A stretch of DNA of 64,000 nucleotides from Muricea muricata (Eukaryota > Cnidaria > Anthozoa > Malacalcyonacea > Plexauridae). The translations under genes and the position numbers were made by a program. The notes under the pieces are model-generated. The model was given only the letters and a program-made list of their open reading frames with translations. It was not told the origin of the DNA and made no database searches. The stretch spans positions 7,135,013-7,199,012 of the forward strand of contig OY979723.1 in NCBI GenBank assembly GCA_963855995.1. Reading direction: 5' to 3'. Shown here in pieces: positions 1 through 64,000 of the stretch. The stretch's first letter is position 1. Every line of letters begins with the position of its first letter.

Positions 1-2754
1 CCTATCAATGTACCAAAACGGACTTCCTGAGACACACAAGTAAATGCATATGGAAAATTACTAAATGAATTGTGCATTGAAAATAATTTAATTTCTTTAA
101 ATGGTAGAACCAAGGGTGATTTGATTGGTCAATTTACATGTAATACATACAATGGGGCAAGTGTTGTGGATTATGTCATTGTCTCACAAGATCTGTTTCC
201 ATTTGTGCAAAGTTTTTCGGTGCATTACCCCACAGAATTAACTCACCATTCCTGTTTATCTGTTGTAATGAGAATTGAAACTCCCCAAGAAGTAAAAGAT
301 ATTATGAGACTTTCAAATCACCCTGGCTATATGATTTGGAATGAAAATAAGAAAGAAAAGTTGCAAAATGTTATGTTATCAGAGAAAGTTAAACATGAAT
401 TGGACTCATTGTTTTTTTCTGATAAGACAACCAATAGTTCAGTTGACATCAACAAACTAGTTAGCGATTTTTCACAAATCTTGCGAGATACAAGCAAGAA
501 TATTCTACTCACAAAAAAACAAAGAAAACATGCAAATAAAAACACAAAGTCAAGGAAAAAGTGGTATAATGAAAGTTGCTATGCATTAAAAAGAAATGTA
601 CACGGTTTTAGGCTAGTTTGCTGGTACAGTACCCGACGGACCCCTTTATACGTCATACTTTTTTTTTCCAAAAAAAAAAGGAATACAAAAAAACTAACTA
701 GAAAACTAAAAGGACAATTTGAAAATGCAATGTTAGACAGAATTGAAAACCTATCTAATAAAAACCCCAAGGAGTTTTGGAAATTAGTGAACTCGATAAA
801 ATTGCACCAATCAACGGCAAAAACTAATGAAATACAAGCTTCTGAATGGTTTAACTACTTTGAAAATTTAAATGGAATACATCTTAAAACAGGTAAAGAT
901 AGCCATGAAGCTCAAATTATCAACGATTATGATCGATGGGCAATTCCAAAGAACGATACACTTGATAGGCCAATTACACCTCAAGAGATCTCTACACAAT
1001 AAAAAAACTAAAGAACAAAAAAGCTACTGCTAACGACTGCCTATCAAATGAAATTATTAAACTAGCTGTCAAAACGTTGCCCTCTTATTTTACAAGTCTA
1101 TTCAATACTATTTTAAGCCAGGGAAAATTCCCCTTTTCATGGTTTGAAGGTTTTATTGTACCAATATACAAATCTGGTGACGCTAGTGACCCGAATAATT
1201 ATAGAGGGATTTGTCTCAGCAGTTGTTTAGGAAAGCTTTTCACTCTAATAATGAATGCACGCTTAAATGATTTTCTGGAAGAAAATAAGATTATAAATAA
1301 ATGCCAAATATGCTTTCGCAGAAAACATCGGACAGCTGACCATTTGCTAGTGTTAAAAAGTATAATCGACTGTTATAAGCTGAAGCGAAAACCTATTTTT
1401 ACTTGTTTCATCGACTTTAAGAAGGCCTATGATGGTGTAATGAGAGAAGGACTTTTTTACAAACTATTGTTATGCGGTTGTAGCTAATCATTCTTAAAAT
1501 GTATTTTGGGCATGTACTCATCTGTTAGGTATTCTGTCAAACTACAAGATGGAACAACGCCATTTTTCAACTCGTTTATTGGGGTGAAGCAGGGTTGCAA
1601 TCTTAGCCCTACCCTGTTTAACATTTTTATGAACGATGTACCTAACTTATTTGACGACTCATGTGACCCAGTAAGATTGGGTAACACAAATTTGAACTGT
1701 TTACTTTATGCTGATGATTTGGTGCTTTTGTCGGAATCCCAGAAGGGTTTACAATCCTGTTTAACGAAACTTGAAAGGTATACCAATCGTTGGAAACTTA
1801 ATATCAATAAGAAAAAATCCAAAATTTTATTAATAGGGACACCAGCCCAGAGACGCACATACGCTACTACAAACTGGGTTTTTGACAGCAATGTTTTAGA
1901 GCACGTAAATGAATATTGTTATCTTGGCATAATGATCAACTCTTCTGGAACTTTCAAGAAGGCACTAAAAGCTCTGCATAACAAAGCTTTACGTGCTTAT
2001 CATTGTCTGTTTTAAAAAATTCTCTAATTTTGATAATGTACCAATTAATTTACTGTTAAAATTATTTTCAAGCATCATGGTAACTCCAATACTACTTTAC
2101 TGTGGCGAAGTTTGGGGCCCATACATGTTAGGAAAGATAACTACTTTTGAAATGTTTAAAAACAAAATGTTTAAGTTAACAAATGAAATAGAGAAATTTC
2201 ATTTGAAATTCTGTAAACGAATCCTTGGGGTACACTCAAAATCTACAAATGTAGCTGTTTATGCTGAATTAGGCAGACTGCCTTTAATAGTACCAATTTC
2301 TGTCCAAATTGTAAAATATTGGCTGAACATTATGGATTTAACTTTTAACGAAACTCTAGTAGGAGAAGCAGCCCATGTGTGTATGAGAATGAATTTTCAA
2401 CCAACACTTTATGTTAATTATGTACTTAAAATGTGTAAAACCAATGTCGATGATCTGGTGAAATCCACTACAAACCATCGCAATGCTCCGGCAAATTTTT
2501 ACCATTATTTAAAAGAATTATTGCATAATGAATTTGTTACTCACTTTAAAAACAAGATACAACAAAACAAAGAAAATGGCAAGTTTAGACTATTTAGAAA
2601 AGTGAAAGTGAACTTTAATTTCGAGTATTATCTTTCACAAGTGCAGAATGTAAAACATCGACAAGCTGTAACAAAACTAAGAATTTCAGCACATAAACTT
2701 CCAGTTGAAACAGGGAGATATAAAAATATTCCTTACAATGATCGAATCTGTTAA
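1..2754 (+). pseudogene. Decayed LINE ORF2 (endonuclease tail, reverse transcriptase), 5' end outside window
   Basis: The first ~250 bases encode the end of an APE-type endonuclease (NGRTKGDLIGQFTC, then a VVDYVIVS block). A linker follows, then a reverse transcriptase: NNYRGICLSS, FIDFKKAYD near 1410-1435, GVKQGCNLSPTLFN near 1585-1625 and the catalytic LYADDLVLL near 1705-1735. A C-terminal region runs to a stop at 2754. In this family the protein nicks DNA and copies its RNA at the nick. The reading is broken by a frameshift at ~1000, an in-frame TAA at 1485-1487 and a frameshift near 2010. Around 600-690 a poorly fitting stretch with homopolymers may be a small insertion. The clade is not resolvable by eye. 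Non-functional copy. Confidence 0.9.
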
Positions 2755-3130
2755 ACGTTGTGATCTAAATGAGATTGGGAATGAACAACATTACCTAATG
2801 TCATGTAGCAACACAATGTTTGGACACTAAGAAATAAATTTATAGATAACCTATATAAAATTAATAAATCTTTGATGCTATTCAACACACAAGACCTTTT
2901 TCACTACATTTTGGCCATGAAAGACAAAAATATCATAAAAATCTCGTCGAAGTATTGTTTTGATATATTAGCAGCATTTGACTTGCTCAAATAGTATTAT
3001 AATCAACACATCCTTGTAATAACTTTATAGTTCTTTTATTGTTATGTAATGTTGTTAGTTTAATTTTTATCCTATTGTACCTTTTTTTTGTAATTTGTTG
3101 GAATTAATAATAATAATAATATATATATCT
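2755..3130 (+). repeat. LINE 3' untranslated region ending in (AAT)n/(AT)n
   Basis: AT-rich non-coding sequence directly follows the reverse transcriptase C-terminus and ends in AATAATAATAAT and ATATATATAT at about 3105-3127. A short-unit 3' tail of this kind is typical of LINEs that prime on microsatellite-like ends, so this is read as the 3' end of the upstream element. From 3131 to 3511 I see no gene. A sequence starting ctacagtggagcccc at 3371 resembles a pogo/Tigger-type terminal repeat but has no visible partner. Confidence 0.6.
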
Positions 3131-3511
3131 ATACTGTATACACCAAGTAAAGAACCATACTAAGCAAAGAAACGTTCACGAGGTTGAGGAATGCTTCAAA
3201 CTGATGGAAAGTGATCAATGTCTTCCAAGACGAGGAACCAGTGATAGTTTTCCTGTGAGATCGACAGTTGAAATTTAGCTATTCTTTTTGAAAGAATATT
3301 TTTTTCTTTTTTTTATTCTTTTAAAAAATATATATTACCATTATTATTACTTTGTTTCATCAAGAGAAAACTACAGTGGAGCCCCACCAATTTCCCTTGA
3401 ACTACTTTTTATAGTACGGTAATTCAAACAATTTTTCGTTTCCCTTTAAAGAGTTGGAGTTAGCAGGGTTCTGCTGCAAACAGTCTTCTTGAAATATACA
3501 CTATAACATTA

Positions 3512-5335
3512 CTATTGTGATAAATCTTTATTTGCAGCAACCTGTTTGAGTGTTATGTAACATGTACATACCTTTTCTGGAAACTTGACAACAAACTCTG
3601 CATCTCCTGACAACAACAAGTCATTCTGCCTGGACTTCTTTTTCCCATTAAGTCCTGGTTTTCCAAATGATGACAACAACATTGTCCAGTACGATGACTC
3701 ACTTCCAGTAAGATGAGCAAGAATTTCTTTTGGTTCTCCATTTGTTACAATTTCACACATACAACGTTGAACACATTCTGGGTTTTGAAATTCCTGACGT
3801 AACTTTGATATGGATGTGGGAATGCTGGTTTTTGCTTCAGACAAATTTTGCATATGTTTTTTCTTCTTTGCTTTTAGAATTCTTTTTGCCTTTTACATCC
3901 TCTCTGAGAGATACACTTCCTTTCTTGGGCTTAAGAGCAAACTTTTCCCTATCAATTTGTTGTTTGGATTTGACAAACATGAGACATATTTTCTCTTGTA
4001 CAAAAATATTTTCAGGTTTTGTAAATCCATAGTGTTGAAGTAATGTCAACCACTTCACTCTCTCATGATCATTAAGTTGCAGAGAAACATGGAGAAAATT
4101 TGTTCCCCAGAAATGGTAATTTTTTTATTTTAACCTTTAAAGTATAAGTCGCAAGAGCTGTAATTATTATTGCTTCAGAGACGAAAATTGAAAGTAATTG
4201 GAATGCTTAAAGCTTTATATACAGGTTACGGCTGTTCGAATGATGGAAATAGTAAGCATACCGCAGGTGGTCTTAATCTGTTTATTTAATCTCATAATGA
4301 ATGTGGGGCGAATGTGGGGAGGATTGTGAGGACGAATGTGGGGACCAATGCGGGGACAGTTTCACAGTAGTTGGTGAGTGACATGAGCAGAGGTGGAATC
4401 TTGAAATTTTTTAATCTGCCTAGCAAACAGAGTAAAAGTGCAGCTAAGTATTGAATATTTTTATTACATTTATTGCTTTAATTAATACCTTCTGTGTACA
4501 AATGTGACTTAGAGAGCAAACTGTCGATTTTGTCACGGAGCAATATAAAAAATGGTAAAGTGCTTGTAGTAGGAATAAACTTATACAGCCCATCCTGTTT
4601 TTCATCTTCTCCAAGGTTAGAGATTACTTCCAGGGCACTAGATTTTTCAATATGGTGAAAATTGTTAGTATTTGTTGCATGCTGAATTTTGAGCTGTTCA
4701 TTAGATGCACGTATTATGATGTCTCTAGCTCTCTTAATGGCCCATCCTGCATGATAGGAAATTGCTGATAACTCCTTGGAATCAGGTTCAGCTTTCGGAT
4801 AATCTGTTTCCATTTTTCTGTTTTGCAACATTGAACCAATGTTGCAATACGTTTTCAGTTGAGGAGTTCTTATTCAACCAGTAGTCGTTAAAATATCGTT
4901 CCATGAATTCACTGTTTTCGAATTAAATCTTTCCACCATGAATTTCTTCTCAAGCTCGCTTGCTCGCACATTGACCTGTTTTCGTGGTGATTTTAAAGCC
5001 ACAAAACACTTTTCAAAAAGGCTGGCAACAGAGTCTAATAACTTCTCAAATTGCTGAAGATGTGAATCGCCTAGTTTAGCTGTCCTAACACAGCAACTGC
5101 AGTTATTTGTTCTTCTTTTATAAAGTTAAAATCTGGCTCTGCTAGTCTTTCCAGAACAGCTCGGAAGGATGTTGTCGTTGTATTTGTCTGGCGAAAGCTG
5201 TCTTTCCGTTCATCAATACCAGACTCACTTCGTGATAAGGAAATACTTTCGTACGTTTGGTTATCGTCTGTTTCATCTCCCAAATACAACGTTTCTTCAA
5301 TATCGACCTCGACGTCCAGCGCGATCGCCATGTTT
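3512..5335 (-). pseudogene. Broken minus-strand gene of unknown function
   Basis: Three blocks read as one protein on the minus strand. The N-terminal part (ATG at 5332-5330) is acidic and Ser/Thr-rich and continues in another frame after ~5085 (SHLQQFEKLLDSVASLFEK). A middle part at 4831-4478 contains ISYHAGWAIKRARD. A C-terminal part at 4058-3512 is lysine-rich in its centre (KGKKNSKSKEEK) and then carries QRCMCEIVTNGEPKEIL. I do not recognise the family and see no transmembrane or signal segment. Frame changes near 5085 and 4870 and between 4478 and 4058 mean either unseen introns or decay. Given the surroundings a transposon-borne gene is likely, but I see no terminal repeats. Confidence 0.4.
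4300..4358. repeat. Short G-rich degenerate tandem repeat (GAATGTGGGG)
   Basis: The motif gaatgtgggg or a near match recurs four times in about 60 bases. This is a small minisatellite. It lies in the gap between two blocks of the broken minus-strand gene. Confidence 0.6.
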
Positions 5336-5924
5336 GTTTTGAATTTTACTGTTATTGAACTCAGTCTCCTCATATCACACATAGTTTGCTCCGACGCGCG
5401 CGTTTCCCCGCCCAGTATATGTCCGCCCTGGTTGCGTGACCTGCTGCTACAAAGCAAAATCGAATATTTAAGAAGAAAACATGTGGATACTGATCGTAGA
5501 AGCTTTCGAAATCCTAAATCATTTTAACAATCTATCTCAACAATGCCAAGTTCTGGCTATTTATGAAGACGCTATATTAAACAAAAAAAGTAAAGAGAGC
5601 GATAGGGATGTAAGTACAGTTGTTTTGTGTTTATTCTTGTCTCGAAGATTTCGTGTTATACTATTAACAAGTATTCGAGTGGAATTTGGAAATGTCTGTT
5701 TGTTTTGTTAAGAAAATTTGCATTCCATTTTCCTATCTCAAATTTGATTGGCTCTTCTGTTTGGGATTAACTGCACTAAAATTGACCAATCACAGTCGAT
5801 TTCCTTGTATATTATTACAACTAAAATATAGGCACTAGTTCAGTATGTATTCACTGAACCTATATCGCATTACTTTATTTATTACACTGTTCATTGCCGA
5901 TCACGCGCTATATGAATTTAATGT

Positions 5925-6010
5925 ACATGCGTTGTCAACGTGCTATTCACGCGCTATGACGTCATAACATGTACATGTGTTGTTCATGTGCTATGACGTC
6001 AATTCACTGT
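5925..6010. repeat. Degenerate tandem repeat with two CRE-like TGACGTCA sites
   Basis: A unit of about 40 bases is repeated imperfectly. Each copy has a palindromic tgacgtca (about 5957 and 5995) preceded by a GCTA stretch and followed by acatgtacatg-type palindromes. TGACGTCA is the consensus CREB/ATF site, but no gene start lies close by, so a regulatory role is not claimed. No gene is seen between about 5720 and 7460. Confidence 0.5.
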
Positions 6011-6182
6011 GCATGTGATGTTACTTGCTGACCACGTGATTATCGGCATACCTTTGATAACTATATAGAGAAGGGGTAACCCGCTTGTATACACAAATTC
6101 GTCCGATTAAGTGAAAACTTCCAACAGATCTTATTAATGTCCCCTGTATCTCAACTGGTTAGGGTCTGGACCAACGGACAAT

Positions 6183-6275
6183 ACAGTGGAACCCCGTTAA
6201 TACGACCACTGTTCCGCCAAACTATATTGGTCGTATTAACGAGGTGGGCGTATTAACGGGAGTCGGCATTATTTT
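6183..6275 (+). mobile_element. pogo/Tigger-like terminal sequence
   Basis: The sequence tacagtggaaccccgttaat, followed by cgtattaacgaggtgggcgtattaacggg, resembles the CAGTGGAACC-type ends of pogo/Tigger (IS630-Tc1-mariner) elements. These often contain sub-terminal repeats of ggncgtattaacg as seen here. The start is next to a TA. No opposite end or transposase was found, so this is a solo end or a truncated MITE. Confidence 0.45.
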
Positions 6276-7464
6276 ACAGCACAGGTGTTTTTAATGAGCT
6301 CATGTCCAACAAATCTTAGAGTCAGTTGCATACAGTATATACAGTCCCAAATATATTAATTAACATTTAAAACTTGACGATATTTCATTCCCTGAACACA
6401 ATTCAATCAAGCCAGCTAAAGAACTGGAATAGATATCGTAATACCCTGGGTAATAACGATAGATTGGCATGGAATGGAAGTTGAAAATATTTATATATTT
6501 GTAGGACAAAAAAAAACAACAAGTTGCTTAGCAAGTTGTTAGATCCTCCCAATAATTAACTTGTATGATAATTGCTGTAAGTTGCTACGGCAAACGAGAT
6601 CTTGGCGGGCTAGCTGGTTTTCTTATATGAACGTGATGTTATTTTTAGCAGTGGCTTTACGTGCAAATGATCCTCTGCTTTGCTGCGACGAAATAAGGGG
6701 CGAGATTGATCAATGCGTTACGCCTAGTGATTCAGCAAATTAACGTTCATATTTATTTAGGAGTAGGTTATATTGTACTTTCTTGGAAGCTATAAAGATT
6801 ATTGAAGACTTGTCCAACTACGAAATCTTCTTCCGACATTGTATCCAGTTTCGGCTATAAGCTGGATCACATAGCAGGCCCTAAAACTATCACGATCGTC
6901 ATGCGAGGTCATATACAGTTGGTAGACGAGACTTGGTCACCGAACTCGTATCAAGAGACTATAACGTCTCAAATTTTTCATTAATTTGTATAAGTGTGCT
7001 ACGTTAGATCCATGACTCACCTTCCCCTGGTACACCAATATCACCATTAACAACTGTCACAAAAATTAAGGACAAGACTGTAACGCAAGGCATTACAGGA
7101 AATTCCACTTTGCTATACGACACTACAGACCAGAGTGTTCTTTACCACATCAAGGACGTGCTAGAAATTAATTGCGTGTGAGCAATGCAATTATATTAAG
7201 AAATGTTTTCATTGTTTCGTTCCGGTGATTCCAAGTGGAACTCGCGGTTATCGGAGCCGGAGGGGGTATATGCATAATCTCATTGGTTATCCAAAGTTTT
7301 TATTTTATATGGAAAATAAAACAGGCTACCGGAAGATAAATAAGCGGACTGAGACTAACGCAAATTTAAATTTAACAAGACGTTCTACGGAGCGTTATTC
7401 GCTTGTCGAACTTTGACTGATATTGTTACGCGTATAGCGATATTGATTTAAATCTTTTATCAAA

Positions 7465-7850
7465 CCTACTCGAAGGAAGTAATTACCAAAGGAATTTTTA
7501 TTGAATAGCTCATCAAATACCTCTTCTAACCATGTTGAAATTGCTAACAAATTCAATGATTATTTTGTTGATCTAGGACCCAAGCTTGCCAAGCAAATAG
7601 AAATCAAATCAAACTCCACATATGAAAAATATCTTACAGGCAAAAGCCTAAATTCTATATTTCTCAGGCCTATAAAAGAGCATAAAGTTGCAACTGAGAT
7701 GAAAATCTAAACCCAAACAAAAGCACAGGATTTAATGACTACAGTACCAAAATATTAAGAAATGTTCACAAAGAAATATCCCAACCATTGATCCATACTT
7801 ACAATCATGCATTTATTTACAAGCATTGAACTCAACAAAAACATTGAGCT
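7465..7850 (+). pseudogene. LINE ORF2 fragment (region before the reverse transcriptase palm)
   Basis: The translation contains EIANKFNDYFVDLGPKLAKQ at ~7540-7600. A one-base frame change then leads into NLNPNKSTGFNDYSTKILRN and EISQPLIHTYN up to about 7830. These match the conserved run leading into the reverse transcriptase of CR1/L2/RTE-like LINEs (NDYFVNVGP; NKSTGxDxIxxKILK). Both flanks lose similarity abruptly. Short dead fragment. Confidence 0.75.
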
Positions 7851-8066
7851 CAACAGAATTTCCACACTTTAAGGCATTTTGCCGTAATTTTACAAGGTTT
7901 GTCAGTAAAGATGTAATCCATGGTGGCTCATTCATAGGCACATTGGAATTTATGCCGACACAAACGATTGTTTCCAAAAGTTTTGCTTTGAATTTGCAAG
8001 GTGGCTCTAAATCAAGTTTGATACATTATACCTTGTGTCAACTATTTTTTGTGAACTCATAGGAAC

Positions 8067-8110
8067 CATAGTTAACATAAAAGACCGGGTTTGGAAGGCC
8101 GGGTCACGCG
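8067..8110 (+). mobile_element. Terminal repeat related to that of the 25.5-29.6 kb THAP element
   Basis: The sequence starting catagttaac and running into gggtttggaagg closely resembles the left end of the element at 25537 (catagttaat...gggtttggaagg). In both cases a GGTCACG-type stretch follows. A decayed THAP exon lies downstream at 8755, which fits one end of a second, degraded member of that family. I did not find the opposite end. Confidence 0.5.
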
Positions 8111-8193
8111 ATCAAATATGTTGGATTTTTGGTCACGTTGAACATATAGTGCATCAATATGCAGATGTCAACACTCGCCCATAGATAGAGGAT

Positions 8194-8330
8194 ATTACAC
8201 GGCGGTGCGAAGATATGAATTTTATCTTCGAGGGGTTAAAACAATATTTTACGAACGAGCGCAGCGAGTGAGTAAAATATTGTTTTCACCACGAGAAGAT
8301 AAAATTCATATCTTCAAACCGCCGTGTAAT
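8194..8330. repeat. Hairpin (self-complementary) MITE, copy 1
   Basis: The two halves are near-perfect inverted copies: attacacggcgg, agatatgaattttatcttcg and acaatattttac on the left return as their complements on the right. The loop is a short gcgcagcgag-containing stretch. A diverged copy of the same hairpin lies at 27622-27758, with similarity that extends slightly beyond the left end. It could form a long stem in RNA or single-stranded DNA. No coding capacity. Confidence 0.8.
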
Positions 8331-8754
8331 GTTCTGTTTATTATATATTTGTAAACAATTTAAGACCCAAGTCAGTAATATTAATTTTCGATCAATAATG
8401 CTAAAAACATGGCTTTATTTCAATATTATTTAAGCTAAAACAATACCTGTTCATCATTTTAGTGTTTTCTTATATTATTTCCATTTTTTTCGGCACAAAC
8501 ATGTAGTTTTTGTCTTTAAACAAAGGTGAAAATATGTTCGCTACTCTTACAAATATCGCCATTTTGAAAATACAAAATTATTGGCGGGAAATGATCACGT
8601 GATCGATATCTTCACTAGTGAAGATATGGAAAATATCTTACGGTGTATTTTCAGTATCTTACTGTCAACTATATAATAATAATTAATATAGGAGTGAAGA
8701 ATTTCCATAACTTGCGAAACGTAAAAACCTGTCGTTTTGGCGACATGTAGTACA

Positions 8755-8980
8755 ATGCCCGGAGCTAATTGTACAATATTTGGTTGCGGAAAGAGCAGAA
8801 AGCATGTTGGGCTCGGAATATTTCGAATTCCATCTGCCAAAGACGAAAAATCAGGCTTGGCTTAGCGTTATCAGAAAGGTTCGAGTTGTGGACAAAAGTT
8901 TACGTCGTCAGATCGATAAAGGCGAGCTCAGTGTAGCTATGTTTGCGAAAAACATTTCAAGACTGAAGAAATTGATTGCC
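8755..8980 (+). pseudogene. Decayed first exon of a THAP-domain protein
   Basis: From ATG at 8755 the translation begins [17 protein letters not shown] and continues to [12 protein letters not shown]. After a one-base shift near 8850 it continues [20 protein letters not shown], and after a second shift it gives CSYVCEKHFK. These are the C-x4-C, W and C-x2-H positions of a THAP zinc finger, a DNA-binding domain common in P-element-like and Kolobok-type transposases. The start matches the THAP exon at 29036-28805 almost residue for residue (MPGANC, FRIP). The exon ends at a GTAAGT donor at 8981. Two frameshifts mark it as dead. Confidence 0.8.
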
Positions 8981-9120
8981 GTAAGTGTATTATTTTTTTT
9001 TCCATACCTAACAAGGTAAAACTGCGAAAAAAGCAGCGATAACGTGGGATTGATGAGAGCAATGAACGATTGTCTACCAGACAGACTGTTTTCGTAATGA
9101 CTTCCTTTGTGCATAATTAG

Positions 9121-9492
9121 GGTGGTCATTTAAATGTATTATATGTAGTTTTTTACGAGCTTTCTGATGACCCCAAGTTATTTTCTCTAAAATTGAACTT
9201 GAAATATCACTTGACAGTAACACAGTTTTAAGTTTTTGTAGTAATATTAACGGAAAACGTGTTGGCAAAAGCCCACAAGAAATTTCAACGCTGCCGACAT
9301 GCAGAAGTATACTTACTAACAAGGACAAGGAACAAGATAAATCCAAAATAAAATTGCCTCTTGTTATAGTAAGTAAACATATACTTTTTTGTACCTCGGG
9401 CTGCCGGACTAGTTATTTCAATCGTTTTCCCTTTTTTTTGAGGCACCCTGTAGTTGACAATGTTTCTTTCAATTGTGTTGCACACGACCATG
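9121..9492. repeat. Left arm of a ~0.4 kb inverted repeat (partner 12363-12775)
   Basis: The sequence from ggtggtcatttaaatg through aacacgttttccg/cgtgttggcaaaagcc, the tacaagggtg-like mariner-type motif at 9440-9450 and gttgcacacgacc at the end returns inverted and diverged at 12363-12775. The arms contain remnants related to a second THAP-gene exon (NGKRVGKSPQEIS). Whether this is a foldback element or two opposite copies of one element is not settled. Confidence 0.7.
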
Positions 9493-9534
9493 CACGCACA
9501 TGAGAATACTGCTGGGACGACAAATAATATACAA

Positions 9535-9668
9535 TTATTGGACGAGGTTGAGCAAAATATCGTGATTTAGTGGCGAACAGATCAATTTTTTGCCGATGCC
9601 GAATAATTTATTTGCGAGCCACTGGTAAATCACGATATTTTGCGATAGCCGAGTTCAATAATTATTTT
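9535..9668. repeat. Imperfect hairpin repeat
   Basis: The stretch attattggacgaggttgagc with aaaatatcgtgatttagtgg is mirrored at 9620-9668 by ccactggtaaatcacgatatttt and gagttcaataat. The loop is about 40 bases. It adjoins a small minus-strand frame (9783-9914) and is probably one end of the same small element, whose other end may be the attcac/gtgaat-bearing sequence near 10085. Confidence 0.65.
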
Positions 9669-9782
9669 ATCATTCACGGATAAGTATAGTAAATTTTGAT
9701 GGGTAGCAAGTACAGTACAAAATACAAGAAGAGTCAAACGAGAAAAAGGTCTAATTCAATTTTACTTACTCAACGATAAATA

Positions 9783-9914
9783 TTACCCAAACATCGTAAT
9801 TAATTCGCCTTCGCTCAATCCTTTTTCTTCAAGGTACTTTTTTGTATTTTCTGCATCTTTTTCTTGTAGTAAAAAGGACAATTCATTTTCGGACAAATCG
9901 ACAAAACGAGCCAT
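9783..9914 (-). CDS. 43-residue frame resembling the N-terminus of tyrosine-recombinase-like (DUF3504-type) proteins
   Basis: ATG at 9914 (minus) opens MARFVDLSENELSFLLQEKD followed by AENTKKYLEEKGLSEGEL, with a stop at 9783. The pattern MARFV-x-acidic, LL-x3-KD, x-NTKK is what I recall at the N-terminus of many cnidarian and sponge proteins with phage-integrase-like (Crypton/DUF3504) domains. No recombinase domain follows here. The GTAATA at the stop could be a splice donor, so this may be an orphan first exon. Function is inference only. Confidence 0.4.
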   Translation of the reverse strand: MARFVDLSENELSFLLQEKDAENTKKYLEEKGLSEGELITMFG

Positions 9915-10184
9915 GTTCACATTTTTAAAACAAGAACGATATTTTTTAATTCTTGCTGACGAATCATTTTCAAAGTGCGCATGCTCAGTAAACTGTTTGC
10001 ACCAGTTATTTGCAGCAAAATCGATATTTGCACGCAGTTATTTGTAGGTAAATTAACCAATCACAATTGAGTATACTATAAAGTGAATGATAATTCATAT
10101 TAAGTGTCGTCTTCTAAAAAAGCCTTTTATGTCTGTCATCTTGCGAGAATAACATTATGTCATATAGACTGTTCTTGTGCTGTA

Positions 10185-10791
10185 CAGGGTGTCCCAAAAA
10201 AAACGGAACCCGCATAAATCAATTATGTATGCACTTAAAACGAACCCGCATAAATTAATGTTGTATGCGTTATGATTCACAAATTGACAGCAATTTACGG
10301 CGGCAGCCTGACATTGTTAGAAATGCAATGCGAGAAATGCACAAGCGAGCAACACTTTGTATACAAAGAAATGGAGGGCATGTCGAAGGACAAGGGGAAT
10401 AAATATGTAGCTATACGCATATTCATTCTGGCTGATTAATTAATACTTTTGTTGGTTCTTATAAAAGTTTTAAAAGCTGTGTCATACACGCTGATTTTGT
10501 CCTCGTTCGTCAAAACTTTTATAGGAAACATGATTACGTTTGTTGTTGCTATTACTCTGTTAATGTCGCTTTGTTTTTACTACACTTTTGAGTGAAAAAT
10601 TAGCAATACGGATAGGTGTAAGACATTAACATATGCTGCACAAAAATATGAAATCCCAGAGGTACAGAAATGTCAAGTCATTACACTTGTGAATAATAAC
10701 TACTGTGAGTAATAATTACATTATTGTGAATAATACTTTTAACGACTGCATAATTAATTTATGCGGGTTCCGTTTTTTTTGGGACACCCTG
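10185..10791. mobile_element. 607-bp TA-flanked MITE (Tc1/mariner-type ends)
   Basis: The left end reads cagggtgtcccaaaaaaaac, with a preceding TA at 10183-10184. The right end is its inverted complement, finishing gggacaccctg at 10791 and followed by TA. Inverted ends extend about 35 bases, through the ggaacccgcataa block. TA target duplication and CAGGGTGTCCCA termini are typical of mariner/IS630-type non-autonomous elements. There is no transposase frame. It sits between the arms of the 9.1/12.4 kb inverted repeat. Confidence 0.9.
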
Positions 10792-10939
10792 TAGATATTG
10801 CATTTCGGCAGCTTGTTACTGGGCATATACAAGCATGTCACACAAAATGAAGAGCCAAACGCGAGTTTGGGATGTTTTCAGCTAGCGGTTGCAGTTTACC
10901 CAACCCGTTTTATTATTAAAAATGCTTAAACTCCATTAA

Positions 10940-12160
10940 GGTGGCTCCCTACGGTTTTAGTTAAAAAGTGCATTGTTGGCGTGAAGACCGTCTCATTTCC
11001 ACATCTTTCATTATAAAACTATGAAATTCAGTACAAGTGTTATTGAAGTCTTGCTGAAGATTTTAAAGTGGTGATTTTGCGCTAAAACATTGTTGCCATG
11101 GCAGCAAATGGATAAGAACATGGCTTGCGTTTCGTCTTCTTTCCGCAATTTTCGAGATTTTCTTCGGTGAATTATTTTTTAATTGAACATGCTGTATGGT
11201 ACTGACGTAAGGGTTTCACTTACACACTTTAAAAAAATTCTATCTATAGGTTTTTTTATTATCCTACAAAATGTCAAAAATCAATATAAAAAAAAATCCC
11301 TTTGATAAAATTTTTCGAAAAAATCACATTTCAAGCACTTGGGCGATGGTAATTGATGAGCAAAATTTTAAAAAAATTGACCGAAGGAAACGGGCAAAAT
11401 TCACAGTTTAATTTCATTATATTTTTTTGCTTTGACGTCATAAAATTTTTGAAACCAGTTTTTCACGCGTGGAGTCCGGCACATTTCGTGGACAACAACC
11501 AGAACAGCGAGAAATGCGTGTTTTTGATAATAGCCGTAGTATTTTTTCGTTTAAACGGTGCAACCTTATTTAAGAAGAGATTAAAAGACATTCATATTGC
11601 CAAAAAGTAAAAACAAGACATAGTGAGGCGTCAAATCAAACCATTGCTTCTTAAATTTATTCTTGTCATTAAAAACCGATGCACGAAAATATTCTCAAAA
11701 CTCATGACTGTATGCACGATAGTTATAAGACTATGTTATTAAAACACGACAGACATCCGACCTTAATTAAACAAGAAAACTTACATAAGCTTCGGTAACA
11801 TTTCAGAAGAGCCATGAAGTCGATAAAGACAATACAAAATGGTTCAGTCGGAGTCCATACACTTTCGTAAGATTTCGAGCAACAAAAATTACATTACCGG
11901 ACATAAAAAAGCGCCTAAAAATCGTTTTAAAACTGATCTAAATCACCTAATACTTGGACTTGGAAACACAAACGATTGTAAGCAAGAACTGTCGTCTTTT
12001 TTGTGTGTAGAAACACAAAAATATCGGCGAAAACAATGTTTTCAACTTTGAATGAGAAAAATTTATAGCTGGCCACGAACATTTCCACGCGTGATTAGTG
12101 CGGACAGCGTCTGGTCTCTATAAATCCGGTTATAACTGAACAAAACCATAGGGAGCCACC
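10940..12160. mobile_element. 1221-bp TTAA-flanked MITE, family GGTGGCTCCCTA, copy 1
   Basis: Terminal inverted repeats ggtggctccctacgg and its complement are flanked on both sides by TTAA (10936-10939 and 12161-12164). TTAA targets are used by piggyBac and Kolobok/T2-type transposases. Frames at 11353-11610 and 11839-12051 lie inside but show no domain. A second member with the same termini is at 59512-60798. Both contain internal ttcggtgaatt-like stretches, supporting common descent. Confidence 0.9.
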
Positions 12161-12362
12161 TTAAACTTTACAGAAATAATTAACGATAATTTTTTACATA
12201 TTTCTGAACATTTTATTGCCCAGTAAGGTGAGGGCAAAAATTACGCCCACACCATTGAACCAATAGCATAGCTATGCTGCTATGGGGAGCATCAATAGCA
12301 TATCAGCTATGGGGAGGTGGGGTTTATGGAAAAGACGGAGTGCGAAGTAGGGAGTATGGAGA

Positions 12363-12775
12363 GTATGGTCGTGTGCAGCACAACTGAAAGAAGCATTGTC
12401 AATTACAGGGTGTCTCAATAAAAAGTAAAATAATTAAAATAACTAGTCTGGCAGCCAGAGGTACAAAAAAGCATATGTCTAGTTAAGTTTCTTGTACGTT
12501 TGCATGGTGAATAAATTTACGTGGTGTTTCCACAAAGCTTAGTAAGTATATGTCTACTTACCATAAAGAAAGGTAATTCCTTGTTCCTTTAAGGTTAGTA
12601 AGTATATTTCTGCATGTCGGCCGCGTTGAAATTTCTTGTTGGCTCTTGCCAACACGTTTTCCATTAACATTACTACAAAACTGTATTACTGTCAAAAAAG
12701 GTGATATTTCAAGTTCGATTTTAGAAAAAGTAACTTGAACCATCAGAAAGCTCATACAAGGTATTTAAATGGTCA
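12363..12775. repeat. Right arm of the ~0.4 kb inverted repeat (partner 9121-9492)
   Basis: This is the inverted, diverged counterpart of the left arm. It begins ggtcgtgtgcagcac, contains tacagggtgtctcaa at 12401-12416, then aactagtctggcagcc, and ends near catttaaatggtcac (complement orientation) at 12775. On the minus strand it still reads NGKRVGKSQQEIS as in the other arm. Confidence 0.7.
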
Positions 12776-12779
12776 CGTT

Positions 12780-14395
12780 AATTTTCAAGCTCCTAGTGAG
12801 TTATGTTCCTAGTGAGTATTTAAAATCCGAGCTCCGCAATTTGTATGAATTCGCAACGAAAAATCGATTATTCAACTTCAATCAAGCTAAAATCGTCTTT
12901 CTTGTACCTGTTGGAAGATGATTTATTCTGGAAAGGGGACTTACAGTCACTAAAAAAGTTCATAAAATCCGATTTAGAAATCAAGAGAAGATGGTCGTCA
13001 ACGCGCGATGAGTCATGGTCCAACAGAAAAGAAGTTGACAATAGTTCAGGACAACGATGAAAACCAGCTATTCATCACTCTTAAAAGCTATGTCACCCTA
13101 CCGAAGTCAGAAAACGACGATTGCAAGAATAGAAAAGTCAAACACGTGGCGGCATATGTTGTTGTTGACGAGGAAGACGATAACATCGAAAATAAGGACG
13201 CTACTTGCTGTCAATGTGAACCCTACAGACAGGAACTATTCGAACTACAAGCTGTAATAAACGAAATCCGAAACAACGAAATAGACAGTCCGAAAGAGCG
13301 AAAACGGACACGCAGATAGAATCTCTTATTGAACGCAATAACAAAATGGCTACTGAAATAAAATTATTAAAGGTAGGCTACTGTTGGTAAAACTTCAAAT
13401 GACAACGCAGTTGTAAGAAGGGCTTTTCAAATAAAACAGAGTGAATGGAGTAAAGTCGAACACGCTAAATCTGCGAATGTAGATAAGAAACAAACCAAAC
13501 TCAGGAAAAGCGTCACATTTGTGCACAACTAAAACAGATTTATACCAAGTAGTGATGAGAATGAAGAGTCAACAACTGACGAAATTCAAGTGTACAGTAT
13601 ATGGGAGCACAGGTATGGAAGCACAAATAACGAACTACCGTGCTAAACATGCAAGAGGCTAAGTTTAAAAACACAAGAGCCGGTACAAGATCTTCTAAAC
13701 AACGAGAAGTAACCAAGACGAAGCCGAAGGCCGAAAATTCGCCAGCTAATGAGGAAAAAAATCACTGACTTCCAAGACATGTAAGGAGAACATTTACCTG
13801 GTCACAGGTGATTCGATGGTCAAGAACATTGACAACATTAAGCTCATAAGAGCTGCAAAGGAAACAAACCCTGTTTGTCATTCGTAAAGTGGAGCAATTG
13901 TCAAACAGATCACTACAAAGTTGGAAGAAGACCAAAAGAATACCACAGCTATGACAAAGTCATCATTCATGTTAGAACCAACCCGACAAAATTGTCCAAA
14001 GCATGGAATCGCTCATAATGAAAGTCAAATCTCAAGCCAAGCAAGTTGCTGTTTCAGGTTTAGTAAGAAGGTATGACCATAAAGTTAAACCAAGTAGTAT
14101 CAGTTCTTACAATAACTTATTGCACAAGTTATGCACCAAACACAAAATTGCATTTATGATAATGACTGTATCGACAATAATTCTATGCTAAATAGATCAA
14201 ACCTCCATTTAAACAAGAATGGGGACAAGGCTTTGGGAAGTGATTTTTGTTCTTTCCTTAAACCTAAACAAATTCTGAACTCATGGAATAGTTCTAATAG
14301 TGATTATTTTTTATGGAAACGATGGGATCGTCAGAGGAGAGACAGGTCAATCTACTACCACAAGCATGCAAACAACCGAATACTAAGAAGTTAAA
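12780..14395 (+). pseudogene. LINE ORF1 with SGNH/GDSL-type esterase domain (CR1/L2-like)
   Basis: Broken frames over 12845-14395 read as an ORF1. The N-terminal part is charged, with a Cys-containing stretch (CCQCEPYRQELFELQ) and IERNNKMATEIKLLK, consistent with a coiled coil. From ~13795 the frame gives VTGDSMVKNID (the nucleophile block of SGNH hydrolases). Near 14195 it gives a DxxHLNxxG-like block (RSNLHLNKNGDKALG), the His block. Esterase domains of this type occur in ORF1 of CR1/L2/RTE-related LINEs; their substrate is not established. Several frameshifts. It is followed within 70 bases by the endonuclease, as expected. Confidence 0.75.
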
Positions 14396-14463
14396 TTCTA
14401 ATAACTTGTGAAGCAAACATGTGAGCAACAATTTTTCGAGAACCCAGTTAAAGAGGTTTTAAG

Positions 14464-15045
14464 ATGGCCTTTCTAAATATTGTCACTTTACCTGGTAAAA
14501 TAGATGAAATTCGTCATTCAATGGGTAACAAAAACATGGACTTGATTGCATTTAATGAGACACGACTGGATCAGGGTATTTCTGATGGCCTCATTAATTT
14601 AGATGGTTATGAAGTCTAAGTTATCAGAAGAGATCGATTTCGCAACGGAGGTGGAGTTTTTATTTACCTTCGTAACCCAATTAATTATAAAATAAGATCT
14701 GGTCTCACTGGAAGCTGTTCGCTTAGAAATTACCAAACCACAAAGTAAACCATTTATTGTGTCCTCAATTTACCGACCTCGCAATGCACCTGCCGAATTT
14801 CTTGACTGTTTTGAAAAACTTATTAAACAAATTGATGACGAAAATAAAGAAATGTACATATTAGGTGACCTAAATTGCAACTTGTTACAAGAAAAGACTC
14901 TTTTTCAATGTACCAACAAGCCAAATAAATTTACTTTATCACAGTTGATCAATGAACCAACTAGAGTTACTCTTATAACATTTAGCCTTATTAAATGCCT
15001 GAGAAAATTTCTCACTATGGTGTGGTACCACTGAGTTATATTACA
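14464..15045 (+). pseudogene. LINE ORF2 5' part: apurinic-type endonuclease
   Basis: From ATG at 14464 the reading is MAFLNIVTLPGKIDEIRH, then LIAFNETRLDQGISDG (the catalytic N-E-T-R block of APE-like endonucleases), GGGVFIYLR, SIYRPRNAPAEFLDCFEKL, and the D-x-N block MYILGDLNCNLL at 14840-14890. It carries stops and frame changes (tag near 14617, shifts near 14720 and 14985). Similarity ends at ~15045, so the reverse transcriptase half is missing. Same clade look as the LINE at 39.4-51.7 kb. Confidence 0.85.
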
Positions 15046-16952
15046 TCTTGAGAAAGCGCGCCAATCTCTGTTCAGTCAAGCAGTTGAAGCCAAAAACATT
15101 GCGGATTTCTGACGAATCATCACGCCATTTGACGCAATTTGACGCCATTTATATGGCAACGACTAAAGGTAGTAACCGCTAGCCAGACTCAATTTTGAGC
15201 CGCGGTGGTTTTCACCCCCCCCCCCCGGATGATATGTTAATCTTTTTCGCAGTAAATTTTTATTTTTGTCAATGAGAAAGATTTTGATGAATTTTTTGGG
15301 ACTTTTACGATTTATTCAAAGATGTACAAGTTATTCATTGTATACTATACCTTGGGAGGAACGGACAATTAATAAAGTGTTGAAAATGTCGACAATTGCA
15401 AAATTTTTGAGGTGATGGGAAACACCAGCCTGAATTATTTGAAGTTTTGTATTTAACAGGTATTTGAAAATTAGAGTTTCTTGCTTTTAAGTTTATTTTT
15501 TCAATTTTCTTGTTCAATGTTGCTCTATATAAAATTTGTAAGCTTGACGCCTGAATATACTCTACAACAGTCTTACATTGAATGTACAGATATAATTGAA
15601 AAATATCTTTACCATTTGTACGAAAACATTTATACAGTATCAAAGACATCATTGCACTGACGGCCCACGTGATTGAGGATGTTTTATCACTTTCGCGACT
15701 ATTTCAGCAACAACCGTAATTTAAAGAAATTTTCCGGAAGCGAGTTTCACAACAAAATATTGGCCATGAGCGGAATTTATAAAACAAAAAACTTGGTTTC
15801 GAAAGGAACATAAACATATTGGAAGTAACAAGAAACAAATATCTTTTTGGAGCAAAAGCTAAATTTTTCAGTATTAAGTCAAACGTAAATTCAACATCGC
15901 GCTTAATTCTTGGCAACCCACTCACATGTCAAAGTTTGGAAATTTGCTTCAACAGACGATGTCATCACTTCAAAATATGATTAACTGACAGCAATATCAG
16001 TCCTTTACTGAAAGCAATGAAAAATTGTGAACAAAATTATAACTGGCTCGTCAAAGAAACTAAATTCCGAGCGTCTCTGAAACCAATCTGTATTTCGCAA
16101 ATAATATGCTAACTACATTTTGTGTTCAGCCGCCAACAATATTTTTGCACAGCGGTGGCAAATTTCCCAGCTGTTCAGATATATGTTATGTATAACTTGG
16201 ATCAGTTGGATGTAGAAAGTTGAAATTGCCTTCTGGTATATTTTATATCTTTGAATTGTAAAAACAAGGTCTTGAAGGGCTACTAATCCCGTTGTCCAAG
16301 TGCACAAAATTTTCTATTGTTTTGTGGAAAGTCCCAGTACATGGAATCCTATTTTCCCAGCAAAAATATGCAATTCCCAGCTCCCAGTTTACCCTTTTCA
16401 GGACCCTCTAAAAATCTCATATTTCTGCCAAATTAGCTCTTTTATTCAGGTACATTGACACACAGTTTGCAAAGCTAACCACCCTGTATGCAATCAGACA
16501 GTAAAATACATACATTTTCTACTCTGGCACAAATTGACACATATGTCTGCAAAAAAGCACATCTCACCCTGATTTCTGGGTCCTATGCCTTTTTAAGGAA
16601 GGGGAGTCAAAGTCATCATTTTCCTAATACAATTTTCTGCTGATTACATGAATCCTATATCCAACCACCATCCCCTAGGTGATGCGCATTTGTATCATTT
16701 CACATCCTTTCTTGTCATTGTTATGTTTTTGTTCCTAGTAAACACTGTAAAGTTGACACCTGGTTTGTGCAGACTCTTACCTGTTGTTTTTGTATTCTAG
16801 GGGAATGTCTAAACTACATGCAAAGTATCTGTTGGAAAGTGAAGATAACATTAATGCAGGACTAATTTTGAACTTTTTTAATTTGGCTTTCTACATGTAT
16901 CATTACTAGCTTAACATTAACAATGTAACTTTAAGAATAGTAGCACGTACAG
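15046..16952. other. No gene seen
   Basis: About 1.9 kb of AT-rich sequence with a (C)n tract at ~15218-15231 and only frames of fewer than 110 codons that lack recognisable domains. Nothing supports coding or RNA genes here. Confidence 0.5.
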
Positions 16953-17890
16953 ATCAGATATATACAGATAGGGAACTCGCGGGAAATCATGTCCCCACTT
17001 TTAATGCGCATGCGCTATGCTCTGGAAAGTGTAATGCACATTTTTTATTAGGAAAAAGATAGGGAAATGCAAAATTTTGGCAATTAAACGGCGATTTTAG
17101 GCACGATAACCGATCGATCTTTATTTTCTGGACGAATTTTACTGATAAATGGTACGCTGCTTCTTTTTAGCAAGAAAGAATTCAACGAATACCCTTTTTA
17201 GCGGCGAAAATGAGAAAAGACAGCCTGCGGGAGTGAGAATTCTCAGGCGATCTGAAGATTCGATTCAGTGCTCTGAACTCGAGTTGGAATTTGGCAACTT
17301 TAAGTGTAAGTTTTTTTGCACCAGCTCGTATATATGAAATTATCAATATATTTTTGTGAAGTGCAATGTTGTATCAAAGGGTATTAAAACACTTTTATAG
17401 ATCAAGGACATGCAAAAACAAAATGAACATCAACATGCACAAACAGTGCCATGGAGCAAGACATGTAGACTTTATTTCACTTATATGATTCCTTTAGGCT
17501 TAAAACAGCGCATTGGTCAATGGTGATTGAGATGCAGCATGCAGAGTTACTGTAAATATGAGTATTAATCTAAACTGTTTTATGTTTTATTTTTCTAGAT
17601 TGCCAATCAACCTGTTAGACTGCATTATTCTTTCAGTTACAGTGAATTAGATACAGGATCATACAACTATGGTTAATTTTTTCACTTGATTGTGGAAAAC
17701 TATTTGATTTTAGTATAAATTTGCAGGTAACTATTGATTTTCCTGCACTCTGATTTGTCAAGATCTACTGTTTCTGAAGTGACAGTCACTGGTCAGTCAG
17801 TCACTTTTTTATACAGTAATAAATTTGAAGTGAATTTTTATAGAGTTGTATTGATTATTATTTGTAACTGCCTGGAAATTTATACTAAAA

Positions 17891-18014
17891 CAATTAGTTG
17901 CCGAAGGCAAGGTGATTGCAAGCCTATATTCACTGAGCCAAAAAGCCTATATTCACTTTGCCTTCGACTCAGTGAGTATAGGCTTGTAATCACCTTGCCT
18001 TCGGTGACCAATTG
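17891..18014. repeat. Imperfect hairpin MITE
   Basis: Left half caattagttgccgaaggcaa with ggtgattgcaagcctatatt is mirrored by aagcctata and aatcaccttgccttcggtga ending accaattg. The internal segment repeats the motif gcctatattcact and ttgccttcg once more. No coding potential. Confidence 0.8.
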
Positions 18015-18114
18015 TTAATTATTGTAATGCCTACCAATTTTACATGAGTATATAATCTCTTCTCTAGAGATGCTGCACCCTCTGAGAGTGGGACCTACTA
18101 GGCACCCTACTGGG

Positions 18115-18259
18115 CAGTGTTGCCAGATTTCTTGAATAATTAAGCCAAACCATCATTAGTGTTGTCACAAAAACAAAGAAAAGAAAAGGCAAACGCAATG
18201 AAAAACAAAGAGCATTGTTAAAAGTTTGGTTAATTTATGCATGCAGTCTGGCAACCCTG
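18115..18259 (+). mobile_element. 145-bp hAT-type MITE (CAGGGTTGCCAGATT family), copy 1
   Basis: The ends are cagtgttgccagatttcttg and the complement at ...ctggcaaccctg. The flanking octamers ctactggg and ctactgag match at 7 of 8 positions, an 8-bp target duplication as made by hAT transposases. The interior is nearly identical to the copy at 62336-62480. An inverted third copy starts 14 bases downstream. Confidence 0.88.
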
Positions 18260-18273
18260 CTACTGAGTGAGAT

Positions 18274-18418
18274 CAGGGTTGGTATATTGCCTGCAAAAAT
18301 AAGCCAAATTTTTCACAATGCTCATTGTTTTCCTTTGTATTTGCCTTTTGTTCTCTTTGTTATTTTGACGGTACTAATGACGGTTTGGCTTATTTATTCA
18401 TAAAATCTACCAACCCTG
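18274..18418 (-). mobile_element. 145-bp hAT-type MITE, copy 2 (inverted)
   Basis: Termini cagggttggta and taccaaccctg enclose the reverse complement of the same interior. The flanking octamer AGTGAGAT is identical on both sides (18266-18273 and 18419-18426), so this is an independent insertion, not an inversion of the neighbouring copy. Confidence 0.88.
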
Positions 18419-19168
18419 AGTGAGATAAGCTCAAAATTTTTCTGTGTAAACACTTGCCTGGCAGTTGCTACAATAGTATTATGTTTATATAATTTTACCT
18501 TGCCCTCAAGGAGTAAACACAAGATTTAATATATAAACATGCCTTCAAACTGCGCTGGTTTAATCAAAGGTTTGAAAAAAGCAGCCCAGCCCCCCAAGGA
18601 AGAGTTTTGCACTTTAATAGGGCTTCCCTTTAAATAGAAAATTTCTTATCAAAGAAAGGAACAATGCATTTATCCATAGTATTTAAAATTTTATATCCAG
18701 ATAACTGTAAAAGTAAACATTGGATCATTGGCTGCTTTTTTAGTTAGTAATATTCATGACAGCATGTGGGGTATATTGCCTGTTTTGGAGTGAGTTTATA
18801 TTAGACATTGAGAATGTAATAATTGATAGTTCATTGACATTGAACACATTTATAGTTTTTTTAATAATTTATTTATATATTAAGCACTTTTATATAATGT
18901 GGAATAAATAAACATTTATCAAAACAAACTTTGTATTTTTAAACCTTATTAATTACACTGTACAGTAGCATCTGTAGTATACATTTGTAAGTGTAGTAAT
19001 CTCGCATTGCGTGTACAAAATTTGTCTTCACTAGTGTCTTTGCCTGCCTGGACTGTTGGTGTGAACTCCTTACTTATTTTTTTATCCATTGACACGGTGA
19101 AAACTTGCCAATAAATCAAGAACAAAGATTAATTTAAATACGTGCATGATTTTTTCTTTAATGATACA

Positions 19169-21112
19169 ATGAGCCGAATGTCCCGAAAAAATGGGACAAC
19201 TTGGTGCTCGGGACTTGGGTGTCACAACAACAAAACAAAAAATCCCGATATGGCTTTTTTCCGCTTCCCAAAAGACCGCGAAAGGTAAGTTGCGAATACG
19301 AATTAGCAATTCTGCTCGAGTTGAGTTTTTTAAGGCTGGAAAACCGAAACGAAAATATATAAAACAAATATATAATTTACAAATTAGGTCTAAAAAATGG
19401 GCAGTAAACAGACGACGTAAAGACTTAATTCAGAAAGATGCTGAGTATTTGTATCGTAACGTGAGGATCTGCAGCGCGCACTTTGAGGACGAAATGTTCG
19501 TAACGGAGTCCAAAAAAACCTTAAAAATTACAGCAATTCCAACCTTGTCCAATATACCAAATCCCCCATCAAGAATTGGCGTGAAATGCCGACTTGTCCG
19601 AAGGAAAGAAGCGCCGGATCTAACCTGTACAACCAGTGAGTGTTTTTTAATAGAAAAAAATCCTCAATTTGCATATTTTACTAGCGCATTTATGTAGCTA
19701 TTAATAATACAGGATTTTTTTATATAAACAAAATTGAACTTAAATGAAACTTTAATATTCTAGACAAGAAAAAGAAAACGTTTGACTCCGGCGACACTCA
19801 ACAAAATTCTGCAAATGAAGGTATAAACACGGCAGTTGCCTACTTGCCTTTATACAACACATGTACTAGTGGCATTTTAAGTATGTGTAAAAACTATTCT
19901 AATAATTTTAATAGGTTTTGGCTTCATCACCACACCAGCTCCAGCAACAACTTTAGCCTGCAAACGGACAATAATGTCATTGAAGGTGAACAGCTCATTA
20001 CTCTAGTTATATCTATCATGCTGTATACATGCATGAGAATTTACTTGCCAGAACTTGTGTGCCCTTCCCCTATCAGCTTTTGAATGCTTGCATAATAACC
20101 TGCTATAGTGGGTACTGCAGGCATGCATATTTGCAATAGGAAACAGGTGTGCATGTGGGTTACACCAATGCTTGTTAATCTTCCTTTGGATAGCCCTCGT
20201 AATATGAATTATATTTTTTGATACTCCTGTCTACTTACAACATTGTCATTTTGCAATTCTGCTCTAAATAGATCCTCTACATCACCAAGCTGACCAAAGA
20301 AATCCATTGTTAAATGTTGATGGGAAAAATGACCATGATGCTGATGGAAAAGGTTTAATTCCAAACACTGTTACATGACCTGTAGAACACATGATCAGTC
20401 AGTATTACAGTACATTAAAAACCTACACCAAATTATTATTGACAGATGCTGATCATGCAAGAAGGCAAGAAAAACAGGCAAAAAAAGTAAGATGCTACAA
20501 AATGAAAATTCAGAGGCAGAAAAAGCAGCTGCAACGACTTAGGCAGGCATTAAATATGAAAAAGAAAAAAAGGCCAATTGCAAAACCTGCAGTCCTTGAT
20601 GCATTAAGAACAATGCTTCCAGAGAGTACAGTGAAATTCATTGCCCAGCAAATCAATCTCAGCAAGAAGAAGAACAAAGGACAGAGGTGCTCAAATGAAA
20701 TGAAGTCGTTTGCCCTTTCACTCTACCACATCAGTGGCAAAGCATACCGAATGGTGGCAAAATGTTTCAGCCTGCCCCCAAGAAGTAGCATTACCAAATG
20801 GGTATCTGGTTTCCCTACATCAACGGGACTGCCTAAAATTGCTAAACAAATGATCACAACAAAAGTTAGTACCATGAGTGAATCAGGAAAGCTGTGCACG
20901 TTAACCATGGGTGGAGTTTCCCTGAAAGCCAACCTGCAGTATGATCAAGCAAAAGACGAAGTTGTTGGTGTGGAAGACTTTGGTGATGGCGAGAGATCAA
21001 ACAAAGTTGCTACAGCCGCACTTGTCTTTATGGCCAGAGGCATTAAAGAAAACTGGAAGCAACCACTTGGGTATGTTCTGGTGAATGAAGCCTGTCCCAG
21101 TGAAAGAATTAA
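19169..21112 (+). pseudogene. P-element-type transposase, 5' exons (THAP domain, coiled coil, start of RNase H domain)
   Basis: Exon 1 (19169-19284) gives MSRMSRKNGTTWCSGLGC and AFFRFPKDRER. Exon 2 (19388-19635) gives the THAP W (SKKWAVNRRRKDL) and ICSAHFEDEMF, completing C-x4-C...C-x2-H. Exon 3 is 19764-19820; exon 4 starts at 20272. All joins are GT-AG and keep frame. Exon 4 has a lysine-rich coiled coil (20460-20580), a helix-turn-helix-like region and the RNase H start [12 protein letters not shown]. That block normally has a catalytic Asp (MDG/DEM); here Gly stands in its place. It continues [29 protein letters not shown]. An in-frame TGA lies at 20376-20378. The protein continues at 31719 after a TTAA insertion. 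It cuts and joins transposon ends in the nucleus; this copy is dead. Confidence 0.92.
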
Positions 21113-21436
21113 AGTGGCACTAGAGCCGGAAAATGAATCCTAATTTTTTTACAAATATAGAAAGTATACAAGTAATTATGCAGACTCACGAAATTTCAGC
21201 TTTCAATTCCGCTTCTTTCCGTCATTTTTTTAAACCAAAAGACACGAATTTCACGTCCGCCATTACAGAGTCTTCAATTAGCGAGCACGGTTAACAAAAC
21301 CGGATGTGACGTCAAAGACTCAACACGCTGTGTCAGTCGCATAGTGAAATCATACAATTTTGTTTACGAATTACGAAATGTATTACTAATATTCCTTCGG
21401 TTTAGTTTTCTTTCGTTCGTTGTTTTTTAATTTACT

Positions 21437-22542
21437 ATGTCAACTGAGGACGAGGCAGGATCCTGTTCAGAAGAAAAGTCCGAAGAAAGTAATAATTACT
21501 CTCCTGATGAGCAAATGTTGTATGGGGCTGATTCAAACTCATTTGAAATTGAAGCAGGGTCAAATTTATACGATGCCTCGGCGGATCCCATTGCCACAGA
21601 AGAAGAACACCAAAATTATATTTTACAAGCTGTGGCTGATAAAATAGATGAATTAGAAGAGCTTTGTTTGCGATTAACTGGGGAACAGTGTATCGACTTT
21701 TGGTAACTTTCTTTATTATACCACGCTTTATGGAGTATACTAAAAATGTCATGCTGCATTGCTGCTGTCTATTGATGATAACGAGTAGGGTTAAAAACAG
21801 GTTGGATACGTTTAAAGTTCATTGTATACGATTGCATCACTAAGCTATATGGATTGCATCCACGATATCATATTCGCACTATAAATATTTTTTTATCTTG
21901 AGTATTATGCATGTTATTTGAATTGTTTTGCAAGTTTTGCACTGTATTGGGTTTTAGGTGTAACTGTGGCAATTGCTCTACAGAGCTTATTGTGAAGCCT
22001 GAAGAGTGTCAATGCTGCCATGAAATTGCACAAGTCCGGAATAAAATAATGGAGGAGAAAATGGGTGACCAGTGTTTGACGAAGCACCCAGGTTTTGAAG
22101 CTGGTTGTTTAAATCAGTGGGCTTTACGACTTGCTGGTTTGAGCTACAGGACGAAAAATATAGGGTGTAAAAATTATACAACTTTATACAAAAAAGGGAA
22201 AAAAACAGAAGCAGAGTAAGTGTTGGTGAAAATCAATGATTAGAAAATCTACCTGTTACTTGTTTTCAATTCGCTGTAGTTAAAATATTTAGTGCCCTTA
22301 TACTGGATCAAGTATCATGGCAAGAGATCATATTAAAGTCTTTGATTCAATGTAAATCTGTGAATATTTTTTTAAGGTTCTTCAGGGCAGTGTCACATAG
22401 ACAAGTGGTCAGGCTGGTGTGGGATTACACAGGCAGCTCAACAAGATATCCTTTACCATGTTGTGTCTATGCCAGAATTTGCAAAGAATTTCCAAGCAAG
22501 GACTATGTAGGGTTTGAAGAAGAGGAAGATGACTCAGATTGA
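21437..22542 (+). CDS. P2X7 ballast-domain protein, left-arm copy
   Basis: Exon 1 (ATG 21437, donor at 21703) is acidic and encodes about 89 residues (EDEAGSCSEEKSEE; DELEELCLRLTGEQ). Exon 2 starts at 21958 and joins in frame: CNCGNC, ECQCCHEI, CLTKHPGFEAGCLNQWALRL. The last exon, after an AG at ~22376, gives FFRAVSHRQVVRLVWDYTG and PLPCCVYARICKEFPSKDY. The CxCGxC/ECxCC cysteines and R-x-PLPxCV-x3-IR-x-FP fit the intracellular 'ballast' (Cys-anchor, zinc-binding) domain of the P2X7 receptor. There is no P2X channel part. GTAAGT at 22218 may be the donor joining to the last exon. One residue that is usually Arg (ARIR) is Cys here. Its function as a free-standing protein is unknown. Confidence 0.8.
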
Positions 22543-22713
22543 TTTCTTTAGTAAGCTAATTTTTTCATTAGTAATTTGTTGAAGACCATTAATAATTTAT
22601 CAGCTTCTGGTGGTTGGCACTGATGAATTTCAAATTTTAGTAATACATAAAGTTAATTTTGTTTTGGTTAATACAGTATTAAAAAGTGCTCTATGTCAAT
22701 TAGGTATGGTAGA

Positions 22714-23050
22714 GCTCATGGTAGAGCATGCAGATAGTGATTTTTTAACCCAAAAGGTTATCAGTAAAAACTTTTTCATCGAAGAAAAATCATCACATGG
22801 TAATGAATACACATAGTAATTTAGAAGTGACCTTTTGAGGAAATGGTATCACAAAAAGTTAAGATTAGATCTTCTCCAAATGAAATAAATTCTACGTGTT
22901 CTATTAATGAGTATAAATTTTTAGCCAAATTGATTGTTGTTATATTGGGGACTTAATTTTATCATGGAGCAGACTTTTACTTGCGAAATGCTAAGTGATT
23001 TTACTTGCCAGCACATGTCAATGGATTATATTTATATAAATACCTTAGCC
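22714..23050. other. Loop between the two P2X7-ballast arms
   Basis: About 337 bases of unique AT-rich sequence between the converging 3' ends of the two gene copies. The arms are complementary from 22713 and 23051 outward (caattaggtatggtag against ctaccatacctaattg). No frame of note is seen. It would form the loop if the arms paired. Confidence 0.8.
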
Positions 23051-23220
23051 CTACCATACCTAATTGACATAGAGCACTTTTTAATACTGTATTAACTAAA
23101 ACAAAATTAACTTTATGTATTACTAAAATTTGAAATTCATCAGTGCCAACCACCAGAAGCTGATAAATTATGAATGGTCTTCAACAAATTACTAATGAAA
23201 AAATTAGCTTACTAAAGAAA

Positions 23221-24327
23221 TCAATCTGAGTCATCTTCCTTTTCTTCAAACTCTACATAGTCTTTGCTTGGAAATTCTTTGCGAATTCTGGCATAGACAC
23301 AACATGGTAAAGGATATCTTGTTGAGCTGCCTGTGTAATCCCACACCAGCCTGACCACTTGTCTATGCGACACTGCCCTGAAGAACCTTAAAAAAATATT
23401 CACAGATTTACATTGAATCAAAGACTTTAATATGATCTCTTGCCATGATACTTGATCCAGTATAAGGGCACTAAATATTTTAACTACAGCAAATTGAAAA
23501 CAAGTAACAGGTAGATTTTCTAACCATTGATTTTCACTAGCACTTACTCTGCTTCTGTTTTTTTTCCCTTTTTTGTATAAAGTTGTATAATTTTTACACC
23601 CTATATTTTTCGTCCTGTAGCTCAAACCAGCAAGTCGTAAAGCCCACTGATTTAAACAACCAGCTTCAAAACCTGGGTGCTTCGTCAAACACTGGTCACC
23701 CATTTTCTTCTCCATTATTTTATTCCGGACTTGTGCAATTTCATGGCAGCATTGACACTCTTCAGGCTTCACAATAAGCTCTGTAGAGCAATTGCCACAG
23801 TTACACCTAAAACCCAATACAGTGCAAAACTTGCAAAACAATTCAAATAACATGCATAATACTCAAGATAAAAAAATATTTATAGTGCGAATATGATATC
23901 GTGGATGCAATCCATATAGCTTAGTGATGCAATCGTATACAATGAACTTTAAACGTATCCAACCTGTTTTTAACCCTACTCGTTATCATCAATAGACAGC
24001 AGCAATGCAGCATGACATTTTTAGTATACTCCATAAAGCGTGGTATAATAAAGAAAGTTACCAAAAGTCGATACACTGTTCCCCAGTTAATCGCAAACAA
24101 AGCTCTTCTAATTCATCTATTTTATCAGCCACAGCTTGTAAAATATAATTTTGGTGTTCTTCTTCTGTGGCAATGGGATCCGCCGAGGCATCGTATAAAT
24201 TTGACCCTGCTTCAATTTCAAATGAGTTTGAATCAGCCCCATACAACATTTGCTCATCAGGAGAGTAATTATTACTTTCTTCGGACTTTTCTTCTGAACA
24301 GGATCCTGCCTCGTCCTCAGTTGACAT
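23221..24327 (-). CDS. P2X7 ballast-domain protein, right-arm copy
   Basis: This is the inverted copy of the gene at 21437-22542. Exon 1 runs from 24327 to a donor at 24062; exon 2 starts at 23806. Unlike the left copy, one extra A near 23570 keeps exon 2 open to the end without the last splice, giving RSRVSASENQWLEN before FFRAVSHRQ. It carries ARIRKEFPSKDY (the usual Arg) and ends EEKEDDSD. Cys pattern as in the left copy. The two genes converge on the loop. Either both are expressed from promoters in the arms, or a read-through transcript would be largely double-stranded. Confidence 0.8.
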
Positions 24328-24517
24328 AGTAAATTAAAAAACAACGAACGAAAGAAAACTAAACCGAAGGAATATTAGTAATACATTTCGTAATTCGTAA
24401 ACAAAATTGTATGATTTCACCACAGAGTACTACACAGAGGGCTCACTTCATCACTTTTCCTATGATTTTGACGTAACGGTCTTTCGCTCAAAATTCCTAC
24501 CCCCCTGAAAATTCAAA

Positions 24518-25380
24518 ATGGCGGCGATGTTTAGGAGTGGAAAGACGGCGGTATAGAAAGATCTTAACAAAGATAAAGCAAAGATGCGTACACAGTACAT
24601 ATTATTTTTTGAAAAACTGGAAAGTAATATATTTTACATCTATGTCCAAATTGCAAGCCATGGAAAATGTGTTTATAGCGATTTTTTGCAAGCCTTGTTC
24701 TTTAAAGTTTGCTGCTATATATCATTTGAGTGCGAAATCAAAACTGTCGTCCTGTCTTTTACTTTGAGGAACTAGCACGGAAACAAAACTTTAAAAACCT
24801 CACAAAATCTTTGGCTGAACGTTGTCAGCTTAAAGAATGTGGAAATTTTTCTGATGTTGACGAGGCTCCACAATCACACCCATTGTCCTCTTCTGAACGG
24901 AACTTTGGCACCCTAAACTTGGCCAATGGAGAAACACACATTGAAACAGAAATTAAATGTTTCGAGCTTACTACCAGGTATCCAGCTTCGGAATGTATAT
25001 AGGGCATCTTGCTATGGAGCCAAGTTTAAAAGTGGTGGCATTGTCATTTGTAGTGTTGATGAGTCCATTAGACCCATTTTTAGAACCATGTGTGTGCTTT
25101 GGATAATCAGCGACTTTATCTATATTGAGTATATGCCATTGGAAACACTTTGTTTGAGTGAGCAGTTTCAGGCTTACCATGTCAAGATGTGTGAGGATGT
25201 TGGAACACAAAGCTCTGTTCCTATGAAAGTCTGGTAGACTTCAATGTTTTTCACTATCATGAAGACAACAATTATATGTGCCAGTGAAATCTGATATGCT
25301 TGCATTAATGGAATAGCATTTAAAGGAAGATAATCCTGTGAAATATCCAGAACAGATGCCCAATGACTACCAGACTAAGT
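24518..25380 (+). pseudogene. Unrecognised transposon-borne gene remnant
   Basis: Frames change repeatedly. ATGGCGGCGATG at 24518 opens MAAMFRSGKTAV; later frames give ELARKQNFKNLTKSLAERCQ (24770-24830), SGGIVICSVDESI (25030-25070) and LCLSEQFQAYHVKMCEDVG (25150-25200). I recognise no domain. The order (short basic N-terminus, central VDES/FQAYHV region) is reminiscent of long uncharacterised proteins carried by invertebrate transposons, but that is an impression only. Several frameshifts make the copy inactive. Confidence 0.4.
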
Positions 25381-25729
25381 AGAATTAGTACCAGATGATG
25401 GGATGTATGACACCTTGTTGAAGTATACAATAAAGGTATATTTTATGCACAATAACTGACTTGTAATCTTTTTTGTTGGAAGTTGAAAAAAAATTAAATC
25501 ATCTTTCTCATTCATGATATTGGGGCTAATCCAGATCATAGTTAATAGAGAAGAGGGTTTGGAAGGTCGGCAAACTTCAAAGGCTTTCGCGCTAATTGGT
25601 TTCAGATGTTGAAAGAGGGGGTCACGTGACAATACGGGTGCATTGATTTCAGAAATTACTATAGCGTAGTATTACGGAAATACGATATTGTGTTTATAAA
25701 ATCTGATATAAAGCATTGTTCGTCTTGCT

Positions 25730-26800
25730 ATGGCTTCGACAAGTTCGGCACAAGATTTAGAAAGCCAGTTACCAACAATTCTGGGCTCTGAAGTCGTAAA
25801 TACAGCAGATGAGGACGGTTTTCAGCAAACACTTGAATTGCTGCAAACGACGCTGAAGAGTTGTTCAACGAAATATCGCATTCAGCTAAAGAAGTAAGTC
25901 ACTATAAAGTGTATCTATCTTTTACAATAGTGGTGAGATGTGTTGAGTATGTTTTTATGTTATATTTGTTTCAGCTTGAAGGACTAAAACAATATTCTTG
26001 CGAATACTGCTCGAAAGTGTGCAAGTCCAAAGGAGGGCGTACAAAACATATTCGAAGCAAACATGATGTCGAAGCTAGTGAAGATGGGGTAAGGCAACAG
26101 TTTATCCATAGCAATAGCATTATATTTTTGATGACAGGCAGAGATTCTATTGATTTTTATGCCCGTTTAATATTGGGTTAGTTTTATTGACGTTTGACAA
26201 CAATTCAGTAATAGGACTGTCAAATTTGCCTGGTCTCATGACTAGTCTTATGAGGTTAAAAAATTTTCTACTTTAGAGTGAATTGTCTGTTTTACCACAA
26301 GAACTTGGACCCTTTGCATACGTTGGTGGGTATGTTATCCAAGCATTATATAGAAAAATGCAAACTCACAAAGAAACCAAGAAATACAATTGTTGCTTTC
26401 GATGAAAGTGCCAACTGAAGAGAATGAATATATTTCTTCACTTTCAAGAGGAGGACAGTGGGCAGTGGGCACCATATTCCTGGTTGGTAAGCGTTTCTGA
26501 AATTGCAGAACTATCCTTCCAAAAGCACTCAAAAACAGGCAAACTTTCATCATTACCTGTGGACAAAGTTGTTGTTGATGTCCAAACCTCTCCTCGGGCA
26601 AAATCATTGTGGAGCAATATAGTTGAACAGTGTGATGTTCAAGTAACAAAAGAGTGTCAGTTGCTGTGTTTTGAAAACATTATAAAACTATATGCTACTG
26701 TGAAGGGTTTCTCACTTGCAAGAGATATTGTAAACAAATACAAATTGTCTGAAAAAAACACTAAAACAGAAGGCTTTACAGAAACAGTTAAAGGATGACA
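25730..26800 (+). pseudogene. Zinc-finger (C2H2) gene of the 4.07 kb element
   Basis: ATG at 25730 opens MASTSSAQDLESQLPTI. A frame change near 25835 leads to NDAEELFNEISHSAKE and a donor at 25894. The second exon from 25975 (AG before it) gives YSCEYCSKVCKSKGGRTKH plus IRSKH, a C-x2-C-x12-H-x4-H finger, then a GTAAGG donor at ~26089. A third exon at ~26275 gives LGPFAYVGGYVIQALYRKM, and after frame breaks SEIAELSFQKHSKTGKL and SLWSNIVEQCDVQV. The YVGGYV block recalls the C-terminal part of several DNA transposases, and the P-type protein downstream has a similar YVSGYLL. At least two frameshifts. Probably the transposition protein or its partner, now dead. Confidence 0.55.
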
Positions 26801-27418
26801 GTAAATAATTATAACCATACACTGGAGGCTTGAAACCTACGCTCATAATACAACTAATCGTTTTCTAGCAGGCATTAGGAACAAATACCATAAACATTGA
26901 AAACAGTCCTATGAGTCAGAGCTTGTGCTGGAGCATTAATTGGGAGGGGTTATATTATTTATCTTTGTTCTGCCCTCTAATTTACTTTGAAATGAACTCT
27001 AATTATAACAACTGAAATTAGTTGGGCAAGACCTCAATATATGAATATACCCCCCCTCCCCAATCAAAGGTATCAAGGGAACAGTTTTTGAGGTGGGGGG
27101 GGGGCAAAACTAGTGAGGCAAATAGTGGAATTTTAAAATATGTACACACAATTTTAGTTTGGCCAAACTTAAAATTTCTAATCAATGAAAGCTCAATTTC
27201 ACACTTATGTTGCCCCTAAAATATCAGTGTTTCTCTTTTACATAGTTAATATTATGATGCACCTCTAGTGTTATTTCTGATCTTAATGTTGAGAACCACC
27301 TTGGACTTGAGCCTATTGCCTGCCTGACATAATGTAAAATTGTAAATAGTTGGAATTGCTTCAAATTCTGGTTTTTTTTATGATCAAACTATATACATAT
27401 ATATTGAAAGATTAGTAC

Positions 27419-27522
27419 TAATATATCACATAATCACATGTTCCTTCCCAATGACAATGCAACAATATAAACTAACATATCACATAATCACTTGTTCCTT
27501 CCCAATGACAAAGCAATAATAT
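27419..27522 (+). repeat. Short tandem duplication (~56 bp, two copies)
   Basis: The stretch atatcacataatcac followed by tgttccttcccaatgaca occurs twice in direct orientation with small differences (from 27422 and from 27478). A simple local duplication. Confidence 0.75.
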
Positions 27523-27621
27523 AATATATATGTATATATACAGCATGACTTCATGTACTTATTGTACTTATTGTTCCAGTCTTTACCCAATTCTCTGTTT
27601 TGATCAATTCCTATATAGAGC

Positions 27622-27758
27622 ATATTACATGGTGGCACAAAGATATGAATATTATTTTCGATTGGTGAAAACAATATTTTACAAATGAGTGCAGCGACTG
27701 AGTAAAATATTGTTGTCAACACAAGAAAATAATATTTATATCTTTAAGCTACCATGTG
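27622..27758. repeat. Hairpin MITE, copy 2
   Basis: The same self-complementary layout as 8194-8330: attacatggtgg, agatatgaatattattttcg, acaatattttac, a gcagcga loop, then the complements. It is more diverged than copy 1 and inserted in the 4.07 kb element. Confidence 0.8.
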
Positions 27759-27779
27759 CTTTTTATGCACCAGTCAATA

Positions 27780-27903
27780 AAACCCCTACTCCTTGAACCA
27801 CCTTGGGAAAGTGGAAATTGGTATCATTTCATAAAAAAAGGCAAGTACATTACTAATTCCCAGGTAATCTCCACTTGTGCCTGAGGTAAGGGAGTAGGGG
27901 TTT
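27780..27903. mobile_element. ~124-bp MITE with AAACCCCTACTCC ends
   Basis: Left aaacccctactccttgaacc and right ggagtaggggttt are inverted complements. The pairing continues imperfectly through accaccttgggaaagtgga against tccacttgtgcctgaggt. No frame. Target duplication not clear. Confidence 0.75.
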
Positions 27904-28004
27904 ACACTGACCATTGCATTATTCAGGCTTTCTAGAATAGACAGTAGTATATATAAATGATCTACTCAAGAATGTTCATTACTTTTTTGATCGTTTTGGT
28001 AAAG

Positions 28005-29036
28005 GCTCTTCAGAAACATGGAACCATTTGCTTCGTTGACCACTGTGTCGACCAGCAACTTTTCCCTTGAGCAACTGGTGCAATGTCTCTTAAAACAGAA
28101 ATCCTCAGGTCGTTGTAGCCAAAGTCTGCAGCAGTTGGGTTGTCAGCACGCCTACCTTGAGCTCGTTGGTACCCAAAATACTCCTCCACATCATCTTGGC
28201 AAAATCTTTCTGTTAGGACACCTTTTTTGAATAAGACTGCTTTGGCTTGGTCTCGTGTCGAACAAGTTCACGTCTGGGTGCAGTTGTAGAGGTTGAGGGT
28301 ATGCTTTTTTCTGGTAGATTCAGGGTAGGTACAGCTCCAGGCTGAATTCTTTTACACGTGGGAACTAAACCAAACCAAACCAAAATTGTCACTATGCAAG
28401 TATCATTTTAAACTCGATTTCAAACATCATATATGCCTTTTTATATCATTATATCCTACATATGTATTACACAGATATTAAATGTAAATTCTAAAGAAAA
28501 ATAATACAAGATCGCACTTTTGTATCTATAAATATATAATATACTTGAAAATAAACAAACATGTACTTGGTCTTTATAGTGAGTTAAGTGCACAATTGTT
28601 ATCATTTTCAATGTTGTACTACGGTTTTAGTCATCGAACAGTTTTGCCAAATAGTCTTATTCTGTGCCATCCTGTCCGGCCAGCTTATAATAAGAATACA
28701 AAGGCGATTATGTAAATCAGTATCAAATTTCCATAAGCACTAGAGTCTTTAATACAAATCTACGACGCTACAATGCGCTAGCTTTTACATCGAGCTGAAC
28801 TTACATGTTTGGATGAGGTTCTTTTGAAAGTGTCTTTCACAAATATGAAGAGTTCGTTGTTCGATTTGCTTTCTTAAACTTGAGTCTATCTCCCGATCTC
28901 TTGTCACAATACGCACCCACGCTTCGCGAGTTTTCGTCGATAAATCGTCGTCTTTAGCTGGAATTCGAAAAATACTAATCCCGGTGTGTTTTCTACCGGT
29001 TCCGCAACCGTAAATCGAGCAATTAGCTCCAGGCAT
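28005..29036 (-). pseudogene. THAP-domain gene of the 4.07 kb element
   Basis: Exon 1 (29036-28805) begins MPGANCSIYGCGTGRKH and runs through FRIPAKDDDL, AWVRIVTRD and LHICERHFQKN, a full C-x4-C...W...C-x2-H THAP finger of about 75 residues. A GTAAGT donor follows. Exon 2 from 28364 joins in frame: PTCKRIQPGAVPTLNLPEKS, where the GAVPTLNLP stretch is a usual landmark after the THAP finger. Then comes KPKQSYSKKVS with an in-frame TAA at 28213-28215 and further open frame (QKDFAKMMWRSIL) to about 28005. It probably binds the element's ends. It lies close inside the right terminal repeat and reads inward. One stop suggests inactivation or an unseen intron. Confidence 0.85.
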
Positions 29037-29109
29037 ACAAAAGATTTTTCAAAAAAATATGATTTTAACTCGCCCTATAATGCATCAACTTATACTCGTA
29101 TTACAGAAG

Positions 29110-29499
29110 GAAGGCACTAGATAGGATCGAGTAAAACCACGGCGGGCCGAGTCCTTACTCGCCCTTCGGGCTCGCGCTTTAGCTAAATTTGGTGAAGTAG
29201 ATACAGTCCCAGTGAGTGAGAATAGTGAGTGAGAATAGTTTTAATAAGAAAAAAATATAAGAATATAAGAAAAAAAAGTATAAAACATAACCGCGTAACT
29301 GGGCTCGAACCCGGAACAAACAGGTCAGAAGCGCGAGACCTAGACCACTGTGCTAATGCGGCCAATCAAAAGTTTATCGTTAAAAACTAAATTTATACTG
29401 CTTATGTAACCGTGCTTGTAAGCACCGCTGTCAAATGTATGAAATATTAACCTATTGCGGGCTCGCCGTGGTTTTACTCGATCCTATCTAGTGCCTTTC
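29110..29499. mobile_element. 390-bp MITE with 9-bp target duplication and internal tRNA-like sequence
   Basis: Inverted ends aaggcactagataggatcga + gtaaaaccacggcg at left and the complement at right are flanked by a perfect ATTACAGAA duplication (29101-29109 and 29500-29508). A 9-bp duplication is the mark of Mutator-like transposases. The interior has a tRNA-like block on the minus strand (see next entry). This is the innermost of five nested layers. Confidence 0.92.
29291..29364 (-). tRNA. tRNA-like sequence or pseudogene inside a MITE
   Basis: On the minus strand the sequence has an A-box-like TAGCACAGTGGTCTAGG and a B-box GGTTCGAGCCC with a 5-bp T-stem (cgggttcgagcccag). Acceptor ends gccgcat and acgcggt pair with one mismatch and one G-T pair. 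The anticodon arm is irregular: AGGTC pairs with GACCT but leaves a 10-base loop, so a working tRNA is doubtful. It may be a captured tRNA gene or a tRNA-derived SINE head. RNA polymerase III transcription is possible given intact A and B boxes. Confidence 0.55.
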
Positions 29500-30760
29500 A
29501 TTACAGAATCGCTTTTTGATGCACTCGTATTGTCACGTGACATAGAACAATAACATAACTTGGCCACGCCCCCAGCTTCCAAACTCTCTTCTCTATTAAC
29601 TATGTCCAGATCAATAATATCCAGTTCAGGATTTGCCTTGCAAGGTAACATTGACACCTCAGTCTGGTGTCTGTAACCATTCTAGTGTATAATTAACATG
29701 TGTCAACTGTTACAATATGAACTGTATAATTACAACATGAGGGATATGTTTCACTGCCGTGTGGTCTTGCTGATTATTCTCTTTATTGTGGTATTTCCTT
29801 TATTGTAGCAATTTCTTTTATGAGGGACAGGTCAGAAATTAAAAGGGGAGGGAGGGGTGGAAACATGAGTAGCATCATAACTTTTTAAGATCCTAAATTG
29901 GCAGTTGAACCAAATGTATAGCACCATTAATATCTGTTTTAAGTATACTGTGTACCAACAGAGCTCTACCACCCCTGAAGCATAAACTAGAATGACCCTC
30001 CCCTTTAAGCAGCTCATTTTATCTTGACCCTCCCATTTCTAGGGTCTTGAAATGACCCTCTTCATGTTTTCTACCCTTCCCTTTGTTAAAATCTCTAACA
30101 CGACCCTAAGATCTTTCTATGTTAGAAAGTATTTTTAACAAATAGGCTATAAGAATAAACCATTAAGTACTAAATCTACATTTTAATTCATGACAGATTT
30201 GTTTCATGTAACAGGCAGAACGTTGTTACACTCCTCAGGTGTATTTGAGTATTAGCATGATTGGTTGCCTGGGTTATGCTATGTACATGTAGATGTTTAA
30301 CACCACTGCATTAGAATTCAACAGGCTAATTTAAATATTTTAAGTGTTTAAAATGAAACAAGCATGACTGGTGCACAACAGCACAGGGGGTTGAGGTTTG
30401 GATATATTTTAAATAAATGGTAAATATCACTTTTTTAATGAGATTTGTGCAACTTTCCCATGTGTGAGTTTCACATGGGAAATTGTATATTTCCCATATC
30501 AACTTCCATTCATGGTTCTTGCAAAATTTCCCTGTGAAAGTCTTATAGCTTGCGACAACCTGTGCGTTTTTGGCTGTCTAACCTACATTTCCCCCCTTGA
30601 TTAATTCAATTTCCAATAAAAGTAGGAAGGATTTACTATACATAAATTCCAGCAAAAGAAGCTGATGTTTTCATCCCAAAACTATACATTAATATATTAA
30701 TAAAATGAATATCTACATAGTTATCCAACTCTATATGTTATGCTATTTTTCCTTTAGTTC

Positions 30761-31160
30761 TCATGTCCAGTTCTTGTCACTAGGACCACGTAAATATGAA
30801 GTCATTTTTACTTGTCCAACTGAAAGTTCTTTATAATCTAAAAAGGTCTTGAATGATTTGAAATAGTTAATCCTTTCCTTGACCGTTTTCCCACTATTTA
30901 TAAGATTTCTTTTCTCTGTCGGATTGCTGTCTTTTGACTTTGGCATCCAACGCGAAATGACATGCTCAAAGTATAATTTTGTGTAAACACAACATAAATT
31001 TAAATGGCATGTTCACAGAAAGCGCTTGAACTTGAAGCCACGGCTTTGTCTGCATCTCAACTCCTTGAACGATGGCACCAAAAGAAAATATTAAATAAGT
31101 TTCGAAAACTGTATCCGTTGACTCGTTTTCTGGTAGGACAGTGGCATTTGGAGTAGCCAA
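30761..31160 (-). CDS. Two small frames of unknown function in the 7.06 kb element
   Basis: One frame (31160-30966) opens MATPNATVLPENESTDTVFE. The next (30946-30761) opens MPKSKDSNPTEKRNLINSGK and is lysine-rich. Neither shows a domain I recognise. They face away from the right end of the element, as a first exon would. Evidence is position and open frame only. Confidence 0.25.
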
Positions 31161-31270
31161 ATTTGATTATGTGCGAGTATTATTTTATGGAGACAACAGA
31201 AATATTTTTAGTTGGTTTTTATTTTGTCAATTTGGACTCCTTGCATATCAGAGCCATTTTGAGGTTGTTA

Positions 31271-31415
31271 GGGGGGTGACTGCCTCTATGCACTTGCTGG
31301 GATAAAATTCCCAGCAAGTGCATCGAGGCATTCACCCCCCTGTCAGGGGGGTGACTGCCTCTATGCACTTGCTGGGATAAAATTCCCAGCAAGTGCATCG
31401 AGGCATTCACCCCCC
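31271..31415. repeat. Tandem pair of perfect 70-bp hairpins
   Basis: Two units (31271-31340 and 31346-31415), each starting ggggggtgactgcctctatg, with the 11-base arm cacttgctggg around a loop taaaattc, then returning to ...ttcacccccc. The units are identical and separated by tgtca, with tgaca following unit 2. Each arm is about 32 bases with few mismatches. A tiny palindromic MITE that has duplicated next to itself. Confidence 0.9.
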
Positions 31416-31718
31416 TGACAACTACCAATTTGCGTTACGCTTTTTTCGTCGAGTGAGCCCTCTGTGTAGTACTCTGTGATTTCACTATGCGACTGACACA
31501 GCGTGTTGAGTCTTTGACGTCACATCCCGTTTTGTTCACCGTGCTCGCTAATTGAAGACTCTGTAATGGCGGACGTGAAATTCGTGTCTTTTGGTTTAAA
31601 AAATGACGGAAAGAAGCGGAATTGAAAGCTGAAATTTGGTGTGTCTGCGTAATTCTTGTATACTTTCTATATTTGTAAAAAAATTAGGATTCATTTTCCG
31701 GCTCTAGTGCCACTTTAA

Positions 31719-33106
31719 AGCAATGCTATTCAAGATGAACGATGAACTAACATCAATGGGTTTACACGTCCAAACAATTGTATCCGATTTAGGATCAAAT
31801 TTTCAAAAGCTTCTACGAGAATTGAATATCACGCCAGAGAAACCATGATTTACACACAATGGAAAGAAGAGAATATATCTTTTTGACCCACCGCACCTTA
31901 TTAAAGCTGTCAGGAACAACCTAATAAACTATAAATTTATTTATGAAACAAGTTGCAAGCTCTATTTATGAAACAAAGGTTGCAAGCTGGGATGATATTA
32001 AAGTGGTATATGAGCGTGACAAGCAACAAACACTGAGATGCTGCCCCAAACTGACACAAAAACATTTAAATCTAAATGGCTTTCAAAAGATGAAAGTGAA
32101 GCTGGCAACGCAGGTGATGAGTCAAACAGTTGCTTCAACACTGTCTACGTATGTTGCACTTGGGGCACTACCTCCATCTGCTATTGGGACTGCAGAGCTA
32201 ATATCTAATTTTGACAATATTTTTTATTGCCTTAACAGCCCCTCCCTTAACAGTCCCAAGATTTATAAAAGAGCAGTTACAAAAGATTCACCTCACCACA
32301 AATTTTTCACAGATATGCTTAAATTCATTGCCTCCATAAAGGTGGTAGACAAACAAAGTGGGGAAGATGTGAAAAACAAGCTACGGTGCTTGAGAGGACT
32401 TACCATGACTTTGAATGGTTTGCAGGAATTGTGGAAAGACCTTCACCAACATCATTCCCTGGATTTTCTCATGACAAGGCGTCTCAACCAAGACCCTTTG
32501 GAGAACTTTTTTGGCCTCATCAGGCAGCTAGGGGAAAACTGTGACAACCCAAGTCCCATCCAGTTCACACGAGCATTTCGCAAGTTATTTGTGGATAATT
32601 TTTTGGCACCACTTTCAACTGGCAACTGTGCTGAAGATTTTGATACCTATTTGATTGCATCTCGCCCCAGCCAATCAGATTTATCCGCAGCAAATGATCA
32701 GAGGGGCCCCCCACAAATCCACGCAGTCAAAGACACAGACTATAAAACAAATGACATTGAACAAAACTTAGTCAGCATGAATGCATTAACTTATGTGTCA
32801 GGCTATTTATTAAGGAAGTGCCTTATTCAACATAGCTGTCCAATATGCCATCAAAATTATGTGACAAAAGATGTCAACGATAGTAGTCAGCTACTCTGCA
32901 TGTTCAAGACCTTTGAAGGCATAGGCAGTGCCGATGGATTAACAATCCCTAAAGAAACATTTGTAAAACATGTTTCTTCGATGGAGAGTACATTTGTGAA
33001 TGTGCTTAACAGCTGCATAGAAAGAAAAAACATAGGTAGTTACTTGTGCTCACAAATGCCAAAGCTACATGGAAGTGTGCAGTGGCCAAACTTTCCTGTA
33101 ATATAA
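31719..33106 (+). pseudogene. P-element-type transposase, 3' part
   Basis: This continues the reading from 21112 after the TTAA insertion. [18 protein letters not shown] leads into [16 protein letters not shown] (second catalytic Asp) and [16 protein letters not shown], then a long frame from 31943 with LNQDPLENFFGLIRQLG (acidic catalytic block), AFRKLF, ALTYVSGYLLRKCL and CPICHQNY. The block order matches the P-element/THAP9 transposase. Lesions: in-frame TGA at 31846-31848, and a ~26-base tandem duplication near 31939-31990 (atttatgaaacaa...gcaagct twice) that shifts the frame. The coding end is at 33106. Confidence 0.92.
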
Positions 33107-34442
33107 TTAACTACTCTATTTGTGAAAATGCGATTACATTACGCTTTGAAGTTTGGGAACCAGGAGCTATGTTCAAAGAAGAAGAAAAGTAGGAAATACA
33201 TGAAGGTTCAACATTTATGACTTGGTTTCAATGAGACATCAAATTTTAATTGATTTCATAAATATCGAGATTGCTTGAGATTAACTAAATTTAAACAGAT
33301 ACATTTTATGTCTGATCTTGCATTTATAGTTTGCATACCGAGTCATAAATGTTGACCTCAAATAGCGTATATTATTCATACAAAGTAGATTTCATGTCAA
33401 ATCATCAGTGTTTATCATAGAAAGTTGACAGGGATATGTCGTGGTTCAACATTTGTGGCCAAAATATTATACCATATCACTTGACGAGTAAAATCACCAG
33501 TATGACAAAATCAGTAAAATTATTGCAAAATCAGTAAAAATTAGAGTAAAATGCTAAAGTACTGTACCATAGGTCTAGGTACCGTAGTGTGTTTAAGGAT
33601 TAACAGGACATAATGGCAGAAAATCATCTGACGTTAAACAGAGTAAATACTAAAGTAGGGCGCATGAGGGCACTGTTGCTCTTTAAACAAAGACAAAGTT
33701 CACCTTACTATCGGAGTTATCCTTGCTTTTGACTATGACCACACTGATTGATTGACATGTAGTAGAAAGTGTATAAACTATAATAACATTAATACATTAT
33801 TAAGTTTCATGTAAATTGTATTATATATACAAAATTATATCTGTATATTTTAAATTCTTAAGTTTTAAAGTAAAAACATGGCTGCTGGAGCAATAAGCAG
33901 TCACTGCACTGCCACTGGTATTTTCAAATGTGTAATGTGGGCTATTAATTATTAATGGTTTGACCTTCTTCCTCAAAACAGCCAAAAGAATCGATCAAAT
34001 AACTCAAATTCAATTGCTATTGTTTTAAAATCAACACCTATGCTTTCTTACTAATTTAAAAGACAGGAAAGTAATACTTTTACCATTAATTTATCGAAAT
34101 GGGCATCGAATTCTCCTGGGTGATACGGCAGAACTTCACAAGCACCGAGATTGTAAAATATGGCCATGCGGTACAAAGTTTATATTATTTTGTTCTTCGT
34201 ATTTAGCCCCTAAATGTACATCTTTTTACATGAAAATAACCACTTACTATTTACCTTTCAAATTTGAATCCCAAAATGAAGATCAGTAGAGCAACTTCGC
34301 AAAAATATTTATTTTTGTACTTTCGAACGGCGTTTTTCCTATGCTTTTGACTGAAAACACGACGAACGACACTTGCCAGAGCAATTTGCGTGGCGCGTGG
34401 AATGACGTGAGCACGGGGACACAAAAATTGAGGTTATTGAGT
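33107..34442. other. Non-coding 3' part of the P-type element
   Basis: No recognisable coding sequence. A weak inverted repeat (ggttcaacatttatgact at 33205 against agtcataaatgttgacc at 33340-33356) and an AT-rich stretch are the only structures seen. Confidence 0.5.
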
Positions 34443-35203
34443 GCGAGTTCCCTATCTGTATATATCTGATTTGTGATAGTAGTGACTACTGTACAATATA
34501 GAATTTGACATTTTATTAAATTATTCATCATATCATAGATATGACATCATAAAATTTCTGCTTCTGTTGTTTTACATATGTGTGTTTTATGCCTTGTTGA
34601 GGTGAGGTTCTTACAGTAGATAGGCCCTACAAAATAAGAAAACATTAACAAGTATATTAGTATATTGTAGTACATTTTTGTCTTTACAAAACAAGGATAC
34701 ACAAAGAACTATCAAGAATTCTTAAATATTGATAAGTCAATGATATTTACAATTATAATTACACAATTTTATTTTTACATTTACAGAGTGACCCCATTCA
34801 ATACCGGCCCCTGTATTTGGTCTTGAAATGTCTAATTTTCTGTGCACATGTAATCAACTATTGTATCTTTAAAAGGCATCAATAACTAATACAAAACTTA
34901 ACAATGAAAACATGCAGTTTTCTGGACCCTGTCACTTTTAAATTTCTTTTGATTGTTAATGTAAAGTGTGAGTTACCTTGATGCATTTGGAAAACAAAAC
35001 CTCTTATGCCATGTCCTGGATATTTTCCCTTTTCTATATAGCTGACTTTTTTCTTAGGTATTGGATTTGCACGTACTGGCAGGTACAAACCTAAAACAAA
35101 GCGAGTGTGTACTTTCTTTAAATCTTCTGGTAATATCTACTTCTACATAAGCAGCTCAGCCGGAAAGAGTGGCATAAAGATGCTGCTGAGTGCTGGAAGT
35201 AAT

Positions 35204-35341
35204 ATATCCAATCCGAGTTGGTGTTTTAGACGTGGTTTCTAACTCCGAGTGCCATGAACAATGGCGAGGCGCAGCCGAGCCATTGTTCATGGCACTAGGG
35301 AGTTGGAAGCCAAGTCAAAAACACCAACGAGGATTGGATAT
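35204..35341. repeat. Imperfect hairpin MITE
   Basis: Arms atatccaatccgagttggtg, tttctaactccgagtgccat and gaacaatgg return as complements after a short gcgaggcgcagccgagc loop. It has the same gcgcagcgag-type loop style as the hairpins at 8194 and 27622 but a different arm sequence. Confidence 0.8.
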
Positions 35342-35707
35342 GGCTTCTCACATATCAGTACATATTCATAGCAATGAGGCATGGAATTATGACGATTAGA
35401 TATTGATAAAAAATAGATCTGGGACAATAAAGAGTGCACACTAAAGTGGAACTAATGAGTTCAATACAAAAGAAAATGCTAGGATACGTTACGATATGGT
35501 TGAGGTGAAAAACAAATTTACCAATGACATTTGCATGAAATTTTGCATGCATGAAGTGAAACGAAGTGTTCACTTCGGCTTAGGTTCGTCGTGAATAGAT
35601 CAATTGTATATTTAAAGCGTGTTTACAGTGTGTATTTGTGTTATAAATTAGTTAAATTGCGAGATGCTAACACCGTCCAAAGTTTTTTATCCAGGAGATA
35701 TTCTCGA

Positions 35708-35812
35708 AAAACAGTAAAGTGTATTTAGAACAAAATTCTAAATACAGTAAACTGTATTTAGAATTTATTTCTAAATACAGTTTAATGTATTTAGAATTTA
35801 TTTCTAAATACA
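35708..35812. repeat. Tandem palindromic repeat of a TATTTAGAA unit
   Basis: Alternating gtatttagaa and ttctaaatac words repeat three times each, with spacers agtaaact and agtttaat. The whole region is nearly self-complementary and can form several alternative stems. Confidence 0.75.
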
Positions 35813-36453
35813 GCAATTAAGTTTAATTGCATAATCTTTTGTTTACCCCTCAATTTCCCTCAGCTTCAAAGCCCTGCCCACTTGAATATATTAAGAGACT
35901 GACCTAGACTGGGTTTTCATGTACAGACACGTGATGTGAATGAGGAAGCATCATTGGCCGAATTGCTATGAATATGTAATGATGTGTGAGAAAGTTAGGT
36001 TAACATATGCAAGTAATGCAACAGCCTTCAGCAATACAACTGAAACGAAGCTACCAATAAAAATACAATGCTCAGAAGAAAAAAAACTATGTCAATAATC
36101 TTTTACCATTTCTATTTCAGATCTAAGGGTTTGTATGATCTAAAAACACTTTATTATCAAACAGGACAAACATCGAAGCGTGTTACCGTATCTGTATTAA
36201 AATCGTATGCAAAATACTAAGTATATGTTGTGTGAAACATACCTGAAAGAGGAATTCCCCTGCATTTATAGTAGATTCTTGCTTCGACAAGTAAGGGAAA
36301 CACCATTTTTCACCGTTGAGCAAATGTAGTATGACAGTATATTCAAAGAAATCAAAATATTTTAAGATTATTTCCTTTTTCTCGCTATCTCGTAAACAAT
36401 TTTTTGTTAAAAACCAGGGGGGGGGGGGGTGAAGGACTTTGTCGGACGTATAG

Positions 36454-39269
36454 CCATAGAATAAGAATGCATAGAAGGGCCACTCATGTCGGAGCCTTTG
36501 AAGTTTTCGTGCACGCGCATGTCGCCTCGCGCATGTTGGCCGCCATTTTGGTGGCGAGTCGATTTCTTACAAACATAATAAGAATATATTGGGGTGACGG
36601 TGAATATGGACCCATATGGCTCATTTATGGTTTCAAATTTAGAATCTATCGTTGAAATGGGAAAATATGAGGTAAGTTATTGTTTTTGCCTTTGTTATGG
36701 CATTATTCGACCGTTTTTAAAGCCAATTTGTTCTGTTTTATTGTGTGACTATGAACCCACCGAAGACCTGTCCCGACGTACAGGCGATGTTGTCTAAATA
36801 ATTTCACTGATTTTCTTCTGTTTAAGATAAAATCTTAAAGGGGGTTTAATATAACGTATTTCATTCCATTTCCGTCCTTACCAGATTATTCTTAACAGGT
36901 TTACAGCCGAATAAATACCAAGTTTATACACGAACTATGTTTGTTTAATACTTTGTAGTACTAAAATTGTGCTGACAGCCTGACACTAGTAGTTCAAAAT
37001 TCAACAATGATCTTGGTGAAATGTGTAAGTGTTTCCTGTAATGTTCTCTCCTTCCTCCCTTGTCTTGTGGGCTTTTTCTTTTTCAAGGGCTGCTTGCAAA
37101 CGGTGGATTTTCTGCCTTTGAGCATGAATAAATTTCCTTTGTTTGGTTTTCCTAGGTGTGTTGTTCGACAGATCACTGCTTGTTTGGCAAATGGAGTCTT
37201 ACATTTGACTGTCATCATTTAGCCCACTGTTAATAACCTCTTGGAATAAAGAAATTGGATGCAAGGGCTCTACACAATGAATGATAGACTATATTCTTAT
37301 ACACTATAATATATAATTGGTGCACTGTCAAGAGTGTACAGTACCGTACTGTCTGTATAGTTTTATACTATAGGTATATAGCGTGCTTGGTATCAAGCAC
37401 ACTTTGTTTCACCAGTACATTGACATATCTGCTGGCTATAATTACTATGTATATGTGATGTACTGGTTTCTGGAATGTCACTTTCAGAACTCTTACTTGC
37501 TGTTTCATTTGTTTTGGCAGCTAAAACAAAGTTTTGTTAGAGCATTTGCAGTACATGTATAGTAGTGTATAACTACGATGTAAAGGTAGAAAATTACTAT
37601 AAAAATACTAGCTTATTTTTAGTCAACTCTTTTATTTCATGACAATGCACAGACCATGTTCATTCCTTTCCACTTTAGCCTTCTTGCCTTGAAGAAGGAT
37701 TTTCGTGTAATTAGAGACTTTTTCTAATGTAGGGTTTCTTAATGTAGGTTTTTTCATAACTAATTACGTGAACTGAATTTGAAATTAGCTTAGCTATGAG
37801 GTACTGTTTTCTTTTCAACAGCCCTTCTTTTCATGCCCACTGTGGCCGGTGGGGTTCGGAATATTAACTAGGGTTGGTTTTGCTGAAGGGTTATGGTGGT
37901 TTTCAAGATCGTTGCTAAACATAATATCTTCGAAATGCTCGGCACATTCTCAGGTTCTTATACAAGTATTCTGCATCATTTTTGTCAAGATTTTTGCATC
38001 TACAGGGCACCTCCCATTCCTTTGATCTGAAAAGGTAGCTGTATGACAACAACATTGCATGTGATCAGAAACTGGGACAGGGTGGGGTTAGTGCTTATTA
38101 ACCAACTTCTTTTTTACTGTGTAATACAATTAATTAATTTTGAAGCATTTGTACGTCCTCGTTTAAAGACAACGACTTTAACTAACAGTTTACATAGTTT
38201 AAATCCAATATTTTAGCCACATTTCTGTTTGCATGTTGCTAGATTATAAAGTTTAGCAAACTACCAGTGAAACAAGTTTATTAATGTGATTATATTCAAC
38301 ACAGTTAACATACAACATCACAATTTACTAGTCAGTAAATACACAGTACATTAAATAATGCTGTTTTGCTTATTTAATAATCCTTGAAGTTTATTTCCAA
38401 AATTATTTAACCCATGAAGACTTCCTTTCACTAGTAAATTTGCCTGGTGTCAGAGTAGAAGGATAAAGTTGGGCTGAAATGTGATCAACCCTTCATATTT
38501 TAGTGAAAATTTAACCATTGTTGAGTAACATAGTTTTCATAAAACAGTTGGAGCAATTGTCCCATTTTGTAGTTGTAGCTGTCAGCCTGTGTAGGGGTTG
38601 AATATCCTCATATTGGCAATTCCAAAGAGGTCAGTCAACTGAACCAAATCCACGCCATTAATGCACCAGTTTTAGTGTTATGAACAAATAAGTCCTGCAC
38701 CCTGTGAGTTTCAAATAAAATTGTCAGTTGAACAAATAAATAATCAAATGTTTATATACTAGTCAAAGGGTACATTGGTTATTGACTTGACACTGCACAC
38801 AATGGATTTTGAGTAAGAGCTATACATGTCATATTATCACAATAAACTAACACATTTATTACAAATTGTATAGACTGTATAGAAGTAGAACATAAAACAA
38901 TGCAAAGTACTTTTACTTACTTTTGTGAAGTATTAATACACTTTAACAGCCTTCAGAGACTCAGCCACTCAACTCCTCGCTCGTTCAAACGCCTTTTACA
39001 AGCGAACAATATTAATTTAATCACTTCTACCAAAACGAACATTTCCACTAACCTTTTAAGTATAAGCTCTAGCCGTAGAAAGAAAATCTGCCGGTTTGTT
39101 AAAAAATTATAGCGATTTTAGTAGCCAAAACGCCAGATTCTCCATATTGTTTACTACAAAACTCCAGCGCATCGACTCGCCCCCAAAATGGCGGACGTTG
39201 CCACGTGCGCGAAAAAATTTAGCACACGTTGTACCCCTGAGTGGCCCTTCTGGTCACTCTATTCTATGG
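36454..39269. mobile_element. 2.8 kb element with AGAAGGGCCACTC inverted ends
   Basis: The left end ccatagaataagaatgcata followed by gaagggccactc is mirrored at 39220-39269. Similarity continues for ~110 bases, including the gccattttg/caaaatggc and gcgagtcgat blocks. TATAG flanks both ends (5-bp duplication). A possible exon at 36606-36669 (MDPYGSFMVSNLESIVEMGK then GTAAGT) and small frames at 36994-37222 lie inside. No transposase is recognised, so a non-autonomous or very degraded element. The interior from 37230 to 39120 shows no gene. Confidence 0.7.
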
Positions 39270-39384
39270 TATAGCATCGTATTTTTGGTCAATGGTAGCT
39301 ACCTGTAGCCAGGAACCAATCGGGAACCAATTTTGCAAATCGCCGCCATTAAAATGGCTTCAAAGATGGCGGCGCGTGGTTTCT

Positions 39385-41300
39385 CCAGATGTAATAAAGC
39401 TCAGTGTGTGGTACATGCTGGGATCAGCGACCACAGTTTAATTTATGCGATCAGAAAAATTAGAGTTTTTCAATGATTTTGTTGAAATTAGAAATATGAA
39501 AAACTTTAATGAAAACAGTTTTGTAGGTGAACTTCTTAATAAACATTGGGAATACATATCATATACGTTTTTGGTGAGGATCCAAATACTATGTGGAACA
39601 TGTGGAAAAAACTTTTTTTAGAAGTGCTAAACAAATATACTCCATTACACCACAAAAAAAACCAGTCTAGCAAAGTGGCTTGGATTACAACCGAAATTAA
39701 AGGTCTTATAAATCATGGCCAGAAATTTAAGACATTGGCACTGAACATGACGTGATTGTTTGAACAAATATGGCTGCCACAATTAGCATTAAAACATGGG
39801 AGTTAATGAAAAATTTGCAAAATACAATCGCAATACCGTACTAAAAGCATTTGCCGAGTTCGAATAATCTTTGCAAGGGCTTCGTTATTGCATTGCCGTA
39901 CTTGTTTTCATTAATTCGTACGTGGAACTGGTTACATTTTAAACAACTATTTTCCGTTCATTCCTTCTTAATAGTTCTCTTCATTATCTGCCATTTTCGC
40001 GCAATAGCTATACTTTAGTGTCACCAGTTGGATCCCATCTATTCTTGGGGCAGTTTGCCGGGTTATGTTCGACCACTTCCACAAAAATTTTCAAAGCTGT
40101 TTATTTAGTCCAACAGATTACATTTTCGTGATTAATAACACGAAATTCTTAACTCGTTGCTGTAACAATTACAGCACAAATGTTTATGTTCAACCAAATT
40201 TCCACCGAATGAAATCCAATTTTTATAAAGATGTATTCCAGTAGGTTCTCCATGTTTGGTATCAAAATAAAGCTTAGAAACCAGGCTTTAAAACCGTGCA
40301 AAGCAAAGCAGTAGCAAAGCGTTAGCATTTTTGCGAACTAACGCTGCCCTCACAATAGCTAGCGCACGGGCGCAATGTCTTAAATTTCTGGCCATGACAA
40401 GAGACAAACTAAAAAGAAAAGAAATTATCACTAAGTTAGAGACTGATTGGTCAAAATACAAAAAAAAAATAAATCAAATCAATATTGAACTAAGAAAAGC
40501 TAAAACAAATTATTTTTCTTCAAAAATTGCCGATCAAAAATGTAATCCTAAGAAAGTATGGAGGGCAATTAATAACTTGCTGGGCAAACAAAACAAAAAC
40601 TCAAAAGTAACTAAAAGTACAGAGAAATATTTTAGATTTCTCAAACATTGGCCCAGATTTAGCAAGTCAAATTCCTACACCTAATTGTAATTTTGCACGT
40701 ATGTCAAACAAGCTACATCAGAATTTGCTGCATTCCAGTCTACGAATGTTATTAATGTCTATCAGTTATTGAGTAGATTATCCAGTAACAAAGCAACTGG
40801 AATTGACAAAATATCATGCAAAATCCTAAAGATAGCCGCACCAGCCATTGCAGATTCATTGACATATATTTTTAATCAGGCCATTACTCTATCCTCCTTT
40901 CCTAATACCTCTACGCAAAAGTGGCCATCGAAATACACCTGGAAATTATAGGCCCACTTCAATTCTACCAACCACAAGCAAAATAATGGAGCGAGTTTTA
41001 TACGAGCAACTTTGCACATATTTAGCTGAATTTGGATTGCTAAGTGGTGCCCAATTTGGTTTCAGAAAATCTCATTCTACAGCAACAGCTCTTTTAGACT
41101 GCGAGTGGTATATGAATATCGATAAAAAATATGTAACCTGGTGATTTTTAGCTATAGACTTAAAAAAGCGTTTGATACTATCAACCGTTACATTCTATCG
41201 AAAAAGCTGGAATTCTATGGAATAAAGGGTCAAACACTTAGCTTATTAAAATCATATCTTACAAATCGACACCAAAAGTGTCAAATAGACAGGGTTAGTG
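39385..41300 (+). pseudogene. LINE ORF2 (endonuclease end to reverse transcriptase), 5' part
   Basis: Starts near GISDHSLIYAIRKIRVF at ~39415 (the SDH block that closes the endonuclease), then a linker (TMWNMWKKLFLEVLNKYTPL). After a 677-bp insertion it resumes RDKLKRKEI, KKVWRAINNLLGK, SSNKATGIDKISCKILK, NYRPTSILPTTSKIMERV, GAQFGFRKSHSTATALLD, AIDLKKAFDTI and LKSYLTNRHQKCQID. These are reverse transcriptase blocks of a CR1/L2-type LINE. Stops and shifts occur (e.g. TGA at ~41142). It stops before the YADD block; the C-terminal part resumes at 50966. Confidence 0.88.
39717..40393. mobile_element. 677-bp MITE inserted in the LINE
   Basis: Inverted ends ggccagaaatttaagacatt+g (39717) and the complement ending ttctggcc (40393), 21 bases. 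The LINE protein context is interrupted exactly here: GLIN(H) before and RDKLKR after are adjacent residues in related LINEs. No frame of note inside. The target duplication is at most AT. Confidence 0.85.
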
Positions 41301-41655
41301 TAAGGGTCAGGGTTAGTGTAAACAAAGTTATCTATCTGTCTATCTATTTATCGCGATGCTTTGTCATCGTTCACAGATGAGAGTGACTCGATGTCTGGTT
41401 CTTGAATAGTCAGTTTTAATATCAAGGCTTCCAAACTGATCTAAACTCAAATCTATAGTAGGTGCTCTCGGACTACTTTGCGAAATAGAATGTGCATGCG
41501 TGATGGGAGATGATTGCCTGCCGTTTTTTGGATGTGATGGGATATATGATTACATATATGCATTCGTGTTGGGGCATGATTGCCTGCCGTGAGCAGAAAA
41601 ATTTTTTGGGATCACTTTAAGGCTTGGCTACCAAGCACGGAACTATACATTGAAA

Positions 41656-41795
41656 CTGGATTGATAACTACTGAACTTTATATTTCACTGGATTGACAAC
41701 TACTGAACTTTATATTTTACTGGACTGATAAACACTGAGCTTCAAATTAACTGGACTGATATCCACTGAACTTTATATTTTAACTGGATTGATAT
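41656..41795. repeat. Sub-terminal 33-bp tandem repeats of the Mutator-like element (left)
   Basis: Four copies of a unit like actggattgataactactga + actttatattt, with small changes. The mirror set is at about 50585-50725. Arrays inside terminal repeats are common binding arrays for Mutator-type transposases; binding here is inference. Confidence 0.8.
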
Positions 41796-41893
41796 TACAT
41801 TGCTATTTTACTTCCGCTTCTTGATTTCCTTCTATAAAATGAACGCGCCAAATTTATATTTCCGATCCGAATATTTAGATTTCGTCTTTGCAG

Positions 41894-44800
41894 TTTCGTT
41901 TTAATCCAATCTCTACAAAAAATCTTAACTTTACTGCCGAAAGGCATTCAAAATTTGGGAAATACTTGCTTTGCAAATAGTATTATTCAAGCTTTACTGT
42001 CTGTTTGCCGATACGGGCATGGCCTGCTGCAAATGCACCATAACAGGAATCTATGTGGTAAGAAGTAATCTGCTTATTATCTTTAAATTTTTTGAGATCA
42101 ATTTGGAAAGTTTATAGATTGGACCAAGATTTTGTAGGATTTCTTTAAAAAGCAAACGAGATACAGCGAAATCTTTAGCGTAAGTGTGAATCAGCAATAT
42201 AATTATTAAGATTTTGTTGTCCTATATTCATATATTTCTTAATCGTATATTCCTCAAAATGCTATTAAATGAAGCTCTGTCGTTTTCTTAACATTTTTGT
42301 CAAGTTGCAATCGAAAATACAAGAAAATGAACAAGTTATAGCGAATTCTTCGACATAGTGATAAATCTTAGCGTGTGAAGTACTCATTTCAAGTAAACAA
42401 TTTAACCGGAAGTACCATGTTTCATTAGCAAAAACATACGAACTAAATACGCTATAGCCTATAGCGTATGAAACCGTATTTACCGGTCAAGATACCCCAT
42501 ATAGTGTTCTTTCTGCGTGTTTTGGGCATTAGGCAATGCAGTAGGCTGCTTGCAGACGCTATTTATCGTATTAGTAAGCTTATACGTTCCGTCAGCAAAC
42601 AATGTAGCGTCTGAGCAGCCTAGCAATGCTGAAATCACTTGCTGTGAACGTGCGCAAGCAAAACGGAGAAAATACTGAAGATTTCCAATGTTTATATGCA
42701 AACATTTTCTAACATAACTTCAAAAATTACATGTATTCCGTGATATAATGCGTCATAGTTTTCTTGAATTAAGGTGGCTGTATAACTTCTCTTAAAATGA
42801 GAGCCTATTTACTGCTCTCATACCCTACAACGCGATGAAATCTGATTGTAGTATATGTGTATATACTTAAAAGATCTAACTGAAAATGTTTAGAAATTTT
42901 TTAAAATAGCTGACCGACTTCTTAATTTATTATTAAATACTTTTTATTTACGGACCACAGTTTTCAACTTTTTTTCTCAAAGACGTCGGTTATATCGAGG
43001 GGTGAATAACTCTGAAAAAAGCGTACGAAGATTTTTGGGATTAAAAAAATCCTGAGATTTGGGTTTGAAAAATTTGGGGATTGTCAGTGATTGTTTGGGA
43101 ATATTTAGGATTATTGGGGATTTTTTGAGATTTCTAAAGATTTTTACGGATTTTTTGAGATTTTAGCGGACTTGTATGGGATTTGGGATTTCGCGAAGTA
43201 TACGAAGATTTTTTTAGTTATCTACCCCTCGGGCTATATTATTGAGTACTGAAAGTCACATTAAATGCATTGTTTGTACTTGTGTCAGTTTCTTAAACAG
43301 TTGTCTGACTTTAGAAACTTTGCACAATCCTTGGATCCCTAGTTTTAATGAATATGATTTTATTAGCCTGTGAAACTTTTTCGCCTTTAGTTCAGGCGGC
43401 GCTTTGGTAGAGAATTGTAGTAATTTTAATGTGTTAGAATTTCTAAAATACATGACAAATTAAAAAGAAATCGTGTTTTAAAATGAACCTTATTTTCTTC
43501 TTTCCGGCATGTAAATCAATGACAATGACAACAGTTGGCAAATGAAAGTATTTTTGTTGTTAACGTCATAATATAATTAGTTTGAAATTTAACATGAACC
43601 ATACCACAAAAACATTTGTGTATGAAGACCTTAATACAGATGTAGTTTATGCATACAATTGCTTTTTCGTATATACCTGAATGGATGTTTAATTGACTTT
43701 ATTGTCAATTTATAATTACTATACAGGTTGTATATTGTGCAGCACTTCAGTGTTCATGGAAGGCTATAGAGCTCAAAATTCCAATGGTGTTTTACGGCCA
43801 GCTTTACTGATAGCACAATTACCAAAGATCAACGAGAGCTTTGGCCCTGGAATGCAGCAATGTGCCGCCGAGTTTTTCTTGGATTTCACGCGAGCATTGG
43901 ATACAACTTGTTCACAGTACTGCGAGAAGAAAATTATTCCGTCAAATTGCGATACTTCTTTCCTAAAATCTTTCCAATTTAAACTAAGGAGTGAGGTAAA
44001 ATTTCTTCTCTGTGGAAAAATTTCAAAATCCATCACAAATGAAAACCTGCTTCCGCTGCCTGTAAAAGAGGTAAAACGTCCTTAATCAATACATAAAGCA
44101 CGCTTTAAATTCGTCATTTTTTTGCTATTGATGCCAGACTGTATGCCCGTTGTACATTCTACCTATATTTCATGCGTGAAATATATTTCCCATATGGCTT
44201 GGTAAATCTTAGTAAAAGTGGTAAAACTTTCAAATCATTCCATTTGCAGGGAATCGACTTGAACACTTCAATAAAAATGTTGAGCGAGCCAGAACATTTG
44301 GATGATGAATATCAATGTGAGAGGTAGAATAAGTGGCTACAATTTAAAATGAAACATAGTACGAATGTCATGTAGTTATCGTGTCATGCGTACGCAAAGG
44401 GATGCACGGTCCCAGTGGCATAATATATAAGGCATTTTTTGCTGTAGAGCCTGGTTTCCATTTGGTCGTAAATGTTGTAAACATATCAAGCAGACCGATG
44501 TATTCGAGTGTCAGTACAACTCGACAGTAGCCAAATGCAGAGACCACATTTACGAGCAAATGAAAGCCAGGCTTAGCTAGCCATTTCTTTGTACAAATTT
44601 TTTATGAAACTAGTTGCTCGTAAATTTTTAACTATTTCTTAGATTTTACAAAAAAATTATCAAAGAATACTACAAATAATATATAATTATGTAGGTGCAG
44701 AATGAAAACGGAGGCACACAAACGTACTGTTTTCCAAGAACTTCCAGATGCTTTTTCCATTCAGCTGTTGCGGTTTTCCAATGAGGGAAAGAAAGTGAAA

Positions 44801-45060
44801 ACATTTGTTGAATATCCGATGTCACTTAAAGTGGAACAAGTGACATATGAAATGGAGGATGTGGAAATCATCTTGTGGCGGTTATTTCCCACCAAGGCAA
44901 AACTATCAAGTCTGGTCACTACACAGCATGCGTCCATCGTAATGGTGAATGGTATTATCTCAATGACGTACAAGTGTCAAAGATCTCCGATCTTACAGCA
45001 AAAAGCCAAGAGGCATATATTTTGATGTACGAGAAACAGACAATCAAGAAGATTAATACA
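41894..45060 (+). pseudogene. Ubiquitin-specific protease (USP/UCH) domain, four exons
   Basis: Exon 1 (start uncertain, donor at 42058) has the Cys box GIQNLGNTCFANSIIQALL. Exon 2 (43727-44070) joins in phase with CILCSTS and GPGMQQCAAEFFLDFTRAL, resembling the QQDAxEFL block. Exon 3 (44250-44323) ends DDEYQCER. Exon 4 (from 44695) continues CRMKTEAHKRTVFQELPDAF, SIQLLRF and, after a one-base loss near 44873, AVISHQGKTIK and SGHYTACVHRNGEWYYLND (His box). Cys and His are both present, and phases at all three introns agree. USPs remove ubiquitin from proteins; here a target in the transposon's life cycle is unknown. The QQDA Asp is replaced by Cys. It reads directly towards the Ulp1 domain. 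Broken by the frameshift in this copy. Confidence 0.88.
42988..43232. repeat. MITE with G-rich degenerate GGGATTTTTTGAGATT tandem repeat
   Basis: Ends cgaggggtgaataactctga and the complement-like ttagttatctacccctcg enclose about ten variants of (t)gggatttttgagattt. It lies in the first intron of the USP gene. Purine-rich on one strand. Confidence 0.65.
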
Positions 45061-45140
45061 GCAACCATGACAAATCCTTCACCACCAAGCCAATCTTCAT
45101 TTCGAATCTTCAACTCGCATCCACCTAATTACTACATCAA

Positions 45141-45829
45141 TTGCCCTCTACTTCAAATTGTTTGCCAAAGGTATGCCGTACGCAGAAAAGCGAAGAAAAG
45201 TTAGTATATACACAGCTTTCCGAATCCCAAGTTAACCAAGCAAAATTGAAAGCGTACGAAGACCACGCTTTTCCTAACCACTTAAGATTGAAAGGGTATT
45301 CTTCTGGTGATATTTTAAGTCTTCTTCCGGGTACGTGGTTAAACAATTTTGTTATGAATAATTATATGTGGCTTTTCGAAACGAAATATAAAGATAACAA
45401 TGTACGCACAATTAATAGCGATGTATTTCAGACAATGAAAATGCCTTCTATGGAGATATTTAAACGGAATCAGTACCAAACGCTGTACAATGAGACTCTT
45501 TCAAGTGATGTGACTTTAGCTCCAGCAAACTTTGGTATTCATAGGTGTCTGTTGGCTATTTTCCTCAATTAAGAATGATGATGTATCTCGATTCCTTACA
45601 TCACGGTGCTCATGCAAGAGAAAGCTTCCAGAGAATGCAGAACTTTTTGCAGTGCTCCCAGCAGTTTTCGAAGGAACAACATCCGCCGTTGGACTGGAAA
45701 GAGTGGCTTTTCTATAACATACCTAGTCAGGATCTCAGTCAACAGACGAATTCTGACGATTGCGGGGTATTTGTTTTGAAATGGGCTCAACACATTGCTC
45801 TTGGTTTCCCGTTGGACTTCACAAAATGA
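45141..45829 (+). pseudogene. Ulp1/SENP-type (C48) cysteine protease domain
   Basis: The frame from 45141 gives KGYSSGDILSLLPGTWLNNF and MNNYMWLFE, matching the Ulp1 'L..g.WLND..I..y' start. The His block reads GIHRCLLAIF, with Arg replacing the usual Trp after His. A one-base shift near 45560 restores PQLRMMMYLDSLHHG (Asp). Then LSQQTNSDDCGVFVLKWAQH supplies Gln and the nucleophile Cys. All catalytic residues are present. Ulp1-type enzymes cut SUMO or related tags. Further frame changes near 45150-45200 (from the USP) and 45830 (to the transposase) suggest one ancestral polyprotein. GTATGC at ~45170 could alternatively be a splice donor. Confidence 0.88.
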
Positions 45830-45835
45830 TATAGA

Positions 45836-48744
45836 ATCATTCAGATATTCCATGATTCTGGAAATATGTGCCGGAGATCCACGCCTACGAATTGAACTTA
45901 CATCAATAGAAAATCAAGTACGAAATGAAACTGGGGAAGAACATGCAAGTACCCGTTCCGAAAGTGAGGAGAAATCAAAGAAAAAAACGATGAACTCGTT
46001 GAAAAGGAAGTCAAAATCATGTTCATTGCAAGATTTCTTAGATTCGGATGACGATTTCCAACAAGCAAAGAAGGTAAAGCCCTCCTGTACCAAAGATTCT
46101 GCTGACCACTCTTCCTATCCAAACACACAAACCAAAAAAGTCCACTATATCTTCCATGATCACAGCTATGCTAAAAGTAAATCCAGCATCCAACAACCCA
46201 ACCCAAGCCCAGACTTACCATTGCATCTTAGAAACATTCTTCCACCAGACTACACCTACAAACTTTTGGAATATGAAGACCAAGAGAAAGAATATTTTAC
46301 AGGGGCACCAAAAAACGCTTTTAAGACAAGTTTCTCCATTTGCAACATAACTTCAACGGGGCAAGTTAAAACATGGGTTTCCGAACTGGCATCAACATCT
46401 AATATTAAATACGTCACGCAAGGCGGGTACCGACGAAAAGATGTGAAAGTCCTTTTATCGAAATGGTATATTTGTCAATGCCAAAGAAAAAAATTGACAA
46501 AAAAGCAACAGGAGGAAAAAAATAGAACACTAAAAAAGCGCCAGAAGAAGTTAGGAACAAATCCCCAAAACATAGATTCAGAACTTCATTTGTTGTCTAC
46601 AGCACGAGATAAGAAAACAGGCTGTCCCAGTAAGATGTCCATAAAGTTACTGCCGATAAACGCTGTCGAGAATATATGTCAAGTCCAATATAATCGTAGC
46701 ACTGATTGTTTTCACATTCAGACTTTTGGTCAAATCTCACCAGCGACGACAGAAACCTTTCACAATTACTTTGTTAGTGGCACGTCTGCTGCCGAAGCTT
46801 TTCACCATCACGAGTCGACACTCATGAATGATCCTTCCACGGTGACACTGCTTGCAAACAGGCGATTTTGCCCATCTGCAACTGACGTGAGAAGGATGTT
46901 TGAAAAGTGGAGAAAAGAAACAAAAGGAGCGCCCGATGGAGTGGGCATGTTTGAGGAATTAGAAAATATTATAAAGGACTACAACAAACGCCATTCACAT
47001 AATGGTGGTAAGTGCATTGTCCAAAGATATGAAAGAACGGCCTGCACAGAAAAACCATTAATCTTAGCTGTTGTTACTCTGTTGATGGCTAGAGTACATA
47101 CTTTGCCTCAGGCTGGAGAAATGGTATTCTTGGATGCATCGGCCAGCATTGACAGACACAACAATCCTGTTTATTTCCTTTGTACCCACCATCCTTCAGG
47201 AGCACTTCCCCTATGTGTGTAGGTTACATCAGATAACTCCCAACAGACGGTTACAAGCTGTTTGGAAAAAGCGAGAGATCTATTTCCGGATAGAGCGTTC
47301 GGTGGTCGTGGTGTTAATGAGGGACCAAAGATTTGCCTGACGGATGACGATTCGAGCCAAAGAGCTGCTTTGAAAACTACTTGGAAATCGACGAAATTAC
47401 TTTTGTGCGTATTTCATTTCCTACAAGCAACGTGGAGATGGTTATGGGATTCGAAAAACAAGATCGAACTGTGTGACCGTAAAGCTTTAATGAAATTTAT
47501 TCAGAACATGGTTTTTGCTGAAAGTGAACTCGATCTAAACACAATATTTGCCGGGTTAAAAGATGATCAGACAGCCAAAAAGTACAAAAATTTTTTAAAC
47601 TATGCCAAAAATTCAATGCTACGATAGTCAGAATGGGCTATATGTCTTCGAAAACAACTGTTAACTAGGGGCAATAACACGGACAACTATACTGAATCAA
47701 TGATTTTTATCTTCAAGTGCATAATTTTACGACGGATCAGAGCGTACAACTTGCTGGAACTATTTAAATTCATTGTTGAGGATCTCGACAGGTATTTCCA
47801 ACGAAAATTGCTATCCCTGGCTTTTGGTAAACCGCAGAATTTGCATATTGCCTCGCGATGTTTCGGGCAAAAAGCCAGCACTGTTGATTTGGCCACAATC
47901 ACACAAGACAGTCGCGAGCCTTTCAAATTCTATGTGCCAAGTAGGAAAGAAAAAGGAACAATTTACGTAGTTAACTCTTCAATTGGAATGTGTTCTTGTC
48001 CCGCAGGCGAAAATGGAAACAGCTGTCCCCACCAAGCTGCAGTCGTGCTTAAGTATGGCGTCTCTAACCACAACTTTATACCCACAAACCATATGGATAA
48101 GTACAAGCTTGCAGTTTTGGCCATTGGAGAGCATCCAAACTTGTGTGCAGAAAAATTTGCAGATATACACCAAAAGAAGTTTGAATCAACCAAACCATCG
48201 ATTACAGAACCATTTCCTGTCAACAAGAATCCAAACATACCGCTGAATGACAAACTCGACAACAATGAAAATGACTACACAAATCCAACAAGCGAATAAC
48301 AGGAGACAAGCTTAGATGATGTTATTAAATAAAGAAGTTTCCAGCGATATAGAATTTTGGTTGCGGAATGGAAATCCAAATTTTATAAAATGCTACAGTA
48401 AATACCTCGAAACCTATAAGAAGATTGTAAATAAAGCAAGAGGGCAAGCTCCAATAAATAGTCTTTCTTCTGCCTATATAGCATTTGGAAGAAATACAAA
48501 TTGCAAAATTTTACCAATACTTCATAATGCAAACAAAAGAATCAGAGTACAACCAACCACAATATCTCGTCGTCGATCAGGAATAAAGTCTTCCCTTGCA
48601 CAACCTTCCGGCCCTAAGCCTACTTTAAAGAAAAAGGACCAATGTACGATGCCGGCCAGGAAAAAAAGGAAAGAGTCAAACAGAAAGAGAAACCTGTCAT
48701 TCAATATAAACATAAACAACCCAAATACTGGTCACACACGTTGA
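45836..48744 (+). pseudogene. MULE-type transposase with SWIM zinc finger
   Basis: An acidic, lysine-rich linker with possible nuclear signals (SLKRKSKSC) leads to a WRKY/FAR1-like Cys region (WYICQCQRKK...KKTGCPSKM). Then comes the DDE core: LAVVTLLMARVHTLPQAGE, MVFLDASASIDRHNNPVYFL (first Asp), THHPSGALPL, ICLTDDDSSQRAAL (second Asp), LCVFHFLQATWRWLW. The SWIM finger CSCPAGENGNSCPHQ lies at ~47990-48030. The C-terminus is basic (PARKKRKESNRKRN). Lesions: in-frame TAG at 47220-47222 and 47625-47627 with frame open beyond each, and a shift near 48300. The TAGs may be mutated Trp or Gln codons. The enzyme would cut the terminal repeats; this copy is inactive unless stops are read through. Confidence 0.9.
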
Positions 48745-49756
48745 TACGAAGTTAATGCATTTTACGTTTCATGCCGTACAAAATACATCAAACAAAATCA
48801 AGTTACTCAAAGAATGTACTGATGTATGTATTAACATTACATTCACCAAGCAACCTGCCCTGCTGTAACAGTTGCTGGAATATTGTCTAAATAATGAACC
48901 ATAGCATAATACAATATTACTATGTATACAGCCAATTCAATTAAGGTAATCTTTCCAAAAGTACGGTAAACTTTGAACTATTAGCACACAAGGGATAATG
49001 AATTCCAATTGTTTATTTGGGTCCTGATACTCAAGTAATTACCTTTGTAGCAAATAAATTTAATATCACCGCATAATTTGTTGTCTTGTTGTTTTAGCTC
49101 ATATCTTGAGTTCACAAGATGTTGTTTTTCGGAGAATGTTTTTCTTATAGCAAATAAATTTGCCGTCATAAATTTGCTATGTGCCTCGACGCTGCTTCAA
49201 AAACATGATTCCAATTTTAGGAGTGAAAATAACCATTAACCTGTAATCTCGGGTGCACTCATAGTTTACAGTTTACACTTTGGGAAGGACAACCTTTACT
49301 GAAATAGCTGTATACATGTTTTAAAGATTGAAGCTGTTACTTATGAACATTAGATCTACCAAACTGCCTGTCTCAACTGCCAGAGTGCATTAACTTTTAG
49401 TCTTATGAATTCATATCTAACTTCACCACCACTAGCAGTCAGGCTTAGGTAGATGTGTATGATTTGCAATAAATTTGAAATAAACTCACATTCATGTCGC
49501 AAAAAATGAAATTTGGTCAGCAATATCTAAGTCAATTGTCAATCATCAAAGCTCTGTTAGTAATATATTAATTGCCATATATTATCACACCAGTATATGT
49601 GTTTAAGTGAACTTAGACATATAATAAATTGGGAGATGCTACTATAGTTGTAGCTTTGTAGCATGAACAAGCTTTATAAAAATACACAACCCATAAATTC
49701 AGGGTATATTACTGTGAGAATTATATATTTGGAAAATAATATTACTTGTATAGCTC
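48745..49756. other. Non-coding 3' part of the Mutator-like element
   Basis: AT-rich sequence without recognised frames. aataaa-like poly(A) signals occur (e.g. attgtctaaataatg near 48885, tgcaataaatttg near 49468). Nothing else seen. Confidence 0.5.
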
Positions 49757-50083
49757 TCGACCCTCACCTCTTCCCCCCCCCCACTTCTCATTGTTACACA
49801 CTGACACACAATGTTCCTCCCCCCACCACTTCCCATTGTTACACACTGACACAATGTTCCTCCCCTCCACCACTTCTCATTGTTACACACTGACACAATG
49901 TTCCTCCCCCCACCACTTCTCATTGTTACACACTGACACAATGTTCCTCCCCCCCCCCCACCACTTCTCATTGTTACACACTGACACAATGTTCCTCCCC
50001 CCCACCACTTCTCATTGTTACACACTGACACAATGTTCCTCCCCCCCCCACCACTTCTCATTGTTACACACTGACACAATGTT
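49757..50083. repeat. Minisatellite, ~45-bp unit, seven copies
   Basis: The unit is about ccccccaccacttctcattg + ttacacactgacacaatgttcctcc, with the C-run varying from copy to copy. Long frames exist on both strands only because the unit lacks stops. It lies inside the right part of the Mutator-like element. Confidence 0.95.
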
Positions 50084-50965
50084 GTTGCAGATGATTTTGG
50101 AATGAATTCAACATTCTCTTGGGGGGTGGGGTGGCAAATGAACTATACATAGCATTAAATTTAACTTCTTTAACTTCAAATCGTATGAGGTCAACTGTAC
50201 ACATGCTTTTGTAATGTAGTTTCCTTTTAGAACCAGTGTGTTTTTGCCAGTAAGCTCAAAGAAACATATATATTAAATAACGAAGAAGTACATGTGCTAA
50301 AATGTTCTAAAAGTATAAAGCAAAAGTACATTAAGTATATTATCTTTTGACCTTATAAATGATATAGAGTCACTAAATATTGAAATAAACAAATGAGAAA
50401 TCTATAAAGAACTGACTTTTCACTGAATGAAACAGCTTGCAAATAAAAGTACTCACCTCCTGTCATTTATTTTTCTTTATCTATTTCAGAAGTATATTTT
50501 TATTAAACGTAACAAAGCGTTCTTTTAACACTGCACGTGCACGCCAGCAAACGAAACGCAGGAAGTAAAATAGCAATGTAATATCAATGCAGTTAAAATA
50601 TAAAGTTCAGTGGTTATCAGTCCAGTTAATGTGAAGCTCAGTGTTTATCAGTCCAGTAAAATTTTAAGTTCAGTAGTTATCAACCCAGGAAAATATAAAG
50701 TTCAGTAGTTATCAATCCAGTTCAATGTATAGTTCCGTGCTTGGTAACCAAGCCTTAAAGTGATCCCAAAAAATTTTTCTGCCTGCCGTGATGGGATAAG
50801 ATTGCGTTACTACCGTGATGGGATATGATTGCCTATTGTGGTGGGATATGATTGCATATCCAATCACGCATTCATATTCTATACCGCAAAGTAGTCCGAG
50901 ATCATCTAATATAGGTCTGAGTTTAGATCAGATTGGAATCCTTGAAATTGAAACTGACTATTCAA

Positions 50966-51690
50966 ATACTTGCCGAAACGTTAACGCTGTTGTGAATATT
51001 TGTGATTGGATGGCTGCCAATACGCTCAGTCTAAATGCAAATAAGACTAAATGCATGTTAATTGGATCCCATAAAAAACTTCAAAAATACGGAAACGATT
51101 TGACAATTGAAATTTATAACACGCCTACTGCATGCGTGAATGCTTCGAAATCCCTGGGTGTGGGATGGATGAGATTCAATAACAAAGAAGGTTAATAGCG
51201 GTCTCTATATCTCCTTGAGCGCTTGTCGGATCTTGTGGAATTGGAGACCCTATTGACGGTTTGTAAGACCTCATTTATTTTGATTATTGCTCTCAAGTGT
51301 GGGGCTGTCTCATGACTGCCCTTCCAAATAAATTGCAAAAATTACAAACTAGAGCAGTGCGTATAATTACAAGGCGAGGCTATGAATTTAGATCAGCCGA
51401 TATTCTGAATGAGCTAGATTTATCTGCTTTTGATGTTAGAAGGAATAACCAACTTTGTATAAGAATGTATCAAGTTAACAGCAATCTAGCCCCTCAATAT
51501 CTCATCGATTTATTCTGTAATACTAATTGAATACATGATCGTGATTCATGATATATATTCCTTATTTTCGCCAAATACGACCAAATAATGCAAATTTCTG
51601 GCTGCGAAATCTTTACAACTGCATGACTATAAACTGATCCCGCTAAGAAAACAACCCGTCTACTTTAAATTTGGTTAACCTTTATTTAAC
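50966..51690 (+). pseudogene. LINE ORF2 C-terminal part (continues 39.4-41.3 kb)
   Basis: Reads CRNVNAVVNICDWMAANTLS and NANKTKCMLIGSHKKLQKYG (the region after YADD in CR1/L2-like enzymes: W..aN.LslN..KT). After a break it reads SQVWGCLMTALPNKLQKLQT, RAVRIITRRGYEF and LFDLRRNNQ-like blocks up to 51530. The remaining sequence to ~51690 decays. Together with the fragment ending at 41300 this is one element split by the 9.56 kb insertion; the YADD-containing middle is absent. Confidence 0.85.
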
Positions 51691-52400
51691 TTTAGTTGGT
51701 GATTTTGAGCATCATTGTTTACGAACTGCATTATGCAAGAAAAGTATATTGAGTGATTGGCCCTCCTAATTTGCAAGCACGGGTTATGCCCGGGGATCCT
51801 GTTTTCCCAATTTTCACTAAATTTCATTGTCCGTATGTACTAATCATCTCGTCTCAATGACTGTTTTGCCCTTTCCCAATTTATTGGGGGGGGGGGGGGA
51901 GTTCTGCTGATGAATCCAAATCTCAGTGCTAGGGATCCTATAATCCTGATCTGAAAAACCTCAATTGATAATCTATATTCTCACCCATCCACAATTTTTT
52001 TCCTCTTCAGCCGAGCCCTAATTGTTCACTGCACGTTGCAAGATATAGAAGGAAAATTGGGATGTTTAGCCATCAGTACAAAAGAACTAAAAGGTAATTA
52101 AGTTGTTAGAAAAGCCTAAACGACTTATTCAAATCCCTGGCAGGGCCATTTTCAACCACTGGACTTTGAGTCTTCCCAATTTTAAGTGTTGTCTCGTGTC
52201 AGTATAATCACGTAAATTCATAAAGCTTCCCATGCAACCTAAACTCATATCAAGTATGTATACAGTTCTGTGAGTTTTCTGAAGCAAAATCAATTTGAAA
52301 TGGGCCTATTTCGAGCGTCATTCTCGCGTTGTTTATGGTATACGCACCATCTATGGCGAAACACTTCCTCCAGCCTCCTAAATTTCAAAGTCATTTTAAT
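51691..52400. other. No gene seen; probable 3' flank of the ETS gene
   Basis: Contains a (G)n tract at 51887-51900 and a TTTATT at ~51680 that would be a poly(A) signal on the minus strand. Otherwise featureless. Confidence 0.4.
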
Positions 52401-53654
52401 CTATTCCAGATAACGCAGCATCATGTTATCGATTTTAGCTAATATACTGTCTTCGTTTGACACAAAATTCATATTTTCAGTCGTGTTCAAAGGTTCCATA
52501 ATAGAAATATCGCTTTGTGACGAGGGTTCATCCAGATCTTCCAAACTTATTGTACTATCACTGGACATGGAAAAGGTTTCTGCCCTTGAACGATATGCCG
52601 TAAATTCCGAGAATCTTTCCTCGGTTTGTTCCCGAATCGGCACGGTACTTTTGCGACAGTCGATAATTTTTTCATAGTTACTCACAGTTTCGTTATGATT
52701 ATCTGCCACGATTCGTTTGCTATCATTGGATGGTAAGGAGTTGTCTCTAATACGTCGTTCTTGATATCCATCAAGGAATGGTATACTAGAGCTACACGCA
52801 GGCTTGACTGCTACTTGACATCCTTCTGCTTCATATGGTATAAACAGGAATTTGTAAACACCTTTTCTTTTAACCTGAAAAAGTTGGAATTTCACCAAGA
52901 CAATTTAGTGCTAGAATGCAATTGTGATGAAGACTATATATACCAAGTTGATCTAGCTTTATATTTCAACAGACTTACATGGTACGAGCGTGCATGGTTA
53001 GCAAATTAGCATGCAATTAGAATGTCAATTTCCTCCGCCATTTCTGCTCATGTTGCATAATAATGTCGCTTTGTTTTCAGAACGTTCAATTCTGTTTTAC
53101 AGTTTCTGTTTCGGAAAAGACCTGCATATTGACAATACTATATCTTACCATGTATATTTTCGACTCCACCATATACAAACCTGCATGCGAACGTTAGCCC
53201 GAGGTCTTTTCGATACGGTTATATAAATTACCTAAAATATTGCTTGCCTTATTTCTGAATAAAACCGTCATAGATATTGGCAGATATTGCAACAGTTTCC
53301 AAGCCATTTCTTTTGACTTTTCTCTACTATAGTACATGAATGAACTGGACTGTGAAACAATATATAAAAAAAACACATGAGTCACCTTTCTAAGCATCCC
53401 CTTGCCGTAATAATTTCTCATGGCTCTGAACAGTTTATACTTGTGCATATTCGGTCTATTTTTAACAGTTCCCCACAGCTTGGCTAGTTCATCGGGGTTA
53501 TGTAATGTGAATATTCCTTCGCGTTTATTGGTCCAGCTAATAACTGACGAACACTCATCGTCTTCCAGCAAACCAAAGAGAAATTCCCAGAGATAAACTG
53601 ACTTTCTCGTACCAGAATGCGAGTTGCTCCTTTTTGCCGTGGGTCGACTTGTAC
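52401..53654 (-). CDS. ETS-domain transcription factor, two 3' exons
   Basis: The upstream exon (53654-53386) encodes TSRPTAKRSNSHSGTRKS then the ETS domain: LWEFLFGLLEDDECSSVISW, NPDELAKLWGTVKNRPNM, YKLFRAMRNYYGKGMLRK. A GTGACT donor follows. The last exon (52874-52401) completes the winged helix with VKRKGVYKFLFIPYEAEGC and then a ~140-residue Ser/Glu-rich tail to a stop at 52401. The join is in frame. The two recognition-helix arginines (R-AM-R) are kept, though the usual RYYY is RNYY. ETS proteins bind GGA(A/T) sites in the nucleus. It resembles ELF/ESE-type ETS domains, but the subfamily is uncertain. Upstream exons, possibly beyond 53.7 kb, were not identified. The only strong host gene here. 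Confidence 0.88.
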
Positions 53655-53699
53655 CTTTTAGAATGATATGAGTAATCATGAAAGTGTTGCACATTATAC

Positions 53700-55480
53700 T
53701 TACAACCGGACACTAACTAGTTTGTGCAAGAAATATTTAAAACAACCTTGTTCACAATCACAGGGCCTTCATGGTGCAACGCGAGGTAGGAAGCCCTGGT
53801 AAAGGCTAGTTGTTACAGGAACAAATTTTCCAATACAGTTGGAAAATTTTCCTGCTAACTTCTCGCGTACGTAATTTCTGCCACCATACGTTTCACCACA
53901 AAGATACCCAAGGAACGAGGTCCTATTAAGATACATATAATACATATCATTGGGATATGTATTAAAGCTGTATAGCACATCTTGGTTTGAGTTTCGAACC
54001 CAAAACTACGTCATTTTTTAGACTTGTGGCCATGCTGGATGGCCCCACTTGATCAGCAATGCTATAGATTTCTGTTACAGGGTATATAGTTCTCATTTTG
54101 AAATTAAAATAGAAAATCAAAGAAATCAGTTTTCCTTGGACTGACTTCAATCTTACTTTTACTTTTGCATCCTGTATATTACAGACGTATCTTATATATG
54201 TAAACAATACGCTACCGCTCGCGCTTGCGGTGTACGAAATTTCCACGCATTTTTCAGCAGCCTATGGTGTAATTTGACAGAAGATGCCTGAATATATTTA
54301 ATGGGTATACCAGCCATATGAACCCTGTAGAGTGTGTATAAAAACCGAACCTTTCAACAACACCAACAAACCGAACCTTTTCTACAACATGTCGATTAGG
54401 AATTCTGTCAATCCAGTATTCAGACATGTAATTTGAAAGCAGCTAGCTGTTATGTCAATTAAATATCATCTTTTTAACTTTACAGCTTTCAATAATTCTC
54501 ATAAAGTTGTGGTACCAGCGTGTGCTTTATTGTTTTTAATTGGCTGCACGATTATATGACCCAGGCCTCTGCTATAAATGAGTGTCAGGAAAAAGGTTGT
54601 CCAGAAGTCTAGATGACTCTAGGATTAATTGATATATTGATATGATGATACATTTCTTAAACAGTATTCCTGTCAATTTAAGTATTGCTTTTAAACAGAT
54701 CAATTGTATTCCCATAATTTATATCTTCTAGATTTAAGAAACTTAAAGAGATTATAGGTGAAAGGTACATAGCTCTAGTTATTTACGAATGCGAAATTTA
54801 TGCACATCCCAACTCAATGTTAATTTTGTTTTGCTTTTTGCCTGTGCTGTGAATATAAGAAGTTAAAAGAACAACGTGTGGAAAAATAAGACCAGTTCTA
54901 TCTTGAAGAAGCAAAACTTGAAAATGAGATGAGAGAAGAAAGAGAGGATGAACTTGAGATATTTGGTGCATGCTTATATCATGAATCATCCTAGTTCCTC
55001 AAGTTCTTTTCCCCAACCACTTCCCAACAACGAGTCTTTTATACAAAATCAGTACAGGAACGATTTTTTAAATGTGTTTTCAAAAAAACTTAGATGGGAA
55101 CCTATTTTCATTATAATATTTAAACTGTTGCCTTTTTTAACAACAATTATTGTTTCTTTTAGATGTTATGTTTACAGTTTAAAACAGTACAATATTTAAA
55201 GATATTATTGACATAGTTAGCCATACAGTATATTAACAACAGTTATAAGTTAATAAATAAACGAGTGAAAAAGTCTTAAATTGTTTTAGTGGCTGAAGCA
55301 ATCTGCTAGTACTCCCAACCATTTGCAAATTATGATCAGCAACAAACCAATATAGGAAACAGCTACGGATGTGATGCTCGAAGTCGTACTTGGTACGTTT
55401 GTACACTTTACGTATTACATTTTCGAGAGAATTGGCAATATACGGTTTGCTACATTAACAAAATACAATGTGTGCATTAG
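53700..55480. other. No gene seen (possibly intron or promoter of the ETS gene)
   Basis: Short frames only (e.g. 53769-53978, 53962-54246, 54948-55199), none with recognised domains. It could be upstream intron sequence of the minus-strand ETS gene; this is inference from position. Confidence 0.4.
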
Positions 55481-55489
55481 CTTCTACAC

Positions 55490-56090
55490 ATAAACATCAG
55501 TGTTAATCCCCACAACTCCCTCTGGTATTTCTGGCTCTTCCCACTGTGGCAAAAAAATCGTTGTTTGGAATTTTGCAAATGTTATGCAAAATACATGAGA
55601 CTAAAACGTCATTGAACAGTGCAAGTACCTCCATTTCAACACATTTTCTAATTTGTGATAACGTCCTTTCCACCTGCCGGAGGTGTTTCTACAGTCATCC
55701 TCGCTCTTCTACAAGGCGATAGTTAAACACTCATTCTCTTCTGCGTCTTTCTTCGGAAAAGCTTTCAAAACCCATGGCAAGAGAGGGTAAGCAGGATTTG
55801 CTATTATAACCGGTGACATTTCTACTCCTCCTATTAACCGCACGCGCGTCGTCAACGCTTCTAAGCCAACCGATGCTGACATCTCTAAAAAGGTATTTGC
55901 AATCCACTACAGCTTGCATGACAGCTTGCTGTGCCAGCCTTTTCTGTTTACATATTCTACGTGACATTCGGACCGTGCAACAATAGCGATTGCAACAGTC
56001 GTCGATTGCTCTAGCACGCATTGGAAGTCCCCATCGTTGTTCATAATCATTAATAATTTGAAACAATTTGTCTCCATTCGTCTTCACGAC
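55490..56090 (-). pseudogene. PIF/Harbinger transposase remnant
   Basis: On the minus strand, WGLPMRARAID leads (after a shift) to ARSECHVEYVNRKGWHS. After another shift come MQAVVDCKYLFRDVSIGWL and DDARAVNRRSRN, and farther on VSCILHNICKIPNN. These follow the DDE_Tnp_4 pattern (AIDG; Y-NRKG-HS; QAVVDxxxxFxDVxxGWPGSxHDARV; CxLHNIC). Several frameshifts and substitutions (GWPG to GWLR, HDAR to DDAR). Dead fragment; no terminal repeats seen. Confidence 0.8.
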
Positions 56091-56316
56091 ATGCGAAGAC
56101 TTGCTTGTTATTGCTTTGGAGACACCTCTTACGCATAATCACACGAACGATCTTGAAACACCGAATAAATTGTGTATAGTTCTATATTCAGCAGTAGATG
56201 CCACGAAGTATAATGTGGTGGCCAGCCGAAATTACAGAACGCATGACTGCATGTATCTTTGCAGCGTGTATACTCCGGGTCTTCATTTAAAAGAAATTCG
56301 AATGTTCCCCTTGTAA

Positions 56317-56860
56317 CTCGAAAGTTTTAATAACGAAGTTCGTCATCATGCTGATGATCTACTATCCCAAATCAGGTACGTGATCTTGGGAACATCCACA
56401 GTGCTCTATGACGTGGGTGGTTAATACTAACTAAAATTGATTTCAAAAATGCAATTCGGTTAATTTTTCGTTGAATAACATCTGATCTCAGCAGGGCTTG
56501 TTTCTTTTTTAAACTTTATTAGCCCTTTTTTGTCTAACGTTGGAACCGAAATCGCAGTATTTTGAGTTTCTGCGCTTGGTTGAATTCGGCTATATTTAAA
56601 TTTTTGCGCGTAAACATTAACCGTTGTAAAATGTACTTGAGCTCTATTTTTCCAAGTGCCATGTCCAATTATTGAAGTGCCCTTCGAATTTTTTCCTCGC
56701 GTGAACGTGGAGTGCCGTGCTATGAATAAAGGGCGCGCTACCAAAATTAAGCATGCCGTACTGACAATTATGCTTGTTGTGTAAACGGGCCTTAATTTGC
56801 GGTTTATGAGATGTTGACCACTGAAATACAATGTTGTGATTGGTCGAGTGAATGTCATCA
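56317..56860. other. No gene seen
   Basis: Contains a minus-strand frame (56861-56460) with no domain recognised. Nothing supports an annotation. Confidence 0.35.
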
Positions 56861-56865
56861 TGTTC

Positions 56866-57024
<159 letters not shown>

Positions 57025-58255
57025 GCAGACATGCATGTTTCTGCGTTTACGCCTCATCAGTGCAGCTTTGTACATACCCAGATATATGATGACCCGCGTA
57101 TAACATACGCGAATGTACTCATGCAGTACACATGCACTTCACGTGCACTAAGCATTGTCAATGCATGGCTAAAAATATGATAAATTACAATGATTCGATA
57201 TAGCAATTGTTCTATTTTTATAGTCGGCAGGACTACAATTTTAGGCGGTAGCAAAAATGTTATTCCAAGCAAGACCGAATACTTAACAATATGCTCTAAC
57301 TTTAGTTTGAGTAGCAAATTTAAAGGGCATCCTTGAGAAATATTCCTTCGATACAAGAGGAGACTTCTACAGTCTTAAACATTAATATTCGACCTGTCAG
57401 TGTGTCCTGCTTGTTTTATTCTAAAGTGCACACTATGTTTAAAATGGGATGCGTTTTACTTTCTGTTTAACTTCATATTTCTAATTATAGTTTTTACGGT
57501 CAAAGTCACTGGTCAAGATAAATTAACTTACAACTAGCCCTCTTAACAAGCTCACTCGTAAAATCATATATGAAATCTGCTTAATTGGTATTTGCAATTT
57601 TTATGCAAAATATTGTGCAAAGACTTTTCCTTTCAGATTTCGTTACAAACAAATAAGCTGCACAGTCCTGTCTTAAAACTATGGTGTTAAACTCTTTAAT
57701 ATAGTATTACAACAACAAATGATCGTGCAAAACAAGAATACCAATAATATACTTGCCTATATGGATAGTTAACCAATGACAATGAGAAAAATAAAATTCT
57801 GTACATGCAGCAGTGGCATGCTTGAGCTCTCTTAACACGGACTTCACCCTTCATTACCTCTTTGAAATGAACAACAATTTCAAAATTGCTGGTAAGTATA
57901 CCCGTTCTATGGAATCCAAAAGTATTCACTATCAACTGGCGGGATATAAAGCTGCATTGAGGCAAAATGACTTAAAGAAAACGCGTGTACTTATTTAATT
58001 ACCAGATTTAATTCAATATACTATCGAGACTCGTGCGGAAATGTACAAACTACAGTATTGCGAAACAGTTGATATGTTAACTCAATGCTTCATGGCCCTC
58101 TCCTTGTATATAGCCGTAGAATTGCGTGAAGAGGTAGACTTTAGTAAAGAACTACTATAGTAAGAGTGTTGCTCGAGGAGATGATGAACATAAAATATAA
58201 AGATATGAAGTTGAGTGTAAAATATAAATCTAAGCATAAATAAATGACTAGCTAT
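57025..58255. other. No gene seen
   Basis: AT-rich DNA between the two (TA)n tracts with only short frames and no recognised domain or repeat structure. Confidence 0.45.
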
Positions 58256-59335
<1,080 letters not shown>

Positions 59336-59339
59336 TTCA

Positions 59340-60915
59340 AATCGTATCGTCTGGACGTAACTGATGTGATGTCATAATCAACAAGGTTTTAAAATAGCTA
59401 TGGGTTCAATTTGAGTAGGAGATTTATGGAAAGCATTTGTGTGTGGTCATTGTCTGTTTACTGGAAAATAGAGCACGTTGAAGCAAAAATTAAGCGAAGT
59501 CACTTCCTTAAGGTGGCTCCCTACAGTTTGGTACAGTTTATAAATTATTTATATGGATCAGTGACATCATGGTGACATCAGACGTCATCCTCACGACTTT
59601 CGCGTGGAATTTTCGTGGTTCGGCAAACAATATGAAACAAGCCGCGGAAAGTTGTTTTTGAGTTTTTTTTTGCACCAAAACATGGCAGTTCTTCGCTTTT
59701 TCTCGTATTTTTTAAAAGTTAAAGAGTACGTATGTTTTAACCAGTTTTTAAGATACATTTTAACGTGTTCTTTCGCATTTATGTTCAAGCAATGTCTTTA
59801 ACGATGCTAAAAAATAATCGCGGATCAAAATGCTATCTTGAACTGTCTTCAAAAGGATTCTCCAATTGTGGACAAAACTTATGTAAGTCCTGTCATTCAA
59901 CTCCATTCAGATGTAGTATTTTATCTGCTGAATTTAATATAAAAGTACACTGCAGACAGTTACAAATAATAGGAGTTGCTAATACTTGTTTTAGACCAAT
60001 TTTTTAACTTGCAGTTGAATGTTTTGAAACGTTTTGACACGGATTTATCAACAAAAACGAATTTGATGAACTATGCATCAATTCAATTAGTATATTGTTT
60101 TCGTGTTTTGTTTTCTGAAGATTTATCTTGTATGTTTGTCTCAAATAATAAAAAATATCCGTTTCATACAGTGTTTCATAACATACATGCCAAACAACTC
60201 ACAATGAAATTACCAAAAAAGCCAACTAAAAAACACGCGTTTTTCACGCATTATAATTCAAACGCATGCGCAGATACCGATTATGTCGAATCGATATTTT
60301 GTCACGACAGCAACATCAACTCGCTTTTAAGAGTGTTTTTCTCGCGTTTCCTTCGGTGAATTTTTTTGAAACTTTGCACACTTGCTCCATATGATAAGCA
60401 ATAAAACATATCAAAATTTCAAGAAATTCTATAGGAGGGTATTTCCGTTATAGTTATTCGCGTGTACCCCAGGACCTGCCTTGATAACCCCGTCTCAAAA
60501 TTTAATATATTACTCCTCTTTCAACCATAAATCATTAAAGAAAAATTCACCGAAGGAACAAAAAGTTATTATCAATTAATTCTGAAATCAGGCAATAATA
60601 GTGCTCAAGATAAATCGACATAGTTGCTATGGCAACACCAACACTGTTCTAATTTGTTCAAATATGAATACCACGAAACCTCATATCTTTGCTGAAAATG
60701 ATCATATTTCCTTGGCATATGTGTATTAAGCATAAATGTGATTGAAAATGAAAGTTCACTAAAATAGCAAAAATGTTTGACAACTGTAGGGAGCCACCTT
60801 AAAAGATTTGTATATATAACCAACAATGACTCGCCCAACGGCCTACGCTTAGTACGCTATAATCAATATATCCATGCAAGCGTTATCGCCATGTATGTCT
60901 AAGATATATTAATAT
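59340..60915 (+). repeat. Diverged direct repeat copy 1 (partner 63590-63850), split by a MITE
   Basis: The segments 59340-59511 and 60799-60915 together align with 63590-63850. Shared features in order are aaatcgtatc, a gatgtcata/gacgtcata block, ataatcaac, ggtttt, tgtgtgt, gcgaagtcact, a TATA-like gtatata-aacc stretch and atgtatgtctaa. Copy 1 has the 1287-bp TTAA MITE inserted; copy 2 represents the empty site. The conserved TATA-like box suggests, but does not prove, a promoter-type unit. Confidence 0.7.
59512..60798. mobile_element. 1287-bp TTAA-flanked MITE, family GGTGGCTCCCTA, copy 2
   Basis: Ends ggtggctccctacagttt and the complement ...aactgtagggagccacc, flanked by TTAA at 59508-59511 and 60799-60802. 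The element is absent from the related segment at 63590-63850, which confirms the boundaries independently. Internal frames (e.g. 59976-60359) have no recognised domain. Confidence 0.92.
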
Positions 60916-61663
60916 GCATGATACATAAACGGTATATATGTACCGGACCACTGTCCGGTTAAACGTTATAAAGGCATCGATAAAATTTGGAAAAAGCTTC
61001 ATAGATATTATTCATGGCAAATTTGGCCCGGCGGGGGATAATCCATCATAACTTTTGGTGAAAAACTAAAATTTGAGCTAGGACAAGATTTCGTTACATA
61101 TTTTATATATTATGTTTCATATATTCAACTATATATTGCAAATTATTTTCATAAATGTTCGCTACACTTTGTGTTTCATGCTCCTTGCGGAGCGATCATC
61201 AGGCGAATAATGATCGCTTCGCCACATGCGTGCATATAAATACGAAATAAACCCGCTGGCGCACGTCATAGGGCCTTCAACCAAGCCCCTAGCAAATAGG
61301 TGGCAACGTGTAAACTTTTAAAGACGATATAGCTGCAAACTATTTTGGTACTGGTTGGATTTGGTACGATATTCATGGTACTGGATTGTTATATTTTCTG
61401 ATGCATCGGCGTATAAGAATGCTTCAAAGACGTTTAATTACAAGTTAATTGATGTCATAATGATATGACATTTCATGTCATACAGTGCCTATATGACATG
61501 ACGTCTGTCGATATTATTTTCTTGATTGCATTGGAAAGAGCACTTCAACCCACAGTCTAACTTCGTTGGTAGAGTTTTTGTAACTTTGTTTCTCGTCGAG
61601 ATTTTCAACCAGCGCAAAACTGATCTTTTAAAAGATTTTTTCAAAACAGCATGTGAGAATCGT
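60916..61663. other. No gene seen
   Basis: Includes a small imperfect inverted repeat (ggagcgatcat/atgatcgcttc at 61192-61224) and no frame of interest. Confidence 0.4.
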
Positions 61664-61729
61664 ATTACGTCTCAACCTCGATCCCAGGGCCTTTTCTCGA
61701 ATTGGGGAAGGGAAAAGGCCCTGGTCTAT

Positions 61730-61975
61730 TTTGTAATCCCATTGGCTCATTCAAACTGTCAATTAAATAATTTAAGAGCATGATTTATTCATAAAATACA
61801 ACTGAAGAGAGATTTAAATCATTTAAACCCTTTGCTTAGTTTGTTTATGTAGTTTGTAATCCCATTGGCTCATTCAAACTGTCAATTAAATAATTTAAGA
61901 GCATGATTTATTCATAAAATACAACTGAAGAGAGATTTAAATCATTTAAACCCTTTGCTTAGTTTGTTTATGTAG
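61730..61975 (+). repeat. Perfect 123-bp tandem duplication
   Basis: Two adjacent, apparently identical units, each starting tttgtaatcccattggctca (61730 and 61853) and ending ttgtttatgtag. No mismatches seen by eye, so the duplication is recent. Confidence 0.95.
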
Positions 61976-62335
61976 CTTTAAATCACTTATTCGGCTGACT
62001 CTTAACACTCTTCGTATAAAGTCACATACGTAGAATATCCGTATGCTTCATTATCGCAATTTGATGAAGGTATATAGGAACAACTTATGCATGTTACCAG
62101 CTCACACACGGCAATCTTCTAAACAAGTTTTAACTGTATTATACCTACTAAACACTTACTCTACCAGGTTTAACATATTACTTTATTTCATTGGGCATTG
62201 TAGTGTCATATATACAGCCGAAGATGTAGAGCTTTTGCTTTTATAGGAAGTTATTTACCTTAAAGCTAGCTGTATTGCATAGAACGTTAAAAATTACTTC
62301 TCTGATTTATTATTTATGCAAACACTCACAGAGAC

Positions 62336-62480
62336 CAGGGTTGCCAGATTTCTTGAATAATTAAGCCAAACCATCATTAATGCTGTCAAAAAAACAAAGA
62401 AAACAAAAGGCAAATACAATGAAAAACAAAGAGCATTGTTAAAAGTTTGGCTAATTTATTCATGCAATCTGGCAACCCTG
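62336..62480 (+). mobile_element. 145-bp hAT-type MITE, copy 3 (nested)
   Basis: Ends cagggttgccagatttcttg and ...ctggcaaccctg, with a perfect 8-bp duplication ACAGAGAC on both sides. It is inserted in the 927-bp MITE and nearly identical to the copy at 18115-18259. Confidence 0.95.
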
Positions 62481-62989
62481 ACAGAGACCACAGAAATTAA
62501 CATATTCTTACATCCAGATATTCTTGGTGTCATGTGACCAGCCGAAGCCAGGGCCTTTTCCCTTCCCTAATGTAAGAAAAGGCCCTGGGATCGAGGTTGA
62601 TTACGTCTTAAAAAACCTTTAACATTTCCTTTCAGTTGTGCGCTAGTACTTTTTCCACATTTTTCTCAAAACCATGAATAATGAGGCAATTATGCCAAGA
62701 GGTTGACGAATTATTCGTGATTGAAATAGCTTATAGCCCCTATTCTAAGACTGCACACTTGACGTGAAGAAATATTGTAGCTTTCACATTGACTCGGTTC
62801 GATTTCAAAAGAAATTAAGTAAACGGGCAGAACACGAATATATGAATATGCCCCCCCCCCGCTCAACAAGCTGGCGACGCCGCTGGTTGATTGAAAACGA
62901 AACATTTTAAATTTCAGTGCTGCACATTTCATTCAATACTGCACACTTTTCCATCAATACTGCACAAAGTTTGCTATACTGCACGCTAA

Positions 62990-63455
62990 AATAGGCCCTG
63001 ATCAATTGGACAATAGCTGTATTTTGCTTTAGGAACAAAAGGGTAAAAAGGTCATAATAGGAAAATCTTCCATTGCAATACAAAGAAATTAGATCTTTTC
63101 CTATATTTAAAGCGACATTGAAAAAGTATTTACTTCATCGTGATATTGACAAATAGTAAAGAAAAGTTTAATTGTTTTTTGAACAAATAACTTATCCTAT
63201 GTTACCACTATACTTATTCATATGAATGAATACATATACTACCTTACCTCTTTTAAAGGATTTATCTGGTATCCTATTTTACAATAACACTATTTTAAGT
63301 TTGAAATTGTAACTAGGGAGCTTAATTAAAAAGCTCTATGGTCTCTAGAAGGTTCCTAGCACCACTTTTGTAAATATTTTAATTTTTTTTTCATCTGTGT
63401 AATGTATTCTGGGCGAATCAATTAAAATAAAAATAAAAATAAATAAATAAAAAAA
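62990..63455 (+). pseudogene. LINE 3' end (ORF2 C-terminus and A-rich tail)
   Basis: At 63085-63150 the frame reads KEIRSFPIFKATLKKYLLHR, the usual last block of CR1/L2-like ORF2 proteins (R-x-SF--FK--LK-YLL). About 300 bases of 3' untranslated sequence follow, ending in a (AAATA)n/(AAT)n tail at 63421-63455. The 5' part is missing, as in normal 5'-truncated insertion. Confidence 0.7.
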
Positions 63456-63589
63456 CCAAGGATGTATTTACGTGATGATTTGCATTCTTAGTCTTGCAGC
63501 CTTAGGAGTCTTAACAAGAATTGTGATTGTTATTATTTTCAACCATGATCAATGTTTAATCGTCATTTTTGCTGTTTTCCAAGGAAATG

Positions 63590-63850
63590 AAATCGTATCC
63601 TCTGAACGTGCTGATATGACGTCATATAATCAACAGGGTTTGACGTAGGAGGTTTATTGAAAGGGTCGATGTTTAATATCATTGTGTGTTCACCGAAAAA
63701 TGGTACACGTTCAAGCGAAGTCACTTTGTTCCAAGGTTTGTATATAAAACCAATAATAGCTTGGTCAAATAGTGAAGGAAATTTTAGTTACAAGCGACCA
63801 ATGCTATACATGCATGCAAGTTTCATCGACATGTATGTCTAAATATATAA
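63590..63850 (+). repeat. Diverged direct repeat copy 2 (uninterrupted)
   Basis: Partner of 59340-60915 without the MITE. Contains tgacgtcat, gcgaagtcactttg, a TATA-like gtatataaaacc at 63739-63750 and the shared end atgtatgtctaaatata. A 61-codon frame (63657-63842) runs through it, but the matching region of copy 1 is not evidently coding. Confidence 0.65.
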
Positions 63851-64000
63851 TTTTTATGCACTATAAATGCGCGTAACGAGTAGCCCTTTTGTGCATAATT
63901 GTTTTGGGGGCCGATTACATGGAGATTTTTCTGCCGGGGCTGAGTTTTAGTCCGGTTTGCTGAGCTGAAATTTTAGCCCGGTTTGAGCTATCCGGGCTGA

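Follow-up and report, generated by a model that had tools for sequence, protein, structure and literature searches.

The question raised by this locus, which lies in a 64,000-nucleotide stretch of Muricea muricata DNA (the window), is whether one DNA transposon can join a deubiquitinase (USP) and a SUMO-type (Ulp1) protease to its transposase and, if so, what the two enzymes do for it. The initial annotation had placed a Mutator-like element (MULE) between ~410-bp inverted repeats, with borders at 41402 and 50965. Those borders were rejected because the inner tips (GCAGAAAAATTTTTTGGGATCACTTT; 41593 and 50782, 9,190 bp apart) carry the target-site duplication (TSD) and because a genome search with the left outer arm gave two matches, both in the window's own arms (very common words were skipped, so absence of further matches does not equate to rarity). 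The terminal repeats of the MULE are in fact ~230 bp long (216 identities, 12 mismatches and 4 gap positions between left and right), and the outer ~190 bp of the supposed 410-bp repeat is a separate palindrome, 86% complementary between its arms over 111 bp, which served as the insertion site of the MULE (Table 1). The 25-base tip pattern had 55 exact sites in a genome-wide scan and the reversed-pattern control had none. The left TSD agrees with the C-S-G-centred preference derived from 37 sites of the family.

Table 1. Features of the MULE copy and its surroundings in the window
Feature	Position	Strand	Remarks
Palindrome, left arm	41402..41583	+	Older, outside MULE; interrupted by MULE insertion
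Left TSD CTGCCGTGA	41584..41592	.	Perfect 9-bp match to right copy
Decayed MULE copy	41593..50782	+	Identical tips, perfect 9-bp TSD, genomic tip pattern, tip pairing
Left terminal inverted repeat	41593..41823	+	~32-bp subrepeats inside
Exon 1	41838..42057	+	Open frame, start provisional; USP Cys box NLGNTCFANS at 41952; donor GTAAG
Exon 2, middle of USP	43727..44070	+	Borders from sequence; sister copies spliced alike
Exon 3, USP before second CxxC (YQCER)	44250..44323	+	Borders from sequence; exon and phase as in copies A-D
Exon 4 start, remainder of USP	44695..45128	+	His box SGHYTACV at 44911; one frame change inside; Pfam UCH 1.3e-13
Exon 4 continued, Ulp1/C48 protease region	45129..45900	+	Frame changes; PF02902 6e-7
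Exon 4 continued, linker, DNA-binding region, MULE DDE core and SWIM finger	45901..48299	+	
C-terminal basic tail, different frame	48316..48744	+	Local SWIM_C HMM 2.6e-61; tail conserved among relatives
Right terminal inverted repeat	50554..50782	-	Pairs with left repeat
Right TSD CTGCCGTGA	50783..50791	.	Perfect 9-bp match to left copy
Palindrome, right arm	50792..50965	-	Outside MULE; complementary to left arm

Within these borders the Pfam UCH family matched four window frames (3.3e-6, 1e-4, 1.4e-4 and 1.3e-13; the second and third fell slightly short of the curated cut-off), the first in exon 1 (local USP HMM 3e-10) and the second in exon 2 (local USP HMM 4.7e-20), with no profile match for exon 3 by itself. 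The Ulp1 region matched the local Ulp1 HMM at 3.6e-39 and 8e-31. Part of the Ulp1 triad first described stands, since the DCGVF motif is present (within 45740-45772) and Pfam recognises the domain, but its GIHRC is a degraded His-Trp motif that reads NHWC in P0010, the closest relative of the window copy spanning Ulp1 (PF02902 4.4e-13). The MULE DDE core and SWIM finger were located as annotated, on the same strand as the proteases (first aspartates at ~47124 and ~47334; finger CSCPAGENGNSCPH at 47991), and their Pfam matches (PF10551 1.8e-4, SWIM 5.5e-3) both fell below cut-off. With frame changes near 44865, 45170, 45555, 45828 and ~48330 and stops at 47220-47222, 47625-47627 and 48297-48299, this copy is dead, and its DDE region is 99% identical to P0023 over 299 columns.

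The single continuous frame, lost from the window copy through its frameshifts and stops, is kept in sister copies: the same genome holds four uninterrupted copies (A-D; 1648, 1686, 1725 and 1725 aa), which form two pairs of similar copies from two lineages. All four have four exons with GT-AG introns, and their concordant phases (1, 0 and 2 in the models) uphold the earlier reading of USP pieces on successive exons. The encoded polyprotein runs from the USP through a linker, the Ulp1/SENP domain, a second linker, a DNA-binding region, the DDE (RNase H) core and the SWIM finger to a basic tail. Copies C and D, on different contigs, are 97.7% identical over ~10.2 kb, which appears to indicate fairly recent movement. 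An origin of the USP and Ulp1 exons in a host gene, or in a second insert, was ruled out because the USP tail, Ulp1 and the transposase share exon 4 in all four copies, and chance association is excluded by the occurrence of the same domain order in these copies and in relatives from other records. The proposed link of both proteases to the MULE transposase was thus borne out and sharpened, and it is practically certain, as a matter of anatomy, that the family's single gene encodes one polyprotein joining USP, Ulp1 and transposase.

A genome-wide list of 100 tips (12 of them unpaired and outside the pair counts) gave seven long tip-to-tip pairs, every one with USP, Ulp1 and MULE, so the three domains co-occur between the same tips as had been proposed. 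Ends without proteases do exist, and among the listed tips the short pairs outnumber the long ones (37 against seven), but all are non-coding miniature elements (MITEs) of 428-563 bp belonging to one ~440-bp family that has at most 84 bp of end sequence in common with the coding elements. Insertions generate 9-bp duplications at CSG/CpG-centred sites, perfect at the window copy, at copies A-E and at 34 of 36 parsed MITEs; the flanks of long copy F, when checked, contained no TSD. A genome search for Ulp1 gave 21 matches at ~13 loci by our reading of the list, two of which (C3:52.94 Mb and C1:84.4 Mb) had no MULE match in the corresponding MULE search. A tip lies ~5 kb from the C3:52.94 Mb locus. 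The decayed Ulp1 loci (C48, C1:82.1 Mb, C3:52.9 Mb and C1:84.4 Mb) stand outside the USP count.

The DDE core, the ~9-bp TSD (8-11 bp in the superfamily) and the terminal inverted repeats (~230 bp in the window copy, ~59 bp in copy A) place the family in the MULE superfamily. PF10551 was above cut-off in the database relatives P0005 and P0011 and below it in P0004, P0006, P0010 and the window; a related element of the same genome, H, matched the MULE profile at 6.9e-12. A structure model of one relative of the family, weak overall (mean pLDDT 57, pTM 0.35) and used only for its Ulp1 part (residues 31-160, block means 76-93), matched SENP2/SENP1 (2.5e-10) and, weakly, the transposase of ISCth4 (7e-6, TM 0.32), which we take to be an IS256 member.

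Plant MULEs take up host sequences, Ulp1 among them, according to the account in PMC13317346, and the protease exons could likewise be functionless hitch-hikers captured by chance (transduplication). The database relatives and the divergence between lineages make this extremely improbable. USP plus Ulp1 was seen in 8 of 31 relative frames, the others beginning too far downstream for USP to be judged. In a tree labelled by the domains actually seen (a smaller, earlier tree had labelled every close relative USP+Ulp1, several with frames starting downstream), the same USP-Ulp1-MULE fusion occurs in five sub-lineages, and the protease-bearing clade split from MULE-only relatives at 100/100. The tree omits proteins P0001, P0014-P0017, P0032, P0033, P0047 and P0050 by choice, P0007 and P0031 for the shortness of their aligned piece, and also own copies E, F and J; fungal USPs P0014, P0015 and P0017 were dropped as relatives, having matched via the USP domain only. 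A profile search for distant kin yielded fewer proteins than searches with single sequences had done, P0016 being the one relative that it contributed. None of the 16 protease-free MULE/SWIM proteins (P0034-P0046 and P0048-P0050; ten also scanned with Pfam) matched the USP or Ulp1 profiles, and neither did own copies H and I. Between A and C, with synonymous sites saturated in most domains, nonsynonymous distance was 0.25 for USP, 0.17 for Ulp1, 0.175 for the DNA-binding region and 0.12 for DDE-SWIM, far below the linkers (0.87 and 0.60), so that by this measure conservation of the two proteases appears to come close to that of the transposase core. The uninterrupted frames further argue against passive carriage. 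The protease domains of the young copies C and D differ by four nonsynonymous and no synonymous changes, too few to weigh and not in favour of such constraint.

The USP has the Cys box, His box and CxxC pairs, the boxes being present in copies A-D, and is matched over the whole catalytic domain, the best PDB match being USP36 (3e-29, residues 5-309). Across 17 aligned proteins the USP Cys box was kept in 4/4 spanning rows and the His and fourth critical Asp in 10/10, while the Ulp1 His and Asp were kept in 15/15 and the Gln and Cys in 16/16. Copies A-D have Ser as the third USP residue, which across the sequences compared is Ser, Asn or Asp. According to PMC10867860, Ser occupies this position in 5.4% of human USPs, and for several USPs it is the fourth residue that counts, so USP activity is plausible. 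The His-Asp-Gln-Cys site on the SENP fold is present in the family and broken in the window copy (His-Trp to His-Arg). Both proteases are judged to be probably active. The Ulp1 domain is nearest SENP1/2 in sequence (best PDB match SENP1, 9e-16) and modelled fold, which is suggestive only of specificity for SUMO over NEDD8 or ubiquitin. The proteases could instead be mere readers that cleave nothing and, by binding ubiquitin or SUMO chains, direct the transposase to chromatin bearing these marks or to DNA breaks. Purifying selection would act on the binding surfaces in that case too, but pure readers need not keep the catalytic residues of both enzymes, and we regard such a role as quite unlikely.

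A further suggestion is that the two enzymes process their own polyprotein, releasing separate USP, Ulp1 and transposase units in the manner of viral proteases; the shared frame and the long, fast-evolving linkers might speak for it. USP and Ulp1 enzymes, however, cleave behind the tail of a folded ubiquitin or SUMO, and Pfam (E <= 0.1) detected no ubiquitin-like domain in P0004, P0005, P0006, P0010 or P0011, leaving no such cassette between the modules of these five relatives. Nor are the GG motifs of the linkers shared, the commonest (QGGY) lying in the DNA-binding region and missing from P0011 and P0006. With no finding in its favour, self-processing seems very improbable. In A-D, P0001, P0004, P0007 and P0016, linker 1, itself fast-evolving, carries acidic residues followed by a hydrophobic stretch (DDVIITK-like), presumably resembling SUMO-interacting motifs, which counts in favour of the reading given next; against it, the stretch is missing from P0005, P0006, P0010 and P0033 and partial in P0011 and G.

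Taken as a whole, the observations are best explained, we are somewhat inclined to think, if both proteases are active isopeptidases retained for the element's benefit. Covalently tied to a DNA-binding transposase, they would act where the transposase sits, and their most likely role may be the removal of ubiquitin and SUMO from the transposase itself or from host proteins of chromatin silencing or repair located at the element ends. The transposase would thereby be stabilised and SUMO/ubiquitin-dependent silencing or repair signalling erased locally, favouring expression and completion of transposition; that local deconjugation has this effect we consider an even chance. Which signal matters is more speculative. 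The proteases may act mainly on DNA-repair signalling after excision, not on silencing, as Bao et al. 2010 (PMC2836005) propose, in the part dealing with Ginger1, for Ulp1 and OTU transposases; for the present family this is possible, albeit rather unlikely. SUMO is described as promoting Argonaute-directed silencing in worms (PMC8131101). The transposase may instead strip both tags from the chromatin at the ends of its element and thereby escape silencing, which we offer tentatively. If so, the transposon would disarm two host tagging systems from inside its own transposase, an anti-silencing device unlike the hypomethylating VANC of plant Mutators and retained while an apparently anthozoan MULE clade diversified. 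The uninterrupted copies, the protease-free related MULEs and same-end MITEs of this one genome form a ready comparison set, and each active site can be removed in tests.

Among known systems, the protease-free MULE/SWIM transposases (H and I, and aphid, spider, sea urchin, loach and other proteins) have the same DDE core, mostly with a SWIM-region match; H and I also have a 9-bp TSD like the family here, but no USP or Ulp1. Zisupton/KDZ elements carry a SWIM finger, and some members Ulp1, on a transposase of another superfamily, and we know of no USP in them. Helitrons are not DDE transposases. Their proteins, such as Helinoto, bring deubiquitinase-like domains into a DNA transposon as here (a title cited in PMC7599744), yet of the OTU type according to the description in PMC2836005, not USP. 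SUMO and ubiquitin proteases are recorded on several unrelated DNA transposons in PMC2836005, which discusses the reason for this. Ginger1, most of whose listed families come from Hydra, resembles the family here as an animal DNA transposon whose transposase is fused to a protease of the ubiquitin or SUMO type, but is described there as having a Gypsy-integrase-like transposase and, at the C-terminus, OTU or Ulp1 "but not both", whereas the MULE here has both and Pfam scans of the window frames and five relatives found no retroviral-type integrase family, the Ginger1 core. A Trichomonas protein in the same source likewise unites Peptidase C19 (USP) with a transposase, but one of another family (transposase_11), and its entry mentions no Ulp1. 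The Ulp1-bearing Mutators of Hydra, lancelet and plants (KIU/Vandal and others) share the MULE superfamily and Ulp1/C48 (PMC2836005, PMC13317346) and are set apart by their descriptions in these sources, which mention no USP; in KIU, moreover, Ulp1 is placed in a VANC gene (PMC13317346). The initial claim of novelty thus holds in part: Ulp1 in animal Mutators and C19 with another transposase were already in print, but the literature search found no description of USP and Ulp1 in one transposase. As far as these published descriptions extend, both enzymes in one transposase is a new combination, each half of which has precedent.

The inverted repeats at 41402-50965, which the initial annotation had taken as the ends of a Mutator-like element (MULE) carrying a deubiquitinase (USP) and a SUMO protease (Ulp1), were found to be real but composite, the MULE itself lying between inner tips flanked by a target-site duplication (TSD; see table) and its left and right repeats aligning with 216 identities, 12 mismatches and 4 gap positions. 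As a query against the genome (453 Mb, 74 contigs; window G000:C8:7135013-7199012), the left outer arm matched this locus alone, at its two arms, in a search that skips very common words, and a degraded non-LTR reverse transcriptase (RVT_1 1.9e-6, slightly below cut-off) encloses the whole locus, with its two halves on either side. Pieces of the window copy matched Pfam UCH four times (3.3e-6, 1e-4, 1.4e-4 and 1.3e-13, the middle two slightly below cut-off), C48 (6.1e-7) and, both below cut-off, MULE (1.8e-4) and SWIM (5.5e-3). The window copy probably died recently, given the 99% identity (299 columns) between its DDE region and P0023, an open frame of a database contig.

With the 480-aa frame of the window as query, 40 candidates from the same genome were scored and 33 matches obtained; four further loci, sister copies A-D, lie within open frames of 1457-1554 aa. 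That USP, Ulp1 and transposase share one reading frame holds for A-D but not for the window copy, with its frame changes and stops. Spliced models, predicted from splice-site signals and homology, give A-D four exons with GT-AG introns in phases 1, 0 and 2, in keeping with the agreeing phases noted earlier for the USP exons, and proteins of 1648 (A), 1686 (B) and 1725 aa (C and D); a frame change in A removes the usual last residues. The last exon alone covers everything from the USP end to the tail, with Ulp1 in full, the DNA-binding region, the DDE core and SWIM in between, so that this part of the fusion is independent of splicing. A and B (97.4% identity over the longest match) lie on different contigs, as do C and D (97.7% over about 10.2 kb). 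Two further long copies are broken: Trp replaces Gly in the USP His box of E, and the USP Cys box of F is not recognisable. C (C2:64.82 Mb) and F (C2:5.63 Mb) stand in opposite orientation at almost the same position within near-identical flanks, as if inserted at the same CG-rich site in two copies of one repeat.

Coordinates of features in the window, and target-site duplications of the sister copies (tips GCAG...CTGC)
Feature	Position in window	Detail
MULE tips, window copy	41593 (GCAGAAAAATTTTTTGGGATCACTTT) and 50782 (complement, end)	perfect 9-bp duplication CTGCCGTGA
Frame change, USP	near 44865	
Frame change, USP/Ulp1 linker	near 45170	
Frame changes, Ulp1	near 45555 and 45828	
Frame change	~48330	
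Stops, window copy	47220-47222, 47625-47627, 48297-48299	
C-rich tandem repeat, 3' part of MULE	49772-50083	44 bp, seven times
P-element/THAP-type transposase pieces	19173-21143 and 31928-33106	THAP, Tnp_P_element, TNP-like RNase H, GTP-binding insertion domain
ETS domain frame	53194-53712 (-)	PF00178 1.6e-24; possibly a host transcription-factor exon
Broken retrotransposon with reverse transcriptase	31-2754	RVT_1 4e-22
Copy A		TSD ACGCGGTGG
Copy B		TSD ACACGGCAA
Copy C		TSD AGCGCGCGT
Copy D		TSD CACGCGCGT
Copy E		TSD TCCCGTAGG
Copy F		no TSD at tips

Genome-wide, a 25-base tip pattern occurred at 55 exact sites and at 104 with up to 3 mismatches, while the reversed pattern, as control, gave none. 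Pairing among 100 of the 104 tips produced 7 long pairs (8,704-12,764 bp) and 37 short pairs (428-563 bp), with 12 tips unpaired. Among the matches listed, the long pairs belonged to the window copy and to A-F. Pieces of USP, Ulp1, DDE and SWIM were detected in all seven by local profiles, which bears out the claim that the three domains co-occur between the same terminal repeats. Protease-free copies with these ends, the finding that the initial annotation had set against its reading, do occur as the 37 short pairs among the matches listed, but these are non-coding.

These short elements (MITEs) form one family, each of the 37 loci listed matching another over more than 350 bp, and each has at least one match among the six coding elements used for comparison (A-D, F and window copy). 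The longest such match is 84 bp for F, 79 bp for A and B, 55 bp for C and D and 27 bp for the window copy; the ends are therefore shared, best with the A/B/F type, and the interiors are not. The MITEs may have been moved by the transposase of the USP/Ulp1-bearing MULE. Among the matches listed, a perfect 9-bp duplication was present at 34 of 36 parsed MITEs, and one with at most one mismatch at 35. With duplicated loci removed, 37 target sites were compared (31 MITE sites, among the matches listed, and 6 long sites): CpG was present in 32, against 17.9% of 9-mers in a background drawn from the window only, and fell within positions 4-6 in 30. Position 4 was C in 34/37 and position 6 G in 30/37, the exact NNN-C-S-G-NNN occurring in 23/37, and the window copy's own site agrees with this pattern. 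The MITEs (L027-L063) and long copies thus insert preferentially into C-S-G-centred 9-mers.

In an alignment of 17 proteins, counting only rows that span each site, the Ulp1 His-Trp and the Asp of YLDS/FLDS were conserved in 15/15, Ulp1 QQ and DCG in 16/16, USP GHY and the fourth critical Asp in 10/10, and the USP Cys box in 4/4. The third critical USP position is occupied by Ser in copies A-D and in the database relatives P0001, P0004 and P0005, by Asp in the relatives P0006, P0010 and P0011, and by Asn in the window copy; the portions consulted of PMC10867860 (Keijzer et al. 2024) state that a natural Ser occurs at this position and that USP1, 15, 40 and 48 depend on the fourth residue.

Between A and C, nonsynonymous distances were 0.25 for USP, 0.17 for Ulp1, 0.175 for the DNA-binding region, 0.12 for DDE-SWIM and 0.25 for the tail, with 0.87 and 0.60 in the linkers; no ratio was used because synonymous distances were above 2 or not computable in every part except the second linker (1.4). 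The A-B ratios, based on few changes, were 0.35 (USP), 0.26 (Ulp1), 0.41 (DNA-binding), 0.31 (DDE-SWIM), 0.44 (tail) and 1.4 and 1.1 (linkers). Across both protease domains, C and D show 4 nonsynonymous and no synonymous changes, against 0 and 1, respectively, across DNA-binding and DDE-SWIM regions; these are too few to weigh but do not favour constraint. Among solved structures, the C-copy USP matched USP36 (residues 5-309, 3e-29) and 102 distinct sequences at 1e-3 or better, and the Ulp1 domain matched SENP1 (9e-16). The AlphaFold2 model of P0008 has a mean pLDDT of 57 with a good Ulp1 part; Foldseek ranked SENP2/SENP1 first (2.5e-10) and also gave the ISCth4 transposase (7e-6), which superposed poorly (TM 0.32 of target, rmsd 18.9).

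Protein searches, whose length filter (about 465-1480 aa in one of them) may conceal longer relatives in other phyla, returned 31 close (45% identity or more) and 16 distant proteins (27-37%); three fungal USPs were dropped. Among close frames, 8/31 show the USP tail and Ulp1, 10 show Ulp1 and begin downstream of USP, and 13 begin downstream of Ulp1. The named close relatives are all anthozoan (Dendronephthya gigantea, Oculina patagonica and Pocillopora damicornis), which points to a probable anthozoan host; of the three only the Dendronephthya protein extends to Ulp1, and none reaches USP. The USP Cys box, on a separate exon, is reached by no database frame of the family and was observed in this genome only. 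None of the 16 distant MULEs (those named include sea urchin, spiders, aphids, psyllid, loach and thrips) matched the USP or Ulp1 profiles, nor at 1e-3 did the MULE-bearing regions H, I, J and K of the same genome (J and K partial), H having PF10551 at 6.9e-12 and a 9-bp TSD. In a DDE-core tree of 48 rows, the 30 protease-side rows (both USP and Ulp1 seen in 11, Ulp1 alone in 7, and a start after Ulp1 in 12) split from the 18 MULE-only rows at 100/100, and each of five protease-side sub-lineages has at least one member showing both proteases. The simplest reading is that the fusion arose once, before the protease-side clade radiated.

A second MULE family, L022 (C10) and L023 (C9), has ends near CGCAATTTTCCCTTTCGTAAACGG, lengths of ~5.1 and 6.1 kb, 9-bp TSDs GTCGGCACC and CTCCCCTTC, 99.7% identity over 4,895 bp and no protease match. 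An isolated Ulp1 match (G000:C1:84407811-84408140; 28% identity, one stop) had no nearby MULE match in the 480-aa-frame genome search.

A DDE core, TSDs and inverted repeats are standard Mutator cut-and-paste biology; the novelty of the element's mechanism is the two predicted isopeptidases on the transposase chain. Constraint at both active sites argues that both proteases are catalytic, and fusion to a DNA-binding transposase argues that they act locally. In the A-D type lineages, linker 1, between USP and Ulp1, contains a run that resembles a SUMO-interacting motif and would suit action on SUMO-rich chromatin. In worms, Argonaute-directed silencing is promoted by SUMO, according to the portions consulted of PMC8131101. 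Taken together, the site constraint, the fusion, this run and the finding in worms favour a role in which the proteases would protect the transposase itself and would erase silencing or repair marks locally, although beyond the conserved catalytic residues we infer every step.

In the literature searched (titles and abstract starts, with few subscription papers or Repbase Reports), no transposon with USP and Ulp1 together was found, and to that extent the claim that none had been described stands, but single-protease precedents exist in the nearest published text on such proteases, Bao et al. 2010 (PMC2836005, in the portions consulted). There, Hydra and lancelet Mutators carry Ulp1, as does the present MULE family, and a Trichomonas protein joins transposase_11 to C19, whereas Ginger1 carries OTU or Ulp1 'but not both', in contrast to the USP and Ulp1 of the family described here.
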